Assembly (NCBI GenBank): GCA_003669605.1
Contig: QWOP01000036.1
Coordinates: 62,001 to 126,000 of the forward strand
DNA length: 64,000 nucleotides
Direction: 5' to 3'
Source of the DNA: Planctomycetota bacterium
GTDB taxonomy: Bacteria > Planctomycetota > Planctomycetia > Pirellulales > UBA1268
Shown: positions 1-64,000 of the stretch, one piece after another
Numbering within the stretch: position 1 is the stretch's first letter
Layout of the letters: the number at the start of each line of letters is the position of its first letter
Translations under genes and position numbers: made by a program
Notes under the pieces: model-generated
What the model was told of the DNA's origin: nothing
Seen by the model: the letters and a program-made list of their open reading frames with translations, nothing else
Database searches by the model: none

Positions 1-1042
1 TGCCAGAGAGGCCGACGAAGTCGAGGGCCGCAAGCGCCCTCCGCTTGGCCTCCGCCTCCCCCCGGCGGTTCGCCGGCGTCCGCAGGAGCATCGCCAGGAC
101 ACCTCCGGGGATCGTCCTGTCGAGCCCCACGAGGACATTCTCCAACACGCTCATGTTGGAGAAGAGGCGGATGTTCTGGAATGTCCGCGAGATCCCGGCC
201 CGGGCGACAACGTGCGGCGAGCGTCTTCCACGCTGCCAGACGGCCAACGTGCCGGTGGTGCCCAAGAGCATGCCGGCAAACAACCCTGCCCAACCACGGA
301 AGCGGATCCGGCTCTTTCCTGCGGCGAGCCGGTCGAGCACTTCGTCCTTGACTGGCGGGAGGACCACCGAAGCTGCGGCCGCGTCGCCCGTCGTCGCCAG
401 ATCACTGGCATCGGGGACGGTACCAGGACCGGTCCGCCACGCGGTGACCTTTGCCTGGAGGCCGTCGCGCACCAGCCGCGCCAAAGCCAGATCGCGTTTG
501 ATCGCCAACACATCGCTGCCGTCGGCACTCACCACCCGCCACTTTCCCGCCATTTGGTCGATCGCCAGTTCGGCGCGGAAGTAGCCGCGGAGCCGCTCCA
601 TCGCCCCAGAGGCGGTGAATGGTTCTCCGGTGATCATTCCCCGTTTCACCACCGCCATCCACAGCCGATCGAGATCGACTGCCGCCGCAGCGAACAGCAG
701 GCCGGTGAGCAGGCCGACAGCGAGGGCCTTGAGGATCGTGCCCGGAGTGAAGGCCCGCTCCAGTCGTTTTCCCCGGAATCGCACCGAGCCCGACGTCGGG
801 GAATAGATGCCGCTGACGCAATTGAAGGCGGTGGTCTTCCCTGCTCCGTTGGGACCGATGAGGGAGACGATGCTCCCCTCCTCCACGTCGAGTTCGAGAT
901 CCGATACCGCCACTAGGCCACCGAAGCGGACGGTGATCCCCTCCAAGTCGAGCAGCGGCGACGACGAGGCGGAGGCCGCCTTCTTCCCGGACTGATTCCG
1001 TGCCGCTGGATTGGCTGCACTGTCTCTACGGGCGTCGGCCAT
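1..1042 (-). CDS. livG: Branched-chain amino acid ABC transporter ATP-binding protein LivG with an inserted membrane domain (3' end cut)
   Basis: Cytoplasmic ATPase of a LivFGHMK-type importer; 347 codons are visible and the C-terminal part (signature motif, Walker B, H-loop) lies beyond the left edge. Residues 29-95 match LivG closely, with Walker A GPNGAGKTT at 63-71. The family then normally continues within about 15 residues to the Q-loop, but here that block (ARAGISRTFQNIRLF, Q289) comes only after roughly 170 extra residues. The insert stays in frame and holds two hydrophobic segments (about 103-123 and 250-268) flanking about 125 polar residues. Downstream of the Q-loop the LivG pattern resumes (NMSVLENVLVG). 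An N-terminal tail of about 28 residues rich in Ser and Ala precedes the ABC domain. The ATG shares one base with the livM stop (TGATG), so translation is probably coupled. LivG identity is secure; the role of the insert is unknown. Confidence 0.9.
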   Translation of the reverse strand, partial: MADARRDSAANPAARNQSGKKAASASSSPLLDLEGITVRFGGLVAVSDLELDVEEGSIVSLIGPNGAGKTTAFNCVSGIYSPTSGSVRFRGKRLERAFTPGTILKALAVGLLTGLLFAAAAVDLDRLWMAVVKRGMITGEPFTASGAMERLRGYFRAELAIDQMAGKWRVVSADGSDVLAIKRDLALARLVRDGLQAKVTAWRTGPGTVPDASDLATTGDAAAASVVLPPVKDEVLDRLAAGKSRIRFRGWAGLFAGMLLGTTGTLAVWQRGRRSPHVVARAGISRTFQNIRLFSNMSVLENVLVGLDRTIPGGVLAMLLRTPANRRGEAEAKRRALAALDFVGLSG

Positions 1043-2175
1043 CAGTGTCCCTCCGGCGCGTCGTGGAGTTCGGCGGCCATCCGCCGCGACGGGATCAACC
1101 CTGCGGGCCGGTACCGCATCACGAGCACCAGCGCCAGCCCGAAGATCGCCAGCCGCCAACCGCTAAACGACAGCAGGCTCGATCCGGTCGGGTTGATGTT
1201 CCATTGCTGGATCCAGGAATCGGCCCAGGGCGCCAGCACGGTGTCAAAGCCCACGAGGATCGCCACGCCGAGCAGCGTGCCAGGAATGCTCCCCAGTCCG
1301 CCGAGGATCACGGCACACAAGACCATGATCGAACGGTTGAAGTCATAGGCATTGGGGTCGGCGGTCGTGGAAAGGCTCGCCGCGTACAGACATCCGGCCA
1401 ATCCCGCCACCGCCGACGACATGGCGAACGCCGAGAGTTTCACTTTTGTAGCCGAGATCCCCATCGCCTGCGCGGCGAGTTCATCCTCGCGCACCGCCAC
1501 CAGCGCCCGCCCCAGACGCGATCCCTCTAAGCGCCGCATCAACAGCACCACCCCGGCCAACGACGCCAGCGCCAGATAATAGAACCAGCGTGGGTCGATG
1601 GCGAACTCCTTGCCAAGATCGAGTCCGCCGATCGTCACTCCAGCGCCGGGAGGTGGAACGGGATTGAGTCCCTTCATGCCGCCGGTGATCTGTTCCAGGT
1701 TTCGCAGCGTGACCTTCGCCACTTCGCCGAAGCCGAGGGTCACGATCGCCAGATAGTCGCCCCGCAACCGCAGCGTCGGCGCCCCCAGCGCCAGCCCAAT
1801 TCCCGCAGTTGCCAGCACCGCGACCGCCGTGGCGGGCAGAAACCCAATCTGGAAGGGGTACATCGGCACTGTGAGAATCGCCAACAGATAGGCACCGATT
1901 CCGAAAAACGAGGCGATGCCCAGATGCACCAGCCCCGTGTATCCGACCATCACATTGAGGCCGAGCGCGAGGATGCAGTAAATGAAGAGGGTCGTCACCT
2001 GGCCGCCGAGGGCGCCTCCGAGCGCCGGCAGACACAGCGGGGCGACCGCCAGCACCGCCAGCGTCACCCATTCCCACCTTTGGGCCAGGAACGACCACGG
2101 CCCTGATGATTCGAGCGGGACCGCAACGGCTCCGCCCGGACGTGGGGTCGATGCTGGAAGACTGCCTCCTACCAC
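1042..2175 (-). CDS. livM: Branched-chain amino acid ABC transporter permease LivM
   Basis: Inner-membrane permease of the Liv importer, 377 residues. It has about nine or ten hydrophobic segments and the LivM hallmark region GYTGLVHLGIASFFGIGAY near residues 75-95, followed by the cytoplasmic EAA-like loop around ALVAVREDELAAQAMGI that contacts the ATPases. The start is a GTG one base after the livH stop, which argues for coupled translation; no nearer ATG precedes the first membrane segment. A hydrophilic N-terminal stretch of about 30 residues precedes the first helix. It pairs with LivH as the second membrane subunit, and its stop overlaps the livG start. Confidence 0.93.
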   Translation of the reverse strand: MVGGSLPASTPRPGGAVAVPLESSGPWSFLAQRWEWVTLAVLAVAPLCLPALGGALGGQVTTLFIYCILALGLNVMVGYTGLVHLGIASFFGIGAYLLAILTVPMYPFQIGFLPATAVAVLATAGIGLALGAPTLRLRGDYLAIVTLGFGEVAKVTLRNLEQITGGMKGLNPVPPPGAGVTIGGLDLGKEFAIDPRWFYYLALASLAGVVLLMRRLEGSRLGRALVAVREDELAAQAMGISATKVKLSAFAMSSAVAGLAGCLYAASLSTTADPNAYDFNRSIMVLCAVILGGLGSIPGTLLGVAILVGFDTVLAPWADSWIQQWNINPTGSSLLSFSGWRLAIFGLALVLVMRYRPAGLIPSRRMAAELHDAPEGH

Positions 2176-2176
2176 G

Positions 2177-3097
2177 TCACACCTTCTCCCTGACCCGCCT
2201 GCCGAGAAGTCCCTCGGGGCGGAAGACGAGGATCACGATCAGGATGGCGAATACGATCGCCCCCGTCCAGCGCTCGCCGACGTAGGCACTGGCCAGCGCC
2301 CGCACCAATCCGATCACCACACCGCCGAGGACGGCGCCGGGAATACTCCCGATCCCCCCCAGAACGGCCGCGGTGAACGCATAGAGTCCGTTCTGGAATC
2401 CCATCTGGAAACCGATGGTGTTGATGTAGAGGCTGTAGACCACGCTGGCGGCACCACCGAGAAACCCGCCGATGAAGAACGTGGCAGCGATCACTCTGTC
2501 GACATCGACACCGACCAGCGCCGCCGCGGTCGGGTCCTGCGACACCGCCCGCATCGCCTTCCCCAGTTTCGTCCACCGGACGAGGATCGAGAGGGCCACC
2601 ATCAACGGCACCACAATCAGCACCACCAAGCGATCCTTCTGGGTGAACTGCAGCCCCCAGTCGTCGGGAAGAACGTTGTCCGAAGGGAGGAGTTCCGGAA
2701 ACGACCTGTCGGCCGATCCAAGCCAGAACAAGCCGATGTTCATGAAGATAAACGAGACTCCAATCGCCGACACCAGCGGCGCGAGTTTCGGGGCGTTGCG
2801 GAGCGGTTTGTAGACAATCCGGTCGACCGCCACATTCAGCGATCCGCAAGCCAGTCCGCAAACGAGCACCAGTCCGGCGATCGCCACCCACGTGACTGCG
2901 GGATCGACGGCGGCCAGGCCGAGGGCGCCGACTATCGACAGCGCCAGACAGGCCCCGAGCATGATCAGGTCGCCGTGAGCGAAATTGATCAGGCCGATAA
3001 TGCCGTAGACCATCGTGTAGCCCAGCGCTACCAGCGCGATCAGGGCACCGTTGGTGAGCCCGATAAGGCACTGCTGGAGAAAAAACTGAGCTGACAC
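2177..3097 (-). CDS. livH: Branched-chain amino acid ABC transporter permease LivH
   Basis: Inner-membrane permease of the Liv importer. The protein begins VSAQFFLQQCLIGLTNGALI and continues with ALVALGYTMVYGIIGLINFAHGD, the diagnostic LivH N-terminal signature. With the GTG at 3097 the product is 306 residues, matching the usual LivH length of about 300. A longer open frame runs upstream to 3223 but would overlap the end of livK by 89 bases and add an Arg/Pro-rich tail unlike any LivH, so the GTG is preferred although no strong ribosome binding site precedes it. The loop AMRAVSQDPTAAALVGVDVDRV is the ATPase-contacting EAA region. It lies 37 bases after livK. Confidence 0.92.
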   Translation of the reverse strand: MSAQFFLQQCLIGLTNGALIALVALGYTMVYGIIGLINFAHGDLIMLGACLALSIVGALGLAAVDPAVTWVAIAGLVLVCGLACGSLNVAVDRIVYKPLRNAPKLAPLVSAIGVSFIFMNIGLFWLGSADRSFPELLPSDNVLPDDWGLQFTQKDRLVVLIVVPLMVALSILVRWTKLGKAMRAVSQDPTAAALVGVDVDRVIAATFFIGGFLGGAASVVYSLYINTIGFQMGFQNGLYAFTAAVLGGIGSIPGAVLGGVVIGLVRALASAYVGERWTGAIVFAILIVILVFRPEGLLGRRVREKV

Positions 3098-3134
3098 GCG
3101 CGGGACCTGCGGGTTCGGGAAAGATGGTGCGGGA

Positions 3135-4394
3135 TCAGGGAGCCGGCGTCGCCCCCGCGGAAGCAGCCGGTTCGGCCACCAGATCGGCCTCGTGCAGGAC
3201 CTCCTCAAACTCGAATTTGCCATTCCGCACGATGTTCACCGTCAGCGTCCGCATCGTGGTGTCGCCGTTCTCGTCGAAGCCCCAGTGTCCAAGAGCACCG
3301 TCGAAGTCGCGGATCCCAAGCGCTGCATCGGTGATCGCACGGCGGTCCTTGCTACCGGCGGTCGCGATGGCATGCAATGCCACGCGCGCTGCTTCGTAGC
3401 CATACACCGCGTAGGCCTCGGGGAGCTCACCATGTTTCTCCCGGTAGCGTTGCACGAACTCCCCTCCCTTGCCGGTCAGTTTTGCCGGCGGCAGGCCACC
3501 GAAGGTCACAAAGCAGCGCCCCTCGAGGTTTGCCGCGCCGGCGGAATCGATGAACACCTGCTCCATGCAGCCGTCAGGCACCATGAGGATCGCTCCCACA
3601 CCGGCGGCGGTCATGTCCTTGGCGAGTTGCCCCCCTTTGCTCTGTGTCGTGCCACCGAAGTAGACAAGATCAGGCTTCGTCGCCTTGACGCTCGCCATCA
3701 GCGACTTAAATTCCTGCGCCTTGGCGTCGATCGAGTCGTGCCCGAGGACCTCCACCCCCAACTCCCGACAACGCTCGTCGAAGAGATCAGCGATTCCTTT
3801 GCCATACACCTCGTTGTCGTCAAGGATGTAGACCTTCTTCACGCCGCGGCGGACAGCCCAGTCGGCAGCCATCGGCCCTTGAAGGTCGTCGGCAGGAACG
3901 ACACGGGCGTAGTTCCGACGGCCGGTGGGACGGTAGACCTCCGGTTCGCCAGGCGTGCCCATCCCAGGCTTGGTGAGACCGACGGCGGTGTTGGCCGGTG
4001 AGACCATGAGCAAGTCGCCGAGATTGAGGATCGGCATCGACACCTTGGCCGCTCCGGAATTGAACGTGCCGATGTAGGCACAGACATCGGGATCCTGCAG
4101 CGCACGGCGGGCGTTGGCGGCCTCTGCCTCGCTGGTCCACTGGCCAGCGGCAGCGGTGGAGTCGTCGAGGTCGAGGTATTCCACGCGGAACGGCCCCACT
4201 CTCCCCTCAGCCTCCTCAATCGCCATCCGAATCCCACGAACGAGCGTGTCGGACTGGTGCTTCGCCGAGCCCGTGCGGGGCAGGCTGCTGACAATCTTTA
4301 CGAGGTCCGGATCGGCAGGCCGGCAGGCCGTGACCACGAACATCCCCAGCACGGGGAGAAGAAGCCAGCGCGATAAGCGAGAGGAAGATGCCAT
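3135..4394 (-). CDS. livK: Branched-chain amino acid ABC transporter substrate-binding lipoprotein LivK
   Basis: Solute receptor of the Liv importer, 419 residues. The N-terminus is a lipoprotein signal: charged start, hydrophobic core, lipobox VTAC with Cys24, so the protein is probably anchored by a lipid. The mature part is a two-lobed periplasmic-binding fold of the Leu/Ile/Val receptor family (IVSSLPRTGSAKHQSDTLVRGI, then VPADDLQGPMAADWAVRRG and KVYILDDNEVYGKGIADLF, the inter-lobe linker region). It is the first gene of the transporter operon. A sigma70-like promoter (TTGCGG-17-TACATT) ends six bases before the ATG, so the message may be leaderless. The real ligand could be another amino acid, amide or short peptide. 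Confidence 0.92.
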   Translation of the reverse strand: MASSSRLSRWLLLPVLGMFVVTACRPADPDLVKIVSSLPRTGSAKHQSDTLVRGIRMAIEEAEGRVGPFRVEYLDLDDSTAAAGQWTSEAEAANARRALQDPDVCAYIGTFNSGAAKVSMPILNLGDLLMVSPANTAVGLTKPGMGTPGEPEVYRPTGRRNYARVVPADDLQGPMAADWAVRRGVKKVYILDDNEVYGKGIADLFDERCRELGVEVLGHDSIDAKAQEFKSLMASVKATKPDLVYFGGTTQSKGGQLAKDMTAAGVGAILMVPDGCMEQVFIDSAGAANLEGRCFVTFGGLPPAKLTGKGGEFVQRYREKHGELPEAYAVYGYEAARVALHAIATAGSKDRRAITDAALGIRDFDGALGHWGFDENGDTTMRTLTVNIVRNGKFEFEEVLHEADLVAEPAASAGATPAP

Positions 4395-4400
4395 AGGAGG

Positions 4401-4429
4401 AATGTAGAACCGAGGTTTTCCGGCCGCAA
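4401..4429 (-). promoter_or_regulatory. Candidate promoter of livK, possibly leaderless
   Basis: On the minus strand TTGCGG (4429-4424), a 17-base spacer and TACATT (4406-4401) match the sigma70 pattern in 7 of 12 positions. The expected transcription start, about seven bases after the -10 box, falls on or next to the livK ATG at 4394. No Shine-Dalgarno sequence precedes that ATG on the coding strand, which fits a leaderless transcript. Inferred from sequence pattern only. Confidence 0.4.
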
Positions 4430-4475
4430 CACGCCCCCGTCCCGGCCGGCCGCCGTCCGAGGCTGCCAGTAGGGC

Positions 4476-7028
4476 TTAATGACGCACCATCCGCCAGGCC
4501 CGGTGGATCCGTTCATTGCGGAAATCCTCGGGAATCGTGCGATTGCTGATCTCGCGGAGGGAGTAGTCGGCGGCGAGTGTTTGCTCCGCGAAGTGGAAGC
4601 GACGGAAATTAGTGGAGAAGTAGACAATGCCGCCTGGGATGAGATTGCGGGCTACCAAGGCGAGGAGTTCGGGATGGTCGCGTTCCACATCCCAGGGGTT
4701 CTCGCTGCGGGCTGAGCGAGAGAACGTGGGAGGGTCGACCACCACCAGATCAAAACGCGGCTCGCCGCGTCGGGCCCGGTGCTCGAGAAAGGCCCGCGCG
4801 TCGTCGCGGACAATCCGGTGGCGGTCGGCATCGGTGAAACCGTTGAGCGAGAGGTTGGTGCGCGTCCAATCGAGGTAGGTGTTGGAGAGGTCGACACTGA
4901 CCGTCTCGGTGGCGCCGCCGGCCGCCGCGTAGACCGAAAAACTGCCCGTGTAGCAGAAGAGGTTGAGCATCCGCTTCCCCGCGGCCTCGGCCCTCACCAT
5001 CCCCCGCGTGAGGCGATGGTCGAGGAACAATCCGGTGTCGAGGTAATCGGAGAGGTTGACCTGGAACGCAAGCCCCCCCTCCTGCACATCAAGCAGCGCC
5101 TGACGCTTGTCCACCTTCTCGTACTGCCCTCCCTCGCGCTGCCGACGTCTGAGTTTCATGAACGTCCGGTCGTGGGGGACGCCGAGTTCCGCGGCAGCCG
5201 CCTCGATCATCCGGTCGAGCCAGACCTCGTGCTCGATCTCCGTGCGGTCGTGCGGCCGCTCGTATTCGGCGGCATGGAGCCAGCCGGCATACCAGTCGAT
5301 GACCAGCGGCACCTCGGGGATGTCGCGGTCGTAGATCCGGAAGGCATCGGTGCCGACGCGCCTCGCCCACTTGGCAAGATGCTTGAAGCGCTTGGCGAGC
5401 CGACGGCGGAAGTCGCCGATCTGGTCGTCGACAGTCCGCACCGATCCGCGGTGTGGAACGATCGGGGGGGGCTCGACACGGGCCGGAGCAAGCCCTGTGG
5501 GGAACAGCATTTCGGCAGCCTCAAGGGCCACACCAGACGGGAAGACCACCGGCGGAAATGGTGGTGATACTGAGGAATGATCGGCGAACTTGGGGGTGGC
5601 ATCGTCATTGGGTTCGCATTCCTGTCCCGCGTCAGCCTGCCGTTGCGGTTCGGCAGAGGAGGAAACCGGTGCGGCGCGATCAGGCGAAGAGAGCTCGCGC
5701 GGTAAGACTTGCGCGGAGGCCGAACCGGCGACCAGAGGAGTCTCGGAGGAGGCCAGAGGAGTCTCTGCGGGGGTCTGTGGCGGATTGGCTGGGGGAACTG
5801 CTGGTGGTGCCGCAGCGCGGGCCCGGATCTCGACCTCCAACAGCCGGCAGGCAATCGGGCCGTTGGGAAGTGGCACGCGGTAGGTTGGCCGGAGACCGAG
5901 GAAGCCTGCTGCCTCGGTGTCGGGAGCGAGGACCGCCGCCCTCCAGCCGCCGCAGCGCTGCACGAGCCAGTCGCCGATGCGGCGGAAGAGCGCCCCGGCC
6001 CGCTGCAGCGCGAGCCGTTCGCCGTAGGGTGGATTGGTGACGACGAAGCCGTGTTCGGCTGCCGGCATCGCCTGCTCGAAGTGTTTTTGTTCAATGGTTA
6101 GCGCCGCGATGACACCGGCCGATTCGGCACACAGCCGCGTCGCCTCGACGGCTTTGGCGTCGAGATCGCTGGCCTGAAAACTTCCCTGGGGGGTGGTGAC
6201 GCGGGCTTCGAGTTCCTCCACCAACCGGCCGGCGAGATCGCGGTCGCAGTCGCGAAACCTGAAAAAGCCGTGCCCCTTGCGGCGTGCCCGCCACAGACCC
6301 GGTGCCATTCCTGCAGCGATCGTCGCCGCCTCAACGACAAACGTTCCCGAGCCGCACATCGGATCGAGGAGCGGCTCGCCCGGTGTCCAGCCGGCGATGG
6401 CGAGGATGCCGGCCGCGAGCACCTCGGAGAGAGGGGCGTCAACCTCCCCCATGCGCCAGCCGCGCTGGTGGAGCGAATTGCCGGCGGCATCGCGGAAGAT
6501 CGTCGCCGTGTCACCAACCAGATGCAGCGCCAAGCGGAGGGTGGCGCCGCGGAGTTGCACGTTCGGCCGCTTGCCGCTGGGGGTGCGGAGTTGGTCGACG
6601 ACCGCGTCCTTGACGATCTGCGCCGCGTAGAGCGAATGGTTGAGGAAGGTATTGTGGATGGCGGCATCGACACGGAGCGTGTCGGATACTTTGAGTTGCT
6701 CGCGCCAGTCGATCTGCTCCATCGCGGCGTAGAGTGACTCGGGGCTCTCCACCCGGAACCTGCCGAGGGGCTCCAGGATGCGGATCGCCGTTCGGCTCTC
6801 GAGCACCGCCCGGTAGAGCGTTTCCTTTTCGCGGCCCTCCGGCACAGAGAATTCGATTGTCCGCCGTCCGATCCGCAGATCGGTGGCTCCGATGGCTTCC
6901 AATTCCCGAGCCAGCACCCACTCGAGCCCTTCCAGCGTCCGGGCAGTCATCCGGGCCGGTTCGTCGGCCACCGGGGCGGGCAGCGGGCGGGGAGTGTGGG
7001 AAACAGGGGGAAACAGGGATGGGGGCAT
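4476..7028 (-). CDS. rlmL: Bifunctional 23S rRNA methyltransferase RlmKL
   Basis: Cytoplasmic enzyme that methylates two guanines of 23S rRNA (m2G2445 by the RlmL half, m7G2069 by the RlmK half in E. coli numbering). A THUMP-type RNA-binding region follows the start; the first SAM domain shows DPMCGSGTFVVEAA and the catalytic FVVTNPPYGERL; the second shows MLNLFCYTGSFSVYAA and VVVDPPTFSRS. Start: ATG at 7028 gives 850 residues; ATG at 6950 (MTARTLEGLEW) aligns best with the E. coli N-terminus; an open frame extends to 7124. None has a convincing ribosome binding site. Odd: the two catalytic halves are joined by about 120 residues rich in Pro, Ala and Ser, much longer than the E. coli linker. 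Assignment is secure, start uncertain. Confidence 0.92.
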   Translation of the reverse strand: MPPSLFPPVSHTPRPLPAPVADEPARMTARTLEGLEWVLARELEAIGATDLRIGRRTIEFSVPEGREKETLYRAVLESRTAIRILEPLGRFRVESPESLYAAMEQIDWREQLKVSDTLRVDAAIHNTFLNHSLYAAQIVKDAVVDQLRTPSGKRPNVQLRGATLRLALHLVGDTATIFRDAAGNSLHQRGWRMGEVDAPLSEVLAAGILAIAGWTPGEPLLDPMCGSGTFVVEAATIAAGMAPGLWRARRKGHGFFRFRDCDRDLAGRLVEELEARVTTPQGSFQASDLDAKAVEATRLCAESAGVIAALTIEQKHFEQAMPAAEHGFVVTNPPYGERLALQRAGALFRRIGDWLVQRCGGWRAAVLAPDTEAAGFLGLRPTYRVPLPNGPIACRLLEVEIRARAAAPPAVPPANPPQTPAETPLASSETPLVAGSASAQVLPRELSSPDRAAPVSSSAEPQRQADAGQECEPNDDATPKFADHSSVSPPFPPVVFPSGVALEAAEMLFPTGLAPARVEPPPIVPHRGSVRTVDDQIGDFRRRLAKRFKHLAKWARRVGTDAFRIYDRDIPEVPLVIDWYAGWLHAAEYERPHDRTEIEHEVWLDRMIEAAAAELGVPHDRTFMKLRRRQREGGQYEKVDKRQALLDVQEGGLAFQVNLSDYLDTGLFLDHRLTRGMVRAEAAGKRMLNLFCYTGSFSVYAAAGGATETVSVDLSNTYLDWTRTNLSLNGFTDADRHRIVRDDARAFLEHRARRGEPRFDLVVVDPPTFSRSARSENPWDVERDHPELLALVARNLIPGGIVYFSTNFRRFHFAEQTLAADYSLREISNRTIPEDFRNERIHRAWRMVRH

Positions 7029-7184
7029 CAGCGGAAACTCGGAGGACGTCGTGGCAACCCCGCTGTTGTACCCTGCCGCCACGACGAACCCCGCCGTCCT
7101 GACATCACTTGAGTCGCACTTCAAAGCCGACGGTGGGGCCCCCTTGGCCCACGTATCCCTGGCGATTCACCCTTTCGCAGACAC

Positions 7185-7210
7185 TTCCACCGCAAGATTC
7201 CACCGCAAGA
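7185..7210. repeat. Perfect 13-bp tandem duplication
   Basis: TTCCACCGCAAGA occurs twice head-to-tail (7185-7197 and 7198-7210) in the intergenic stretch between rlmL and the SGNH hydrolase gene, about 110 bases upstream of the latter. It could be a slippage duplication or a pair of protein-binding half sites. Confidence 0.85.
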
Positions 7211-7280
7211 GATGGTCGCCCCCAGCCCCTGTGATGACCTGTGCTTTCTGGCCGGATAAGGAGACATTTTGTGCTCACGG

Positions 7281-7310
7281 TTGCCCGTCATGGCGGCGAG
7301 CAGGCATGAT
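7281..7310 (+). promoter_or_regulatory. Candidate promoter of the SGNH hydrolase gene, possibly leaderless
   Basis: TTGCCC (7281-7286), an 18-base spacer and CATGAT (7305-7310) resemble a sigma70 promoter. The predicted start of transcription (about 7317) coincides with the preferred ATG at 7318. Pattern-based call only. Confidence 0.35.
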
Positions 7311-7317
7311 AGTGCCC

Positions 7318-8634
7318 ATGAAATACACACTCTTTCCCGCCGTGGCCCGGATCCTCCTCCTCTCGGGCACCGTCGCCGCGCTCCTCGCCGGCCCCCTGCC
7401 CTGCCCTGCGGCCCGCGGCGACGAGCCGGCGGCGTTTGCGATCCCCGACTCTGACGATGGCCTCCCCGGCGTCGGGCCGATCCGCCGCTACGACTGGTTT
7501 AAGGATCTCTGGAAGCAGCGCCGCAGCGAGTGGGCCGGGAAGAAGGCCGCCGACAAGCGGGCGCTGGTGTTCCTCGGCGACTCGATCACCCAGGGTTTTG
7601 GAGACGATTTCCACCACGTCTTTCCGGGCGCGAAGCTCGCCAACCGCGGCATCAGCGGCGACACGACCCGCGGCATGCTTCTGCGACTGGCCGATGACGT
7701 CCTCGCCCTCGAACCATCAGGCGTCGTCATGCTCATGGGCACCAACGACCTCGAGGAGGGGGCAGAGCCCGAGACGATTGCCGCCAACGTGAAGGCGATC
7801 ATCGCGGCCATCGAAGCAAAAAACCCACGGACGCCGATCATCGTCTGCCAGGTCTTTCCCAGTGCCGCCGACAAGAAGCGGCCGGCGGAGCAGATCAAGC
7901 AGCTCAATGCCCTCGTCGCCGAGGCCGTGAAAGGGGACTCGCGCGTCCGCCTTATCGACACCTGGACACTGTTTGCCGATCCTACCGGTGATGCCAAGGC
8001 GGAGGAGTTCCCCGATCTCCTCCATCCCAACGCTGCCGGCTACGCCAAATGGACAGCCGCCATCCGGCCGGTGCTCGAGACGCTCGAACTGGTTCCCGCA
8101 CCGGCCGACGACTTTCAACCCGAGGCCGGCTTCGAGATGCTCTTCAATGGCCGTGATCTTTCCGGGTGGGGCTACCGCGATCAGCCGACGCTTGGGAAAC
8201 AGCTCGATCTCGACGGCCGAACAAGCAGCCCCGACGGACGCTACGTCGCCCGCAATGGCCGGATCGTCGTCACCACGCCGCCGGAGGGGCGCCGCGGCGA
8301 ACAGCTCTGGACGACGAAAGACTTCCCCGGCAACTTCCTCCTCAAGCTCGAGTTCCGCGCCACCCCCACGGCCGACAGCGGCGTCTTTATCCGTGCGCCG
8401 CAGCTCCAGTGCCGCGATTACCTCCTCGCCGGGCCCTACAAGGAACTGAAGCACTACAAGCCGCAAGACTGGAATGAGCTGGTGATCACGGTCATCGACG
8501 GCAAGGCACTTTGCCGCTGCAACGGCGACATCCTGGAAATGGCATTGCCCGTGCCCGAGACCGGTCCGATCGGCCTTGAAGGGGATTCGGGACAACTGGA
8601 ATACCGACGGATCCGCATCTCAAAGCTCCCCTAA
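7318..8634 (+). CDS. Secreted SGNH-type esterase fused to a 3-keto-disaccharide hydrolase (DUF1080) domain
   Basis: Exported two-domain hydrolase, 438 residues. Residues 1-33 form a signal peptide ending near PAARG. Residues 80-255 are an SGNH/GDSL fold with all blocks: GDSIT (nucleophile S89), GISGDTTRG (G114), MGTNDLEE (N143) and DLLHPNAAGY (D233, H236). From about 272 (FEMLFNGRDLSGW) the protein is a DUF1080 jelly roll, a family very abundant in planctomycetes and linked to 3-keto-glycoside cleavage. The pairing suggests joint removal of ester groups and glycosidic bonds from carbohydrates. ATG 7318 is preferred; ATG 7306 would add MIVP. The gene converges with the PfkB kinase gene, 29 bases apart. 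Substrate is not predictable from sequence. Confidence 0.9.
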   Translation: MKYTLFPAVARILLLSGTVAALLAGPLPCPAARGDEPAAFAIPDSDDGLPGVGPIRRYDWFKDLWKQRRSEWAGKKAADKRALVFLGDSITQGFGDDFHHVFPGAKLANRGISGDTTRGMLLRLADDVLALEPSGVVMLMGTNDLEEGAEPETIAANVKAIIAAIEAKNPRTPIIVCQVFPSAADKKRPAEQIKQLNALVAEAVKGDSRVRLIDTWTLFADPTGDAKAEEFPDLLHPNAAGYAKWTAAIRPVLETLELVPAPADDFQPEAGFEMLFNGRDLSGWGYRDQPTLGKQLDLDGRTSSPDGRYVARNGRIVVTTPPEGRRGEQLWTTKDFPGNFLLKLEFRATPTADSGVFIRAPQLQCRDYLLAGPYKELKHYKPQDWNELVITVIDGKALCRCNGDILEMALPVPETGPIGLEGDSGQLEYRRIRISKLP

Positions 8635-8663
8635 CCAGGAGCCCGCACCGAGGCCCTTCGCGC

Positions 8664-9617
8664 TCACGCCCGTTCGATCCGCACGCTTTTGACAAGCGTT
8701 TCCACCGCCGGCCGCTCCAGCCGCCCTGCCAGAAGGGTGCCGCAGTTGAAAGCGGCGCAGGCCATGCCGAAGCGGAGCGCCTCAAGCGGTTCGCTGCCGC
8801 GGGCGATCTGCACGGCGAACCCCGCCGCCAGACAGTCGCCACAACCGATTGGGTTGACGATTCTTTCGATCGACGGCGGAACGAATCGGAACCAGTTTCC
8901 CTGGGGATCGATCACCAGCGCCGGCTGAGCGCCATCAGTCACCAGCACCCATCCAGCCCCCAGTTCCCGCAGCTCCTCCATGCCCCTGCGGAGATCGGCC
9001 TCGCTTTCAAGCGATCTCCCCACCGTCTTTGCCAGTTCCTCCCGATTAGGTTTCACCAGCAACGGCCGACAGGGAAGCGCCGCGAGGAGTTCCGGACCAC
9101 GGGCATCGAGAAGCGCCGGACAGGATGTGACTCCGAGCAGATCGCGGTAGATCGTCGAGGGGGTGCCGGCAGGAAGCGATCCGGAAAGGACGACGACCGA
9201 CGCATCGGTCACGGCAACAGCATAGGCCTCGATGAACCGGGCGAGTTCGGCGGCCGTCACCGGGCCTGCGTTCTGCACCAGCTCGGTCGTCTTTCCAGTG
9301 GCGCTGTCCAGCAGCGTCGTACAGGTCCTTGTCTCGGCATCCGTCGGCACGGCAATCAGATCGATTCCGAGACTGACAAACTCCGCAGCCGTCGCGGCAG
9401 CAGGCACGCCACCGAGCACCGTCACCGCCCGGCAGTCGCACCCGAGGGAGTGAAGTGCCACGGCGACATTGAGCACCTTGCCGCTGGCACAACGCCATAT
9501 CTCGGTGGCCCGATTGACATTCCCTGGCACCAGTGCGTCGAAACGCATGATCGACTGCCAGGCCGGGGAAAGACCGGCGGCGACAACAGGACCTGATGGG
9601 GCGGGATGAGGCGTCAT
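8664..9617 (-). CDS. PfkB-family sugar (phosphate) kinase, 1-phosphofructokinase-like
   Basis: Cytoplasmic ribokinase-fold kinase, 317 residues. The N-terminal region AAGLSPAWQSIMRFDALVPG and the glycine-rich SGKVLNVAVALHSLG fit the FruK/LacC branch (hexose-phosphate kinases) better than ribokinase. The C-terminal PfkB signature is NPIGCGDCLAAGFA, with a Cys in place of the usual Ala or Thr inside the G-x-G-D anion hole; the Asp is the catalytic base. VKPNREEL is the usual nucleotide-site motif. A longer open frame reaches 10025 but runs through the divergent gene; ATG 9617 fits the family start. It is divergent from the large fusion gene, with 72 bases between starts. Exact substrate unknown. 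Confidence 0.82.
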   Translation of the reverse strand: MTPHPAPSGPVVAAGLSPAWQSIMRFDALVPGNVNRATEIWRCASGKVLNVAVALHSLGCDCRAVTVLGGVPAAATAAEFVSLGIDLIAVPTDAETRTCTTLLDSATGKTTELVQNAGPVTAAELARFIEAYAVAVTDASVVVLSGSLPAGTPSTIYRDLLGVTSCPALLDARGPELLAALPCRPLLVKPNREELAKTVGRSLESEADLRRGMEELRELGAGWVLVTDGAQPALVIDPQGNWFRFVPPSIERIVNPIGCGDCLAAGFAVQIARGSEPLEALRFGMACAAFNCGTLLAGRLERPAVETLVKSVRIERA

Positions 9618-9689
9618 GGTCACGCTGACTTGGTGGGAGGAACTGGAATTGAATAGTGTAAAGACCGCACCTCCCTGGGAAACTTGACC

Positions 9690-12600
9690 ATGCCCTGTCC
9701 TCTCCGCAGCACCGCCAGCATCCTGATCGCGGTTTGGGCATCGCTTGCCGGACCGACAGCGGCCGTTCGCACCGCCGAGCTTCCGCCGGGGCTCGTCCTC
9801 CACCTCGACCTGGCCGATGCGGCTCCCGGACCGGTGTCGAGCCTCGCTGACCGGGCCACCTCCGGGCGGGCCTTTGTTCAAGGTGATGCGGCGGCGCAGC
9901 CAACCGCGGTGACAGTGGGGAATGGATCGGTCCTCCGCTTCGACGGCCTCGACGATCACCTCCGCCTCACCTCCACCGGGCTGAAGGCCGAGTCTCTCAC
10001 CCTCTTCGTTGTCGCCGCCCCCCATGCCAATCTCGGCGACTTCCGCGGTCTCTTTGCCACCAACGCCCCCGGTGCACGCGACTACGAATCGGGGCTCTCA
10101 CTCGATCTCGGCCCCGGCCCCACCCGCTCCCTCGAGCAGATCAATGTTGAAGGAAAGGGGTTTGGCGGCGCCCGCGACCTCCGCGCATCATCGTCCCCCT
10201 TCGGCTTGCTGCACGTCTTCGAGGTGGTGCTCGATGCCGCTGCAGGGGAGGTTCGCCTCCTTGTTGACGGCACGCCGGAAGGCTCGCGGCCTTTTGAAAA
10301 TGGACTGATCTCGCTCGACGAAATCACGCTCGGCGCCCGCTACTACACCAACGGCCCCGGGGCGCAGCAGGTCCGGGGAAGCCTCCAAGGGGACATCGCC
10401 GAGGTGCTGCTCTTCGACCGTGCGCTCACCTTCGAAGAGGCGGCGACCGTCCGCCTCATCCTCACCCAGAAGTCTGCGGCGCTCGCCGCGGCCCTGCCGG
10501 CCACGCTCGACCTGGCGACGACACGGGGCCCGAGCCTCGAAATCGTCGCTGATCCGCCGGCGATCCAAATGCTCGTACCCGGCTTCGCGGTCCGGGAGAT
10601 TCCAGTGGCGCTTCCCAACGTCAACAACGTCCGTTTCCGTGCCGATGGGACACTGGTCACGCTGGGGTACGGCGGCGACATCCACTTGCTCCATGACACC
10701 GACGGCGATGGTCTCGAAGACACCGCCGCCCGCTCCTACCACAACACCGGCAACCTCCGTGGCCCGATCGGTCTTCTCCTCACGCCGCCCGGCTACGCGC
10801 ATGGCCAGGGGATGTTCGTGGCTTCGAAAGGAAAAGTGTCGCTGCTCACCGACACCGACGGCGATGACATCATCGACAACGAGCGCGTCGTGGCCAGCGG
10901 CTGGAAAGAGATCGCGCAGAACGTCGATGCGACGGGCCTGGCGATGGGCCCCGACGGCAGCCTCTACTTTGCCCTCGACGTCGCCGATTTCTCCAACGCC
11001 TATCTCCTCGACGTTGACGGCAAGGCGGCCTACGACGTCCGCGACGAACGTGGCACGATCCAGCGGATCTCAGCCGATCTTACGCACCGCGAGCCAGTCT
11101 GCACCGGGGTCCGCTTTCCGATCGCCTTGGCCTTCAACGACCGTGGCGACCTGTTCTGCACCGAACAGGAAGGGGCGACCTGGCTCGCCAACGGCAATCC
11201 CCTCGATGAATTGCTTCATGTTCGACTCGACGGCACTGCGCCACGGATGAACGTCACCGGAATGCGCCACTTCGGCTTCCCCCCGCGCCACCCGCTGCAT
11301 AACCCCAGCATCATCGACGAGCCATCGACGTTTGACTTTGGCCCCCAGCACCAATCGACCTGCGGCATGGTTTTTAATCTGGCCGTGTCGGCAGGAAAGC
11401 CGTTTGGGCCGGCGTGGTGGGCCAATGACGCGCTGGTCTGCGGCGAGTCACGTGGGAAACTGTGGCGGACGTCGCTGGTGGATACTCCCGCGGGCTACGT
11501 GGCGGCAAGCCAACTCATCGCCTGCCTGCAGATGCTCACCGTCGATGCAGCCATAGCCCCGAACGGCGACCTCGTCGTCGCCTGCCACTCCGGTCCTCCC
11601 GATTGGGGCACGGGCCCCGCCGGTATCGGCAAGTTGTTCCGGATCTCGATCGAGCACCTCGAGGCCCCGCGGCCGGTGGCCACCTGGGCAGAGACTCCGC
11701 AGGAGATCCGCATTGCCTTCGATCGGCCGCTCGATCCCGCGGCTCTTTCGGGACTTGCGGAGCGGACCACCGTCGACCATGGCGAATGTGTCCGCGCCGG
11801 TGATCGCTTCGAGACGCTGGAGCCCCCCTACGCCGTCGTCCAAACCCAAAAACTCGCCCCCCGCCACCGGCTCGCGGTCAGTTCCGCCGCGCTCACTGCC
11901 GACCGGCGAACGGTGATCCTCGGCACCGAGCCGATCCCGAGTCGTACGCACCTGGCGGTGTCGATGCCGTTCGCCCCCGGCCCGGCTGCCGCCGATACCA
12001 AAGAGAGTCCAGACGCTCTCCGGCAGCACCCTTGGATCGACGTCGATTTTTCCACTGCCGGCGTACAGTCGCACTGGCTCGCCACCCCCAACACTCCGGC
12101 CCGTTCCGACTTGCCGGCCGGCGCACCAGCCGGATGGCTGCCCCATCTCGATCTCGCCGTTGCCCGCCGGCTGACGGCCGGTTCCGCCGGCCACGACCAG
12201 ATGTGGGCAACATTGTCGCAGCCTGGCCAACTCGAATTGGCAACGCGCGTCGATCTCTCGCAGCTCCTGCGCCCGGCCGTCCAACCGGGGAGCAGACTCG
12301 ACCACGAGTGGCCCCCGGAGACGGCGACGCTCGTTTTCACCGCCGACCGCGAATTCGACCTCTCGGCGACTGCCGCCAAGATGCCGCTCGAAGTGACGAC
12401 CGTGGCCCACCCTGATGGCAACGTGACAGCCACGTTGACCGCGCCAGCCGGCATCCGCGAGCCGGTCGACCTGCGGCTCGCGCTGGCCACCGGCGGCGCC
12501 CGCCTGCCCCGGCTCACCGTCGCCTTCCACACCGCCGAAGACTCCACGCCGCGTCCGCTCCAGCTCCACCGCTTCGTTCTTCCTTGGGCTGCCGATGCCT

Positions 12601-13847
12601 CCGGCCCAGGGGAGAAGTCCGGGCCGCAGCGGATCGCTGAACTCGAAGGCGGCAGCTGGGGGCGAGGTCGGCGCGTCTTCCTTTCGGAGGTGGCTGGCTG
12701 TTCAAAGTGTCATTCCGTGAGCGGCGGCGGCGCCACGGTTGGGCCCGATCTCGGCAACCTCATCCACCGCGATCTGGCGAGCGTCTCCCGCGACATCCGC
12801 CACCCCAGTTTCGCGATCAACCCCGACTTCACGACGCACGTCGTCCATCTCGACGACGGCCGGGTACTGACGGGGGTGCTGCAGACGCGCGAAGGCAGAC
12901 TGCTGCTTGGTGATGCCGAGGGGAAATGGACGGAACTCGAGCGGGCCGCGATCGATCTCCTCGAGCCCTCTGCGGTCTCGGTGATGCCGCAGGGGATCCT
13001 CGACAAACTGCCGCCGGAGCAAGCGCGTGACCTCCTCACCTATCTCCTCACAGCCCCGCCGTCGATGCCGCTGGAATCGGCCCTCGACGCACCGCCGGTG
13101 CGGTCTCGGCGTGAGGTGGCAGCGGCGCTTGCGGGCAGCGTGCCGGTGACGGCGCCCACGCCGCTGCGCGTCGTGCTGATCGATGGCGAGAAAGACCATG
13201 GCCCCGGGGAACACGATTATCCGGCCTGGCGGGAGAAGTGGCTGCAACTGCTCGCCGCAGCGGAGAATGTGAGCCTGACCGCCGTGCGGGAATTTCCCTC
13301 CGCCGAGGAAGTTGCTGCGGCCGACCTCCTCGTCTTCTTCCAGCGGGGCAGCTTTGCCGACCGCCGGCCGGCGGCCATGGATGGCTTTTTGAAGCGTGGC
13401 GGGGGCGCTGTCTACATTCACTGGGCAGTGGACGGCCGCGACCGGGCGGTCGATTTCTCCCAGCGGATCGGGCTGGCAGCGCTCGGAGGCTCGATCGGCT
13501 TTCGGCACGGCCCGCTCGACCTCACGCTGCACAACCGCGAGCATCCAATCCTCCGCAACTTCGAATCACTCTCACTCCACGACGAAAGTTACTGGAAACT
13601 CTCCGGCGATCCGGCCGGCGTCACGCTCCTGGCAACGAGCGACGAGGAGGGGATGGCAACTCCGCAGATGTGGGTTAAGGAGCATGGGCAGGGGCGGGTG
13701 TTTGTCAGCATCCCCGGCCACTACAGCTGGACGTTTGACGATCCCCTCTTCCGGATCCTCCTCCTCCGCGGGATCGCCTGGGCGGCCCACCAACCAGTCG
13801 ACCGCTTCAACGATCTCGTCACGCCGGGAGCGCGGATGAGCCGGTGA
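9690..13847 (+). CDS. Secreted LamG - heme-binding beta-propeller - cytochrome c - ThuA fusion protein
   Basis: Very large exported protein of 1385 residues. After a signal peptide (about 1-25) comes a LamG/concanavalin-like lectin domain (about 30-250, LRFDGLDDHLRL and DIAEVLLFDRALT). It is followed by a planctomycete-type membrane-bound-dehydrogenase beta-propeller (about 270-660; VNNVRFRADGTLVTLGYGG, DTDGDGLED, QHQSTCGMVFN). A single c-type heme site GCSKCH lies near residue 1005 with PDLGNLIHRDLASVSRDI after it. From about 1155 to the end is a ThuA-like glutamine-amidotransferase fold (VVLIDGEKDHGPGEHDYPAW). The parts suggest periplasmic oxidation of a carbohydrate with electrons passed to the heme. 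ATG 9690 follows a GGGA and gives a proper signal peptide. Substrate and electron acceptor are inferred only. Confidence 0.88.
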   Translation: MPCPLRSTASILIAVWASLAGPTAAVRTAELPPGLVLHLDLADAAPGPVSSLADRATSGRAFVQGDAAAQPTAVTVGNGSVLRFDGLDDHLRLTSTGLKAESLTLFVVAAPHANLGDFRGLFATNAPGARDYESGLSLDLGPGPTRSLEQINVEGKGFGGARDLRASSSPFGLLHVFEVVLDAAAGEVRLLVDGTPEGSRPFENGLISLDEITLGARYYTNGPGAQQVRGSLQGDIAEVLLFDRALTFEEAATVRLILTQKSAALAAALPATLDLATTRGPSLEIVADPPAIQMLVPGFAVREIPVALPNVNNVRFRADGTLVTLGYGGDIHLLHDTDGDGLEDTAARSYHNTGNLRGPIGLLLTPPGYAHGQGMFVASKGKVSLLTDTDGDDIIDNERVVASGWKEIAQNVDATGLAMGPDGSLYFALDVADFSNAYLLDVDGKAAYDVRDERGTIQRISADLTHREPVCTGVRFPIALAFNDRGDLFCTEQEGATWLANGNPLDELLHVRLDGTAPRMNVTGMRHFGFPPRHPLHNPSIIDEPSTFDFGPQHQSTCGMVFNLAVSAGKPFGPAWWANDALVCGESRGKLWRTSLVDTPAGYVAASQLIACLQMLTVDAAIAPNGDLVVACHSGPPDWGTGPAGIGKLFRISIEHLEAPRPVATWAETPQEIRIAFDRPLDPAALSGLAERTTVDHGECVRAGDRFETLEPPYAVVQTQKLAPRHRLAVSSAALTADRRTVILGTEPIPSRTHLAVSMPFAPGPAAADTKESPDALRQHPWIDVDFSTAGVQSHWLATPNTPARSDLPAGAPAGWLPHLDLAVARRLTAGSAGHDQMWATLSQPGQLELATRVDLSQLLRPAVQPGSRLDHEWPPETATLVFTADREFDLSATAAKMPLEVTTVAHPDGNVTATLTAPAGIREPVDLRLALATGGARLPRLTVAFHTAEDSTPRPLQLHRFVLPWAADASGPGEKSGPQRIAELEGGSWGRGRRVFLSEVAGCSKCHSVSGGGATVGPDLGNLIHRDLASVSRDIRHPSFAINPDFTTHVVHLDDGRVLTGVLQTREGRLLLGDAEGKWTELERAAIDLLEPSAVSVMPQGILDKLPPEQARDLLTYLLTAPPSMPLESALDAPPVRSRREVAAALAGSVPVTAPTPLRVVLIDGEKDHGPGEHDYPAWREKWLQLLAAAENVSLTAVREFPSAEEVAAADLLVFFQRGSFADRRPAAMDGFLKRGGGAVYIHWAVDGRDRAVDFSQRIGLAALGGSIGFRHGPLDLTLHNREHPILRNFESLSLHDESYWKLSGDPAGVTLLATSDEEGMATPQMWVKEHGQGRVFVSIPGHYSWTFDDPLFRILLLRGIAWAAHQPVDRFNDLVTPGARMSR

Positions 13848-13921
13848 GCATTGAGACCACCGCGGCTCGACCCCACCCCCTGCGGAGTGGGTGTGCCTGG
13901 GAAAGCCCCGGAGCCACTCCA

Positions 13922-13951
13922 GATGCCCGACGATGCCCGACGATGCCCGAC
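13922..13951. repeat. Triple 10-bp tandem repeat
   Basis: GATGCCCGAC is repeated three times without a break in the 148-base gap between the fusion gene and carB, whose 3' ends face each other. No T-run hairpin accompanies it. Probably replication slippage. Confidence 0.85.
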
Positions 13952-13995
13952 TGCAGGCCCTTGAGGCCTCGTGGCCGGCACACTCCCCGCCCGCA

Positions 13996-16900
13996 TCAGC
14001 CGGGCGGCGGAAACCGGTCTTGAATCGCCTGCACCGTGAGGGGATCGGTGCGCATCCCCTCCATCGCCCGGACGCAGGCCTCGGCCGCGGGAAGCGTGGT
14101 GATACAGGGCACGCCATGGAGCACGCTCGCCGCCCGGATCCGCCCCTCGTCGGTGCGGGCGCCCTTCCCGCGCGGGGTGTTGAAGATCAGGTGCACCCGG
14201 CCGTCGATGAGATGGTCGAGAAGGTTCGGATGCCCCTCTTGAAGCTTCTTCACCGTCTCCACCGGGATCCCGGCGGCAGCCAGCGCACGGGCCGTGCCGG
14301 AAGTGGCAATCAACTCGAAGCCCATCGCCACGAGCCTGCGGGCGCAGTCGACCATCTGTTCCTTGGCCTGCTGGCTGGCGACGCTCAAGAAGATCGTTCC
14401 CTTCTCCGGCAGGAGGATGCCGGCGGCGAGTTGACTCTTGGCGAACGCCGTGGAGAACCGGTCCGCGACCCCCATCACCTCGCCCGTCGAACGCATCTCC
14501 GGGCCCAGGACAATGTCGACGCCGGCAAACTTCACAAACGGAAAGACGCTCTCCTTGACACTGACATGCGATGGCACGGGGTCGGAGGTCACCCCCTGCT
14601 CTTCAAGTGACATCCCCGCCATCACCTTGACGGCCACCTTGGCCACCGCCAGGCCAGTCGCCTTGGCCACGAAGGGGACGGTCCGGCTGGCCCGGGGATT
14701 GACCTCGATGACATACAGCGTCGGCCGCCCGTCTTCACGTTTGACCGCGAACTGAACATTCATCAGACCGACCACCCCCAGGCTCCGCGCCATGCCAATG
14801 GCGGCAGTCCGGATCTCCTCGACCATCTCCGCCGACAGGCTGTGGGGGGGGATGCAGCAGGCCGAGTCGCCCGAGTGCACCCCAGCCTCCTCGATGTGCT
14901 CCATGACGCCGGCAACGATCACCCGCTGGCCGTCGGAGATGCAATCGACATCGACCTCGATGGCGTCCTCAAGGAAGCGATCGATGAGCACCGGCTGGCC
15001 CTGCGCCACAACAAACGCCTCGGCCACGTACCGTTCAAACTGCGTGTTGTCGTAGCAGATCTCCATTGCCCGGCCACCGAGGACGAAACTCGGTCGCACC
15101 AGCGACGGGTAGCCGATCCGCTGCACCTCACGGCGGGCCTGCTCCAGAGTCCGGGCGATGCCGCTGGCAGGCTGCTTGAGGTCGAGGCGCTCCAGCAGCG
15201 CCTTGAATTTCTCCCGGTCCTCGGCCTGCTCGATGGTATCGACGCTGGTGCCGATGATCGGCAGGCCGGCGGAGGCAAGAGCCCGGGCAAGGTTCAGCGG
15301 CGTCTGCCCACCGAGCTGCACAATCACGCCGTCGGGCTGGATACGGTCGGCGATGTTGAGGACGTCCTCGCAGGTGAGCGGCTCGAAGAACAGCATGTCG
15401 CTGGTGTCGTAGTCGGTGCTCACCGTCTCCGGATTGGAGTTGACCATCACGCTCTCGATGCCCATCTCGCGAAGGGCGTAACTGGCGTGGCAGCAGCAGT
15501 AGTCGAATTCGATCCCCTGGCCGATGCGGTTGGGCCCACCGCCAAGGATCATGACCCGTTTCTTTCCGGGGGTCCGGGGCCGCGTTTCGTCTTCCTCTTC
15601 CCACGAGGAGTAGTAGTAGGGGGTCTGGGCCTCGAACTCGGCGGCACAGGTGTCGACGGCCTTGTAGGCGGCGACGATGCCGCGGCGTTTTCGCTCGGCC
15701 CGGACCTCCATCTCGGCAGCACCGAGGAGCTTCGAGAGCTGCCGGTCGGAGAAGCCGGCCTGCTTCGCAATCCGCAGTAACCCGTCGTCGATGGCGGCGA
15801 GCGACCCCTGCGACTCGAGCAGACACTCTAATTCCACGATCTGAGAGATCTGGTCGAGGAACCAGCGGTCGATCGCCGTGGCTTCGTGGATCTCCTCCAC
15901 GGTCATCCCGGCCTTGAACGCATACCGCAGATACCACACTCTCTCCGGATCGGGGGTGGAGATGCGGGCCACGATGTCGTCACGGGAGGGCTCGGCAGCG
16001 GTGCCCCACAGATCCTTGCCGTCACATCCCAGTCCAAAGGCCCCCACTTCAAGTCCACGGAGTGCCTTCTGGAAGGCCTCCTTGAAGGTCCTGCCGATGG
16101 CCATCGTCTCCCCAACGCTCTTCATCTGCGTCGTCAGCCGACTGTCCGCCTCCGGAAATTTCTCGAAGGCGAATCGGGGAACCTTGACCACGCAGTAATC
16201 AATCGACGGCTCGAAGCAGGCCAGCGTCTTGCGGGTGATGTCGTTGGGCAGTTCGTGCAGCCGCCAACCAACGGCGAGTTTGGCGGCAATCTTGGCAATC
16301 GGGAAGCCGGTGGCCTTGCTGGCCAGCGCCGAGGAGCGGCTCACCCGCGGGTTCATCTCAATGACGATCATCCGGCCGTTGGTGGGATGGACGGCGAACT
16401 GGATGTTCGATCCGCCGGTGTCGACCCCGATGGCGCGGATCACGGCGAAACTGGCGTCGCGCATCCGCTGGTACTGGCGGTCGGTGAGCGTCATGGCCGG
16501 CGCCACGGTGATCGAGTCGCCGGTGTGGACCCCGCAGGGATCGAGGTTCTCGATGGAGCAGATGATGACGGCGTTGTCGTCGGCGTCGCGCATGACCTCC
16601 ATTTCGAATTCTTTCCAGCCGAGGATCGATTCCTCGACTAGCACCTCCCCGACCGGCGAGAGATCGAGCCCCCGCTGCACCCGGCTGTCGAACTCGTCGC
16701 GGTTGTAGGCCACTCCGGAACCGGAGCCGCCGAGGGTGAAACTGGGCCGGATGACGGCCGGAAGGCCGATCTCGGAGAGCACCTCGCGGGCCTCCGGCAA
16801 TGACCGGACAATCCGGCCGCGGCAGGTCTCGAGGCCGATCTTCCCCATCGTCGCCTTGAAGATCTCCCGGTCTTCACCACGTTTGATGGCATCGACCTTG

Positions 16901-17253
16901 GCGCCGATCATCTCCACGCCATGGCGGGCGAGGACACCGTGGCGGTCGAGTTCCATGGCGAGGTTCAGGGCGGTCTGGCCTCCGAGCGTCGGCAGCACCG
17001 CATCGGGCTTCTCGATCTCGATCACTTTCTCGAGCATCTGCCAGGTGAGCGGTTCGACGTACGTCCGGTCCGCCGTGCTCGGATCGGTCATGATCGTGGC
17101 CGGATTCGAATTCACCAGCACCACGCGATAGCCATCCTCGCGGAGGGCCTTGCAGGCCTGCGTGCCGGAATAGTCGAATTCGCACGCCTGCCCGATGACA
17201 ATCGGCCCGGAGCCGATGAGGAGGATCGTGTGCAGGTCGTCGCGGCGGGGCAT
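13996..17253 (-). CDS. carB: Carbamoyl-phosphate synthase large subunit CarB
   Basis: Makes carbamoyl phosphate from ammonia (delivered by CarA), bicarbonate and two ATP, for pyrimidine and arginine synthesis. At 1085 residues it has the usual length. It starts [20 protein letters not shown] at ATG 17253, the family N-terminus; an upstream open stretch to 17394 is discarded. Two homologous ATP-grasp halves are visible: first [20 protein letters not shown] and [12 protein letters not shown], second [20 protein letters not shown] and [11 protein letters not shown]. The last 130 residues ([20 protein letters not shown] onwards) are the MGS-like allosteric domain. carA is not beside it, so subunit genes are dispersed. 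No oddities apart from a divergent, hairpin-rich upstream region shared with ahpD. Confidence 0.97.
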
Positions 17254-17479
17254 GGAGGGATCCGGGCAGGGGGGCGGGCAGCGGGTGAACGCTGCGGCGG
17301 GCGGGCTGCGGGCAAACGTGCAAAACGTACCATCCGGGCCGTCCCGGCAGCAACGAACGACTACAATCCCCGCTGCAACCAGCGTTCCACTCACGAGACC
17401 CCCGGCAGATCTTCCGCCTCAGCAGGCTGCGGATAGACTGCCGGAAAAGAGTGGCACGAGCTGGTCGCAAGTGCGCCGG

Positions 17480-17508
17480 GCTGGGAAAAACAGGCGGTTT
17501 TTCCCAGC
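17480..17508. promoter_or_regulatory. Perfect 11-bp stem-loop upstream of ahpD
   Basis: GCTGGGAAAAA (17480-17490), a 7-base loop and TTTTTCCCAGC (17498-17508) form a perfect inverted repeat. It is not a standard terminator because the T-run lies inside the stem. The core CTGGGA/TCCCAG occurs again as a second dyad at 17514-17519 and 17531-17536, giving four half sites in 57 bases. Possible operator or leader structure for ahpD and/or carB. Confidence 0.7.
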
Positions 17509-17512
17509 GGTG

Positions 17513-17540
17513 TTCCCAGTGAAAAAATGTCTGGGATGAT
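17513..17540 (+). promoter_or_regulatory. Candidate ahpD promoter overlapping a dyad
   Basis: TTCCCA (17513-17518), a 16-base spacer and GATGAT (17535-17540) match the sigma70 consensus at 8 of 12 positions and sit 45 bases before the ahpD ATG. Both boxes overlap the second TCCCAG/CTGGGA dyad, the arrangement expected for a repressor-controlled promoter. Inference from pattern. Confidence 0.35.
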
Positions 17541-17584
17541 TTGCCCAACGGCCAGTGAGCCCGCGCTCCCCCCGGAACCGATCC

Positions 17585-18124
17585 ATGTCAATCGCAACCC
17601 CGGCCCTCGACATCCTCCGCGACACGCTTCCGGATGAACTCAAGGACATCCGCCTCAACCTCGCAAGTGTGCTCGCAGGCGAGAACCTTGTGCCCTCCCA
17701 GAGTCTGGGAATCGCGCTTGCGGCAGCACACTTCCTCCGCTGCCGGTCTCTCGTTGTGGCGATGGAGTCTGACATCCATACGAGCCAGGGAACGGCTGCT
17801 GCGGCGGTGATCTCGGATGCCGTCGCCGCCGCCGGACTGATGGCGATGAATACCGTCTATTACCGCTTCCGCCACATGATCCGCAAGGAAAGTTACGACG
17901 CCCGGTCTCCTCGGCTGCGGATGAGCCGGATGATCCAGCCGACGACCACCAAACTCGACTTCGAATTGATGAGCCTGGCCTGCGCAGCGCTGGCGGGCTG
18001 TGAATTGTGCATCCAGAACCACGAAAAAAGTCTTCTGCACCTGGGGGCCAGCGAAGATGCCTGCCACGATGCGGTGCGGATCGCCGCGGTGGTATCGGCC
18101 GCTGCCTGCGGCCTTTCCGATTGA
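17585..18124 (+). CDS. ahpD: Alkyl hydroperoxide reductase AhpD (carboxymuconolactone decarboxylase fold)
   Basis: Cytoplasmic thiol reductase of the AhpD family, 179 residues, close in length to mycobacterial AhpD. N-terminal LPDELKDIRLNLASVL and the central MAMNTVYYRFRHMI match that family along the whole length. The catalytic set is complete: E127, and C139-x-x-C142 with H146 in GCELCIQNHEK. In mycobacteria AhpD recycles the peroxiredoxin AhpC; no ahpC is visible here, so the partner is encoded elsewhere or differs. ATG 17585 is chosen because the family begins here; a 10-codon upstream extension exists. The gene stands 36 bases before the VHL-domain protease gene on the same strand. Confidence 0.92.
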   Translation: MSIATPALDILRDTLPDELKDIRLNLASVLAGENLVPSQSLGIALAAAHFLRCRSLVVAMESDIHTSQGTAAAAVISDAVAAAGLMAMNTVYYRFRHMIRKESYDARSPRLRMSRMIQPTTTKLDFELMSLACAALAGCELCIQNHEKSLLHLGASEDACHDAVRIAAVVSAAACGLSD

Positions 18125-18160
18125 TTCCCTCGGGCCATCTTTTCGCGGAGAAAGCCTGCC

Positions 18161-19459
18161 ATGAACACCTGCCGGATGACTGGCTTGGCGATCGGGGTGG
18201 TGCTCTGGGGCTCTCTGCCGGGAGGGTGGTTCCCGGGAGCCTGGGTCGGCCCCGCCGTCCGGGCCGCGGAGGCCCTGTCCCAGCAGCCTCGGCTGCAGTT
18301 TTTCAACCGCTCCCCAGAACCGGCCGATGTGCTGTGGATCGACGCCGACGGCAGGAGGACGGTGGTGGGACGAGTCGCCCCCGGCGCAAACACCATTGTT
18401 GACACGACTCTCGGTCATCGCTTCGCCGTGGTCGGTCACTCCAGCGGCAGCGAAGAATCGGTGACGGCAACGGTCCCGGTGCAGGCCTTCGTGTTCCGGC
18501 CACCGGCCGCTGATCAGCTGCCAGCCGCAGAAGAGAACGGTGGAGAAGGAACTGTGATCCCGCCACCGGCGCGCCTCAAGGTCGACCCGTTCCATACGAA
18601 ATACACCAGCGCCGGAGGGTTTCCCATCGTCGCCTCGGCGCGCGTCAACGACCACGCCCTCCTGGAGGCGGCATACCTTGTCAATCAATTGCTGGCTGCG
18701 AGGCCCGATGTCCGTCAGGCATTAGTGGACTCGGGAACGCGACTGTGCGTCATCGGCCACGACGAATTCACCACCGATCTTCCTGAGTTCGCGTTTCTCG
18801 CCGATGCCCCGCTGGCCGATTTCCCCGGGCTCTCCCCCCGCGACTTCTGGGATGCGCGGGCCCGTGGCACTGGAGGAAGCGACACCGATCCCTACTCCTC
18901 CTGCGGCGAAGAGAATCTGCTGGGCTTCGAAGGGGATCCCTATGCAGCCGAGTGCATCCTGATCCACGAGTTTGCGCATGCGATCCATCTCCGTGGCATG
19001 GCCAACGTCGATCCCACCTTCGACGGACGGGTGAGGGCGGCGTATGAATCTGCCATGCAGGCGGGGCTGTGGCGGGGGAAGTACGCCTCCGTCAACCATC
19101 ACGAATACTTTGCCGAAGGGGTGCAGAGTTGGTTCGACGACAACCGCTTCAACGACCACGACCATAATCACGTTCACCTCCGTCACCAGTTGCTGGAATA
19201 CGATCCCGGCTTGGCGGCACTGTGCCGCGAGGTGTTCGGCGACACCGAACTCTCCTACACCAAGCCAGCCGCCCGACTCACCGCTCACTTGGCAGACTAT
19301 GATCCGGCAACTGCTCCGCGGTTTCAGTGGCCCGAGCGTCTGGAGGAGGCGAAACGGGCGATCCGCCGGCACGCCGAGGAACGGTCGCGGCCGGCCGCTG
19401 CAGACTCTCCGTCCACCGCCGATCCATCCCCCGACGACGCGCAGGGGCCACGACCATGA
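18161..19459 (+). CDS. Secreted zinc metalloprotease with N-terminal pVHL-like beta domain
   Basis: Exported protein of 432 residues. A signal peptide (1 to about 36, ending VRAA) is followed by residues 44-112, which align without gaps to the beta domain of human von Hippel-Lindau protein: FFNRSP, VLWIDADG, PG, and GH at 85-86. The main domain holds the zinc site HEFAH (269-273) in CILIHEFAHAIHLRG, with a downstream acidic helix EYFAEGVQSWF supplying a likely third ligand (E315 or E319), a gluzincin-like layout. The C-terminal 35 residues are a low-complexity Ala/Pro/Asp tail. The stop overlaps the AAA+ gene start (ATGA). Start ATG is preceded by GGAGA. Protease activity is inferred from the motif; substrate unknown. 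Confidence 0.85.
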   Translation: MNTCRMTGLAIGVVLWGSLPGGWFPGAWVGPAVRAAEALSQQPRLQFFNRSPEPADVLWIDADGRRTVVGRVAPGANTIVDTTLGHRFAVVGHSSGSEESVTATVPVQAFVFRPPAADQLPAAEENGGEGTVIPPPARLKVDPFHTKYTSAGGFPIVASARVNDHALLEAAYLVNQLLAARPDVRQALVDSGTRLCVIGHDEFTTDLPEFAFLADAPLADFPGLSPRDFWDARARGTGGSDTDPYSSCGEENLLGFEGDPYAAECILIHEFAHAIHLRGMANVDPTFDGRVRAAYESAMQAGLWRGKYASVNHHEYFAEGVQSWFDDNRFNDHDHNHVHLRHQLLEYDPGLAALCREVFGDTELSYTKPAARLTAHLADYDPATAPRFQWPERLEEAKRAIRRHAEERSRPAAADSPSTADPSPDDAQGPRP

Positions 19460-20820
19460 CGCCCTCCGATTCCGCGGCTCCCCAGACCGGCAAGACTCCG
19501 CCGCCAGCAACTTGCCGGACGGTTGACGAGATCCTCGCCACCGCCAGCGAAGACGGCCGAGCCACGCTCAAACTGCTCGGCGAACTGGTGGGGAACGAGC
19601 CGGTGTCAGTCGCCACCCCTGCCCAGTTCGCCACGCGCCAGCTGCGTCTCGACCCGCTCTCCCTGGCGAGCACCCGCTACACCGGCCCGTCGACATCGCT
19701 CTCCATCCTCGGCAATCTCCTCCGCTTGGAGCTGGAGAAACATGGCGATTCGGTCGTCATCGGGTCTCCCGGCGATGGTCTCCCCCCCACTTGGTCGCAG
19801 CTCGATCTCGGGCTCGACCAGCGGGGGGAATCGAGGCAATTGACGGTACCGGGCCGCCTCGTCGCCCACTTCCCCGCCGGCACACTGGCCGCTGCGCCGC
19901 TGTGCGTGCTGATCGACGACCGTCACTGGTCGCGGGAGTTTGCCATCCTCTCCGCCACCGCCGACAAAGGGGTCGCAGAGACACTCCTGGCATCCTTCCG
20001 CGCGCGGATGAAGTCGAGCGACAATCCGCTCCGTGGCCGGGTCCTCCAGGCAAGTCTCAACGAGGGTTGCATCCGGGTCGGAGTCTCACCGGCAATCGAC
20101 AGCCGGCGGGAGGGGCTGATCCTCCCCGACGAGCTGTGGCGTGAGATTGACGTCTTCCTCGCCGCCGCCACCTCCCGTCGCGAACTCCTCCGCTCGCTCG
20201 GCCTGGGCACCAACCGCGGCCTCCTCGTCGCCGGGCCGCCGGGCGTCGGCAAGACGCATCTGGTGCGCGTGATCGCCGCCAGCCTCGTCGGGCAATACAC
20301 CACGATCCTCGCCGACGCCAACTCCATGCGGCACGCGCTGGCCGACCTCTACGCCGAGTCGGACACCTTCGGGCCGACGCTCGTCGTCCTCGACGACATT
20401 GATCTGGTCCTCGGCCACCGCGACTCTGGCGGCGACAACACCGCTCTGGCCGACTTCCTCGCCACGCTCGACGGCGTCCGCCAGCGTGAGGACGTACTCA
20501 CCATCGCCACGACCAACGATCCCAAGTCGCTCGATCCGGCGGCGCAGCGATCAAGCCGCTTCGACATGATCGTTGCGCTACCGATGCCCGACGCCGTGAC
20601 GCGAACGCGGATCCTCGGCCGCCACCTCGAACCGCTCGGGCTGGCCATCGATCTCCACGCCATGGCCGAGCACCTTGAGGGGGCCACCGGCGCCGATGTC
20701 CGCGAGGTGGTCCGTCGGGCGATCCTCGAGCACGGCGGCTCGTTCACGTCGGAACAGCTCGCCGACATCGCCCTCTCCGGAAGGTGGCGGGCGAACGTCA
20801 ACCGGCGGAAGTACCTGTGA
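19456..20820 (+). CDS. AAA+ ATPase with an uncharacterised N-terminal domain
   Basis: Cytoplasmic ATPase of 454 residues with no signal peptide or membrane segment. Residues 1-225 form an alpha/beta domain I do not recognise. Residues 240-454 are a classical AAA module: Walker A GPPGVGKTH (260-268), Walker B LVVLDDID (309-316), sensor-1 TTND (352-355, N354), arginine fingers in QRSSRFD (R365 and R368), and a lid ending GATGADVREVVRRAI. The second Walker B acid is Asp rather than the usual Glu, which may slow hydrolysis. ATG 19456 overlaps the protease stop (ATGA), so the two are probably made together although one is exported and the other is not. Likely role is protein remodelling; target unknown. 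Confidence 0.85.
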   Translation: MTPSDSAAPQTGKTPPPATCRTVDEILATASEDGRATLKLLGELVGNEPVSVATPAQFATRQLRLDPLSLASTRYTGPSTSLSILGNLLRLELEKHGDSVVIGSPGDGLPPTWSQLDLGLDQRGESRQLTVPGRLVAHFPAGTLAAAPLCVLIDDRHWSREFAILSATADKGVAETLLASFRARMKSSDNPLRGRVLQASLNEGCIRVGVSPAIDSRREGLILPDELWREIDVFLAAATSRRELLRSLGLGTNRGLLVAGPPGVGKTHLVRVIAASLVGQYTTILADANSMRHALADLYAESDTFGPTLVVLDDIDLVLGHRDSGGDNTALADFLATLDGVRQREDVLTIATTNDPKSLDPAAQRSSRFDMIVALPMPDAVTRTRILGRHLEPLGLAIDLHAMAEHLEGATGADVREVVRRAILEHGGSFTSEQLADIALSGRWRANVNRRKYL

Positions 20821-20845
20821 AAGGAAGGGGCTTGCAGTTCCTCTG

Positions 20846-21181
20846 CTACCCCAGTTCCCGCAGGTAGTCGAGCGTGTAGATCCCGCTTGAGTGGCCGTCC
20901 GAAAACTCGATGCCGTAGGCATATTGCCCCACCGGCTTCATGCCGGCGATCGACAGCGGCACCAGTTCCTGGGGCGAAAGCACCTGCAACAGTCCCTTCG
21001 GCTTTGGCGCCGCGCGTTCCTCGCGACAAGTGGCGCACGGACACGCCTGACGGAGGAGCCGTGGCGAATAGGCACTGCGAACGCCATCGCTCCAGCCGAT
21101 CTCCACGCCGCCGTCGGGAAGACGCCGGATCGACTCCGGGTGGGCGGCGGCGGATGGCTTGCCTGACATCGGTTCGCTCAT
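20846..21181 (-). CDS. DUF971 (gamma-butyrobetaine hydroxylase-like N-terminal domain) protein
   Basis: Small cytoplasmic protein of 111 residues. It consists of one DUF971 module: IRRLPDGGVEIGWSDGVRSAYSPRLLRQAC, a metal-binding CPCATC, and the closing GQYAYGIEFSDGHSSGIYTLDYLREL. The same fold forms the zinc-binding N-terminal domain of gamma-butyrobetaine hydroxylase, and stand-alone forms are often found beside or fused to Mrp-type iron-sulfur carriers. Here it follows the CoA ligase gene with an ATGA overlap, making it the last gene of a three-gene minus-strand operon. A specific role cannot be deduced. Confidence 0.85.
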   Translation of the reverse strand: MSEPMSGKPSAAAHPESIRRLPDGGVEIGWSDGVRSAYSPRLLRQACPCATCREERAAPKPKGLLQVLSPQELVPLSIAGMKPVGQYAYGIEFSDGHSSGIYTLDYLRELG

Positions 21182-22479
21182 GCATGAGTCCTTGGGTGTT
21201 CACCACGATCACTGCGGCGGTCGACGATCCGCCTCCCCTTCCCCTCGAAGCGTGGCAGGCTCCCCGCTGACACTGCCGTGACCCCCACGCGCAGGCCCAG
21301 TCGGACCGCCAATTCCCGGGCCACGCGGGCCGGGTCGTCGCGCTGATCCTCGATCTCGAGGGCGAGTTCGTCGAGGCTCTCTCGGGAAAAAACGGTCAGT
21401 CGGTACTCGGCCACCTCGGGAAAACCACGGATGATACCGTCGATGGCAGCGGGGAAGATGTTGACGCCGCGGACGACGAGCATGTCGTCGGCGCGACCCA
21501 GGATCCCCCCTTCCAGACGTACCCAGGGGCTTTCGCCGGCGGCGATCTCGTCACTCGTCGGCCAAGCCGGCCGCACCAGATCGCCGGTCCGGTAGCGGAT
21601 CACCGGTGCGCCACAGCGTCCGAGGGTGGTCAGCACCAGTTCCGACACCTCCCCCGGGGCGGCAGGGCGACCGGTGTCGATGGCGATGAATTCGGGATGG
21701 AACCACGGCTCGAGGACCTCAACTCCGCGGCCCTGCCGGTCCCCCACCCCCCACGGCCCGACTTCGCTCGCTCCCGCGTGATCGAGCACATCAGCACCCC
21801 AAGCAGCGGCAATGCGGGCCCGGACAGAAGGGATCGAGCCGCCCGGTTCACCGGCCACAATCACCTGACGGATCGGTAGCGAGGGGAGATGAATGCCGTT
21901 TTCAGTAGCCACCTCCGCCAGATGGAGGGCATAACTCGGCGTGGCGAGCAGAACGGTGGCCGACAGGCTCCTGGCCATCTCCAGCCGGGCCAGCGTCGAC
22001 ATGCCACCGGTGGGGATGGCCATCGCCCCACGGGCCAGCACCCCTTCAAAACCGCTCCAGAAGCCAAGGAATGGGCCAAACGAAGAGGCCACGAGCACTC
22101 GGTCGCCGGGCCCGACCGCGGCCCGGCCAAGGATCTCCCGCCAGCAATCCATCCACCACACCCAATCGGCGGCGGTGTCGAACACCGGCAACGGCCGTCC
22201 CCGGGTGCCGCTGGTCTGGTGGCAGCGGACGTAGTTCTCAGTCGCGTACGTCAGATTGGCCGGCCGGCCACTCGCCGCAGCCCCGGCGACCAGATCCTCT
22301 TTGAGCGTGAAGGGCCAGTGAACAAGGTCAGCGAACGATTCGATCGCCAGATCGCGCCCAGCGAATTTGGCAGCGTAGAGCGTGTTGCCAGGCAGGATCG
22401 CCGACAGAAGCGCGCGGAGGCGTTCGAGCTTGAGCCTGTCGAGTCTGGAACGGGAGAGAGCGTGGCTGGCAGAATCCAT
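21178..22479 (-). CDS. Phenylacetate-CoA ligase-like adenylate-forming enzyme
   Basis: Cytoplasmic acyl-CoA ligase of the PaaK group, 433 residues, the usual size. The ATP-binding P-loop is HQTSGTRGRP, with a conserved acidic adenylation region DHAGASEVGPWGV and YRTGDLV; the C-terminal part EGGILGRADDMLVVRGVNIFP and later KG pair belong to the mobile domain with the catalytic lysine near the end (RFEGKGRRIVDR). The reaction would be carboxylate + ATP + CoA to acyl-CoA; the acid may not be phenylacetate because no paa genes are nearby. ATG 22479 fits the family N-terminus; a longer open frame runs into the PEGA gene. It lies 37 bases after that gene and overlaps the DUF971 gene. Confidence 0.85.
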   Translation of the reverse strand: MDSASHALSRSRLDRLKLERLRALLSAILPGNTLYAAKFAGRDLAIESFADLVHWPFTLKEDLVAGAAASGRPANLTYATENYVRCHQTSGTRGRPLPVFDTAADWVWWMDCWREILGRAAVGPGDRVLVASSFGPFLGFWSGFEGVLARGAMAIPTGGMSTLARLEMARSLSATVLLATPSYALHLAEVATENGIHLPSLPIRQVIVAGEPGGSIPSVRARIAAAWGADVLDHAGASEVGPWGVGDRQGRGVEVLEPWFHPEFIAIDTGRPAAPGEVSELVLTTLGRCGAPVIRYRTGDLVRPAWPTSDEIAAGESPWVRLEGGILGRADDMLVVRGVNIFPAAIDGIIRGFPEVAEYRLTVFSRESLDELALEIEDQRDDPARVARELAVRLGLRVGVTAVSAGSLPRFEGKGRRIVDRRSDRGEHPRTHA

Positions 22480-22516
22480 CCCAGCATTATTGCCTGCTGA
22501 CGAGGACCGGGGGCAA

Positions 22517-23092
22517 TCAGAACCCCGCCGGAGCCCCGAGGCTGGGAATCCCCTGGGCTGGAGCGTTTTGCAGCGGTGGCTGGAGCGCGGCTCCGGGATA
22601 CTGCAGCGGCCCCGGCGGCGACGACGACGGGCTCGGCCGCGGTGCCGGACTGGGAGGGAGAATCGGCAGACTTCCGGCAGCCACCCGCGCCTGTTGGGCC
22701 CGGGCGATGACGGACTCTGGGGGGGCGGAATCGGCCGGCGCCATCGCCAGGTCGACGACTCGCTCATCGCGGATCTCTGCCGGCCAGAGATTCTCCGCGA
22801 CAAAATCGAGCGGAAAGACCTCATACCAGGGGATCGGGAACGGTTGGCGGACCGTGAGCGTCTCGTAGCCGTCCTTCACCAGACGGATCTTGCGGGTGCC
22901 GTAGTAAGTGAAATCGGTCGACACCGGCGTGGTGCCGATCTGATAATCGTCGACATACACCAGCGCCCCCGGCGGGTTGGAGCGGATTGTCATTCGCCGC
23001 TGCACGCAGCCGGCCGCCGGCACGATCGTGGCGGCCGCCACCAGCAGAACCAGGGTCTTTCGCGAGAATCGCCTTGGAAGAAGGGCTGCCAT
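22517..23092 (-). CDS. PEGA-domain lipoprotein
   Basis: Envelope lipoprotein of 191 residues: signal with lipobox AAGC (Cys29), then one PEGA repeat at about 33-80 (MTIRSNPPGALVYVDDYQIG, TPVSTDFTYYGTRKIRLVKDGYETL). PEGA modules are short beta-sandwiches found on surface-associated proteins, often binding wall or exopolysaccharide. The segment up to about 120 is conserved-looking and unique (PIPWYEVFPLDFVAENLWP); the last 70 residues are Pro/Ser/Ala-rich low complexity. It is the first gene of a minus-strand operon and divergent from the PP2C gene, with 168 bases between starts. Function beyond envelope location is unknown. Confidence 0.85.
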   Translation of the reverse strand: MAALLPRRFSRKTLVLLVAAATIVPAAGCVQRRMTIRSNPPGALVYVDDYQIGTTPVSTDFTYYGTRKIRLVKDGYETLTVRQPFPIPWYEVFPLDFVAENLWPAEIRDERVVDLAMAPADSAPPESVIARAQQARVAAGSLPILPPSPAPRPSPSSSPPGPLQYPGAALQPPLQNAPAQGIPSLGAPAGF

Positions 23093-23260
23093 GCCGGGAG
23101 ACTAGGGATGGAGCCCGGCTGACGCCAGACCAGACCCAACCTCTTTCCCCCGGGCCGGATGCGTCTCGCGGGAGCGGTGGCCGACCGCTAGAATCGCCAC
23201 CCGTTGCGGCCTGGGCTTTCGCCGCCGCTCTCGAGGCATCCTCCAAGAGGCTTTCCAAGC

Positions 23261-24613
23261 GTGGGAAACGGTACGAGCCTCGTGTACTGCGAACGCACCG
23301 ATATCGGTCGCCGCCGTGCCAACAACCAAGACTCGAAGGCGGTGCTCGCCCCGGTCACCTCCCATCAATTCCGCAGCCGCGGATGGCTGTTCCTCGTTGC
23401 CGACGGCATGGGGGCGCACGCCGCGGGCGAACTGGCCAGCGCCATCGCCGCCGAGCAGGTGCCGCTGATTTACGAGAAGACCTCACAGCGATCTCCCCCG
23501 CTGGCGTTGCGGCGGGGAATCGAGCAGGTGAACGCCGAAATCCACCACCGTGGTGAGAGCCAGCCGGAGTTTCGTGGTATGGGGACGACCTGTACCACAC
23601 TCGTCCTCCTTCCCCGCGGAGCCCTGACGGGCCACGTCGGCGACAGCCGGGCCTACCGTCTCCGCGGCACAAAGCTCGAGCAACTCACCCGCGATCATTC
23701 CCTGGTCTGGGAACTGCAAAGCGCTGGCGGACTGTCGAGGGAACAGGCCGAGGGCTCAGCACCAAAGAACATCATCACCCGATCGATGGGCCCCCACGCC
23801 CGGGTCGACGTCGACATGGAGGGCCCCTTCAAGGTCGAGGAGGGGGATGTGTTCCTCCTCTGCAGTGACGGACTCTCCGGCCAGGTCGCCGACGAAGAGA
23901 TCGGCCTGCTGATCAAGGAACTGCCCCCTCGCGAGGCGTGCGCGGCGCTGATCGGCCTGGCGCTGGTACGGGGGGCACCGGATAATGTCACCGTGATCGT
24001 AGCGCGGGCGGGCCCCGAGGAGGTTTCGGGACACGTCGCCGGCGACCCCCCCTGGACGCTCGACGACGATGCCCCGCCTGCCGGTCCGGCGGGACTCCCT
24101 TGGAGCCGACTGGGAATCTCGGCGGCAAGTTTCCTGGTGGCGCTGCTTGTCAGTCCCTGGAGCGATCTCACCAAGGGTGCCTCAGATATCGTGCAGACGG
24201 TGGCCACCGTGGCCAGTGCTGCGGCCCTGCTGCTCGCCCTGGGGATGCTGCTGTCTGCTTTCCTCGGCTTCCTCATGCCCGGTTTTCCCGGCATGCCCGG
24301 CAGCGACACCGGACCGCTCTCCGCCGGAGGCCGGCTGGGACGCGGACCGTACCGGAGTTACGACTGCACACCGCGGCAGGCACTTCTCGACGGCATCATC
24401 GCCAGTCTCGAATCGGCCGCTGACGGCCTTCCCCCGCCCGACTGCGAGAGGATGCTGGCCATCGCCGCCCGCGCCCGTCGCAACGCCGCCACCGGAGGAT
24501 TCCACGAGGCCGCGACCGCCGCCGCGGAGGCGATCGCCATCTATTCCCGTTCCGTGGAAGAGGCCCGTTCCGGCGACACCCATGGCCGCGGCAGCAGTCC
24601 CTCCCCGGCCTGA
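23261..24613 (+). CDS. Membrane-anchored PP2C-type serine/threonine phosphatase
   Basis: Protein of 450 residues with a cytoplasmic PP2C (Stp1-like) catalytic domain over residues 5-240. Metal-binding motifs in order: TDIGRRRANNQDS, FLVADGMGAHAAGE (Ala replaces the second Gly of the common GMGGH), GHVGDSRAYRLR, LCSDGLSG and DNVTVIVA. Two hydrophobic segments (about 285-305 and 318-345) follow, then a helical Ala-rich C-terminal domain of about 90 residues. The start is GTG 23261, preceded by AGAGG and matching the PP2C N-terminus; an upstream open extension is discarded. It would reverse Hanks-type kinase phosphorylation; no kinase gene is in the window. Eight bases separate it from the LptF-like gene. 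Confidence 0.9.
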   Translation: MGNGTSLVYCERTDIGRRRANNQDSKAVLAPVTSHQFRSRGWLFLVADGMGAHAAGELASAIAAEQVPLIYEKTSQRSPPLALRRGIEQVNAEIHHRGESQPEFRGMGTTCTTLVLLPRGALTGHVGDSRAYRLRGTKLEQLTRDHSLVWELQSAGGLSREQAEGSAPKNIITRSMGPHARVDVDMEGPFKVEEGDVFLLCSDGLSGQVADEEIGLLIKELPPREACAALIGLALVRGAPDNVTVIVARAGPEEVSGHVAGDPPWTLDDDAPPAGPAGLPWSRLGISAASFLVALLVSPWSDLTKGASDIVQTVATVASAAALLLALGMLLSAFLGFLMPGFPGMPGSDTGPLSAGGRLGRGPYRSYDCTPRQALLDGIIASLESAADGLPPPDCERMLAIAARARRNAATGGFHEAATAAAEAIAIYSRSVEEARSGDTHGRGSSPSPA

Positions 24614-24621
24614 TCCCCACC

Positions 24622-25803
24622 ATGAAGATCATCTCCCGCTACGTCTTGGTGGAACTGCTGCAGGTGTTCCTGGTAGCGCTGTCGGCATTGACGCTCTTCA
24701 TGCTCGTGGTGGGTTTGGTGAAGGAAGCCCAGCAACAGGGGTTGGGGCTGATGCAAATCCTCGCCTTGGTTCCCTACGTCCTTCCCGAGGCGATGCGGTT
24801 CGCGGTGCCGGGGACGATGCTTTTCGCCGTGGCCAGTGTGTTCGGAAGGATGTCGGCCACCAACGAGATCACGGCGCTCAAGGCCGCTGGCATCTCGCCG
24901 ATGGCGGCGATCTGGCCGGCGATTGGGTTGGCGGTGGTCGTGAGTTTCGTGTCGGTATGGCTCAACGATGTGGCGGTGTCGTGGGGCCGTGATGGCGTCC
25001 GCCGTGTGATCGTGTCGAGTGTCGAGGAAATTATCTACGGCCGCCTCCGCCAGCACCGCTCCTACAGTGCCCCGCAGATCTCCATCAACGTCAAGAGTGT
25101 TGAAGGTCACAAACTCATCCGCCCCACGCTCTCCTACCAGCCCCCCACCGGGGCGCCGATCACCATCTCAGCAGCCGAGGCAGAGATGAACGCTGACCCC
25201 GTCGGCGGCAAACTGACGATCATCTGCCGCAACGGCTCGCTTCATATGGGGGACGTCAAGGCGGTGTTTCCTGATGAGTGGACTCGCGACATCCCACTCG
25301 ATGCGGTGAGCCGGAAAGGGGTCGCTTCGACGAGCCCTTCTGAGATCGCGATGGCCGATTTCCCCAAGGCGCGGGCGGAACAGATCAAACGCATCAACCA
25401 ATACGAGCAACTCGCGGCCGCCAAGACCGCGATGGCGATTCTCGGTGGACGGATGGAGATGACCGTGCCGCACGTCGTTGAAGGCGAACGTCAGGCTGCA
25501 AAACTCGAAGAGGCGCGGCTGCGCCGGATCGTGATGGAGCCTTGGAGGAGGTGGGCTAACGGCTTCAGTTGCCTGTGCTTCGTGCTCGTCGGCGCCCCGA
25601 TGGCGATCCGCATGCGGAACGCCGACTTCCTCACCAGTTTCTTCCTCTGCTTCCTCCCGATCCTCCTTGTCTACTACCCCGTTTTCATGCTCGGCGTCTC
25701 GCAGGCCAAGAGCGGCTCGGTGCCTCCACTGGCGGTGTGGACCGGTAATCTGCTGGTCACGCTGTGGGGGCTGTGGCTGCTGCGCCGCGTGATCCGCACC
25801 TAA
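24622..25803 (+). CDS. LptF/LptG-family permease
   Basis: Inner-membrane protein of the YjgP/YjgQ family, 393 residues. Three hydrophobic segments near the N-terminus (about 10-35, 50-75, 93-115) precede a periplasmic beta-rich region (about 130-300), and three more segments follow at about 310-390, the standard LptF/G layout. [49 protein letters not shown] (coupling helix) and the final GLWLLRRVI are family hallmarks. In Gram-negative bacteria an LptF-LptG heterodimer extracts lipopolysaccharide for export; only one copy is here, so its partner is elsewhere or it works as a homodimer. An LptD-like gene lies about 15 kb to the right. Confidence 0.88.
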
Positions 25804-25880
25804 CTGCCCGCTCGCGACCGCCTCGTGCAGGCTGTGCCGACAGTGTCTCCACGGCCTGTTCACTGTCCCAGGAGTTCTCC

Positions 25881-26881
<1,001 letters not shown>

Positions 26882-26882
<1 letters not shown>

Positions 26883-28465
26883 TGCCCACCCCTTCCTTCC
26901 GCCACATCCGGTGTCTGCTGCTGCACATCGGCTGCTCCTCCACGCTGGTCGTGGGATTGATGGCGTTGAGTTGGCTACCAGCCCGGCCGGTGATGGCCGA
27001 GCGACCGGCCCCCGACCCCGCCGCTGTGGAGCAGGAATGGCGGGGCACGCTTGCAGCACTCAGTCGCCGCGCGACCCTCGCTGGCAACGAGCGATTGGCA
27101 ACGCTGATCGATGCCTGGGAAATCGCGGAACCGGCCGACCGGCAGTTGGTGTTCACCATTCCCCCCCGCCAGGAGACACCCGACTGGATCGAGGGGGATG
27201 CACAGGGACTGTGGGACGATTTTCTCGCCGCCCGGCGTCGGCACGCCGAGACCACGTTCCTCCGGGCTCAGGAGGCTGCTCGGGAACACGACCGGCCCCG
27301 GTCGCGGGACGAGGAAAACGCAGCCCTCAACGCCGCTCCACAGCCTCTGTCGCGGCAGGGAGCGGAGGCCATCCGATTGCTGTACCGGGTGCTCCGTGAC
27401 GATCCCGATCATTCCCGGGCCCGCGCCGCCGGGAATTGGGTGAAACGCAACGACGTCTGGGTGTGGCCGGCGGTGGCCCGGCGACTCGACAAGGGGGAGG
27501 AATTCGATGCCGCGTTCGGATGGCTGCCCCGTGGCCGATTGGCCCGCTACCGGGAGGGCGAACGATACGAGTCGGGCCGATGGCTGTCGGCTGCCGAAGA
27601 TGACTCCCGACCGCGGCGGATCGACCGTGGGTGGCGCACCGAGAGTGATCACTGGCGGATCCGGTCCACGGCGACCCCCGCTGCCGCCGCGGCCTTGGCT
27701 GTGCGCTTGGAGGAATCGCTGGTCATCTGGCGGCAAGTGTTCGGCGCATATGCGTGGGAACCTGCCGAACTGGAGAAGCGGTTCGAGGGGCGCGGCCGGA
27801 TGCCACTCCGCGATCCGTTCGCCGCCAATCTCTTGGCCAGCCACGACGACTATGTCAACGAGGTGACGAAGTTCGAACCGGCAGCACACCGCAGCGACGC
27901 GATCTACTGGACGCCAACGCACACGGCATGGTTTGCCGTCACTCCCGACGAGGACGGCTCCGAGACCACCGTCCAGACGCGGACGATCCTCCACGAGGGT
28001 GCCCATCAGTTCTTCGCCGAGGCCCGGACCACTAGCCCGCTGGCGGGGGAACGCTGCGGGTTCTGGGCCATAGAGGCCGCCGCCTGTTATCTGGAGAGCG
28101 CTGTGCCAGCGCCGTTCGGGTGGACGGTGGGGGGGCCAGACGCCGGGCGGGTGCCTGCCGCCCGCGAGCGGTTGATGACCGACGGCTTCTTTATCCCCCT
28201 TGAGGAACTCGCGGGCTTGGGCCGCAAGGAACTCCAAGCGGACGAGCGGTTGCCGCAGATCTACAGCCAGATCGCCGGGCTGTCAGACTTCTTTATCAAC
28301 GCCCAAGGGGGCCGCTACCGCGAAGCATTCGTCGAGTACCTCGAACGGATCTACACCGGAGCCGCCTCACCAGACACCCTCGAGCGGCTCTGCCGGCGCT
28401 CGTATGACGAACTGGATGAGGAATACCACCGGCATCTGGCTGGCGGTGGGAAAAGTCGTCCATGA
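26882..28465 (+). CDS. Secreted HExxH zincin of the peptidase MA/DUF1570 type
   Basis: Exported protein of 527 residues with a signal peptide (1-39, ending VMA). The middle part (about 50-260) is helical and Arg/Glu-rich with a conserved-looking NWVKRNDVWVWPAVARRLD. The zinc site is HEGAH (371-375) in RTILHEGAHQFF, with a later acidic helix FWAIEAAACYLE (E398) as candidate third ligand. The layout resembles DUF1570-type or peptidase-MA proteins common in planctomycetes; this family placement is tentative. Start ATG 26882 overlaps the preceding stop. Substrate unknown. Confidence 0.75.
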
Positions 28466-28588
28466 TCTTTTTCACTTGGAAAACCGGCAATTTTCTCCCC
28501 TGCTCCAGACTCGCGACCGCCTCGTACAACTCGTTTTGGCAGTGGATCAAAAGCCTGCTGGCACGGTGACGGCCGCCGCCGCCCCTCG

Positions 28589-28616
28589 TTGACGCCGCTT
28601 CGGCCATGCTTTTAGA
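28589..28616 (+). promoter_or_regulatory. Candidate transketolase promoter
   Basis: TTGACG (28589-28594) and, after 16 bases, TTTAGA (28611-28616) lie about 41 bases upstream of the transketolase ATG. The -35 box is near-consensus, the -10 box weak. Pattern-based. Confidence 0.4.
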
Positions 28617-28657
28617 CTTCCCGCCGCCGTCGATCACCCCATTCCCAGGACTTCTCC

Positions 28658-30697
28658 ATGCCCGCAGCCGACATCGACCGTCTCGCCATCGACACCATCC
28701 GCACCCTGTCGATGGACGCCGTCGAAGCCGCCAAGAGCGGCCACCCCGGCACGCCGATGGCACTCGCCCCGGTCGCCTACACGGTCTGGAAGGACTTCCT
28801 CCGCTACGACCCCGCCGATCCCGCCTGGCCCAACCGGGACCGTTTCGTCCTCTCCTGCGGCCATGCTTCGATGCTCCTCTACTCGCTGATTCATCTGGCT
28901 GGCATCCGCCGCGGCAAATCCGCAGAGCCCGCTGTTTCGCTCGAAGACATCCGCCGCTTCCGTCAATTGGGGAGCGTCTGCGCGGGCCATCCCGAACACC
29001 ACATGACCTCCGGCATCGAGACCACCACCGGGCCCCTCGGACAGGGCTGCGGAAACTCGGTCGGCATGGCGATCGCGTCGCGTTGGCTCGGCGCCCGCTA
29101 CAACACCCCGGGGCAGACGCTTTTTGACTACGACACGTATGTCCTGTGCAGCGACGGCGACCTCATGGAAGGCGTCGCCTCGGAGGCGGCCTCGATCGCC
29201 GGCCACATGGAACTGGCGAACCTCTGCTGGATCTACGATGACAACAAGATCACCATTGAGGGGGAGACCCACCTCGCCTTCACCGAAAACGTCGGCCAGC
29301 GATTCGAGGGCCTCGGCTGGCGCGTTGAGCATGTCGCCGACGCCAACGACACCGCAGCCCTGAAGCGTGGCCTGAATGCCTTCCGTGCCGAGACCAAGAA
29401 GCCAACCCTGATCATCGTCAAGAGCCAGATCGGCTACGGGGCGCCGAAGAAGGCCGGCTCCCACGAAGCGCACGGGGCTCCATTGGGAGCGGAGGAGATC
29501 ACGGGGGCCAAACTGGCCTACGGCTGGCCGGCCGATGCGCAGTTCCTTGTCCCGGACGGCGTCAAGGAACACTTCGCGGCGACACTCGGTGCCCGCGGGC
29601 AGGCGGCCCACCACGCCTGGCAAGCAAGCCGTGCCGCCGCCGCCAAGGCCGCTCCCGAAGCCGCCGGCGAACTCGACAACCTGCTCCTGGAGAAACTGCC
29701 CGGCGACTGGGAGAAGGCGATCCCCTCCTTCCCGGCCGATGCCAAGGGGCTCGCCAGCCGCGTCTCCTCCGGCAAGGTCCTGTCGGCGATCAGTGGTGCG
29801 GTCCCCTGGCTCATCGGCGGTTCGGCCGACCTCGCCCCATCGACAATGACATTCGTCGCCGCTGCCGGCGAGTTCGGGCCCGGCGAGTATGGCGGGCGCA
29901 ATTTCCATTTTGGCATCCGCGAACATGGCATGGCTTCGGCGTGCAACGGCATGGCGCTGTCTGGCCTGCGGCCGTACTGCGCCACCTTCTTTGTGTTCTT
30001 CGATTACCTCAAGCCGGCCCTGCGGCTTTCGGCACTCGGTGACTTGGGAGTGGTCTACATCCTCACCCACGACTCGATCGGACTCGGCGAGGATGGCCCC
30101 ACCCACCAGCCTATCGAACAATTGGCAAGCGCCCGTGCTGTCCCTGGCTTAACGGTCTTCCGTCCCGGTGATGCCAATGAAGTGGCTGAAGCCTGGCGGG
30201 TGGTGATGCAGCGTCCCCATCGACCGGCCGTCCTGGTGCTCTCGCGACAAAACCTCCCCACACTCGACCGCACGAAATTCGCCTCGGCCGCCGGCACCGC
30301 CCGCGGCGCGTATGTCCTTGAGGATGCCGCCGGCGGAAAGCCCGACTGCATTCTCATCGGCACCGGCAGCGAGGTGCAGACCTGCCTCGACGCCGCCGAG
30401 ATGCTCCGCAGCAAGGGGCACACCCCCCGTGTCGTCAGCATGCCCAGTTGGGATCTGTTTGCCGAGCAGGACGCCGCCTACCGGGAGAGCGTCTTGCCAT
30501 CCAGCGTCACCGCACGGGTGGCATGCGAGGCAGCCTGCGGCTTCGGCTGGGAGAAGTGGATTGGCTTGCGGGGCCGGTTCGTGGGGATGAACGGCTTCGG
30601 TGCTTCTGGCCCAGCACCGGCCCTCTACAAGCACTTCGGGATCACCGCCGAAGGCGTGGCAAAGGCCGCCCAGGAAATCCTCGCAGCCGCCGTCTAA
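28658..30697 (+). CDS. tkt: Transketolase
   Basis: Cytoplasmic thiamine-diphosphate enzyme of the pentose phosphate pathway, moving two-carbon ketol units between sugar phosphates. Its 679 residues match the family length. Seen: SGHPGTPMALAPVAYTVW at the N-terminus, the ThDP/metal motif CSDGDLMEGVASEA through IYDDNKITIEG, FGIREHGMASACNGMALSG of the pyrimidine domain with its catalytic Glu, and THDSIGLGEDGPTHQPIEQL. The C-terminal domain carries GTGSEVQTCLDAAEML. A promoter-like sequence lies 40 bases upstream and the flanking 190-base gap suggests its own transcription unit. No anomalies. Confidence 0.97.
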   Translation: MPAADIDRLAIDTIRTLSMDAVEAAKSGHPGTPMALAPVAYTVWKDFLRYDPADPAWPNRDRFVLSCGHASMLLYSLIHLAGIRRGKSAEPAVSLEDIRRFRQLGSVCAGHPEHHMTSGIETTTGPLGQGCGNSVGMAIASRWLGARYNTPGQTLFDYDTYVLCSDGDLMEGVASEAASIAGHMELANLCWIYDDNKITIEGETHLAFTENVGQRFEGLGWRVEHVADANDTAALKRGLNAFRAETKKPTLIIVKSQIGYGAPKKAGSHEAHGAPLGAEEITGAKLAYGWPADAQFLVPDGVKEHFAATLGARGQAAHHAWQASRAAAAKAAPEAAGELDNLLLEKLPGDWEKAIPSFPADAKGLASRVSSGKVLSAISGAVPWLIGGSADLAPSTMTFVAAAGEFGPGEYGGRNFHFGIREHGMASACNGMALSGLRPYCATFFVFFDYLKPALRLSALGDLGVVYILTHDSIGLGEDGPTHQPIEQLASARAVPGLTVFRPGDANEVAEAWRVVMQRPHRPAVLVLSRQNLPTLDRTKFASAAGTARGAYVLEDAAGGKPDCILIGTGSEVQTCLDAAEMLRSKGHTPRVVSMPSWDLFAEQDAAYRESVLPSSVTARVACEAACGFGWEKWIGLRGRFVGMNGFGASGPAPALYKHFGITAEGVAKAAQEILAAAV

Positions 30698-30813
30698 TCG
30701 ACGTCCGCTGCCAGAGGAGACGGTGCATTCGCGCGTGCAGCGCTGCGGTCACACTGATCTGTCAGGCTGCCGGGTCTTCCCTTCGCCGGGCAACTCCGTC
30801 AGTGTCCTTGCGC

Positions 30814-31881
30814 TCAGGGCTGATGGTGCGAGTCGCCGATGACAGCATCGTCTTCATCGATGCCAGCAGCGGTCAGGCCGTCGTGGTTCCTGAAGAGGTG
30901 ATCTTCTCGGTGGAGGCCATCTTCCTTCATCCGCATCACCCGCCCGTCCTCGAAGAGGACATGGTGCAATCCATCGTCATGGTTTCTGCTCCGCTCGCAA
31001 CTCTCATCGGGAGCGTCCGACATCAGCGGGTGGTGCTGGCGGCGGAGTGGGCGGATCGGCTGCAGCCTGCCTTCGCGATCACGGTGGCCGAGGGTGTAGC
31101 CGAAATCCCCTCCCATGCTTTCAACCATGGCATCAAATTCAGGAGTCCCCACCGCCGCCTGGAGTTCGTTGAGGGAGGGGACTCGGAAGGTACCGCTGCT
31201 CGCCAAGGGGGTGTTTGGACAGAGCAACGTGCCATCGTCGGCAACCAAGCGACGTTCCGAGACCAGCGTGGGGGCATAGAGTCCCGCTCGCGAGATCGGA
31301 CCTCCGTCGGGGGGCGACGGGTAGTTGCGGTGCGCCGATGCATATTCATGGAGCGTGTTGCCGAGCCTGCTCAACTTCTGCTCGGTGGCCGTTTTCCCCC
31401 CCCTGCCCCACGCTTCGGCGAGCATCGGGAGCACAAGTACACAGGCCGCCAGCGACGTGGCGGCGATGATCACCCGGTCGAGCCAGACCCGCGGCGAGAC
31501 ACCTCCCCAAGGAGAGGCTTCGGGAGTCATCCGCGGCGACTGTCGTCCGCCATCCCCCCGATCCGAACGCTCGCTGGGCCGGGGCCGGTCGTCGGCGCGA
31601 GACGAAACTGCGGCTTCGTTCGAAACGGATGCTGAAGATGGGGCCGTATCCCCGGCGGCGGCACTCTCGGTTGCGATCAGTCGCAGCGTGCGACCGGCAA
31701 GTCCGGAAGGGGCGGAGAACGCCTCACGGTCCGAGGCCAAGCAGAGGGTCGCCCGGCGGATCACTTCGAGGTCGCGTCGCAAGGCTGGACCGGATTGCGG
31801 ATCGGCCAAGGCAGCCTCCACACGCTGGGCCTCGGCGTCGTCGAGGGACCCCAGTACAAACCCGATCAAGTCGTCTCGCAT
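30814..31881 (-). CDS. Anti-sigma-factor-like membrane protein with DUF1559-like outer domain
   Basis: Predicted single-pass protein of 355 residues directly downstream of an ECF sigma gene. The N-terminal 55 residues (MRDDLIGFVLGSLDDAEAQR, ADPQSGPALRRDL) resemble the helical sigma-binding part of anti-sigma factors but lack a CHxxC zinc motif. After a Ser/Asp/Arg-rich linker comes one membrane segment (about 135-155, VIIAATSLAACVLVLPML). The outer part (about 165-355) has LSRLGNTLHEYASAHRNYP and later FGYTLGH, like the DUF1559 pseudopilin-type domain of planctomycetes. ATG 31881 is preferred over a TTG overlapping the sigma stop. The C-terminus is rich in His and Asp. Likely holds the sigma factor until an envelope signal; this is inference from position and topology. 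Confidence 0.75.
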   Translation of the reverse strand: MRDDLIGFVLGSLDDAEAQRVEAALADPQSGPALRRDLEVIRRATLCLASDREAFSAPSGLAGRTLRLIATESAAAGDTAPSSASVSNEAAVSSRADDRPRPSERSDRGDGGRQSPRMTPEASPWGGVSPRVWLDRVIIAATSLAACVLVLPMLAEAWGRGGKTATEQKLSRLGNTLHEYASAHRNYPSPPDGGPISRAGLYAPTLVSERRLVADDGTLLCPNTPLASSGTFRVPSLNELQAAVGTPEFDAMVESMGGDFGYTLGHRDREGRLQPIRPLRRQHHPLMSDAPDESCERSRNHDDGLHHVLFEDGRVMRMKEDGLHREDHLFRNHDGLTAAGIDEDDAVIGDSHHQP

Positions 31882-31946
31882 GATGATTGCTCTCGCTTTC
31901 GTGGATGCGGGGACGACCCGCCGCCACGCGCCGGATTCGCCTGCCG

Positions 31947-32666
31947 TCAAAGACTCTTTCCGCCCGCTTCCCAGGACTCGTTCAGTTTCAACAACGCCGA
32001 ATGGAGCCTGCTCTTCACCGTGCCGACCGGAATGCCAAGGACATCCGCTGCTTCGCGGTACTTCATCCCTTGGTGGTAGACGAGGACCAGCGTGTTTTTG
32101 AGTGTGTCCGGCAGGTCAGCGACCGCGGCCCGCACCCAATCCTTCGCCTCCTCACCGGCCATCATGGCATCGGCAGTCTGGTCGCGTCCCGCGAGCATCT
32201 CCACCAGCGCCCCCACGTCATCATCTCCGCCTGTGCGCTGGTCGAGACTGACCATGCGGTGGCGGCGATTGCGACGCTGGGCATCGATGGCCTGGTTCGT
32301 GGCGATGGTGTAGAGCCATGGTCGAAACCGTCGGCCCTCTTCGAAGCCCTCCTTCTTCAGGTAGACCTGCAGGAACGTCGCCTGGAAAACATCCTCCGCC
32401 ATCTCAGCGCTCCCGAGGTAGCGACGGAGATAACTGAACAACTCTTGCTCGTAGCGGTGCACCAGCGTCTCAAAAGCAGACTCTGCCCCACCCTCTGCCC
32501 CACTGTTGCGGAAGCGACTGATCAACTCCTCGTCGGTCGGTCCATCCCCCCTTCCCGCAGCATCCGACGGGGATACCGGACTGCGGCCCGAGGAACCGAC
32601 GCCCGCATGGACCGCGGCACCGCGGCCTGGACCACCGGAACGGGAGTGGGAATCGTGTGCAACCAT
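31947..32666 (-). CDS. ECF-family RNA polymerase sigma factor
   Basis: Sigma70-family regulator of 239 residues. Region 2 spans about 55-125 (ESAFETLVHRYEQELFSYLRR, AEDVFQATFLQVYL, FRPWLYTIATNQAIDAQRR) and region 4 about 170-230 (LPDTLKNTLVLVYHQGMKYR, EAADVLGIPVGTVKSRLHSA). Regions 1 and 3 are missing, as in ECF factors. The first 45 residues are a Gly/Ser-rich tail not seen in most relatives. The neighbouring downstream gene encodes a probable anti-sigma protein. The 5' leader holds a GC-rich hairpin followed by seven T, so its own synthesis may be attenuated. Confidence 0.93.
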   Translation of the reverse strand: MVAHDSHSRSGGPGRGAAVHAGVGSSGRSPVSPSDAAGRGDGPTDEELISRFRNSGAEGGAESAFETLVHRYEQELFSYLRRYLGSAEMAEDVFQATFLQVYLKKEGFEEGRRFRPWLYTIATNQAIDAQRRNRRHRMVSLDQRTGGDDDVGALVEMLAGRDQTADAMMAGEEAKDWVRAAVADLPDTLKNTLVLVYHQGMKYREAADVLGIPVGTVKSRLHSALLKLNESWEAGGKSL

Positions 32667-32708
32667 TGGGCTCTACGGTGGCCCCGGAGGGAGGGTTCGG
32701 TATCTGGC

Positions 32709-32744
32709 AAAAAAATATCCCCGGGGGACGCAGAGCCCCCCCGG
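32709..32744 (-). terminator. GC hairpin followed by T-run in the ECF sigma leader
   Basis: Read on the minus strand, CCGGGGG (32744-32738), a 10-base loop and CCCCCGG (32727-32721) are followed by a T-rich stretch with seven consecutive T (32715-32709). This is the form of an intrinsic terminator, yet no minus-strand gene precedes it; it sits about 43 bases before the sigma factor ATG. It may act as an attenuator, or the A/T tract may be a promoter element. Confidence 0.45.
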
Positions 32745-32886
32745 AAAACAGTTGCTGGAGTATAGTCGGCCGGGTGCCGGGGCCGCGAAACCTAGGTCGT
32801 CCCCACCGGAAAACGGCCTCTGACCCCCTCCATTTCCTGGCCCGCGATCTCCCAATTTCGGCATCCCTCAACCGGCGCCACCAGCC

Positions 32887-34572
32887 ATGCCCCCTCCCCA
32901 CCGCTACCGCTGGGCCACCCCAGGGGACGTCAACGCCTTTTTCGGGCTTTCCCTCGACAACCTTGCCGATCTGGTCCTGGCGGTGTCGCTGCTTGGGACC
33001 GTGTTCGGCTACCCCGTGCAGTTTGCCCTCTCTCACTTCGTTCCCGGGACAGCGGTGGGGGTGGTGGTGGGGGACTTGTTGTTCACCTGGATGGCCTTCC
33101 GGCTGGCCCGGACCACCGGGCGGAGCGACGTCACGGCCATGCCATTGGGGCTCGATACGCCGAGCACCTTCGGAATGGTGTTCTTCGTGATCGGCCCCGC
33201 TTTCGCTGCCTCGTTGGCTTCCGGCCTGGACCGCGATGCGGCCGCCCGGCATGCCTGGCATGTGGGAATGTGCGCCATCGTGGCCAGCGGAGTGTTTAAG
33301 TTCGCCTGTAGTTTCTTTGCCAGCGCCATGCGCCGGGCCGTGCCCCGCGCCGGTCTCCTGGGGAGCCTGGCGGCCATCGCTCTGGTGCTGATTACCTTCC
33401 TGCCGCTGCTGGAGATCTTCGGATCGCCACTGGTAGGAATGCTCTCGTTAGGGATCGTGCTGGCGACCCTCACCGCCCGCCTTCAGTTCCCGTTCCATCT
33501 GCCCGGGGCACTGGCGGCACTGCTGGTCGGTTTCGGGGTCCATCTGGCAGGGACCGCGGCCGGTTGGATCCCGGCAGCGGCCGACCATGCCACGGTCGAT
33601 GCCGCGGCCGCACTGTGGCCGACGGAGTGGCTCTCCGCTCTGCGGTTTGAATGGTTGGAGGCATTGCCCGACACGATCAAGTATCTGCCGATCGTGATCC
33701 CATTCGCGCTTGGCACGGTGGTCGGCGGGATCGACTGTACCGAAAGCGCCGCAGCGGCCGGTGACGAATACGACACCGGCAGGGTGATCGGAGTCGAGGC
33801 CTTGGCGACGGTGCTGGCTGGGGCCTGCGGCGGCGTCATCCAGACCACCCCCTACATCGGCCACCCGGCCTACAAAGCGATGGGGGGCCGAGCAGCCTAC
33901 ACGCTGGCCACCGCCGCATTCATCGGGCTGACTGGGCTTACCGGAACGTTCGCCTACCTCTACCAGGCCATCCCCGGTGCAGCGATTCTCCCGATCCTTG
34001 TGTTTATCGGACTGGAGATCACCGCCCAGAGTTTTCACGCCACCCCCGCGCGGCACTATCCGGCAGTGGCGATCGCCTGCGTGCCGGCCCTAGCGGCACT
34101 GGTGACGATGCAGGCCGACAAGTTGCTCGCTGCTGGGGCCGTTCCAGGGGAGGGGCTGGCACGCGACCTCTACTCAATGCGAATCCTGGCCGGTGGGTTC
34201 ATCGTCACGAGCCTGCTGTGGGCAGGGATGGTGGCTGCCCTGATCGATCGCCGGTTGGTGCAGACTGCCGGTTGGGCGGTGGCGGCGGGAGCGTTGACGC
34301 TCTTCGGCATCATCCATTCCCCTTTCCCAGATGGGCGACTGTTTGTCCCTTGGGACATTGGAGAATTACCTGCCTCAGCCGCCGGCCGGGGGCCGCTGCA
34401 ACTGGCCGCCGCCTACGGGCTGTTGGCGGCTCTTTTTGCCGCTTGGGGGTCGGTGGGAGCCGGGCGTGGGGGCGAGGATGCCGGGCGTGGGGGCGAGGAT
34501 AGAATGGGAGAGCCCGCCCCCCCTTCCGGCGACGTGTCCGGGAGGAATTCGGCCGCGGCTTCCAAGGCTTGA
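32887..34572 (+). CDS. NCS2-like (xanthine/uracil permease superfamily) membrane transporter
   Basis: Polytopic inner-membrane protein of 561 residues with roughly 12-14 hydrophobic segments. The stretch VTAMPLGLDTPSTFGMVFFV recalls the AMPFGINTP block of AzgA-type purine permeases, and GTVVGGIDCTESAAAAGDEYD with GGVIQTTPYIGHPAYKAMGG fits the second conserved half of that superfamily. The solute is not predictable. The last 45 residues are soluble and contain a seven-residue tandem repeat AGRGGED x2 made by a 21-bp duplication. It is divergent from the ECF sigma gene and three bases ahead of the DUF1549 gene, so likely cotranscribed with it. Confidence 0.75.
   Translation: MPPPHRYRWATPGDVNAFFGLSLDNLADLVLAVSLLGTVFGYPVQFALSHFVPGTAVGVVVGDLLFTWMAFRLARTTGRSDVTAMPLGLDTPSTFGMVFFVIGPAFAASLASGLDRDAAARHAWHVGMCAIVASGVFKFACSFFASAMRRAVPRAGLLGSLAAIALVLITFLPLLEIFGSPLVGMLSLGIVLATLTARLQFPFHLPGALAALLVGFGVHLAGTAAGWIPAAADHATVDAAAALWPTEWLSALRFEWLEALPDTIKYLPIVIPFALGTVVGGIDCTESAAAAGDEYDTGRVIGVEALATVLAGACGGVIQTTPYIGHPAYKAMGGRAAYTLATAAFIGLTGLTGTFAYLYQAIPGAAILPILVFIGLEITAQSFHATPARHYPAVAIACVPALAALVTMQADKLLAAGAVPGEGLARDLYSMRILAGGFIVTSLLWAGMVAALIDRRLVQTAGWAVAAGALTLFGIIHSPFPDGRLFVPWDIGELPASAAGRGPLQLAAAYGLLAALFAAWGSVGAGRGGEDAGRGGEDRMGEPAPPSGDVSGRNSAAASKA
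34459..34500. repeat. 21-bp in-frame tandem duplication inside the permease gene
   Basis: Two perfect copies of a 21-base unit (34459-34479 and 34480-34500, beginning GCCGGGCGTGGGGGCGAG) encode AGRGGED twice in the cytoplasmic or linker tail of the permease. The unit is a multiple of three, so copy-number change would keep the frame. Confidence 0.85.
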
Positions 34573-34575
34573 GTC

Positions 34576-37443
34576 ATGACACCCATCCTTCGTCGCTTGC
34601 TGACTGTGTGGCAGGGTTCGTCACCAGCCGGCGCGGCGGGCCGAATGCCGTGGTGGATTCTCTGTGCGACGCTCGCACTCTCTTCCGGCCGATCCCTCGC
34701 CGCCGACATCCGCTACGACCGCGATGTGAGGCCGATCCTCGCCGAGCACTGCCTGGGATGCCACGGCCCCGATGCCCCTGCTCGCCAGGCCGATCTCCGC
34801 CTCGACACCGAAGACGGCGCCAAGCCCCGCGTCATCGTCCCCCATCGTCCCGATGAGAGCGAATTCATCCGCCGTCTCTTGGCCTCCGACCCCGCCGAAC
34901 GGATGCCTCCGCCGGATACAGGCCGGGAACTGACCGCAACGGAAATCGATACGCTCCGCCGCTGGGTAGAGGCCGGTGCACCATACGAAAAGCACTGGGC
35001 TTTCTCCCCGATCAAACGCCCTGTCGTTCCCAGTCCTGTCGGCCCAGCATCCACCGACATCGACCGTTTCCTCGTCGCTGCCCGCGAGGCCCGGGGAGTG
35101 GGCACCGTGGCCACGATCAGCCGCCGGGAACTGATCCGCCGGGCAACGTACGACCTCACCGGTCTCCCGCCGAACTGGGAAGAGGTGGCAGCCTTTGAGG
35201 CTGATTCATCTCCCCAGGCCTTCGCCACCGTCGTGGATCGGCTGCTGGCATCCCCGCGCTACGGCGAGCGCTGGGGCCGTCACTGGCTCGACATCGCCCG
35301 TTACGCAGACACCCACGGCGGAAGCGCGATCGGCTTCACAAAATTCCCCTTCTCCTACACTTACCGCGACTACGTGGTGCAGAGCTTCAACGGCGACGTT
35401 CCCTGGAACCGGTTCGTCGCCGAGCAGGTCGCGGCCGATCAGATGGGGCTGGCCGAGACCGACCCGGCGCTTGCAGCGCTGGGATTCCTCACGATCGGCA
35501 TGCAGTTCCGCAACCGGAACGATCTCGTCGACGATCAGATCGACGTCGTCAGCCGCGGCCTGATGGGACTGACGATCGCCTGTGCCCGCTGCCATGATCA
35601 CAAGTACGATCCGATCTCGACGGCCGACTACTACTCTCTTCACGCCACGTTGGCTGCCAGCCGACCTCCCGAAACGCTGCCGGTGATCGGCACCCCCGCC
35701 GAGACTCCCGCCCTCGCCGAATACCGCCATGAACTCCAGCGGCGGCGCACAGTGCGCGACGACATGGCGACCGATCAGGTGGCGGTCATGCAGGGCCGAC
35801 TGCGGATGCAGGTGGGGCTCTATCTCCGGGAACTTGCCAAGGGCACCCCTGAGCAGGATCTCTCCAGCGCCTTCCTCTCCTTCCGGACCGACGAAGTCCG
35901 TCCCCACATTCTCAATCGCTGGCGCGATTATCTGGCGGCGATAACGGACAACGATCCAGTTTTCGGACCTTGGATCAGGCTGCGGCAGTTGCCCGCCGAC
36001 CAATTTGCGACGCGTTCCAGCGAGATCGTGGCGGTGCTGCTTGCCGACAATGGCGACCCGGCGGCTGCCTCTGCCAAAAATGGCCTGGCAGAGGAGACTC
36101 CGAAATGGAACCCGCTGGTGCTGGCGGCGCTTGCCGACCGCAAGCCGGAGTCACTGGCGGACGTGGCGGATGCCTACGGATTCCTGTTTGCCGAGGTCCA
36201 CAGGCAGTGGCTCAAGGGACTTGCGGAGGCATCCGAGGAAGCGGTGGGGGACGGCATCATCACCGACGAGGACCCGCGTCACGCCACCATCAACAGCCCG
36301 ATCCACCGCCAACTGCGCCACCATCTCTTTGCCGACGGCACCCCCACGATGATCGGCGGACAGGCTGCCCAATCGCTCCTCAACCGCACCGTGCAGGACA
36401 CCTTGGCCGGCAAGGGTGGAGCGATCCACGATCTCCACTTGGGAAGCCCGGGCTCGCCGCCGCGATCAATGGTACTTACTGAACAAGACGACGCCGGACC
36501 GTTCCATATCCTGCGACGGGGAAATGCCATCAATCGCGGCGAGGTGGTGGAAGCCCGCTTTCCGACGATCCTCGCCGCAGCCGCTGACAACAAGCCGTTC
36601 CCCGCCGGCCGGCGGCGGCTGGGGCTCGCTGCGGCACTCGTTTCACCCGACAACCCGCTTCTCCGCCGCGTGATTGTGAATTGGGCCTGGCAGCGACACT
36701 TCGGCGCAGGCTTGGTGCGGACTCCAGACGATTTTGGCACCCGTGGCCAACCCCCAACCCACCCTGAATTGCTCGACCACCTCGCCAGTGGATTCCTCGA
36801 CGACGGCTGGTCGCTCAAGTCGCTCCATCGCCGGATCATGCTCAGCGATGCCTACCGCCTCGGTGCGACGGAAGTCGCCGCCTCACGCCAGGTCGACCCC
36901 GACGACGAACTCCTTTGGCGGATGCCGCGGCGCCGGCTCGACGTGGAATCGATGCGGGACGCGATGCTGGCGGTATCGGGTGAGCTCGATACGACGATGG
37001 GCGGAGCACCTGTCGATCTTGCCGCCGCGCCGATCATTCCGCGGCGGAGCATCTACGGCTTCGTCAACCGCGACATTGTCTCCAGTCTTTCGGGAACATT
37101 CGACGGAGCAAACCCTACCGCCTGCACGGTTCGTCGGCCCGAGACGACGATCCCACAGCAGGCGCTGTTCGCCCTCAACTCCGATTTCATCCAGGACCGT
37201 GCCGTTGCCTTGTCCAAACTGGCGATGCAGGCCGCCGACACGGACGAGGCCCGGGTGGCGTGGCTCTTCGGCCGCCTCTTCTCGCGACAGCCTTCTGCGG
37301 AGGAGACCGCGTCAGCACTTGTGTATACGCGGCAGCAGGCGGCCACTCCGGACGCCGGCGATGGCCCTCTGCCGCCGGAACTCCCCTGGCAGCGGTTGGC
37401 GCACGTTCTCCTCGCAGCCAACGAGTTTCTGTTCCCAGACTGA
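34576..37443 (+). CDS. DUF1549/DUF1553 planctomycete cytochrome-type protein (PSCyt1-PSCyt2-PSD1)
   Basis: Exported protein of 955 residues. After a signal peptide ending near SLAAD comes a cytochrome-C-like PSCyt1 domain with one heme motif CLGCH (residues 58-62) in VRPILAEHCLGCHGPDAPA and distal Met in AERMPPPD. DUF1549 follows (about 155-365; RRATYDLTGLPPNWEEV, RYGERWGRHWLDIARYADTHG, CARCHDHKYDPI with a second CxxCH), and DUF1553 occupies the C-terminal third (VNWAWQRHFGAGLVRTPDDFG, HPELLDHLASGFLDDGWSLK). These proteins always travel with DUF1501 partners, as here, and are thought to act in periplasmic breakdown of complex substrates; the reaction is not established. It is three bases from the permease gene. 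Confidence 0.93.
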   Translation: MTPILRRLLTVWQGSSPAGAAGRMPWWILCATLALSSGRSLAADIRYDRDVRPILAEHCLGCHGPDAPARQADLRLDTEDGAKPRVIVPHRPDESEFIRRLLASDPAERMPPPDTGRELTATEIDTLRRWVEAGAPYEKHWAFSPIKRPVVPSPVGPASTDIDRFLVAAREARGVGTVATISRRELIRRATYDLTGLPPNWEEVAAFEADSSPQAFATVVDRLLASPRYGERWGRHWLDIARYADTHGGSAIGFTKFPFSYTYRDYVVQSFNGDVPWNRFVAEQVAADQMGLAETDPALAALGFLTIGMQFRNRNDLVDDQIDVVSRGLMGLTIACARCHDHKYDPISTADYYSLHATLAASRPPETLPVIGTPAETPALAEYRHELQRRRTVRDDMATDQVAVMQGRLRMQVGLYLRELAKGTPEQDLSSAFLSFRTDEVRPHILNRWRDYLAAITDNDPVFGPWIRLRQLPADQFATRSSEIVAVLLADNGDPAAASAKNGLAEETPKWNPLVLAALADRKPESLADVADAYGFLFAEVHRQWLKGLAEASEEAVGDGIITDEDPRHATINSPIHRQLRHHLFADGTPTMIGGQAAQSLLNRTVQDTLAGKGGAIHDLHLGSPGSPPRSMVLTEQDDAGPFHILRRGNAINRGEVVEARFPTILAAAADNKPFPAGRRRLGLAAALVSPDNPLLRRVIVNWAWQRHFGAGLVRTPDDFGTRGQPPTHPELLDHLASGFLDDGWSLKSLHRRIMLSDAYRLGATEVAASRQVDPDDELLWRMPRRRLDVESMRDAMLAVSGELDTTMGGAPVDLAAAPIIPRRSIYGFVNRDIVSSLSGTFDGANPTACTVRRPETTIPQQALFALNSDFIQDRAVALSKLAMQAADTDEARVAWLFGRLFSRQPSAEETASALVYTRQQAATPDAGDGPLPPELPWQRLAHVLLAANEFLFPD

Positions 37444-37485
37444 TCGCGTTTCCCCCTGCGGCGCCCCTCCTTGACGAGGCCCACA

Positions 37486-38865
37486 ATGCACATCCCCAGG
37501 CGAGAACTCCTCCGCAGGAGCGGCATGGGATTCGGCACACTGGCGCTGGCCAGCCTGCTCTCTCGCGATGCCGATGCAGTCGCCACGCCGTCCCACTTCC
37601 CCGCCAGGGCGAAACGGGTAATCCATGTGATGCTCAACGGCGGGATGTCGCAGGTCGACACGTTCGATCCCAAGCCCGAACTCCAGGCCCGCGGCGGCCA
37701 GATGCTCCCCTTCGAGAACCTCCAGACCGAACGCAAGACCGGCGTCGCCCTTCCCTCTCCGTTTCGCTTCGCCCGGCACGGCGACAGCGGCATTCCAGTC
37801 AGCGAGATCTTTCCGAACCTCGCCCGGTGTGTTGACGACATGGCGGTCATCCGCTCGATGCATGTCGAATTGCCGAATCACGAGATGTCGCTGATGCTTC
37901 TGAATACCGGCGACATGCGACAGGTGCGCCCCAGTTTCGGCTCCTGGCTCACCTGGGGAATGGGGCAGGAGAACGACAATCTCCCCGGCTTCATCTCACT
38001 GGTTCCCGGCGGGATGCCGGTTGGCGGCGCCGGGAATTGGCGAAGCGCCTTCCTTCCCGGCGCTTTCCAGGGAACGCACGTCGATACCTCGAAGGCCGAC
38101 CCCAGCGCGCTCATCGACCACATCCGCAACAGCCGCCTCACACCGCAACGACAGCGAGAGCAGTTCGACCTCCTGCAGCATCTCAACGCCCGTCATCTCG
38201 CCGACCGGCCGGGCGAAGCGGCGATCGAGGCCCGGATTCGTTCTTTTGAACTGGCCTACCGGATGCAGTTGGAGGCCACCGATGCCTTCGATATCCGCCA
38301 GGAGCCGGAGCACATCATCCGGATGTACGGTGAAGGGCCACAGAACAGACAGCTGCTGATGGCCCGGCGGCTCGTCGAGCGTGGCGTTCGATTCGTGCAG
38401 ACTTGGCATGGCAACATGCAACCGTGGGACAGCCATTCCAATATCAAGGACGAACACCGCCGGGTGGCCGGTGAGTGCGACCAGGGCTTGGCGGCGCTGC
38501 TGAGCGACCTCAAGTCACGGGGGATGCTCGACAGCACACTGGTGCTCTGCAGCGGGGAATTCGGCCGAACCCCGTCGGTGGAGATGGGGCAGAATGGCGC
38601 GGGGGCCTCGCAGGGGCGCGACCACAGCCACTGGGGTTTTTCCCTCTGGCTGGCCGGCGGCGGAGTGAAGGGGGGCACGATCCATGGTGCCACCGATGAC
38701 TTTGGCTTTAAGGTCGCCGAGAACCCCGTTTCGGTCCACGATCTCCACGCCACGATGCTCCATCTGCTCGGCTTTGACCACACCCGGCTGACGTACCGCT
38801 ATGCCGGCCGCGACTATCGGCTGACCGACGTCGAAGGGGAGGTCGTGCGGCCCATCCTCGCGTAG
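37486..38865 (+). CDS. DUF1501 protein (Tat-exported sulfatase-like fold)
   Basis: Exported protein of 459 residues, the standard partner of DUF1549/1553 proteins. The N-terminus MHIPRRELLRRSGMGFGTLA is a twin-arginine type leader. DUF1501 hallmarks: VIHVMLNGGMSQVDTFDPKP near 52-72, RFVQTWHGNMQPWDSHSN near 305-325, STLVLCSGEFGRTPSVE near 350, and the closing VSVHDLHATMLHLLGFDH. The fold is related to alkaline phosphatases and sulfatases, but the catalytic Ser/Cys is not obvious, so activity is uncertain. ATG 37486 is used; a TTG 15 bases upstream is less likely. The gap to the DUF1549 gene is 42 bases. Confidence 0.92.
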   Translation: MHIPRRELLRRSGMGFGTLALASLLSRDADAVATPSHFPARAKRVIHVMLNGGMSQVDTFDPKPELQARGGQMLPFENLQTERKTGVALPSPFRFARHGDSGIPVSEIFPNLARCVDDMAVIRSMHVELPNHEMSLMLLNTGDMRQVRPSFGSWLTWGMGQENDNLPGFISLVPGGMPVGGAGNWRSAFLPGAFQGTHVDTSKADPSALIDHIRNSRLTPQRQREQFDLLQHLNARHLADRPGEAAIEARIRSFELAYRMQLEATDAFDIRQEPEHIIRMYGEGPQNRQLLMARRLVERGVRFVQTWHGNMQPWDSHSNIKDEHRRVAGECDQGLAALLSDLKSRGMLDSTLVLCSGEFGRTPSVEMGQNGAGASQGRDHSHWGFSLWLAGGGVKGGTIHGATDDFGFKVAENPVSVHDLHATMLHLLGFDHTRLTYRYAGRDYRLTDVEGEVVRPILA

Positions 38866-38987
38866 GCCAAGGGTTTGCTGCCTTCCGCTATGATCTTCCG
38901 CAGACTTGGCCTCATGGCCAGGCACCGATGCCGAAATGCGGGATGCGTTCCGCAGACCGTCGCCGCGCCTGCTTCCTGGAGTTGATG

Positions 38988-40892
38988 ATGCCGCTGCATT
39001 TCGTTGCCACCAATACCGACGGGCGGTCGGCGTACGAGCACGCCTCAGGGCCACTGGAAATCGGTCGCGGACCACAGCGTGACCAACCTCGGTGGGTGAT
39101 CGGCGGTGACCAGTCGGTGTCGCGGGATCAGGTGAGAGTGGAGGAACTTCCCGCCGGTAGGGTCCGGCTGGGGAATCTCAGTTCCACGACCCGTGTTGCT
39201 CTGGCCGACGGCACGGCGATCGATCCGCAGCAATCAAGGGATTTCGACCTCCCGGTGGCCATCACCATCGGCCGGACACAGATCGAGATCAGTCTGCCGG
39301 CGACCGCGGCAACGTCCGCGAGCGCAACTCGCGCCGTGCCCCCCACTGTGACCCCTACCGCAACTCGCGCCGTACCCCCCACTGTGCCCCCCACCGCAAC
39401 TCGCGCCGTACCCCCCACCCCGACGCGGCCGCTGGCCACCCCCCATCCATCCACTCCGGTCGCAGTCGACTCCTCAAACCGCTTTCGTTCGATCCCACAG
39501 ACCACGCCTGCAGGTGCAGAGGCCGAGGCTTCCCGCAGCAGCCCGTCGCCAGCCGGTGCTGCAGCCGGGATCGGCCCGTGGCTCGAGCGGATCATCCAAC
39601 TCCAGCAGGCTGGGAGCGATACCCGGGAATTCCACGACACCGCCGCAAAGGCGCTGGTCGATCTGGTGGGAATGGAACTCGGGCTGGTGATCCTTCGATC
39701 GGCCAACGGCTGGTCGATCGGAGGCTGTGCGGTGACCTCCGACAGGACCACCGTGCGCTACAGCAAGACGCTCGTCGACCGCGTGGCCGCAGAAGGCAAG
39801 ACGTTTTTTGACGACTTCGACCAGATGGCCGGTTCCACAGCCAGCCTGATGGATGTCGAGTCGGGCGTTGCCTCGCCGATCTTGGGGGTTTCAGGCGACG
39901 TGATCGGAGTCCTCTACGGGGTCCGCACTACCATGGGCCTGGCCACCCGTGGGCCGATCACCCCGCTCGAAGCCCAATTGGTGCAACTGCTCGCCGCGAG
40001 TGTCGGTGCCACGATGGCCCGATCGATGGCCCAGCGGACACAGGTCCAGTTCGAACAATTCTTCACCCGTGAACTGTCGCAGCAACTCAGCCTCCACCCC
40101 GATCTGCTCGAAGGCAGGGATGCGGAGGTGTCGATCCTATTTTGTGACATCCGGGGTTTCAGCCGGATCAGTGAACGCCTCGGTCCCCGCGGCACGGTGC
40201 AATGGATCGGCAACGTGATGGAGGTGCTCTCCGATTGCGTGCTCGCCCATTCCGGCGTGCTCGTTGATTACATCGGTGACGAATTGATCGCCATGTGGGG
40301 GGCCCCTGTCCCGCAGCCCGAACATGGGACGCTCGCGAGCCGTGCAGCGATCGACATGCTCTGCGCCGTTCCCCTCCTCAACGAGCGCTGGAGCGAGACC
40401 CTCGGGGAATCGATGGATCTTGGCATCGGCATCAACTCCGGCATCGCGCGGGTGGGCAACACCGGCTCCCGTCACAAATTCAAATACGGGCCGCTGGGAA
40501 ACACGGTCAACCTCGCCAGCCGTGTGCAGGGAGCGACGAAGTACCTGCGGTCGACGATCCTAATCACGGGCTCGACCCGCTCCCATCTCACTACCGGGTT
40601 CGACATCCGGCGGCTGTGCCAGGTGCGCGTCGTCAACATCAACGAACCGGTCGAACTGCACCAGCTTGGCATCCCCAACCAGCCGGGCTGGTCAGACCTT
40701 CAGCAGGGGTACGAGGCGGCGCTTGGGGCCTTCGAGGCCCGCGACTTCCGTCTCGCGGCCCACATCGTCAGCGGGCTCCTGGAAAAATGGCCGGACGACG
40801 GCCCGAGCCTCCTCCTCCTCTCCCGGGCCGCCAACTCCCTGGTGGCGGACAGCGACGACTTTACCCCGGTCTGGGAATTACCCGGAAAGTGA
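38988..40892 (+). CDS. FHA-GAF-class III nucleotidyl cyclase
   Basis: Cytoplasmic signalling protein of 634 residues. Residues 1-105 form an FHA-like phosphothreonine-binding domain (GPLEIGRGPQRDQ, SVSRDQVRVEE). A low-complexity linker (about 106-195) contains three 12-residue repeats. Residues 200-345 are a GAF-type sensor, and 375-570 a class III cyclase: VSILFCDIRGFSRI (metal D387), DYIGDELIAMWGAP (metal D431) and NTVNLASRVQGATKYL. The residues that normally select adenine (Lys, Asp) are D427 and N505 here, so the product nucleotide is uncertain. A TPR-like helical tail ends the protein. ATG 38988 is six bases after GGAG; ATG 38985 is adjacent. It may join phospho-signalling from Hanks kinases to cyclic nucleotide production. 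Confidence 0.88.
   Translation: MPLHFVATNTDGRSAYEHASGPLEIGRGPQRDQPRWVIGGDQSVSRDQVRVEELPAGRVRLGNLSSTTRVALADGTAIDPQQSRDFDLPVAITIGRTQIEISLPATAATSASATRAVPPTVTPTATRAVPPTVPPTATRAVPPTPTRPLATPHPSTPVAVDSSNRFRSIPQTTPAGAEAEASRSSPSPAGAAAGIGPWLERIIQLQQAGSDTREFHDTAAKALVDLVGMELGLVILRSANGWSIGGCAVTSDRTTVRYSKTLVDRVAAEGKTFFDDFDQMAGSTASLMDVESGVASPILGVSGDVIGVLYGVRTTMGLATRGPITPLEAQLVQLLAASVGATMARSMAQRTQVQFEQFFTRELSQQLSLHPDLLEGRDAEVSILFCDIRGFSRISERLGPRGTVQWIGNVMEVLSDCVLAHSGVLVDYIGDELIAMWGAPVPQPEHGTLASRAAIDMLCAVPLLNERWSETLGESMDLGIGINSGIARVGNTGSRHKFKYGPLGNTVNLASRVQGATKYLRSTILITGSTRSHLTTGFDIRRLCQVRVVNINEPVELHQLGIPNQPGWSDLQQGYEAALGAFEARDFRLAAHIVSGLLEKWPDDGPSLLLLSRAANSLVADSDDFTPVWELPGK
39324..39419. repeat. 36-bp minisatellite in the cyclase linker (2.7 copies)
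   Basis: A 36-base unit starting GCAACTCGCGCCGT recurs at 39324, 39360 and 39396, the third copy being partial; copies differ at a few bases. It encodes the Pro/Thr-rich 12-residue repeat ATRAVPPTVPPT between the FHA and GAF domains. Many Thr residues here are potential kinase targets. Confidence 0.9.
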
Positions 40893-40912
40893 CCGCTACG
40901 CCGTTTTGACTG

Positions 40913-43900
40913 CTATTCCAGCCCATACGCCCCGGCCATCGGAACGTCGAGCCCGGTGCGGCTGGCGAACTGCGTCCGCGACAGGAAGCGCGGCTCGATG
41001 TTGAATGTCATGCCGACGTTGTTGCGGCTGTAATCGACGTTGAAGCCGAATGTCATCAGGAACGATTCGCCGATCCGCGTCAGCTGGAAATTCTGGCCGA
41101 TGTTCATGCCGCGGAGATTGAGCGCCGTCCCGAAGGAACTGGCCCATTTGGGGCTCATGCGGTAGGTGTAGGACCCGACGAGCACGCTGGCCTGGATCGG
41201 CCCGCCGAATTCATTGAAGCCCAGATACAAACTTCCCCGCGGCGAACGGTTGAGAAGGGCACCGACAGTGTAGAGCTGCTGGCCGCTGGTGAAGAAGTCG
41301 ACGTCGGCCGTGGACAGCACGGTTGTCCGGTCGCCGACGTGCCAGCGGAAGTCATACTGCCAAAGCCCCATCATCTGGCCAAAATTCTGGCCACTGACCG
41401 GGAACAGTTCGCCGTCCACATCGAACGTGATCCAGTCGATGATCCGCCGGTTGCCCATCGGCCCACGCTTCGTCTGCCAGCGCTGCCGCGCGGCGACACG
41501 AAGCGCGGTGAGATCGTTGGCAATCTCCGTCGGGCCGGTCACCCAGCTCCCCATGCCACGACGGACTGCGTAGGACCGCGGGTCATACTTGCCGCTAGGA
41601 CCAAAGACGAGATTGGAGGCCAGCGGCGTGGGCTGCCCCGGTGTGGCCCCGTAATCCCAATAGGGAATGTTGCGGCGGTACTGGTTGATGGTGTCGTCGT
41701 CGATCTGGTCGTAGAGCGGCAGCTGGTTCATGTCCTGCGTGCTATCGGCGTAGGAAAACTCCGTCTCGAACACCACTTTGTGGGCCAGTCCGTGGACATT
41801 CCAAAGCGAGCTCTCCACCGTGTTGTCTGCGGTCCACATCGGCAGGCTGGAGCGGATGCCCACCTGGCCATAGGCCCGGTCGATCGGCGTCTGCGACAGC
41901 CCCTGCCCCCAGTGGGCCAGTTCTCCCAGCGCATAGGGGACGATCTTCATCGCCCCCGCCTGGAACGGGAGATCAAGTTCCTGTCGCGTGGAAAGCCGCT
42001 CCCCAATGACGTTGTTCTCGTAGGGGAGCACCGTCCAGTACTGCAATCCCTGTCCGGCGGTCGGTGTTTGGGGAAGATTCTGGCGGGCGTAGGCGGCACC
42101 GCTGTGCTCGTACCAGGTAACCGCATCACCCAGCAGTGGCTGCCCCATGAAATAGTGATCGAGCCGCGGCCACCATTCCGTCTGCGTGAAGAATGGATCG
42201 ACGCGGACGCTCGTCAACAACCGCAGTTCGCGATTGTCGATCGGCCGCCGGAGGTCGAGCCAGGTGCGCTGTTCGTAGCCCTCCTCCCACTCCGCCTCGT
42301 AGAACTCCTCGAGGAAATTCATGTCGCTGATCCACCCCGCGGCCCCCCGGGCCTGCCAGCCGCCGGCGAGATCCTGCCGGTGCCGCCAAAATGCTCGGCC
42401 ACGGAATGAATCGGGATAGGTGAGATCGCGGCGGTTGAGGCCAAGGTTGTCGATGCCACTGTCACCGATCACCCAGGCATCGAGGACGCCGTTGGCCGGC
42501 GCCCCAAAGCCAAAGAAATCGGGGCGGTTGTAGAGCAGCGACGTGCCGCCACCGAGCCCTCGCTTGCTCAGCCAGTCGACATCGAAATTCCAGTCCACGC
42601 CATCGGGGGGCCGTTTCCACCCGAAAATCTGGAAGGCGTCCCAACTGGTGAGCAGTTGGGTGCCGAAGATTCGGTCATTCTTGAACTGTGCATTATTGAT
42701 GTAGAAGGTTGGCTTCTTGGCGTTGGTGGCCATCACGGGCCACCACAGCACCGGCACACCACCGAGGGTCATGGTATTCCCGCGGCTGGTGATGAACTGC
42801 TGGTGCTCGATCGACGGCTCACCGGTCGCCGGATCGACCAGCGGCTGACCGTTGGGCCCCGCGAGCGGAACTTGCTCGTCGGTAAATTCGAGTTCTCGGG
42901 AACGGAACTCCCACGACGGCACGCCGAGACGGCTGGAGGTGAGCCCGGTTCGCTGGGCGACGAACCGGCTGCGATCCACCTGACGGATGACGTCGGCCCG
43001 GAGGCGGACTAGCCCTGCATAGTTGTCAACGGGTGTCAGTACCGTTGCGCCGGTGATCACGCCGGAGGACCGGGGCACGTCGTAGAACATGCTCATCGCC
43101 TCGACCACCCGCTGTCCCTGACGGAAGACGACATTCCCTTCGAGGTACAACTCCAGCGGTGTATCGGCTGCCTGAGCGGCATTCCCGTCGAGGTCGGGCT
43201 GGGTGCCGCTGCGGGTCCAGAGCACCACGCGATCAGCGGCGATGTCGAGTGGTCCGGCGGGATCGACACCGTCAACGACGAGGTTTACCCCTGAGGTGAT
43301 CACGGCGATCCATTCCCCGCCTGTCGGACTTGGGAACCAGCGGACCGCCAACGGCACGCTCGAGCGGGGGAAGGCCCGCAACCGCCGGGCAGGCACTCTG
43401 GCAGCAATCGGCGGATTGGACGGGGCAGCGAATTCGCTGTACTGGGCCTGATCGGCCTCTCCAACCGGCTGCGTGAACTGGACCTGCTCGACTCCGCCGG
43501 CCTCATCACCACCAAAGGCATGCATGACGGTCATCTCCGCCGGGGCGTCGTAGACCGGCGGGGTCCCCGCGGGGGGTACGATACTCGCAAACTGCATGCG
43601 GGGCTCACGACGGGTCCAGAACCTGCCTGTCCAGCGGGGTCCGCGGACGGTCGACATTCCGGACGCATGTCCCTCCGTGGGTGCAACACCGGAGGTGACA
43701 CTCACGCTGCCCGCCATCCGCACAAGGATCCCCCGCAATGGCGCCGCCGATGCCGGCTCCTCATCCTCACCGCCACCGATCTCGGGAACGGACGGCTCCT
43801 GCTCGATCCACACCACCGCTTCGTGCGACTCCGCGATCGTGGCCCCCTGCTCGATGCGCACGCCACCGGTGAGATGCCACACGTCGTAGGAGCCCTCGGT

Positions 43901-44161
43901 CCAGCGTGCTGCCTGCGCGGCGCGGAACGAGATCGCCTCGACAGGATCGATTGCTGGAACCTCGATGCTGCCCGCTTCCGCGATCGCCGCAGCGAGTCCT
44001 CGGGCCGGCAGCGAGGCCAAAGCGCCAGCGGCACTCTCAGGAAGCCCGACCGGCTGCGCCACAGCCACCGCTGCATGGATCACCGCTGCCAGCACGGCGC
44101 AGAGCACCGGCCACAGCCAGCGTTCTGCGCAGGGGCGAACCGCTGCCAGCCGGCGTGTCAT
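40913..44161 (-). CDS. LptD/OstA-like outer-membrane lipopolysaccharide assembly protein
   Basis: Exported protein of 1082 residues. A signal peptide (about 1-37, ending AVAVAQ) is followed by a first LptA/OstA-like stretch (WHLTGGVRIEQGATIAESHEAVVW), a second one near 380-440 (LYLEGNVVFRQGQRVVEAMS) and the LptD middle region (TSRGNTMTLGGVPVLWWPVM). The C-terminal half is rich in alternating aromatic beta strands and ends QFASRTGLDVPMAGAYGLE, as expected for a barrel. LptD inserts lipopolysaccharide into the outer leaflet; here it is longer than the usual 780 or so residues. ATG 44161 gives the signal peptide, while an upstream open frame to 44722 looks non-coding. A near-consensus promoter is 85 bases upstream. 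Divergent from an RND exporter. Confidence 0.78.
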   Translation of the reverse strand: MTRRLAAVRPCAERWLWPVLCAVLAAVIHAAVAVAQPVGLPESAAGALASLPARGLAAAIAEAGSIEVPAIDPVEAISFRAAQAARWTEGSYDVWHLTGGVRIEQGATIAESHEAVVWIEQEPSVPEIGGGEDEEPASAAPLRGILVRMAGSVSVTSGVAPTEGHASGMSTVRGPRWTGRFWTRREPRMQFASIVPPAGTPPVYDAPAEMTVMHAFGGDEAGGVEQVQFTQPVGEADQAQYSEFAAPSNPPIAARVPARRLRAFPRSSVPLAVRWFPSPTGGEWIAVITSGVNLVVDGVDPAGPLDIAADRVVLWTRSGTQPDLDGNAAQAADTPLELYLEGNVVFRQGQRVVEAMSMFYDVPRSSGVITGATVLTPVDNYAGLVRLRADVIRQVDRSRFVAQRTGLTSSRLGVPSWEFRSRELEFTDEQVPLAGPNGQPLVDPATGEPSIEHQQFITSRGNTMTLGGVPVLWWPVMATNAKKPTFYINNAQFKNDRIFGTQLLTSWDAFQIFGWKRPPDGVDWNFDVDWLSKRGLGGGTSLLYNRPDFFGFGAPANGVLDAWVIGDSGIDNLGLNRRDLTYPDSFRGRAFWRHRQDLAGGWQARGAAGWISDMNFLEEFYEAEWEEGYEQRTWLDLRRPIDNRELRLLTSVRVDPFFTQTEWWPRLDHYFMGQPLLGDAVTWYEHSGAAYARQNLPQTPTAGQGLQYWTVLPYENNVIGERLSTRQELDLPFQAGAMKIVPYALGELAHWGQGLSQTPIDRAYGQVGIRSSLPMWTADNTVESSLWNVHGLAHKVVFETEFSYADSTQDMNQLPLYDQIDDDTINQYRRNIPYWDYGATPGQPTPLASNLVFGPSGKYDPRSYAVRRGMGSWVTGPTEIANDLTALRVAARQRWQTKRGPMGNRRIIDWITFDVDGELFPVSGQNFGQMMGLWQYDFRWHVGDRTTVLSTADVDFFTSGQQLYTVGALLNRSPRGSLYLGFNEFGGPIQASVLVGSYTYRMSPKWASSFGTALNLRGMNIGQNFQLTRIGESFLMTFGFNVDYSRNNVGMTFNIEPRFLSRTQFASRTGLDVPMAGAYGLE

Positions 44162-44696
44162 CGGGGACGCGGTGGTGGTGAAGCGATGGAGCAAGCGATG
44201 CCCGAGCAGGTGTGTCCTGGGACCAGCCAATTCAAAACGTCGCGGACTATAGGAATGGTCTTCCGAAGAGGTCAAGGCGGGGCGGGCCCTGGAAGCCTGA
44301 CCGCAAGTGCTTTTGGTCGAACGGGTTACCGATGCCGGATGGGGGCCTGCGAAGGCGAATCCCGCTCCGGTCCCCGACGCTCTCCCCAACGCGGTCGGGG
44401 CAATCTGGGAGGCCCGCCGCTTCCGGGACATTGGCGGGTACTGGGAACCGCCTCCCCTGTCAGGCGGCGGGGAATGGAGTGTTACGGCAGGCGCGGAGGC
44501 AGACCGGGGTAAGATGACCGCCCTGTCGCCCATCTCGCCCGGCTTCGCCGCCCCATCCCCGCTCCGCTCCTCTCTCCCCTCCCGTTGCCCCCGCCCACAC
44601 CGTGCTCCACGCCATCCATGCGGTCTTTGGCGCCGACCCGCTCGACGCCTGTCACCCATATCCCCCATGCCTCGCTCCATCCGGGAAGAACCCCCC
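44162..44696. other. Divergent intergenic region between the LptD-like and RND genes
   Basis: This 535-base region separates the two divergent starts. It contains the sigma70-like promoter for the LptD-like gene at 44246-44275. Open frames cross it on both strands, including extensions of both neighbours, but their products are Arg/Pro/Ser-rich and resemble no family, so they are taken as high-GC artefacts. No clear promoter for the RND gene and no RNA gene were seen. Confidence 0.6.
44246..44275 (-). promoter_or_regulatory. Near-consensus sigma70 promoter of the LptD-like gene
   Basis: On the minus strand TTGACC (44275-44270), an 18-base spacer and TATAGT (44251-44246) match the consensus in 10 of 12 positions. 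The expected start leaves a leader of roughly 80 bases before the ATG at 44161. The best promoter-like sequence noticed in the window. Confidence 0.6.
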
Positions 44697-46979
44697 ATGC
44701 ATTCCGTCAGCCGCCGGGTCACGGCCTGGCTGATCGATCACCGAGTTCTCCTCGCCGCCCTGGCGGCATTACTCGCCATCGTGTCTGTGGAAAGATCGCG
44801 GCGGCTGGAGTTCATCCGTTCTGTCGACACGATGTTCGACCGTGCCGACCCCGCCCTGCCCCCCTACCGCCGTCTGGCACGGGTCTTCGGGTCAAGCGAG
44901 GTGATCCTCGCCGCCTACGACGCCCCCGACCTCTTCACCGCCACCGGAATCGCCTCCCTGCGGGAACTCACCGCAAGGTTGGAGACGCTTCCGGGGATCG
45001 CCACGGCCACGAGCCTCTCCGGCACGCCACTCGGAGACCGGATCATCGACATCGACACCAACCCCGCCGCCCGCCGGCTCGTCGCCCTCATGGAGGGCTA
45101 CGCGGTCTCGGCCGACCACGGCACCGCGGGAATCGTCTGCGTGCTGGAGCCAGCGGGCACGACCGCCGGCGTCACCCGGGCCGATGCCATTGATGGTGTC
45201 CGAAAGGTGATCGACGCCCTTCCGGGGGGCACGGTGGCGGGCGAACCGGTGATGCTCCGCGACGGGTTCGCGATGCTTGAACGCGATGGCAACGTCCTGG
45301 GAACGAGCGCCGGGATCCTCGCCGGATTGGTGCTGCTGGTCTCCTTCCGCAGCATCCGCTGGCTGGTGGTACCGCTGGCCGTGGTGCTGATGGCCCTGTG
45401 GAGCACCCGCGGCATCCTGGCTGTCACGGGGATAAAACTGACGATGGTCTCGACGATGCTCTCAGCAATGGTCACGGTGGTCGCCATCGCTACGGTCGTC
45501 CACGTGATCGTGGAATACCGCCGCCAGAGGGAAATGGGGTTGCCACCGCGACTGGCGCTCGAGGAGGCGATGACGCTGCTGTTCTGGCCTGTACTGGGCG
45601 CCATCGCCACCGACATCATCGGCTTCGGGGCACTGATCACCAGCCAGGTTGGACCGGTGCACGACTTCGGCATCATGACGGCGATCGGCGCACTGATGGT
45701 GCTGGTGGGAGTGGCATTGGTACTGCCGTTTGTCGCCCTGGTGGGCCGCTTCGATACCGATCCCCGTCGGGCCTGGGGCGAGGGCGTGCTCGACCTCGGT
45801 CTCGACCACCTCGTGCGGCGGATCATCAAGCATCCCGGCAGAATTCTCGTCCTCTCAAGCGTGCTCTTTGGGGGCGCAGTAGCCGGAATGGCATGGCTCA
45901 CCGTGGAGACTGATTTTACCGGCAATTTCCGCCGTTCCAGCCCCATTGTCCGCTCCTATGAGATGATCGAATCGCGACTCGGCGGGGCCGGTGTGTGGGA
46001 CATCCTCGTACCCGTGAACGGAGCGATCGACGGGGCGATGCTGGCCCGCATCGACCGCCTCCAGCGCCGCCTGCGGTCAGAGGTCACAGTGCCCGGTCCC
46101 GACGATGGCACGCCGACCCCGGCGCTCACCAAGGTGCTCAGCATCGCCGATGTCCTCGCGGCGGTGTCGCCAACGGCGATCGAGGGGATCGGATCCTCAC
46201 CGCTGGGCAACCTGATGATCACGGGGGCCATCGGACTCCTCCGCCAACAGCATCCGCAGATTGGCAAGACACTGATCGGTACGGATCCACTCGACGGATC
46301 AACCTGGCTGCGGGTGATGCTCCGTGCTCGGGAGAGGCAATCAGCCGGAGCCAAGCGGCAGATCATCGAAGGTGTCCGGCGGATCGTCTCCGAGGAGTTG
46401 CCGCCAGGAACTGACGGAAGAGAGGGGGAGGTGACAGGATTCTTCGTGCTCCTCGCCCAGCTTGTCGATCGGCTTCTGAGCGATCAGTGGTCGACGTTCC
46501 TCCTGGCAGCAGGCGGGATTTACCTCCTGCTGGCAATCGCCCTCCGCAGTCCGCTCCTGGCCGCGGTGGCGCTGGTCCCCAACGCCCTGCCGATCTTCGT
46601 CGTCCTGGGGCTGATGGGATGGAGCGGGCAGCGGATCAACATGGGCACCGCGATGATCGCCGCAGTGTCGATGGGACTGTCGGTTGATAGTTCGATTCAC
46701 TACCTCGTCGCCTTCCGGCGCCGTCTTGCCGACGGTCACACGCTTGAGGCTGCGTTGGATGTCGCCCACCAGACCGCCGGCCGCGCGATGATCTTCTCGA
46801 CCCTGGCCCTGGTGGTTGGATTCCTGGCGCTGTGCACGAGCGGATTCATCCCCACCGTGTCATTTGGGGCCCTCAGCTGCCTGACCCTCCTGGGGGGGCT
46901 GGCAGGCAACCTCGTGGTGCTGCCGGTTCTCCTGGCACTGTTTCGACGCTGGCTGGAGTCGGGATGTCCGGCGCAGTGA
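44697..46979 (+). CDS. RND-superfamily exporter (MMPL/HAE-3 type)
   Basis: Inner-membrane secondary transporter of 760 residues with the duplicated RND plan: one N-terminal helix, a periplasmic loop (about 40-200), five helices (about 205-385), a helix at about 395-415, a second loop (about 415-590) and five final helices. Motifs include DGFAMLERDGNVLGTSAGIL before the helix bundle, STMLSAMVTVVAIATVVHVI, and MGTAMIAAVSMGLSVDSSIHY. The size and lack of a TolC-type neighbour fit the MMPL/HAE-3 group, which moves lipids such as hopanoids or glycolipids. ATG 44697 follows GGGAAGAA; ATG 44667 would add 10 residues. Its position opposite an LptD-like gene fits an envelope-lipid role, but that is inference. 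Confidence 0.85.
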   Translation: MHSVSRRVTAWLIDHRVLLAALAALLAIVSVERSRRLEFIRSVDTMFDRADPALPPYRRLARVFGSSEVILAAYDAPDLFTATGIASLRELTARLETLPGIATATSLSGTPLGDRIIDIDTNPAARRLVALMEGYAVSADHGTAGIVCVLEPAGTTAGVTRADAIDGVRKVIDALPGGTVAGEPVMLRDGFAMLERDGNVLGTSAGILAGLVLLVSFRSIRWLVVPLAVVLMALWSTRGILAVTGIKLTMVSTMLSAMVTVVAIATVVHVIVEYRRQREMGLPPRLALEEAMTLLFWPVLGAIATDIIGFGALITSQVGPVHDFGIMTAIGALMVLVGVALVLPFVALVGRFDTDPRRAWGEGVLDLGLDHLVRRIIKHPGRILVLSSVLFGGAVAGMAWLTVETDFTGNFRRSSPIVRSYEMIESRLGGAGVWDILVPVNGAIDGAMLARIDRLQRRLRSEVTVPGPDDGTPTPALTKVLSIADVLAAVSPTAIEGIGSSPLGNLMITGAIGLLRQQHPQIGKTLIGTDPLDGSTWLRVMLRARERQSAGAKRQIIEGVRRIVSEELPPGTDGREGEVTGFFVLLAQLVDRLLSDQWSTFLLAAGGIYLLLAIALRSPLLAAVALVPNALPIFVVLGLMGWSGQRINMGTAMIAAVSMGLSVDSSIHYLVAFRRRLADGHTLEAALDVAHQTAGRAMIFSTLALVVGFLALCTSGFIPTVSFGALSCLTLLGGLAGNLVVLPVLLALFRRWLESGCPAQ

Positions 46980-47040
46980 AAAGCGGTACAACTGCGGGCC
47001 CCAGAGGCTTCCTCCCGCTCACCCGCCAGAGGTCCCGCGC

Positions 47041-48540
47041 ATGTCCGACGAGTTCTCCAACACCGTATCCCACTGCCAGTTCCGTGCCGAGTCGTCGGTC
47101 CCTCCCGAATCGATCGCCGCCGACTGCCTGGTGGTGTTCGTTACCGAGGGCGCCGTCACATCGGGCGCCGCCGCCGAGATCGACCGCGCCACCGGCGGCC
47201 TGCTCTCCACGCTGTCGGCCTCTGGCGAGATCACGGGGAAAAAGTACGAGTGCGTGCCGCTGCTTGTTGCTCCGGGGATCGCCGCCCGACAACTGCTTGT
47301 GATCGGACTCGGTCCTCGTTCAGGGCTCGACTGCGGAACCCTCTACCGGGCGGCAGCCACCGCGACACGACACCTCTCCACGCGTCCCCGCGAGACGGTG
47401 GTGCTGCTGGCAGACGGTGCCTGGACGACCCGCCAGGTGGAGCAGGCGGTCGCCGGATCGGCGGTGGGAATGATCGGCCAAGACCTCTATCGACGCGAGA
47501 AGAAGCGAACCCAGTTCCGGACCACGATCTGGGCCAACGCCCCTCAGGAAGCCGTGACCACCGGCACGATGATCGCCGACGGCGTCAATCTGGCCAGGCG
47601 GCTGGTGAACACGCCCCCCGACGACCTCTACCCGCAGACATTTTCCGAGGCGGCTGCCTCCATTGCCGGCCGCACCGGCATGGAGATCGAGATCTGGGAC
47701 GAACACCAACTCGCCAAGGAGCGGTGCAATGCGATCCTCGCGGTCGGCCGGGGCAGTTCCCGGCCTCCGCGACTGGTGAAGCTCACCTACCGCGGGCCGG
47801 GGAAAGCAACCGGCCTGCCAGACCTGGCACTGGTGGGCAAGGGCGTGACATTCGATTCTGGTGGACTGTCGCTGAAGCCTTCCGACGGCATGCTGACGAT
47901 GAAGTGCGACATGTCGGGGGCCGCGGCGATGCTTGGTGCCGCCGCCACGATCGCGGCTCTCCGCCTGCCGATCAACCTCGTGACGGTCTGTGGACTTGCC
48001 GAAAACATGACTGGGCCGGCGGCCTACAAGCTCGGTGATGTGATCACCGCCCGAAGCGGCACGACGATTGAGATCCACAACACCGACGCCGAGGGACGCG
48101 TGGTGCTCGCCGATGTGCTCGACGTGGTCCGCGAGATGGAGCCCAAGCGGATCATCGATGCGGCCACGCTGACTGGTGCCTGCATGGTGGCACTCGGTCA
48201 TGACGTGGCCGGGCTGTTCACCAATGACCAATCGTGGTGCGACGTGCTCGCCGCGGCGGCCCGCGAGGTGGGGGAACCGGTGTGGCAGTTGCCGATGTAC
48301 GCCGACTACGACGAGCAGATCAGAAGCGAGGTGGCCGACATCAAGAACGTCGGGGACGGCCGCTGGGGCGGAGCGATCACGGCAGCTAAGTTCCTGGAGC
48401 GGTTCGTGGGGAACATCCCCTGGACCCACGTCGACATCGCCGGACCGGCGTTCGCCGAAAAGCCACAGCCGTGGATCGACGGTGGCGGCACGGGGGTCCT
48501 CGTACGGACGCTGGTGGAATTGGCCCGCGGCCCGGAATGA
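47041..48540 (+). CDS. pepA: Leucyl aminopeptidase (M17 family)
   Basis: Cytoplasmic hexameric aminopeptidase, 499 residues, releasing N-terminal residues from peptides with two bound metals. The N-terminal macro-like domain spans about 1-165. The catalytic domain shows the metal ligands in LVGKGVTFDSGGLSLKP (Lys and Asp), MKCDMSGAAAML (Asp) and the M17 signature NTDAEGRVVLAD (Asp, Glu); the catalytic Arg is in the same motif. It lies 61 bases after the RND gene on the same strand and converges with mtnA, 25 bases apart. No anomalies. Confidence 0.95.
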   Translation: MSDEFSNTVSHCQFRAESSVPPESIAADCLVVFVTEGAVTSGAAAEIDRATGGLLSTLSASGEITGKKYECVPLLVAPGIAARQLLVIGLGPRSGLDCGTLYRAAATATRHLSTRPRETVVLLADGAWTTRQVEQAVAGSAVGMIGQDLYRREKKRTQFRTTIWANAPQEAVTTGTMIADGVNLARRLVNTPPDDLYPQTFSEAAASIAGRTGMEIEIWDEHQLAKERCNAILAVGRGSSRPPRLVKLTYRGPGKATGLPDLALVGKGVTFDSGGLSLKPSDGMLTMKCDMSGAAAMLGAAATIAALRLPINLVTVCGLAENMTGPAAYKLGDVITARSGTTIEIHNTDAEGRVVLADVLDVVREMEPKRIIDAATLTGACMVALGHDVAGLFTNDQSWCDVLAAAAREVGEPVWQLPMYADYDEQIRSEVADIKNVGDGRWGGAITAAKFLERFVGNIPWTHVDIAGPAFAEKPQPWIDGGGTGVLVRTLVELARGPE

Positions 48541-48565
48541 ATTCCTCTGCGGGGTGGGGGGGGCG

Positions 48566-49657
48566 TCAGCCAGATCCCAGGACGCGGGCCACATCGGCCG
48601 TCGTCACCGGGGAGATGACGCCGTGCTCGGTAATGATCCCGCGGATGAGGCGGGCGGGGGTGACGTCGAATGCCGGGTTAAAGGCTTCCGCGCCGGGCGG
48701 TGCCACCATCTGCCCCCAGGGACTGGTCACTTCCGCGGCTGGGCGGTGCTCGATGGGAATTCCGGCTCCATCGGCGAGTTTCAGATCGAAGGTACTCGAT
48801 GGTGCCGCGACGAAAAACGGCACTTCGTGGGCGGCGGCCAGTACGGCGAGCCCGTAGGTGCCGATCTTGTTGGCCGTGTCGCCGTTGGCGGCGATCCGAT
48901 CGGCGCCGACGATGCAACAGCCGATCCGTCCGGTAGCGAGGAGATGACCGGCGGCGGAATCGACTAGGACCGTCACCGGAATCCCCCGCTGCACCATCTC
49001 CCAGGCCGTCAGCCTGGCCCCTTGAAACAGAGGCCTCGTCTCGTCGGCGTAGACACGAAACCGCCGGCCAGCGGCCCAGGCGGTGGTGACCACTGCCAAC
49101 GCCGTGCCATCCCCCCCTGTGGCAAGCGCCCCAGTGTTGCAGTGCGTAAGCACGTCCCCCAGAGGAAGGATCGCTGCCCCGTGGCGGCCGATGGCGGAGC
49201 ACAGCAGGCGGTCCTCGTCATGGATCGCCACCGCTTCGGCGAGGAGGACCGTCGCCAGATCGGCGGCAGAGCGCCCCCCGGCACCTTCCGCAGAAGCTGT
49301 GCCGGCGAGGCGGCCGATCACCCTCTCCACCGCCCAGCGGAGATTGACCGCGGTCGGCCGGGCGGCAGCCAGCTCACCCGCCGCAGCCAAGACATGCGCC
49401 AAGGCCGACGCAGGAGCCAATCCGAGTCGCTGTGCCTCCCCTGCCGCCACCACCACTCCATATCCCCCCGCAATTCCGATCGCCGGTGCCCCTCGAACGC
49501 GGAGGCTGCGGATGGCCTCGATCACCGTCGCCACATCGCGACAGGCCAGCCACACCTGCTCGGCGGGGAGGCGGGTCTGGTCGATGAGTTCCAGATGGCC
49601 GTCGATCCCCCCCTGCCAGCGAATCGCCGCCAGTGCTGCTGCGTGTGACTCTTTCAT
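48566..49657 (-). CDS. mtnA: S-methyl-5-thioribose-1-phosphate isomerase MtnA
   Basis: Cytoplasmic enzyme of methionine salvage converting methylthioribose 1-phosphate to methylthioribulose 1-phosphate, 363 residues. The eIF2B-related fold is shown by SLRVRGAPAIGIAGGYGV, DVLTHCNTGALAT (catalytic Cys) and CIVGADRIAANGDTANKIGT (catalytic Asp). No other mtn genes are nearby. The ATG has a good ribosome binding site (GGAGAGG, six bases away) and lies 14 bases after ald, so ald-mtnA is probably one transcript. The relation between the two reactions is not obvious. Confidence 0.95.
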   Translation of the reverse strand: MKESHAAALAAIRWQGGIDGHLELIDQTRLPAEQVWLACRDVATVIEAIRSLRVRGAPAIGIAGGYGVVVAAGEAQRLGLAPASALAHVLAAAGELAAARPTAVNLRWAVERVIGRLAGTASAEGAGGRSAADLATVLLAEAVAIHDEDRLLCSAIGRHGAAILPLGDVLTHCNTGALATGGDGTALAVVTTAWAAGRRFRVYADETRPLFQGARLTAWEMVQRGIPVTVLVDSAAGHLLATGRIGCCIVGADRIAANGDTANKIGTYGLAVLAAAHEVPFFVAAPSSTFDLKLADGAGIPIEHRPAAEVTSPWGQMVAPPGAEAFNPAFDVTPARLIRGIITEHGVISPVTTADVARVLGSG

Positions 49658-49671
49658 GGTGAACCTCTCCG

Positions 49672-50784
49672 TCAGGCGTCGAATGATGGCTTCTCACACT
49701 GCATACCAAATGCCGCTGCGACCGCCGGTTGCACCAGTTGGCCTCGGTAGATGTTGACTGCCGAGCGGATCGCCTGGCTCCTGGTAGCTGCCGTTTCAAC
49801 CCCCGCCGCCGCCAGATCGAGGACATACGGCAGCGTGGCATTGCACAAGGCATACGTACTCGTCCGCCCCACCGCCCCCGGCATGTTGGTAACGCAGTAA
49901 TGGACGATGTCGTCAACCACATACGTCGGCTCGGCATGCGTGGTGGGACGGCTGGTGGCCACGCAGCCCCCCTGATCAATGGCCACGTCGATGATCACCG
50001 CCCCTGGCTTCATCAGTTTGAGATCGTCCCGTTCGATGAGATGCGGTGCCCGCGCTCCGGGGATAAGGACGCTGCCGATCACGAGATCAGCGCGGCGGAG
50101 CTGTTCGCGGATCGTGTGCCGATCAGAGAAGAGGACATCGATGTTCGCCGCGGTGACATCGTCGAGGTAGCGAAGCCGCTCCAGATTCGTGTCGAGGAGA
50201 CCGACGCTCGCCCCGAACCCAGCGGCCACTTTGGCGGCGTTGGCTCCGACGGTGCCGGCACCGAGCACGGTGACATGGGCGGGAGCCACTCCGGGGACCC
50301 CGCCAAGGAGAATCCCCCGCCCCATCTGCGGCTTCTCCAGGTATTTCGCCCCCTCCTGGATACTCATCCGTCCGGCGACCTCGCTCATCGGAATCAGCAA
50401 CGGCAACCGGCCGCGGTCGTCGCGGAGAGTCTCATAAGCCACGGCCGTGGCCCCCGTTGCCAGAAAGCCCTCGGTGAGCCCGCGGTCGGCAGCAAAATGG
50501 AAATAGGTGAACAGCACCTGTCCAGGACGGAGCAGTGCCAACTCCGGTCGCTGCGGTTCCTTGACCTTCACAACCAGTTCGGCACGGGAAAACAGTTCGG
50601 CGGCGGAATCGACCAACCGCGCTCCACTCCCGGTGTAGGCCGCGTCGGAGAGCCCTGAACCGGCCCCCGCAGTCCGTTCGACGAGCACCTCATGGCCCGC
50701 CCGGACCAACTCCTCCACCCCGACCGGCAGCATAGCCACCCTGTATTCGTCCCGCTTGGTCTCCTTGGGAACTCCGACAATCAT
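49672..50784 (-). CDS. ald: Alanine dehydrogenase
   Basis: NAD-dependent interconversion of L-alanine and pyruvate plus ammonia; 370 residues, normal length. The N-terminal domain begins MIVGVPKETKRDEYRVAMLP, continues with VVKVKEPQRPE (substrate Lys) and FTYFHFAAD (catalytic His); the Rossmann domain has VTVLGAGTVGANAAKVAAGFGA. The ATG at 50784 is preceded by a strong AGGAGGAGC ribosome binding site, which fixes the start against a longer open frame to 50889. It is separated from the upstream oxidoreductase gene by a terminator and followed by mtnA. Confidence 0.96.
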   Translation of the reverse strand: MIVGVPKETKRDEYRVAMLPVGVEELVRAGHEVLVERTAGAGSGLSDAAYTGSGARLVDSAAELFSRAELVVKVKEPQRPELALLRPGQVLFTYFHFAADRGLTEGFLATGATAVAYETLRDDRGRLPLLIPMSEVAGRMSIQEGAKYLEKPQMGRGILLGGVPGVAPAHVTVLGAGTVGANAAKVAAGFGASVGLLDTNLERLRYLDDVTAANIDVLFSDRHTIREQLRRADLVIGSVLIPGARAPHLIERDDLKLMKPGAVIIDVAIDQGGCVATSRPTTHAEPTYVVDDIVHYCVTNMPGAVGRTSTYALCNATLPYVLDLAAAGVETAATRSQAIRSAVNIYRGQLVQPAVAAAFGMQCEKPSFDA

Positions 50785-50822
50785 TGCTCCTCCTCTTCCA
50801 AAAGGGACCACTTCGAAACCTC

Positions 50823-50860
50823 GGAAAAGAGCGACCGCCGGGGCTCTCCCCGGCGGTCGC
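50823..50860 (-). terminator. Rho-independent terminator after the Gfo/Idh/MocA gene
   Basis: A perfect 13-bp GC stem (50860-50848 with 50843-50831, four-base loop) is followed on the minus strand by TCTTTTCC. It lies 50 bases past the stop of the oxidoreductase gene and before ald, and separates their transcripts. Confidence 0.85.
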
Positions 50861-50909
50861 AACTGAATCGATTCCGGCAACCGTTCCACCCCCCTTGGAG
50901 GCGCGTCCG

Positions 50910-52232
50910 TCAGGCCAGTTTGTAGTCCGCCGGCATTGGGATTCTGTAGTTGCCATCCTTGTCAGGCATGACCGGCGGCTGGGCATCCCAAGACATGTTC
51001 TCCGGCATCGTGCGGATGCCGAGATCCATCATCTGCTTGAAGCCCACTTCCTTGCCAGAGTAGGTCGCGTAGCGGGCGAGGCAGGCCGAGAAACTCGACG
51101 TTGTCCCGTAAACGGCGTTGTTGAGGGGCCGGTCGTTGCGGATCGCATCCTGCAACTCGTCATGTTCGACCTGGTAGGGATTGGGGCTCTCTCCCTGGTA
51201 CTTCCAGAGCACCTTGCCACTGTAGTCGCTGATCTCGCCGATCCGCACCTGGGCCTTTGTGCCCTGGAAGAACTCGTCGACGCGACCATCACCGCCGGGG
51301 AACTGGCGGCACTGGCTGGCGATCCGCACGCCGCCGGGATAGACGAAGTTCACACAGTGATGGTCGTAGATCTCGCTCGGCTGGCCGGGAATGCGGTTCT
51401 GCTTCCCTCCCGAACCGTAGGCCGATTCGGGGACTTTATCGAGGAACCAGTTGGCCACGTCGATGTTGTGAACGTGCTGCTCGCAGACATGGTCGCCGGA
51501 CAGCCAGTTGAAGTGATACCAGTTGTTGACTTGGAACTGCATCTCGCTCTGATTGGGCTGGCGGTTGCGGTACCAGATGCCGGCGCCGTTCCAGTACACC
51601 TGGCCACCGACGATGTCGCCGGCGATTCCTTCGCGGATTTTGGCCACCGTCTCACGGTAGCGTGGGTCGTAACGGCGCTGCAGCCCGACGACGACCTTGA
51701 GCTTCTTCTCGTCGGCCATCTTCGCGGCCGTCAGGCACAACTGGGCGCCGAAACTGTCGACGCACACCGGCTTCTCCATGAAGACGTGCTTTCCAGCCTT
51801 GACCGCCTCGGTGAAGTGGAAGGGGCGGAAGCCCGGAGGCGTCGCCAGGATCACCAGGTCGCAGTGGTCGAGGACCTGCTTGTAGGCGTCGATCCCCTGG
51901 AAGCGGCGCTCTTCAGGAACGTCGAGTTTGTCCTTCATCTCCTCAACGGCCCGCAGGGCGCCATCGATCCGGTCGCCGAAGGCGTCACCGATGGCGGTGA
52001 GTTTGACGTTCGAACCAGGAACGGAGAGCGCCTGCTGGAGGGCCCCGGTGCCGCGGCCGCCGGCGCCGATCAGACCCACGCGAATCACATCGCTCGAGGG
52101 ATTCTGGGCGTGCACAGCGGGGGCTGCGGCTATCCCCGTGCCAATCACCCCGGCCACGCTGCCGGCCACCTTAAGGGCATCGCGGCGGGAAAGGATGCTG
52201 TCGGTCGTGCCGGTGCGGTCTGGCTGGCTCAT
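50910..52232 (-). CDS. Secreted Gfo/Idh/MocA-family oxidoreductase
   Basis: NAD(P)-dependent sugar or inositol oxidoreductase family member of 440 residues, exported by the Tat route: SRRDALKVAGSVAGVIGTGI is a twin-arginine leader with a likely AHA|Q cleavage near residue 43. The Rossmann domain shows IRVGLIGAGGRGTGAL, followed by LVILATPPGFRPFH and HVFMEKPVCVDSFGA (catalytic EKP Lys). The C-terminal alpha/beta domain includes GDHVCEQHVHNIDVANWFL, where His residues probably act in catalysis. Exported members are a planctomycete speciality; some use tightly bound cofactor. GGAG precedes the ATG. A terminator ends the unit. Substrate unknown. Confidence 0.93.
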   Translation of the reverse strand: MSQPDRTGTTDSILSRRDALKVAGSVAGVIGTGIAAAPAVHAQNPSSDVIRVGLIGAGGRGTGALQQALSVPGSNVKLTAIGDAFGDRIDGALRAVEEMKDKLDVPEERRFQGIDAYKQVLDHCDLVILATPPGFRPFHFTEAVKAGKHVFMEKPVCVDSFGAQLCLTAAKMADEKKLKVVVGLQRRYDPRYRETVAKIREGIAGDIVGGQVYWNGAGIWYRNRQPNQSEMQFQVNNWYHFNWLSGDHVCEQHVHNIDVANWFLDKVPESAYGSGGKQNRIPGQPSEIYDHHCVNFVYPGGVRIASQCRQFPGGDGRVDEFFQGTKAQVRIGEISDYSGKVLWKYQGESPNPYQVEHDELQDAIRNDRPLNNAVYGTTSSFSACLARYATYSGKEVGFKQMMDLGIRTMPENMSWDAQPPVMPDKDGNYRIPMPADYKLA

Positions 52233-52312
52233 CGCAGGGGAACTCCAGGGGGGAAATCATCCAAAGACGCCCCCAGAGGATACCCTGCGGCCGGCCGGCA
52301 GGAAACAGCCGT

Positions 52313-53668
52313 CTACTCCTCCGATGCCTCGTCGCTGGATCGCCCGCGAACGAGCAACCGGATCGGAACCTCCCGCAGCAGCGTCTCCTGACGGAGAACG
52401 CCGATCAGGTAGCGTTTGTAGGGTTCGGTGAGGCTGCGCGGCGCGCTGGTCGCCAGCATCACCGTGGGCGGGTTCACCTCCACCTGAGTCGCATAATAGA
52501 TCCGCACCGGCCGTCCCCGGCTATCGGCCGGAGGATGATTGGCGTCGACCGCAGCCCGGATGATGGTGTTGAGCCGCGCCGTGGGGACACGGGTACTGCT
52601 TTGGCGAAAGAGCCGCTGCGCCGTGTCCACAACCGCCTTGACATTACGGCCCGTTTTCGCCGTGGAAAATTCCACCGGTGCCCAAGGCATGGTGCGGAAC
52701 GTGTCACGGATGTAGTCGACCCATTCCTGGCGATGGACGTCGGCGGCGTAGAGATCCCACTTGTTGACCACGAACACCACCGGCTTGGATTCCTCCATGA
52801 TCGTATCGGCGAGTTGCTTATCGACCCGTCCGATCGGCTCCTCGACATCAAAGAAAAGAAGCACGACATCAGCCCGACGGATGCTCCGCTGCGCACGGTG
52901 CGTGGAGTAAAAGTCGAGGTCGGTGTTGCGGCTCTTCGTCCGCCGCAGACCGGGAGTGTCGATGGCGAGGAACGAGTGGCCGTCCACCTCAAACCGAACG
53001 TCAATGCTGTCCCGTGTGGTTCCGGCGATCGGACTGGTGATCACCCGATCCTCGTGGGCCAGCGCGTTGGTGAAAGTGCTTTTCCCCACATTCCGCCGGC
53101 CGACGATCGCCAGTTTCATCTCCGGCAGTTTCGCCCCATCCTGTTCCTCCGGCCAAGCTTCGGGAAGATGTTCGACGATCGCATCGATCAGTTCGTCGCG
53201 GTTGCGGTTTTGGCGGACGCTGACCACCAGCGGGGAGCCGAGGCCGAGGGAGTCGAAGTCGTGGGCGAGGAGGTCGTACTTGGGATCGTCGGCTTTGTTG
53301 GTGACCAGAAGAACCGGGGCTCCGGTTTCCCGCACGCGCTTGGCCACATCACGATCGGCCGGCAAGAGCCCACTGCGGACCTCGCCCACGAACACGATCA
53401 GGGCTGCGGATGCTAGTCCGGAAGCGATCTGGGCATCGATCTTGCTCGTCAGTCCATCAGGGTCATCGAAGCCCATGCCGCCGGTGTCGACGAGGTCAAA
53501 AACCCTCCCCTCCAGACTGACTCGCTGAACGAGGCGATCGCGGGTCACGCCGGGGGTGGGATCTTCAATGGCGATCCGCTTCTCAATCAGCCAGTTGAAC
53601 AGGCTCGACTTGCCGACATTCGGTCGGCCGACGATGACAACCTGCGGAATCACGTCAGCGACGGGCAT
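52313..53668 (-). CDS. der: Ribosome-assembly GTPase Der (EngA)
   Basis: Cytoplasmic GTPase for 50S ribosome assembly, 451 residues. It has the Der double-GTPase plan: first G domain with GRPNVGKSS, TPGVTRD, DTGGMG and NKAD; second with GRRNVGKSTF, IAGTTRDS, DTPGLRR and NKWD; and a C-terminal KH-like domain (RLNTIIRAAVDANHPP, PRSLTEPYKRYLIGVLRQE). In the first domain the usual VDAR segment after G3 reads VGEVRSG, a mild departure. ATG 53668 (MPVADVIPQVVIVGRPN) is the family start with GGAG upstream; the open frame continues to 53863. A 213-base gap without genes separates it from pepF. Confidence 0.95.
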   Translation of the reverse strand: MPVADVIPQVVIVGRPNVGKSSLFNWLIEKRIAIEDPTPGVTRDRLVQRVSLEGRVFDLVDTGGMGFDDPDGLTSKIDAQIASGLASAALIVFVGEVRSGLLPADRDVAKRVRETGAPVLLVTNKADDPKYDLLAHDFDSLGLGSPLVVSVRQNRNRDELIDAIVEHLPEAWPEEQDGAKLPEMKLAIVGRRNVGKSTFTNALAHEDRVITSPIAGTTRDSIDVRFEVDGHSFLAIDTPGLRRTKSRNTDLDFYSTHRAQRSIRRADVVLLFFDVEEPIGRVDKQLADTIMEESKPVVFVVNKWDLYAADVHRQEWVDYIRDTFRTMPWAPVEFSTAKTGRNVKAVVDTAQRLFRQSSTRVPTARLNTIIRAAVDANHPPADSRGRPVRIYYATQVEVNPPTVMLATSAPRSLTEPYKRYLIGVLRQETLLREVPIRLLVRGRSSDEASEE

Positions 53669-53881
53669 CGTTCGACTCCAAAGTGTCGCCCAGACGCCGC
53701 CGCGGGGTGGCATGGACGAGGTAGCGGTGGGGGAGGGGGGCCGAGACAACGCGGCGAAGAGGATCGATCGCGTTGGGAATCGGTGAGGGCAGGCCCGAGC
53801 GACAGCGGGCGCCCGGAGCATCGGCCGGAGCGTTCTCCGGTTCGAAACAGACCAGTGTACCACGCCCCAGGCGTCGATCGA

Positions 53882-55705
53882 TCAACCGCCGAGCGTGGTC
53901 TCCAGTTCATCGACCAATCTGCCGAATCGCTCGAGCGCCGTCGCCACCGGTTCGGGCTGCTCCAGATCAACACCGGCGTCGCGGAGCAGCTCCAGCGGCC
54001 ACCGCGAACAGCCGCCCCGGAGGAAATCGAGATAGGCGTTCAGTTCCGCCTTACCGCCGCCGGCCACCTTCTCCGAGAGCGCCACCGCCGCCGCCAGGCC
54101 CGTGGCGTACTTGTAGACGTAGAACGCGCTGTAGTAGTGCGGAATCCGCAGGCATTCCAGTTCGAGTTGGCCGTCGATGACAAACCCTGGTCCGAAGTAG
54201 GCGTCAAGGAGTTCGCGGTAGATGCCCCGCAACCGCTCCAGGGTCAAAGGCTCCCCCGCCTCAGCCGAAGCGTGCGTCCGTCGTTCAAACTCCGCGAACA
54301 TCGTCTGGCGGACGATCGTGCTGCGAATGCCGTCAATCTCACGGGAGAGGATGTGGGCTCGCTCCCGTGGCGACTTCGCCCGCTCGAGCAAATGCCGAGC
54401 GAGGAATTGCTCATTGAAGGTGCTCGCCACCTCGGCAACAAAGATTGTGTAGCCGGCGAGTTGATAAGGCTGGGCATCCGCGGACAGGCGGGTATGCATC
54501 GAGTGGCCAGCCTCGTGGGCCAACGTGAAGACATGCTCGATGGCCTCGTCCTGGAAATTCATGAGAATGTACGGGTCGGAGTCGTACGTTCCCGAACTGA
54601 ATGCCCCCGACTGTTTGCCAGCATTGGGATACCGATCGCACCAGCGTCCTCGGAGGCCCGCACCGAGGCGCCGGCAGTAGTCGGGGCCAAGGGGGCGGAG
54701 CGATTCCACCACGAGATCAACCGCCTCATCCCAGGTGTGCCGCTGCGGCACATCTTGAACGAGAGGCACATAGCAATCGTAGTGGTGGATGTCGTCCAAC
54801 CCCAGCAACCGGCGCCGGAGGTCGTAATACCGGTGGATGGTGGGGAGGTGCGAGCGGACTGCGGCGATCAACTGGTCATAGACTGTCAGTGGGACGTTGT
54901 CGGCGAACAGTGCCGCTTCGACGGCGCTTGAGTGATTCCGCACCTTGGCGGAATAGACGTCCCGCTCCACCGAACCAGAGAGGGTGGCAGCGAGCGTGTT
55001 GGCATGTGCCTGGTACTGGTCGTAGAACTGATGGAAGGCGGTGCGGCGGACGCCCCGATCGGGGTCGAGCAGGAAAGTACTGAAGGTGGCGTTGGAAAGC
55101 TCTGTGTTCCGACCGCTCCCGTTGACCACATTCCCGAACTTCATGTCGGCGTCGGTCAGCTGGCGAAAAACCTTCGCGGCGGTGCCAGCGAACGTTCCCT
55201 GCATTGCCAGCAACTTCTCCTCGCGTTGCGACAGTACATGAGGACGCCGCCGCACAATCCGCTCGAGCCCGATGCGATGCGGCGCAAGCACCGGCAAACA
55301 GAGCCACGCATCGAGCGACTCAGGCGGAATCGCCATGATCTCTGGGAGCATGAAACTCGACGTCTCCGCCGCACGTGTGGCGACATGCTGGAAGCGCCCC
55401 ACCATCCGCTGCGGCTGGGGTGCCCCCTGATCCTCGCTGGCCCGGAGGTGCGCATACGTACCAAGCCGATCGCCGCTGCGATCGAATTCCAGGTCGTGGT
55501 CCAGGCAGGCGGCGAGCGCCTCCGGGGAAGCCCCCAGCGTGCCGACAAAGCGGGCGAATCCCGAGATTCCTGCCTCCCAGACGGCCAGCGCTGCCTCCCA
55601 CTCGGCGTCGGAGGGAAACAAACTGGAGAGGTCCCACGTATCGGCGGCGGGGACGTCGCTGCGTGGCGGCAGGGAATGCTCTGAACTGGTTGTCGTCATC
55701 CTCAT
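53882..55705 (-). CDS. pepF: Oligoendopeptidase F (M3 family)
   Basis: Cytoplasmic zinc endopeptidase of 607 residues that cuts oligopeptides. The N-terminus has the PepF pattern (TWDLSSLFPSDAEWEAAL). The zinc site is HEAGH in FTLAHEAGHSMHTRLS, with the third-ligand Glu in IFVAEVASTFNEQFL. The closing IPHYYSAFYVYKYATGLAAA is a family marker for substrate binding. ATG 55705 follows AAGGGATC; ATG 55699 is two codons later. The gene lies 72 bases after the FabH-like gene on the same strand. Confidence 0.94.
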   Translation of the reverse strand: MRMTTTSSEHSLPPRSDVPAADTWDLSSLFPSDAEWEAALAVWEAGISGFARFVGTLGASPEALAACLDHDLEFDRSGDRLGTYAHLRASEDQGAPQPQRMVGRFQHVATRAAETSSFMLPEIMAIPPESLDAWLCLPVLAPHRIGLERIVRRRPHVLSQREEKLLAMQGTFAGTAAKVFRQLTDADMKFGNVVNGSGRNTELSNATFSTFLLDPDRGVRRTAFHQFYDQYQAHANTLAATLSGSVERDVYSAKVRNHSSAVEAALFADNVPLTVYDQLIAAVRSHLPTIHRYYDLRRRLLGLDDIHHYDCYVPLVQDVPQRHTWDEAVDLVVESLRPLGPDYCRRLGAGLRGRWCDRYPNAGKQSGAFSSGTYDSDPYILMNFQDEAIEHVFTLAHEAGHSMHTRLSADAQPYQLAGYTIFVAEVASTFNEQFLARHLLERAKSPRERAHILSREIDGIRSTIVRQTMFAEFERRTHASAEAGEPLTLERLRGIYRELLDAYFGPGFVIDGQLELECLRIPHYYSAFYVYKYATGLAAAVALSEKVAGGGKAELNAYLDFLRGGCSRWPLELLRDAGVDLEQPEPVATALERFGRLVDELETTLGG

Positions 55706-55777
55706 GATCCCTTGATGATCCCTTGCGTCTGCACGTCGGTCCGATTGATCGCAATCGCAAAGCATCGCTTTGAAATC

Positions 55778-56812
55778 TTACAGCCGCCACACAGCACTGC
55801 CCCAGGCAAGACCGCCGCCGAATCCACACACCACCACCGTACTGCCAGCGCCAATCCGCCCCTCTCGCCAGGCTTCGTCCATCGCCAGCGGGATCGAGGC
55901 ACTGGAAGTGTTCCCGTAGCGATCGATGTTGATCGCGAACCGCTCCCCCGCCACCGCAAGCGCCCCCCGCACTCCCTCGATGATCCGCAGATTCGCCTGG
56001 TGGAGGATGAAGCAGTCGATGTCATCGAGCGACAAGCCGGCCCGCTCCACCACCGCGCGGATGTTCTCCTCCGTGACGCGAATCGCCCACTTAAACACAG
56101 AGCGTCCATCCATCCGCATGTACTGCTCGCGGCGGGCCAGCCCCTCTGCAGACGGTGGCTGTCGACTCCCGCTCATCGGACAGACAAGCAAACCGGCACC
56201 ACGACCATCGGAGCCGAGTGAAAACGAGAGCAGGCCGCGATCGCGTCCCCCTGCCTCCGGTTCCACCCGTTCTAGGAGCACCGCACCGGCACCGTCGCCA
56301 AACAACGGCCAGGTCTTCACATCGTCCGGATCGACCACCCGGGAGTTGGTGTCGGCACCGATCACCATCACCTCACGACTCGATCCGGCGGCCAGGAACT
56401 GAGCCCCGGTAATCAGTGCATAGACAAATCCGGCGCAGGCGGCCGTGATGTCCATCGCCGGTGCATTGAGCCCGAGCGACTCTTGCACGATGCAGGCGGT
56501 GGATGGGATCGAGTGATCGGGGGTGAACGTTCCCAACAGGAGCAGATCGATATCGGTCGGTGGCACTGCGGTGCGCGCGAGCAAGTCGCGCCCCGCCGCC
56601 GCGGCCAGATCGGCGGTCGCCATCCATGGCGGCGCATGACGGCGTTCGCGGATGCCTGACCGTTCGAGGATCCACTGCGGATCGCAGCCCAGATGGGCGA
56701 GATCGGCGTTGGTGACGACCTCATCGGGAACGGCACTCCCCAGGCCGACCAGGCGGAAGCCGAGTGCCTGACCGAAACGCGACGGCCGTGGAGATGTGAC
56801 GATGTCAGACAT
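55778..56812 (-). CDS. fabH: 3-oxoacyl-[acyl-carrier-protein] synthase III (FabH-like)
   Basis: Cytoplasmic condensing enzyme of 344 residues that starts fatty-acid chains from acyl-CoA and malonyl-ACP. The triad is complete: Cys126 in DITAACAGFV, His in FILHQANLRI and Asn in GNTSSASIP. FGDGAGAVLLER and the final GGGLAWGSA are also typical. No acpP, fabD or fabG is near, so this could be the housekeeping FabH or a specialised homologue. ATG 56812 fits the family. It is 63 bases downstream of the DUF4340 gene on the same strand. Confidence 0.9.
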   Translation of the reverse strand: MSDIVTSPRPSRFGQALGFRLVGLGSAVPDEVVTNADLAHLGCDPQWILERSGIRERRHAPPWMATADLAAAAGRDLLARTAVPPTDIDLLLLGTFTPDHSIPSTACIVQESLGLNAPAMDITAACAGFVYALITGAQFLAAGSSREVMVIGADTNSRVVDPDDVKTWPLFGDGAGAVLLERVEPEAGGRDRGLLSFSLGSDGRGAGLLVCPMSGSRQPPSAEGLARREQYMRMDGRSVFKWAIRVTEENIRAVVERAGLSLDDIDCFILHQANLRIIEGVRGALAVAGERFAINIDRYGNTSSASIPLAMDEAWREGRIGAGSTVVVCGFGGGLAWGSAVWRL

Positions 56813-56875
56813 GGGACGACCGGGAAAACAGGCTGAATTGAGCCACACCCCGGAGACACCCAGGGACGAGAATGA

Positions 56876-58897
56876 TCACTGACCTCCATCCACCGGCGGC
56901 GTGTCAGAGGGCAGAGCGTCGGTCGAAGTCGGCTCCACTGCCGGTTCGGCAGGGGCCGGATCGGCGGCAGGTTCGGCAGGGCTTGAAGGACCCGCGTCGG
57001 CCGGGATCGCGGTTGCCTCGGGGCCATCCGGCGCTGCCGGCTCCGCTGCCGGCTCCGCCTGCTCGTCGGGAGGAGCCTTGGGGACTCCCGCTCGGGGAAG
57101 AACGTTCGCAGGGAATCCTCCCCCCGGGGCGAACGGCAATCCGGCTCCTGGTAATCCACTTGGCAGGCTGCCAGCATCCCCCGTGGCGTCGCCCGCCTTC
57201 GCCTGGATGACAGCGCCCCGATTGAGATGGATCTTGGCATACTCCTTCGCCGGCACAACGTAATACCAGTCGGCAAAGCGGGCGTTGAGGTCGCGGACCC
57301 GCTTCTGGGCCCCCTTCACCTTGGCGTCGTAGTCGTCCTGGCGACGCCGATTCTCGCGCTCCACACCCCTGCGCTCCTCGAGTGCCGCCTGGGCCTTCGC
57401 CTCGGCTTCGTCGGCGGCCTTGAGCAATTCAGCCGCGCCTGGCTGGGCTGGCTCGCCTGGCTGGTCTGCAGACGGTGCCTCTCCACCGGCTTTGGTCTGG
57501 TCGGTCGCGGTGTCGGTCGTCGCTCCCTCGGCAGCCTCAGGCAACGCCTCAAGCCTCGGCTTCTCGAGCAGTGACTCGTTGAAACGTGCCATCACCAGCA
57601 GGTAGCGGCCAGTGGAATCGGCTCCGCCCTGGATTGACGGACCGTCAGCCGCGGCGGCATCATCCGCCTGTGCCACCGAAGTGCCGGCACCGAAGCGGAG
57701 CACATACTCGACTCCATCCTTCATACCGACGATCGTCTCGCCGTCAGTCGAGAGAATATCACCCGATTTCAGGGGCAGGAATCCCCGCTGTTGCATCGAG
57801 TTCACCGCCTCCTTGTCGGCAGTGAACTTCTCTTCGGCTTTCAGCTCGGCGCTGAGGCCCGACGGCTTGCGAACGACATCCACGATCTTCAAGTCGCCGA
57901 GGGCATTACGCAGATCGTTGAGCGTGGTGGCGGCGAGCTCCTGCCCCTCGGCAAGCGATTCGATCTGCGGCTCAGCGCCGCCGGCGAAAGCTTCCAACCG
58001 CAACAGCGACCACTTGGCGTCTTTGTCGTCGTAGCCCACCTCGATCCGATCCTGCCGGTTCTGTTCGACCCGGACGCGTCCCCCGGCCTCCACGGCGCCG
58101 AGAGCGTAGTCGTCGAGGACGAGCCGGCGGACATCCCAGGGGGAAAGTTTCAGCAGATCCTTCTCGATCCAATCGTCGAACCGGGTCGTGAACTTGGAGG
58201 TATCGATCTCCACCCGGTAGACCGGGTCTTGGTCGGCCTTCCGTACAAAGCGCAACTTCCTGCCGCCAGACTCACCACTGGCGGGCCGCTTGTCTTCCTT
58301 GCCAACCACCAGCCGGGCGAGTTTGCTACCGGCGGAATCACGGATCTCGATCAGTTCGCCGACCCCCGTCATGCCGGGCTTGATCTTGTTCGGATCGGGC
58401 TCGATGACCCCATAGGTCTCATGATCGGCAGGCGACGTGGTAACGACGTCGAGCGATTTCAGATCGACCAATTCAGTAGCGGCAGCGGCCAAGTGATCCT
58501 TGGCATCGGCTGGATAGTTCTGATGAGCCGGGAGGACCCACACCCCTTCCTTCTGCACCACCTTGAACGGCTGGAGCGTCGCCAGTTCCTCGTCATACTT
58601 CACGACCTCGAGACTGGCCGCCTGCGAGACTTCGCTGAAATCTGGAAACAGAACCCGCTCGGCCTCCGGATTGACCGCCTGGCTCTGGAGCCGCGGCTGC
58701 ACAGCAGCACCGAGCAGGAGCATGCCAGCCCCACCGAGAAGGAACAGGCCGGTCTTCGCCCACGCCCCGGTCGATGCGGTGCTTGACTCCTCCTCGACAT
58801 GCCGCCGGACTCGCGCCGCTCCAGGACGGCCGCCGGTCACCCGTCCCGACGCGCCGTCTCCAACACGGCCGGTGTCTCTCTTGTCGTGCCGAGCCAT
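56876..58897 (-). CDS. DUF4340 protein of a gliding-type ABC cluster
   Basis: Predicted membrane-anchored protein of 673 residues. A short Arg/Gly-rich N-terminus precedes one membrane helix (about 46-66, GLFLLGGAGMLLLGAAV). The periplasmic part contains repeated DUF4340-like segments (TYGVIEPDP, YRVEIDTSKFTTRFDDWIEKDLLKLSPWDVRRLVLDDY). About 510-570 is a charged, probably coiled-coil stretch (DEAEAKAQAALEERRGVERE), and the last 90 residues are Pro/Ala/Glu-rich low complexity. DUF4340 genes commonly follow GldG-type genes, as here. The ATG at 58897 is preferred over 58945. Probably an auxiliary subunit; function undefined. Confidence 0.85.
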   Translation of the reverse strand: MARHDKRDTGRVGDGASGRVTGGRPGAARVRRHVEEESSTASTGAWAKTGLFLLGGAGMLLLGAAVQPRLQSQAVNPEAERVLFPDFSEVSQAASLEVVKYDEELATLQPFKVVQKEGVWVLPAHQNYPADAKDHLAAAATELVDLKSLDVVTTSPADHETYGVIEPDPNKIKPGMTGVGELIEIRDSAGSKLARLVVGKEDKRPASGESGGRKLRFVRKADQDPVYRVEIDTSKFTTRFDDWIEKDLLKLSPWDVRRLVLDDYALGAVEAGGRVRVEQNRQDRIEVGYDDKDAKWSLLRLEAFAGGAEPQIESLAEGQELAATTLNDLRNALGDLKIVDVVRKPSGLSAELKAEEKFTADKEAVNSMQQRGFLPLKSGDILSTDGETIVGMKDGVEYVLRFGAGTSVAQADDAAAADGPSIQGGADSTGRYLLVMARFNESLLEKPRLEALPEAAEGATTDTATDQTKAGGEAPSADQPGEPAQPGAAELLKAADEAEAKAQAALEERRGVERENRRRQDDYDAKVKGAQKRVRDLNARFADWYYVVPAKEYAKIHLNRGAVIQAKAGDATGDAGSLPSGLPGAGLPFAPGGGFPANVLPRAGVPKAPPDEQAEPAAEPAAPDGPEATAIPADAGPSSPAEPAADPAPAEPAVEPTSTDALPSDTPPVDGGQ

Positions 58898-58998
58898 TGC
58901 TGCCACTCCTCGCAATTCAGGCCCCATCGGGGCCGGTCGTATCAATCCGCACTCACACTAGGTCTGTCGACATCCACGGAGCCGTGAGCCGCTGCGGA

Positions 58999-61719
58999 TT
59001 ACCGCAGGCGAGTCTTGGCCACGCCTTCGCGCTCCTGCGCCCGCCGCCGGAAGAAGACCAGAAACGCCACCACCAACGGCGGGATCGGCGGCAGCAGAAC
59101 AGCCAGCCACTTCTGCCGATCCTGCTCCTGTCGAACCTTCGCACCGAGTTGGCGTTCCACCGCCTCGACCTCCACATCCCGCTTCCGCTTGAGTTGCTCG
59201 ATCTTGGTATCGAGTCGCCGCTGCGCAAGCTTCTGTCGGCTGGCCAACTGCTGCATCGCCTGCATGGCCGCCTGCGGATCGGCGTCGCCGGCGCTCTCCA
59301 TCTCCTTCATCGTCTTCTCAAACTCACCAACCTGGTTCTGGAGGTTGGTATTGGCCTCCCGCTCGGCCTGGTCGAATTGCTCGATGTAGTTCTGCCGCTC
59401 GGCGTCGGCCTGCTCGCGGGATTTAGCGACCGTGGCCTCGATTCGCTCGAGCGTGCGGTGCTTCGGCTTCCGTTTGCGGATGTCGAGGAAACGGTCGTCG
59501 CCGGCCAGCGAATCGAGGATGTTGAGGGTGAAGGTGACGTTGTCGAAATCCAGTCCGAACACCTCGTCGGGCCGGTTGCGCAACCCAAAGATTCGGCCGT
59601 CGAGGAGATCGATGTCGGCCACCACAACCGCCTTGAGCGGTGCCGTCTCTCCTTCCGCTGCCTTTCTCTCAACAGACACTGCCAGCGTCATCGCCTGCTT
59701 CCCCTGCTTCTCGAAGATCTGCAGTTGGCCCATGTCGCCACGGTTGCTCATCACCTGCTCGACCTCGATCGTGCCTGAACGGGTGCTGGTCTGCACAAGC
59801 GGCGTCCAACTGACGTCGGCCGTATCGTCTTTGGAAAGCCCCCCCGGGAACGGGAAGAGGACTTCCTGGAGACCGGCGGTGACGGCGCTTGACTGGCTGA
59901 AGGCACTGGCCTCACCAGCAGCGTTTTCCAGACCGTTATCGATGAACACAAATTCGTGTGGGAGTTTGAGTTTGGGATGGGGGTTGTAGTCCTGCCATAC
60001 GACCAGCGGGCTCGCTCCCATCTGCCCCATCGCCGGCCGCCCTTCCCTGGCGGCGAGCTTCAGCCCCAGGGTTTTCCAGAGGAGGCCGATATCCCCCTTG
60101 GGTTGCGTCTGCGGCTGAAACATTGCCATCGGACCGCCCCCTCCACGACGGGGCTGCGCAGTCCCTGGCACAGCCGTCATCAGCACCGGGAGCGGATCCT
60201 CGAAGATCGCTACCGGCTGGCCAGCCCGGACCGCGGCCACGAAGTGATTCATCTGCTCTGGGCCGAGCGTTGAGGGTTGCACCGCCAGCAGGACGTCGTA
60301 CTTCTCCGTGATCGGCGCCGAAGCATCGACCTGGACGACTTCGTACTGCTTTTCCAGTTCGTCAAGAATCACCTGCCGGGGACGTTGCTGCCCCGACGTC
60401 ATGTCGAAGCCTCCGAAAAGGTCGGCGTCGGTGGTCAGCACGCCGAGGCGGCGGCGTTTCTGCTGCGCGGCAGTGCAGACGGAACGGACCAATTCGTACT
60501 CCACCGGCGTGCCTTTGTCGAAGAAGGGAACGACGACCTTTTCCAAGCCGCTGGTGAAGGCACATCCCAGGAACACCTCTTCATCCCGGTACGTACCCCG
60601 CACCCGCGACATCACCGTCACCGGTTCGATGCCGAACTGCTGGCGCGCGAGGGCCGCAGCATCGGTCTTCGGCTCGGTCGACACGATCTGGACGTTGACC
60701 TTCCCCCCCCCGAGTCGCTTGAACTGGCGGAGCATGTTGAGCAGAGTCAGCCGGGTCTGCGTGTAGTCCTCGGGCACCGTCGGACTGACGTAGGCGGTGA
60801 TGTCGATCGGCCGGCTGGAGTCGAGGTTGGCCAGCAGTCGTCGGGTGTCGGCCGAGAGTGAACTGATTTGCTCTTCCGAGAGATCGTGACGGACATCCAT
60901 CGCCCTGCAGACGAGCACCGCCCCCACCGCGGCAGCCGCCAACCCGACGGCGCGAGCGGCAAAATGCACTCCGAGGCGGGCACCGTCGCGGCGGCCGGTC
61001 CAGTGCCGCCGCCCAATGAGCACCATGGCGAGATACAGCGCCACCGCCACGACCCCCAGGAAGAAGACGATCGAGGAGAGACTGACGATGCCCCGGCCAA
61101 AGTCGGAGAAATGCTCGGCGAGGCTCCAACCCCGGACGCGTTCTGCCATCTTTGGCCCCATCACCGCGGCCGCCTGATCGGCCACCGCCAGCGGGGCATT
61201 GAGAAGGAGGCCGAGGATGAAGGCCACGGTGAGATTACTGGTGAGGAAACTGGCCACCATGCCGACGGCCAGCATCGCCGTACCGACGAACCAGTAGCCG
61301 AGATAGTTGCTGAAAAACAAGCCGCCGTCGGGCGTCCCCCAACGCAGGAGGATGATCAGGTTGCAGACCATCGAAAACATCAAGGCCACGGTGTAGATGC
61401 CCACCGTCGCCAGATACTTTCCAAACACCACTTCCCAATCACTTGCTGGGATCGTCAAGAGCAATTCGTCGGTGCCCTGCCGCCGCTCATCGGCCCAGAC
61501 GCTCATCGTGATCGCGGGGATGAACACGAGGAGGATGTAGGGGAGATAGCGGTTGAGTTGGTCGAGGTTAGCGAGATTGGAGTTGAAAAACTCCGGCGGC
61601 CAGAACGCCGCGAGCGATCCCAAGAGCACGAACACGCAGATAAACACGTAGCCCGTGGGATTGGAGAAATACGCGACGAAGTTTCGCTTGAAGACCGCAT
61701 CGAGAACGTGCCACTTCAT
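58999..61719 (-). CDS. Fused GldF-type ABC-2 permease and GldG-type auxiliary protein
   Basis: Single polypeptide of 906 residues. Residues 1-240 are an ABC-2 permease like GldF: six hydrophobic segments, with ADERRQGTDELLLTIPASDWEVVFGKYLA as the cytoplasmic loop characteristic of this group. A seventh helix (about 260-280) leads into a GldG/IFT52-like periplasmic domain (about 290-750: LSADTRRLLANLDSSRPIDI, FGIEPVTVMSRVRGTYRDEEV, YDVLLAVQPSTLGPEQM). A long coiled coil (about 752-870) and a final helix (872-892) follow. In Bacteroidetes GldF and GldG are separate. It sits 105 bases after the ATPase gene and 101 bases before the DUF4340 gene. Transported substrate unknown. Confidence 0.9.
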   Translation of the reverse strand: MKWHVLDAVFKRNFVAYFSNPTGYVFICVFVLLGSLAAFWPPEFFNSNLANLDQLNRYLPYILLVFIPAITMSVWADERRQGTDELLLTIPASDWEVVFGKYLATVGIYTVALMFSMVCNLIILLRWGTPDGGLFFSNYLGYWFVGTAMLAVGMVASFLTSNLTVAFILGLLLNAPLAVADQAAAVMGPKMAERVRGWSLAEHFSDFGRGIVSLSSIVFFLGVVAVALYLAMVLIGRRHWTGRRDGARLGVHFAARAVGLAAAAVGAVLVCRAMDVRHDLSEEQISSLSADTRRLLANLDSSRPIDITAYVSPTVPEDYTQTRLTLLNMLRQFKRLGGGKVNVQIVSTEPKTDAAALARQQFGIEPVTVMSRVRGTYRDEEVFLGCAFTSGLEKVVVPFFDKGTPVEYELVRSVCTAAQQKRRRLGVLTTDADLFGGFDMTSGQQRPRQVILDELEKQYEVVQVDASAPITEKYDVLLAVQPSTLGPEQMNHFVAAVRAGQPVAIFEDPLPVLMTAVPGTAQPRRGGGGPMAMFQPQTQPKGDIGLLWKTLGLKLAAREGRPAMGQMGASPLVVWQDYNPHPKLKLPHEFVFIDNGLENAAGEASAFSQSSAVTAGLQEVLFPFPGGLSKDDTADVSWTPLVQTSTRSGTIEVEQVMSNRGDMGQLQIFEKQGKQAMTLAVSVERKAAEGETAPLKAVVVADIDLLDGRIFGLRNRPDEVFGLDFDNVTFTLNILDSLAGDDRFLDIRKRKPKHRTLERIEATVAKSREQADAERQNYIEQFDQAEREANTNLQNQVGEFEKTMKEMESAGDADPQAAMQAMQQLASRQKLAQRRLDTKIEQLKRKRDVEVEAVERQLGAKVRQEQDRQKWLAVLLPPIPPLVVAFLVFFRRRAQEREGVAKTRLR

Positions 61720-61824
61720 ATTGATCTTGCCTCACACAGACCGAAGGAATGTTTCTCTGGGCCGGCCCCCCAACGGTTCGCCGCCACCCCACCGCTCCGA
61801 CACCGGCGGTGGCAAGAGCCACCG

Positions 61825-62535
61825 TCACGCCGGCCGGGTCATCTCGTAGAAGTGCTCGTCGAGACCGCGGCCATCCTCACGCAGTTGCTGCGGCGTGCCG
61901 TCGAACCGGAGCCGTCCCTCCGCAATCAGGATCACGCGGTCGGCCAACGCCTCCACTTCCTGGAGGATGTGGGTGGAGAGGAGGATCGTCTTCTGCTCGC
62001 CGAGCCGGCGGATCGTGTCGCGGACCTCGCGGATCTGATTCGGATCGAGCCCACTGGTCGGCTCATCCAGGATCAGCACGTCGGGTTCGTGGAGCAGCAC
62101 CTGGGCCATGCCGACACGCTGCCGGTAGCCCTTGGAAAGTTTGCCGATCGCCTTGCCAATCACGCTCCCCAGTTCGCACTGTTTCACCACCGCCTCGATC
62201 CGCTCCTCGCGGTGGCTGCGAGACATCCCACGAGCGTCTGCGAAGAACTCCAGCAGGCTCCGCGGTGTCATGTCGGTGTACAGCGGACCGTTCTCCGGCA
62301 GATAACCGAGCCGGGTGGCACCGGCCAGGCGGTCGGTGCCCATGTCGTGCCCGGCGATTCTGGCGGTGCCGGACGATGGGGCCAGGTATCCGGTGAGAAT
62401 CTTCATCGTCGTGCTCTTGCCGGCACCGTTGGGGCCGAGGAAGGCGACGACCTCGCCGCGGGGGACGCGGAACGAGATGTCCTCAATGGCAATGAAGGGA
62501 CCGTAGTACTTGGACAGGTTGGAGGCCTCGATCAT
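61825..62535 (-). CDS. GldA-like ABC transporter ATP-binding protein
   Basis: Cytoplasmic ATPase of 236 residues driving the adjacent GldF/GldG-type permease. Walker A is GPNGAGKSTT (about 34-43), the Q-loop region LGYLPENGPLY, the signature LSKGYRQRVGMAQ (an LSKGY variant of LSGGQ usual in this subfamily), Walker B VLILDEPTSGLDP and the H-loop STHIL. ATG 62535 is preceded by GGAGAA and matches the family start; open frame continues upstream to 62955 across the nadB end and is discarded. It is 80 bases downstream of nadB on the same strand. Confidence 0.92.
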   Translation of the reverse strand: MIEASNLSKYYGPFIAIEDISFRVPRGEVVAFLGPNGAGKSTTMKILTGYLAPSSGTARIAGHDMGTDRLAGATRLGYLPENGPLYTDMTPRSLLEFFADARGMSRSHREERIEAVVKQCELGSVIGKAIGKLSKGYRQRVGMAQVLLHEPDVLILDEPTSGLDPNQIREVRDTIRRLGEQKTILLSTHILQEVEALADRVILIAEGRLRFDGTPQQLREDGRGLDEHFYEMTRPA

Positions 62536-62615
62536 GGCTTCTCCGCCTGGGCTGTTCGATTCCGGCATGGCTCGTATCAACGGGGGCGGGGAGGAAGGAT
62601 CACGCCCTGCCATTG

Positions 62616-64000
62616 TTAGGCGGGGTGGCCGGGGAGGGCAATCCCTGCCTCTTCCTCCGCCCGCACTCCGGGAAGCGGCTCCATCCACGGCTCCCCCGCC
62701 CCCCGCTTCCAGACGACATGTCTCCTCCAGGCTGCGGCGGTGGCCGGGTAATCGCTGCGGACGTGGACCCCCCTGGTTTCGCAGCGGGCCAGGGCTGCTC
62801 GGATCATCAACCGGGACACCTCCAGCATGTTCTGCAGCTGCCAGCCCTGCGGATCGGCAAACTGCCGGGGGAGGACGTAGCGGCACCAGCTTTCGACGAT
62901 CTCGAGCGCCTCGGCAAGTGAATCCCCTGTCCGCTCCACCCCCACGTGCCGCCACATCAGGCTGCGGAGGGAATTCCGGATGTCCCCGAGGTCGAGGAGG
63001 CCGCCGGGATCGTCGACTTTGGGATGCGATAGGGCGGGCACGAGGAAGTCGTCGGCCGGGCCGGCGAGGATCTCATCACTCGCCGCTTTTCCGGCACGGG
63101 CGCCGTACACCAAGCCCTCCAAGAGGCTGTTGCTCGCCAGCCGGTTGGCACCATGAAGGCCGCTAGAAGTGACCTCTCCGGCGGCGAACAGACCGGGCAA
63201 GGTCGTGCGGCCAGAGTCATCGACCGCAGCCCCTCCCACCATATAGTGGGCACCGGGGCGGACGGGGATCCTGTCCCGCGCCAGATCGAGGCCGAACTTG
63301 CCGCAGATCTGTGCCATTCCTGGGAACCGGAGATGGACCTCCGTCGGATCGAGATGGGAGAGATCGAGATAGACGTTGGAGTGGTGGGTCCGGGCCATGA
63401 CCGTCGTGATCGCCCGCGAGACGACATCCCGCGGTGCCAACTCCGCCCGGGAGTCGATGGCGGGCATGAAGCGGTGGCCGTCCTTGTCGACCAGCCACGC
63501 CCCTGCGCCCCGGACCGCTTCGGTGATCAGGCTCCTAGTGCCGCCGGCGATGTAGAGCACGGTGGGATGAAACTGCATGAATTCCATATCCCGCATCTCA
63601 CAGCCGGCTCGCCAAGCAAGCGCCATCCCGTCACCACTGGCTCCCTCCGGATTCGTCGATTCCCGATACAGTTGCCCGGCGCCACCGGTGGCAAGGATCG
63701 TCCGCCGAGCCCACACGAGAGTCTTGCCATGGGCGCCGTTCCACACCAGCGCCCCACGGCAATGCCCCTGGTGGGTGAGCAGGTCAATCGAGAACGTGCC
63801 CGGCCAAAGCCCCACGTTCTCTGCGCTGTGGACACGTTCGATGATCGCCCGCATCACCTCACGGCCGGTCGAGTCGCCGAGTGCATGGACGATGCGGTGG
63901 TGGCTGTGTCCCCCTTCGCGGCCGAGATCGAGGGCCCCATCGCGCTGATCGAACTTCGTCCCCCAATGGATCAGTTCGTCAATCCGCTGCGGAGCCTCGC
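62616..64000 (-). CDS. nadB: L-aspartate oxidase NadB (5' end beyond the window)
   Basis: FAD enzyme of NAD synthesis oxidising L-aspartate to iminoaspartate. About 461 residues are visible; the frame stays open to the right edge, where the first 80-100 residues with the FAD dinucleotide motif are missing. Seen: GREGGHSHHRIVHALGDSTG near the edge, ILATGGAGQLYRESTNPEGA, MEFMQFHPTVLY, PVRPGAHYMVGG, and LFAAGEVTSSGLHGANRLAS with NSLLEGLVYGARAG. It is more NadB than succinate dehydrogenase flavoprotein because of the HSHHRI and SSGLHGANRLASNSLLE blocks. No nadA or nadC is visible. Confidence 0.94.
   Translation of the reverse strand, partial: EAPQRIDELIHWGTKFDQRDGALDLGREGGHSHHRIVHALGDSTGREVMRAIIERVHSAENVGLWPGTFSIDLLTHQGHCRGALVWNGAHGKTLVWARRTILATGGAGQLYRESTNPEGASGDGMALAWRAGCEMRDMEFMQFHPTVLYIAGGTRSLITEAVRGAGAWLVDKDGHRFMPAIDSRAELAPRDVVSRAITTVMARTHHSNVYLDLSHLDPTEVHLRFPGMAQICGKFGLDLARDRIPVRPGAHYMVGGAAVDDSGRTTLPGLFAAGEVTSSGLHGANRLASNSLLEGLVYGARAGKAASDEILAGPADDFLVPALSHPKVDDPGGLLDLGDIRNSLRSLMWRHVGVERTGDSLAEALEIVESWCRYVLPRQFADPQGWQLQNMLEVSRLMIRAALARCETRGVHVRSDYPATAAAWRRHVVWKRGAGEPWMEPLPGVRAEEEAGIALPGHPA

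Follow-up and report, generated by a model that had tools for sequence, protein, structure and literature searches.

Hydroxyproline is recognised in animal oxygen sensing by the pocket of the pVHL beta domain, where Y98 hydrogen-bonds the hydroxyproline carbonyl. The contacts to hydroxyproline are made by W88, Y98, H110 (through its main chain), S111, H115 and W117 (PMC9528729), and the human substitution Y98N, which affects HIF binding, is among the mutations of type 2B disease (PMC8295262). The occurrence of the VHL domain in bacteria is already known to Pfam and from one computational paper, in which a Litorilituus VHL-domain protein, called a 'tumour suppressor', was described by computation only (PMC9002001). 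Apart from that paper, a literature search, thin on subscription journals, returned no functional study of a bacterial VHL domain, no report of a conserved pocket on proline peptidases and no report of linkage between VHL or protease genes and hydroxyproline genes. Two further systems are relevant here: the Pro-Pro endopeptidase PPEP-1, whose Trp103 stacks on the substrate proline (PMC12828418), and the bacterial L-hydroxyproline pathway, which comprises an epimerase, a D-Hyp dehydrogenase and a DHDPS-like deaminase (PMC6608401).

The window, the whole 64,000-nt stretch of planctomycete DNA that was analysed, contains a gene in which the preliminary description had recognised a VHL-type domain joined to a secreted HExxH protease. 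The features of the gene and of its product (hereafter the query protein) are listed in Table 1. The composition of the protein was borne out: HExxH is found in 64 relatives, the signal peptide is plausible, and the N-terminal sequence indicates that the query protease is probably secreted. The surrounding genes occur in the order carB, CMD-family gene, query gene, AAA ATPase. All five genus loci whose flanks are long enough retain this order, and the query gene and its genus relatives are therefore orthologous. An operon with the immediate neighbours was rejected as a functional clue: the gene order is conserved within the genus only.

Table 1. Features of the query gene and of the encoded protein (positions in the window).
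Feature	Position	Strand	Basis or conservation
Complete ORF (432 aa), zinc metalloprotease with an N-terminal VHL-type beta domain	18161..19459	+	Translation, model, genus synteny
Residues 1-36, probably a signal peptide, with a hydrophobic stretch that ends in VRA-AE	18161..18268	+	Reading of the sequence
VHL-type beta domain, residues 44-112, predicted seven-strand beta sandwich	18290..18496	+	Profiles, shuffles, predicted fold
W59 (pVHL W88, pocket)	18335..18337	+	Invariant in 17 N-terminal relatives; Ala/Gln in 9 same-genus relatives
V69 (pVHL Y98, pocket; Tyr lost)	18365..18367	+	Tyr in 44/52 other bacterial VHL domains
T82 (pVHL S111, pocket)	18404..18406	+	Thr/Ser in 69/69 domains outside the genus; Ala in 9/9 same-genus
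H86 (pVHL H115, pocket)	18416..18418	+	His in 66/69 domains outside the genus; Gln/Thr in same-genus
F88 (pVHL W117, pocket)	18422..18424	+	Trp in 52/52 DPPIV-type and C-terminal domains; Phe in 17/17 of the query class
M34-like (Pro-Pro endopeptidase / ATLF-type) metalloprotease domain, residues ~140-405	18578..19375	+	Sequence comparison with relatives and PPEP-1
W230, opposite substrate-binding Trp103 of PPEP-1	18848..18850	+	Kept in 61/64 relatives
HEFAH zinc-binding motif, residues 269-273	18965..18979	+	HExxH invariant in 64 relatives
Y308, opposite catalytic Tyr of PPEP-1	19082..19084	+	Kept in 63/64 relatives
E315, probable third zinc ligand	19103..19105	+	Kept in 64/64 relatives

Residues 47-93 of the query protein aligned to pVHL residues 76-122 without gaps, at the proposed constant offset of 29, and exactly the 12 proposed identities were recovered over the 47 positions (F47, N49-S51, P52, W59, D63, G64, P74, G75, G85 and H86). 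The ungapped segment has a BLOSUM62 score of 47, a value with a z of 6.8 against shuffles and reached by none of 20,000 of them. It is also the top-scoring window of the query protein, 1,000 whole-protein shuffles of which peaked at 37. The Pfam VHL model (PF01847) remained under its curated cut-off of 21 bits both for the whole query protein (13.5 bits, E 0.075) and for the domain alone (17.1 bits, E 0.0055); relatives of the domain exceed the cut-off, reaching 48.7 bits. Comparison of a profile of 29 related domains with the PDB yielded 24 distinct human pVHL sequences (E 2.7e-7 to 5.8e-6) and nothing besides human pVHL at E 10.

AlphaFold2 models were obtained for the full-length query protein (pLDDT 93.2, pTM 0.91) and for the beta domain alone (pLDDT 94.1, pTM 0.83). 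The best 50 Foldseek matches in the PDB were all pVHL for both models; those of the domain-alone model had TMq values mostly of 0.74-0.81 and, for nearly all of them, an rmsd of 1.9-2.7 A. The family profile together with the predicted fold identify the N-terminal domain as a true, divergent VHL-type beta sandwich of bacterial origin, homologous to the beta domain of pVHL.

The protease domain belongs to a family widespread in Planctomycetota, Verrucomicrobiota and Poribacteria, in which 63-64 of 64 relatives retain H269, E270, H273, Y308 and E315. When the protease profile was compared with the PDB, the top match, a weak one, was Pro-Pro endopeptidase (E 0.002). The HExxH motif, the downstream Glu and the catalytic Tyr are spaced as in PPEP-1, the position of PPEP-1 Trp103 is occupied by W230, and the positions of PPEP-1 Lys101 and Glu184 differ in the query family. 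We call the domain M34-like, its nearest match being the Pro-Pro endopeptidase, and cleavage by the query protease may be proline-specific. In the Pfam search of the query protein, Peptidase_M90 (PF06167) scored 10.8 bits (cut-off 26.2) and ATLF (PF07737) had no listed match. Both cut-offs were passed by a single relative, L126, where a VHL domain lies between two M34-like protease domains (L126:559-2457), the second of which passes them. At L011:1390-3240 and L063:2031-3481 the protease domain is duplicated, the additional copy being more divergent and adjoining or fused to the first.

The assignment of T82, F88 and V69 to the pVHL positions S111, W117 and Y98, as well as the identity of W59 and H86, was confirmed in the alignment. 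The pocket of the query therefore reads W-V-T-H-F, and the complete W-Y-[ST]-H-W set is absent. This complete set was found in 25 of 28 further bacterial VHL domains, mostly on DPP-IV-like peptidases, a sample gathered with a VHL model and biased toward pocket-bearing copies, and in 16 of the 24 C-terminal VHL domains carried by the protease family, all of which (24/24) have W, S/T, H and W. When the DPPIV-type and C-terminal domains are pooled (52 domains), the five pocket positions all fall within the eight most conserved. For 19 C-terminal copies, collected via the protease and not via the VHL model, only W, T, H and W plus one Asn and one Gly are invariant; by conservation the position of the Tyr is only 29th of 59.

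The class of the query protein, with the VHL domain N-terminal to the protease, showed a different pattern. W, T, H and F are present in 17 of 17 members and belong to the ten invariant positions of the class, Tyr is exchanged for Asn, Gln or Lys, and no member (0/17) has the complete pocket. This invariance suggests constraint on an altered pocket in the N-terminal class. The loss of Tyr should weaken hydroxyproline binding, since Y98N affects HIF binding in humans; hydroxyproline binding by the query copy is uncertain. The pocket could also have been kept, family-wide, for folding.

A PF01847 match that passes the cut-off is present in 46 of 343 phylum genomes and in 27 of 59 Poribacteria genomes. 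Among the best 30 VHL loci of the phylum, 28 have the domain on peptidases, either of the DPPIV_N/Peptidase_S9 type or of the M34-like type. On the protease family, the domain is N-terminal in the class of the query and C-terminal in another class, which takes in most of the Poribacteria proteases seen. A quick protease tree recovered the N-terminal class as one well-supported set with several domain losses, and placed the query as sister to nine relatives that have lost the pocket.

Several further arrangements were observed. Proteases of the query family with C-terminal VHL domains, several with a complete pocket, are present at Poribacteria loci L100, L110, L082, L076, L094 and others. Poribacteria include sponge symbionts, and collagen is abundant in sponge tissue. 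L136 encodes a GH127-family enzyme with a C-terminal VHL domain (two ORFs); adjoining ORFs at L136, L219 and L225 also end in VHL domains, and in some the H115 equivalent is Ala or Asn. At L121, the VHL domain is on a short membrane protein, and the gene at L033:4148-6001, directly before an N-terminal VHL protease gene, encodes a sulfatase-like protein whose VHL domain is C-terminal.

Analysis of the relative loci revealed a link to hydroxyproline catabolism. In Verrucomicrobiales (L055:4948-11578), genes for a DHDPS-like protein, an M34-like protease, a 4-hydroxyproline-epimerase-like protein, a DPPIV-VHL protein and an FAD D-amino-acid-dehydrogenase-like protein follow one another on one strand. 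The same layout was found at L078:2996-8353, as far as the contig end, and the first three genes of this order at L092:3943-6293. The DPPIV VHL domains of the L055 and L078 clusters have the full pocket. The top NCBIfam matches of the epimerases were 4-hydroxyproline epimerase models, slightly under the equivalog cut-off. Epimerase genes were present in 7 of 80 relative loci (L033, L052, L055, L063, L065, L078 and L092), which have a mean length of 10.3 kb and several of which are related, hence non-independent. From one or two epimerase genes per genome of several Mb, we estimate that well under one such locus would be expected by chance. A DHDPS-like gene alone immediately precedes the gene of the N-terminal VHL protease at L032 and L145/L016, and immediately follows it at L178/L026.

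The host genome has DHDPS-like, epimerase-like and FAD dehydrogenase-like genes in a row (L175:3937-7261, contig C69), away from the query gene, and the epimerase family occurs in 10 of 12 genus genomes. No hydroxyproline genes adjoin the query at its own locus. Around the planctomycete DPPIV-VHL genes (~40 loci, ~7 kb) none were found, except for a dehydrogenase-like gene in L232; this near-absence shows the linkage to be lineage-limited. A strong Pro_racemase match was found in 17 of the 46 PF01847 genomes versus 49 of 297 others (Fisher p 0.002, kinship ignored); outside the class the co-occurrence had a p of 0.046, kinship again ignored. This co-occurrence backs the hydroxyproline link weakly. 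The production by the host of its own hydroxylated protein was considered and rejected: a prolyl hydroxylase was sought in the genome, which is 84% complete, and no match to PF13640 was found, so that an external substrate is the more likely. Host contig C88 begins with a short ORF encoding collagen-like repeats (L236/L237, C88:7-273).

The preliminary description had suggested that the pocket directs the protease to hydroxylated substrates. At the level of the family this idea gained ground, from the full pocket on peptidase-borne relatives and from the linkage of the protease family to hydroxyproline-catabolism genes. Bacterial VHL domains may be modules for recognition of proline or hydroxyproline, carried mainly by secreted peptidases of the DPP-IV and Pro-Pro-endopeptidase-like types, most of which would be proline-specific. 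Such a module would steer its peptidase to hydroxyproline-rich protein, which would then be consumed and feed amino-acid catabolism. We put forward tentatively, and with some doubt, the general proposal that these domains are hydroxyproline readers guiding DPP-IV-type and M34-like peptidases to collagen- or extensin-like protein, sometimes within hydroxyproline operons. In the class of the query, the pocket would have been rebuilt, with Trp, Thr, His and Phe kept and Tyr exchanged, and it would have been lost across most of the genus. The query would be a late, altered copy, probably with weak hydroxyproline binding or a changed ligand. With moderate confidence we favour this reading, and for the query itself an altered proline/hydroxyproline-recognition accessory domain on a probably secreted M34-like protease.

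For this particular copy the targeting idea fared less well, Val and Phe occupying the positions of Y98 and W117, and the main alternative sees the domain as a fading remnant, a ligand-free folded spacer or stabiliser descended from a ligand-binding ancestor. In 9 of 9 same-genus relatives the pocket reads A/Q-A-A-Q/T-Y/F, with W, T and H lost and the protease retained, the five checked being at the same syntenic site; several close relatives have lost the whole VHL domain. Within the genus, dN/dS is ~0.2-0.4 for the VHL domain (0.56-0.93 in pairs with L010) versus 0.02-0.15 for the protease. The domain values are nevertheless well under 1 in most pairs, which argues that the fold is still selected. 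The query also retains W, T, H and F exactly like 17 distant relatives, and the invariance of Phe88 indicates that the pocket of the class was under constraint. We consider the remnant a serious possibility, though rather doubtful.

Alternatively, the domain may inhibit or brace its own protease by closing over the active site, the pocket holding a loop of the same chain. The pTM of the two-domain model would allow a fixed domain arrangement, and the N-terminal position resembles that of a propeptide. However, the domain also occurs at the C terminus of this protease family and on the unrelated DPPIV and GH127 proteins, where inhibition would have to be reinvented, and this explanation appears improbable. 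Chance resemblance of a domain with no homology to VHL could be argued only from the sub-threshold Pfam score of the query on its own, and it was ruled out by the family profile (pVHL the sole PDB match, E 3e-7), by the fold match (TM 0.74-0.81), by the shuffle tests and by the relatives that pass the Pfam cut-off.

The association of the pocket with bacterial proline peptidases and hydroxyproline clusters leads to a testable idea of a VHL role outside animals, and hints at where the VHL pocket may have originated. If hydroxyproline recognition by these domains is true, the oxygen-sensing pocket of animals would have served, earlier or in parallel, to locate hydroxyproline as a food source, and the bacterial domains would be a source of natural hydroxyproline-binding modules. 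The query protein, as a decayed or altered example, is chiefly a pointer to its family.

Compared with the pVHL beta domain (PF01847, human residues ~63-154), the query domain has the same predicted seven-strand sandwich and the 47-residue ungapped alignment. Its pocket retains the equivalents of W88, S111 (as Thr) and H115, but differs at Y98 and W117. Unlike pVHL as an E3 substrate receptor, the query protein has no elongin-binding alpha domain, and the protease domain comes next instead. The other bacterial VHL-domain proteins share the domain and the N-terminal signal-like stretches, and the close relatives also the protease; most have the full pocket, which the class of the query lacks.

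The protease domain shares with PPEP-1/Zmp1, PPEP-2 and PPEP-3 the HExxH motif, the Glu ligand, the catalytic Tyr, the S-loop Trp and a GLG-type loop. The similarity is remote, however. The query is longer and has an extra domain, and neither Lys101 nor the Glu184 of the Glu184-Glu185 tandem is conserved. The same gluzincin-type motif region is weakly matched by ATLF and Peptidase_M90, but the query remains under both cut-offs.

The enzyme set of known hydroxyproline clusters (PMC6608401) is present beside query-family proteases in Verrucomicrobiota, and also in the host genome. In the known clusters the protease is located elsewhere, with an M9 collagenase in the same regulon, whereas the Verrucomicrobiota clusters described here have an M34-like protease and a VHL-bearing DPPIV inside.
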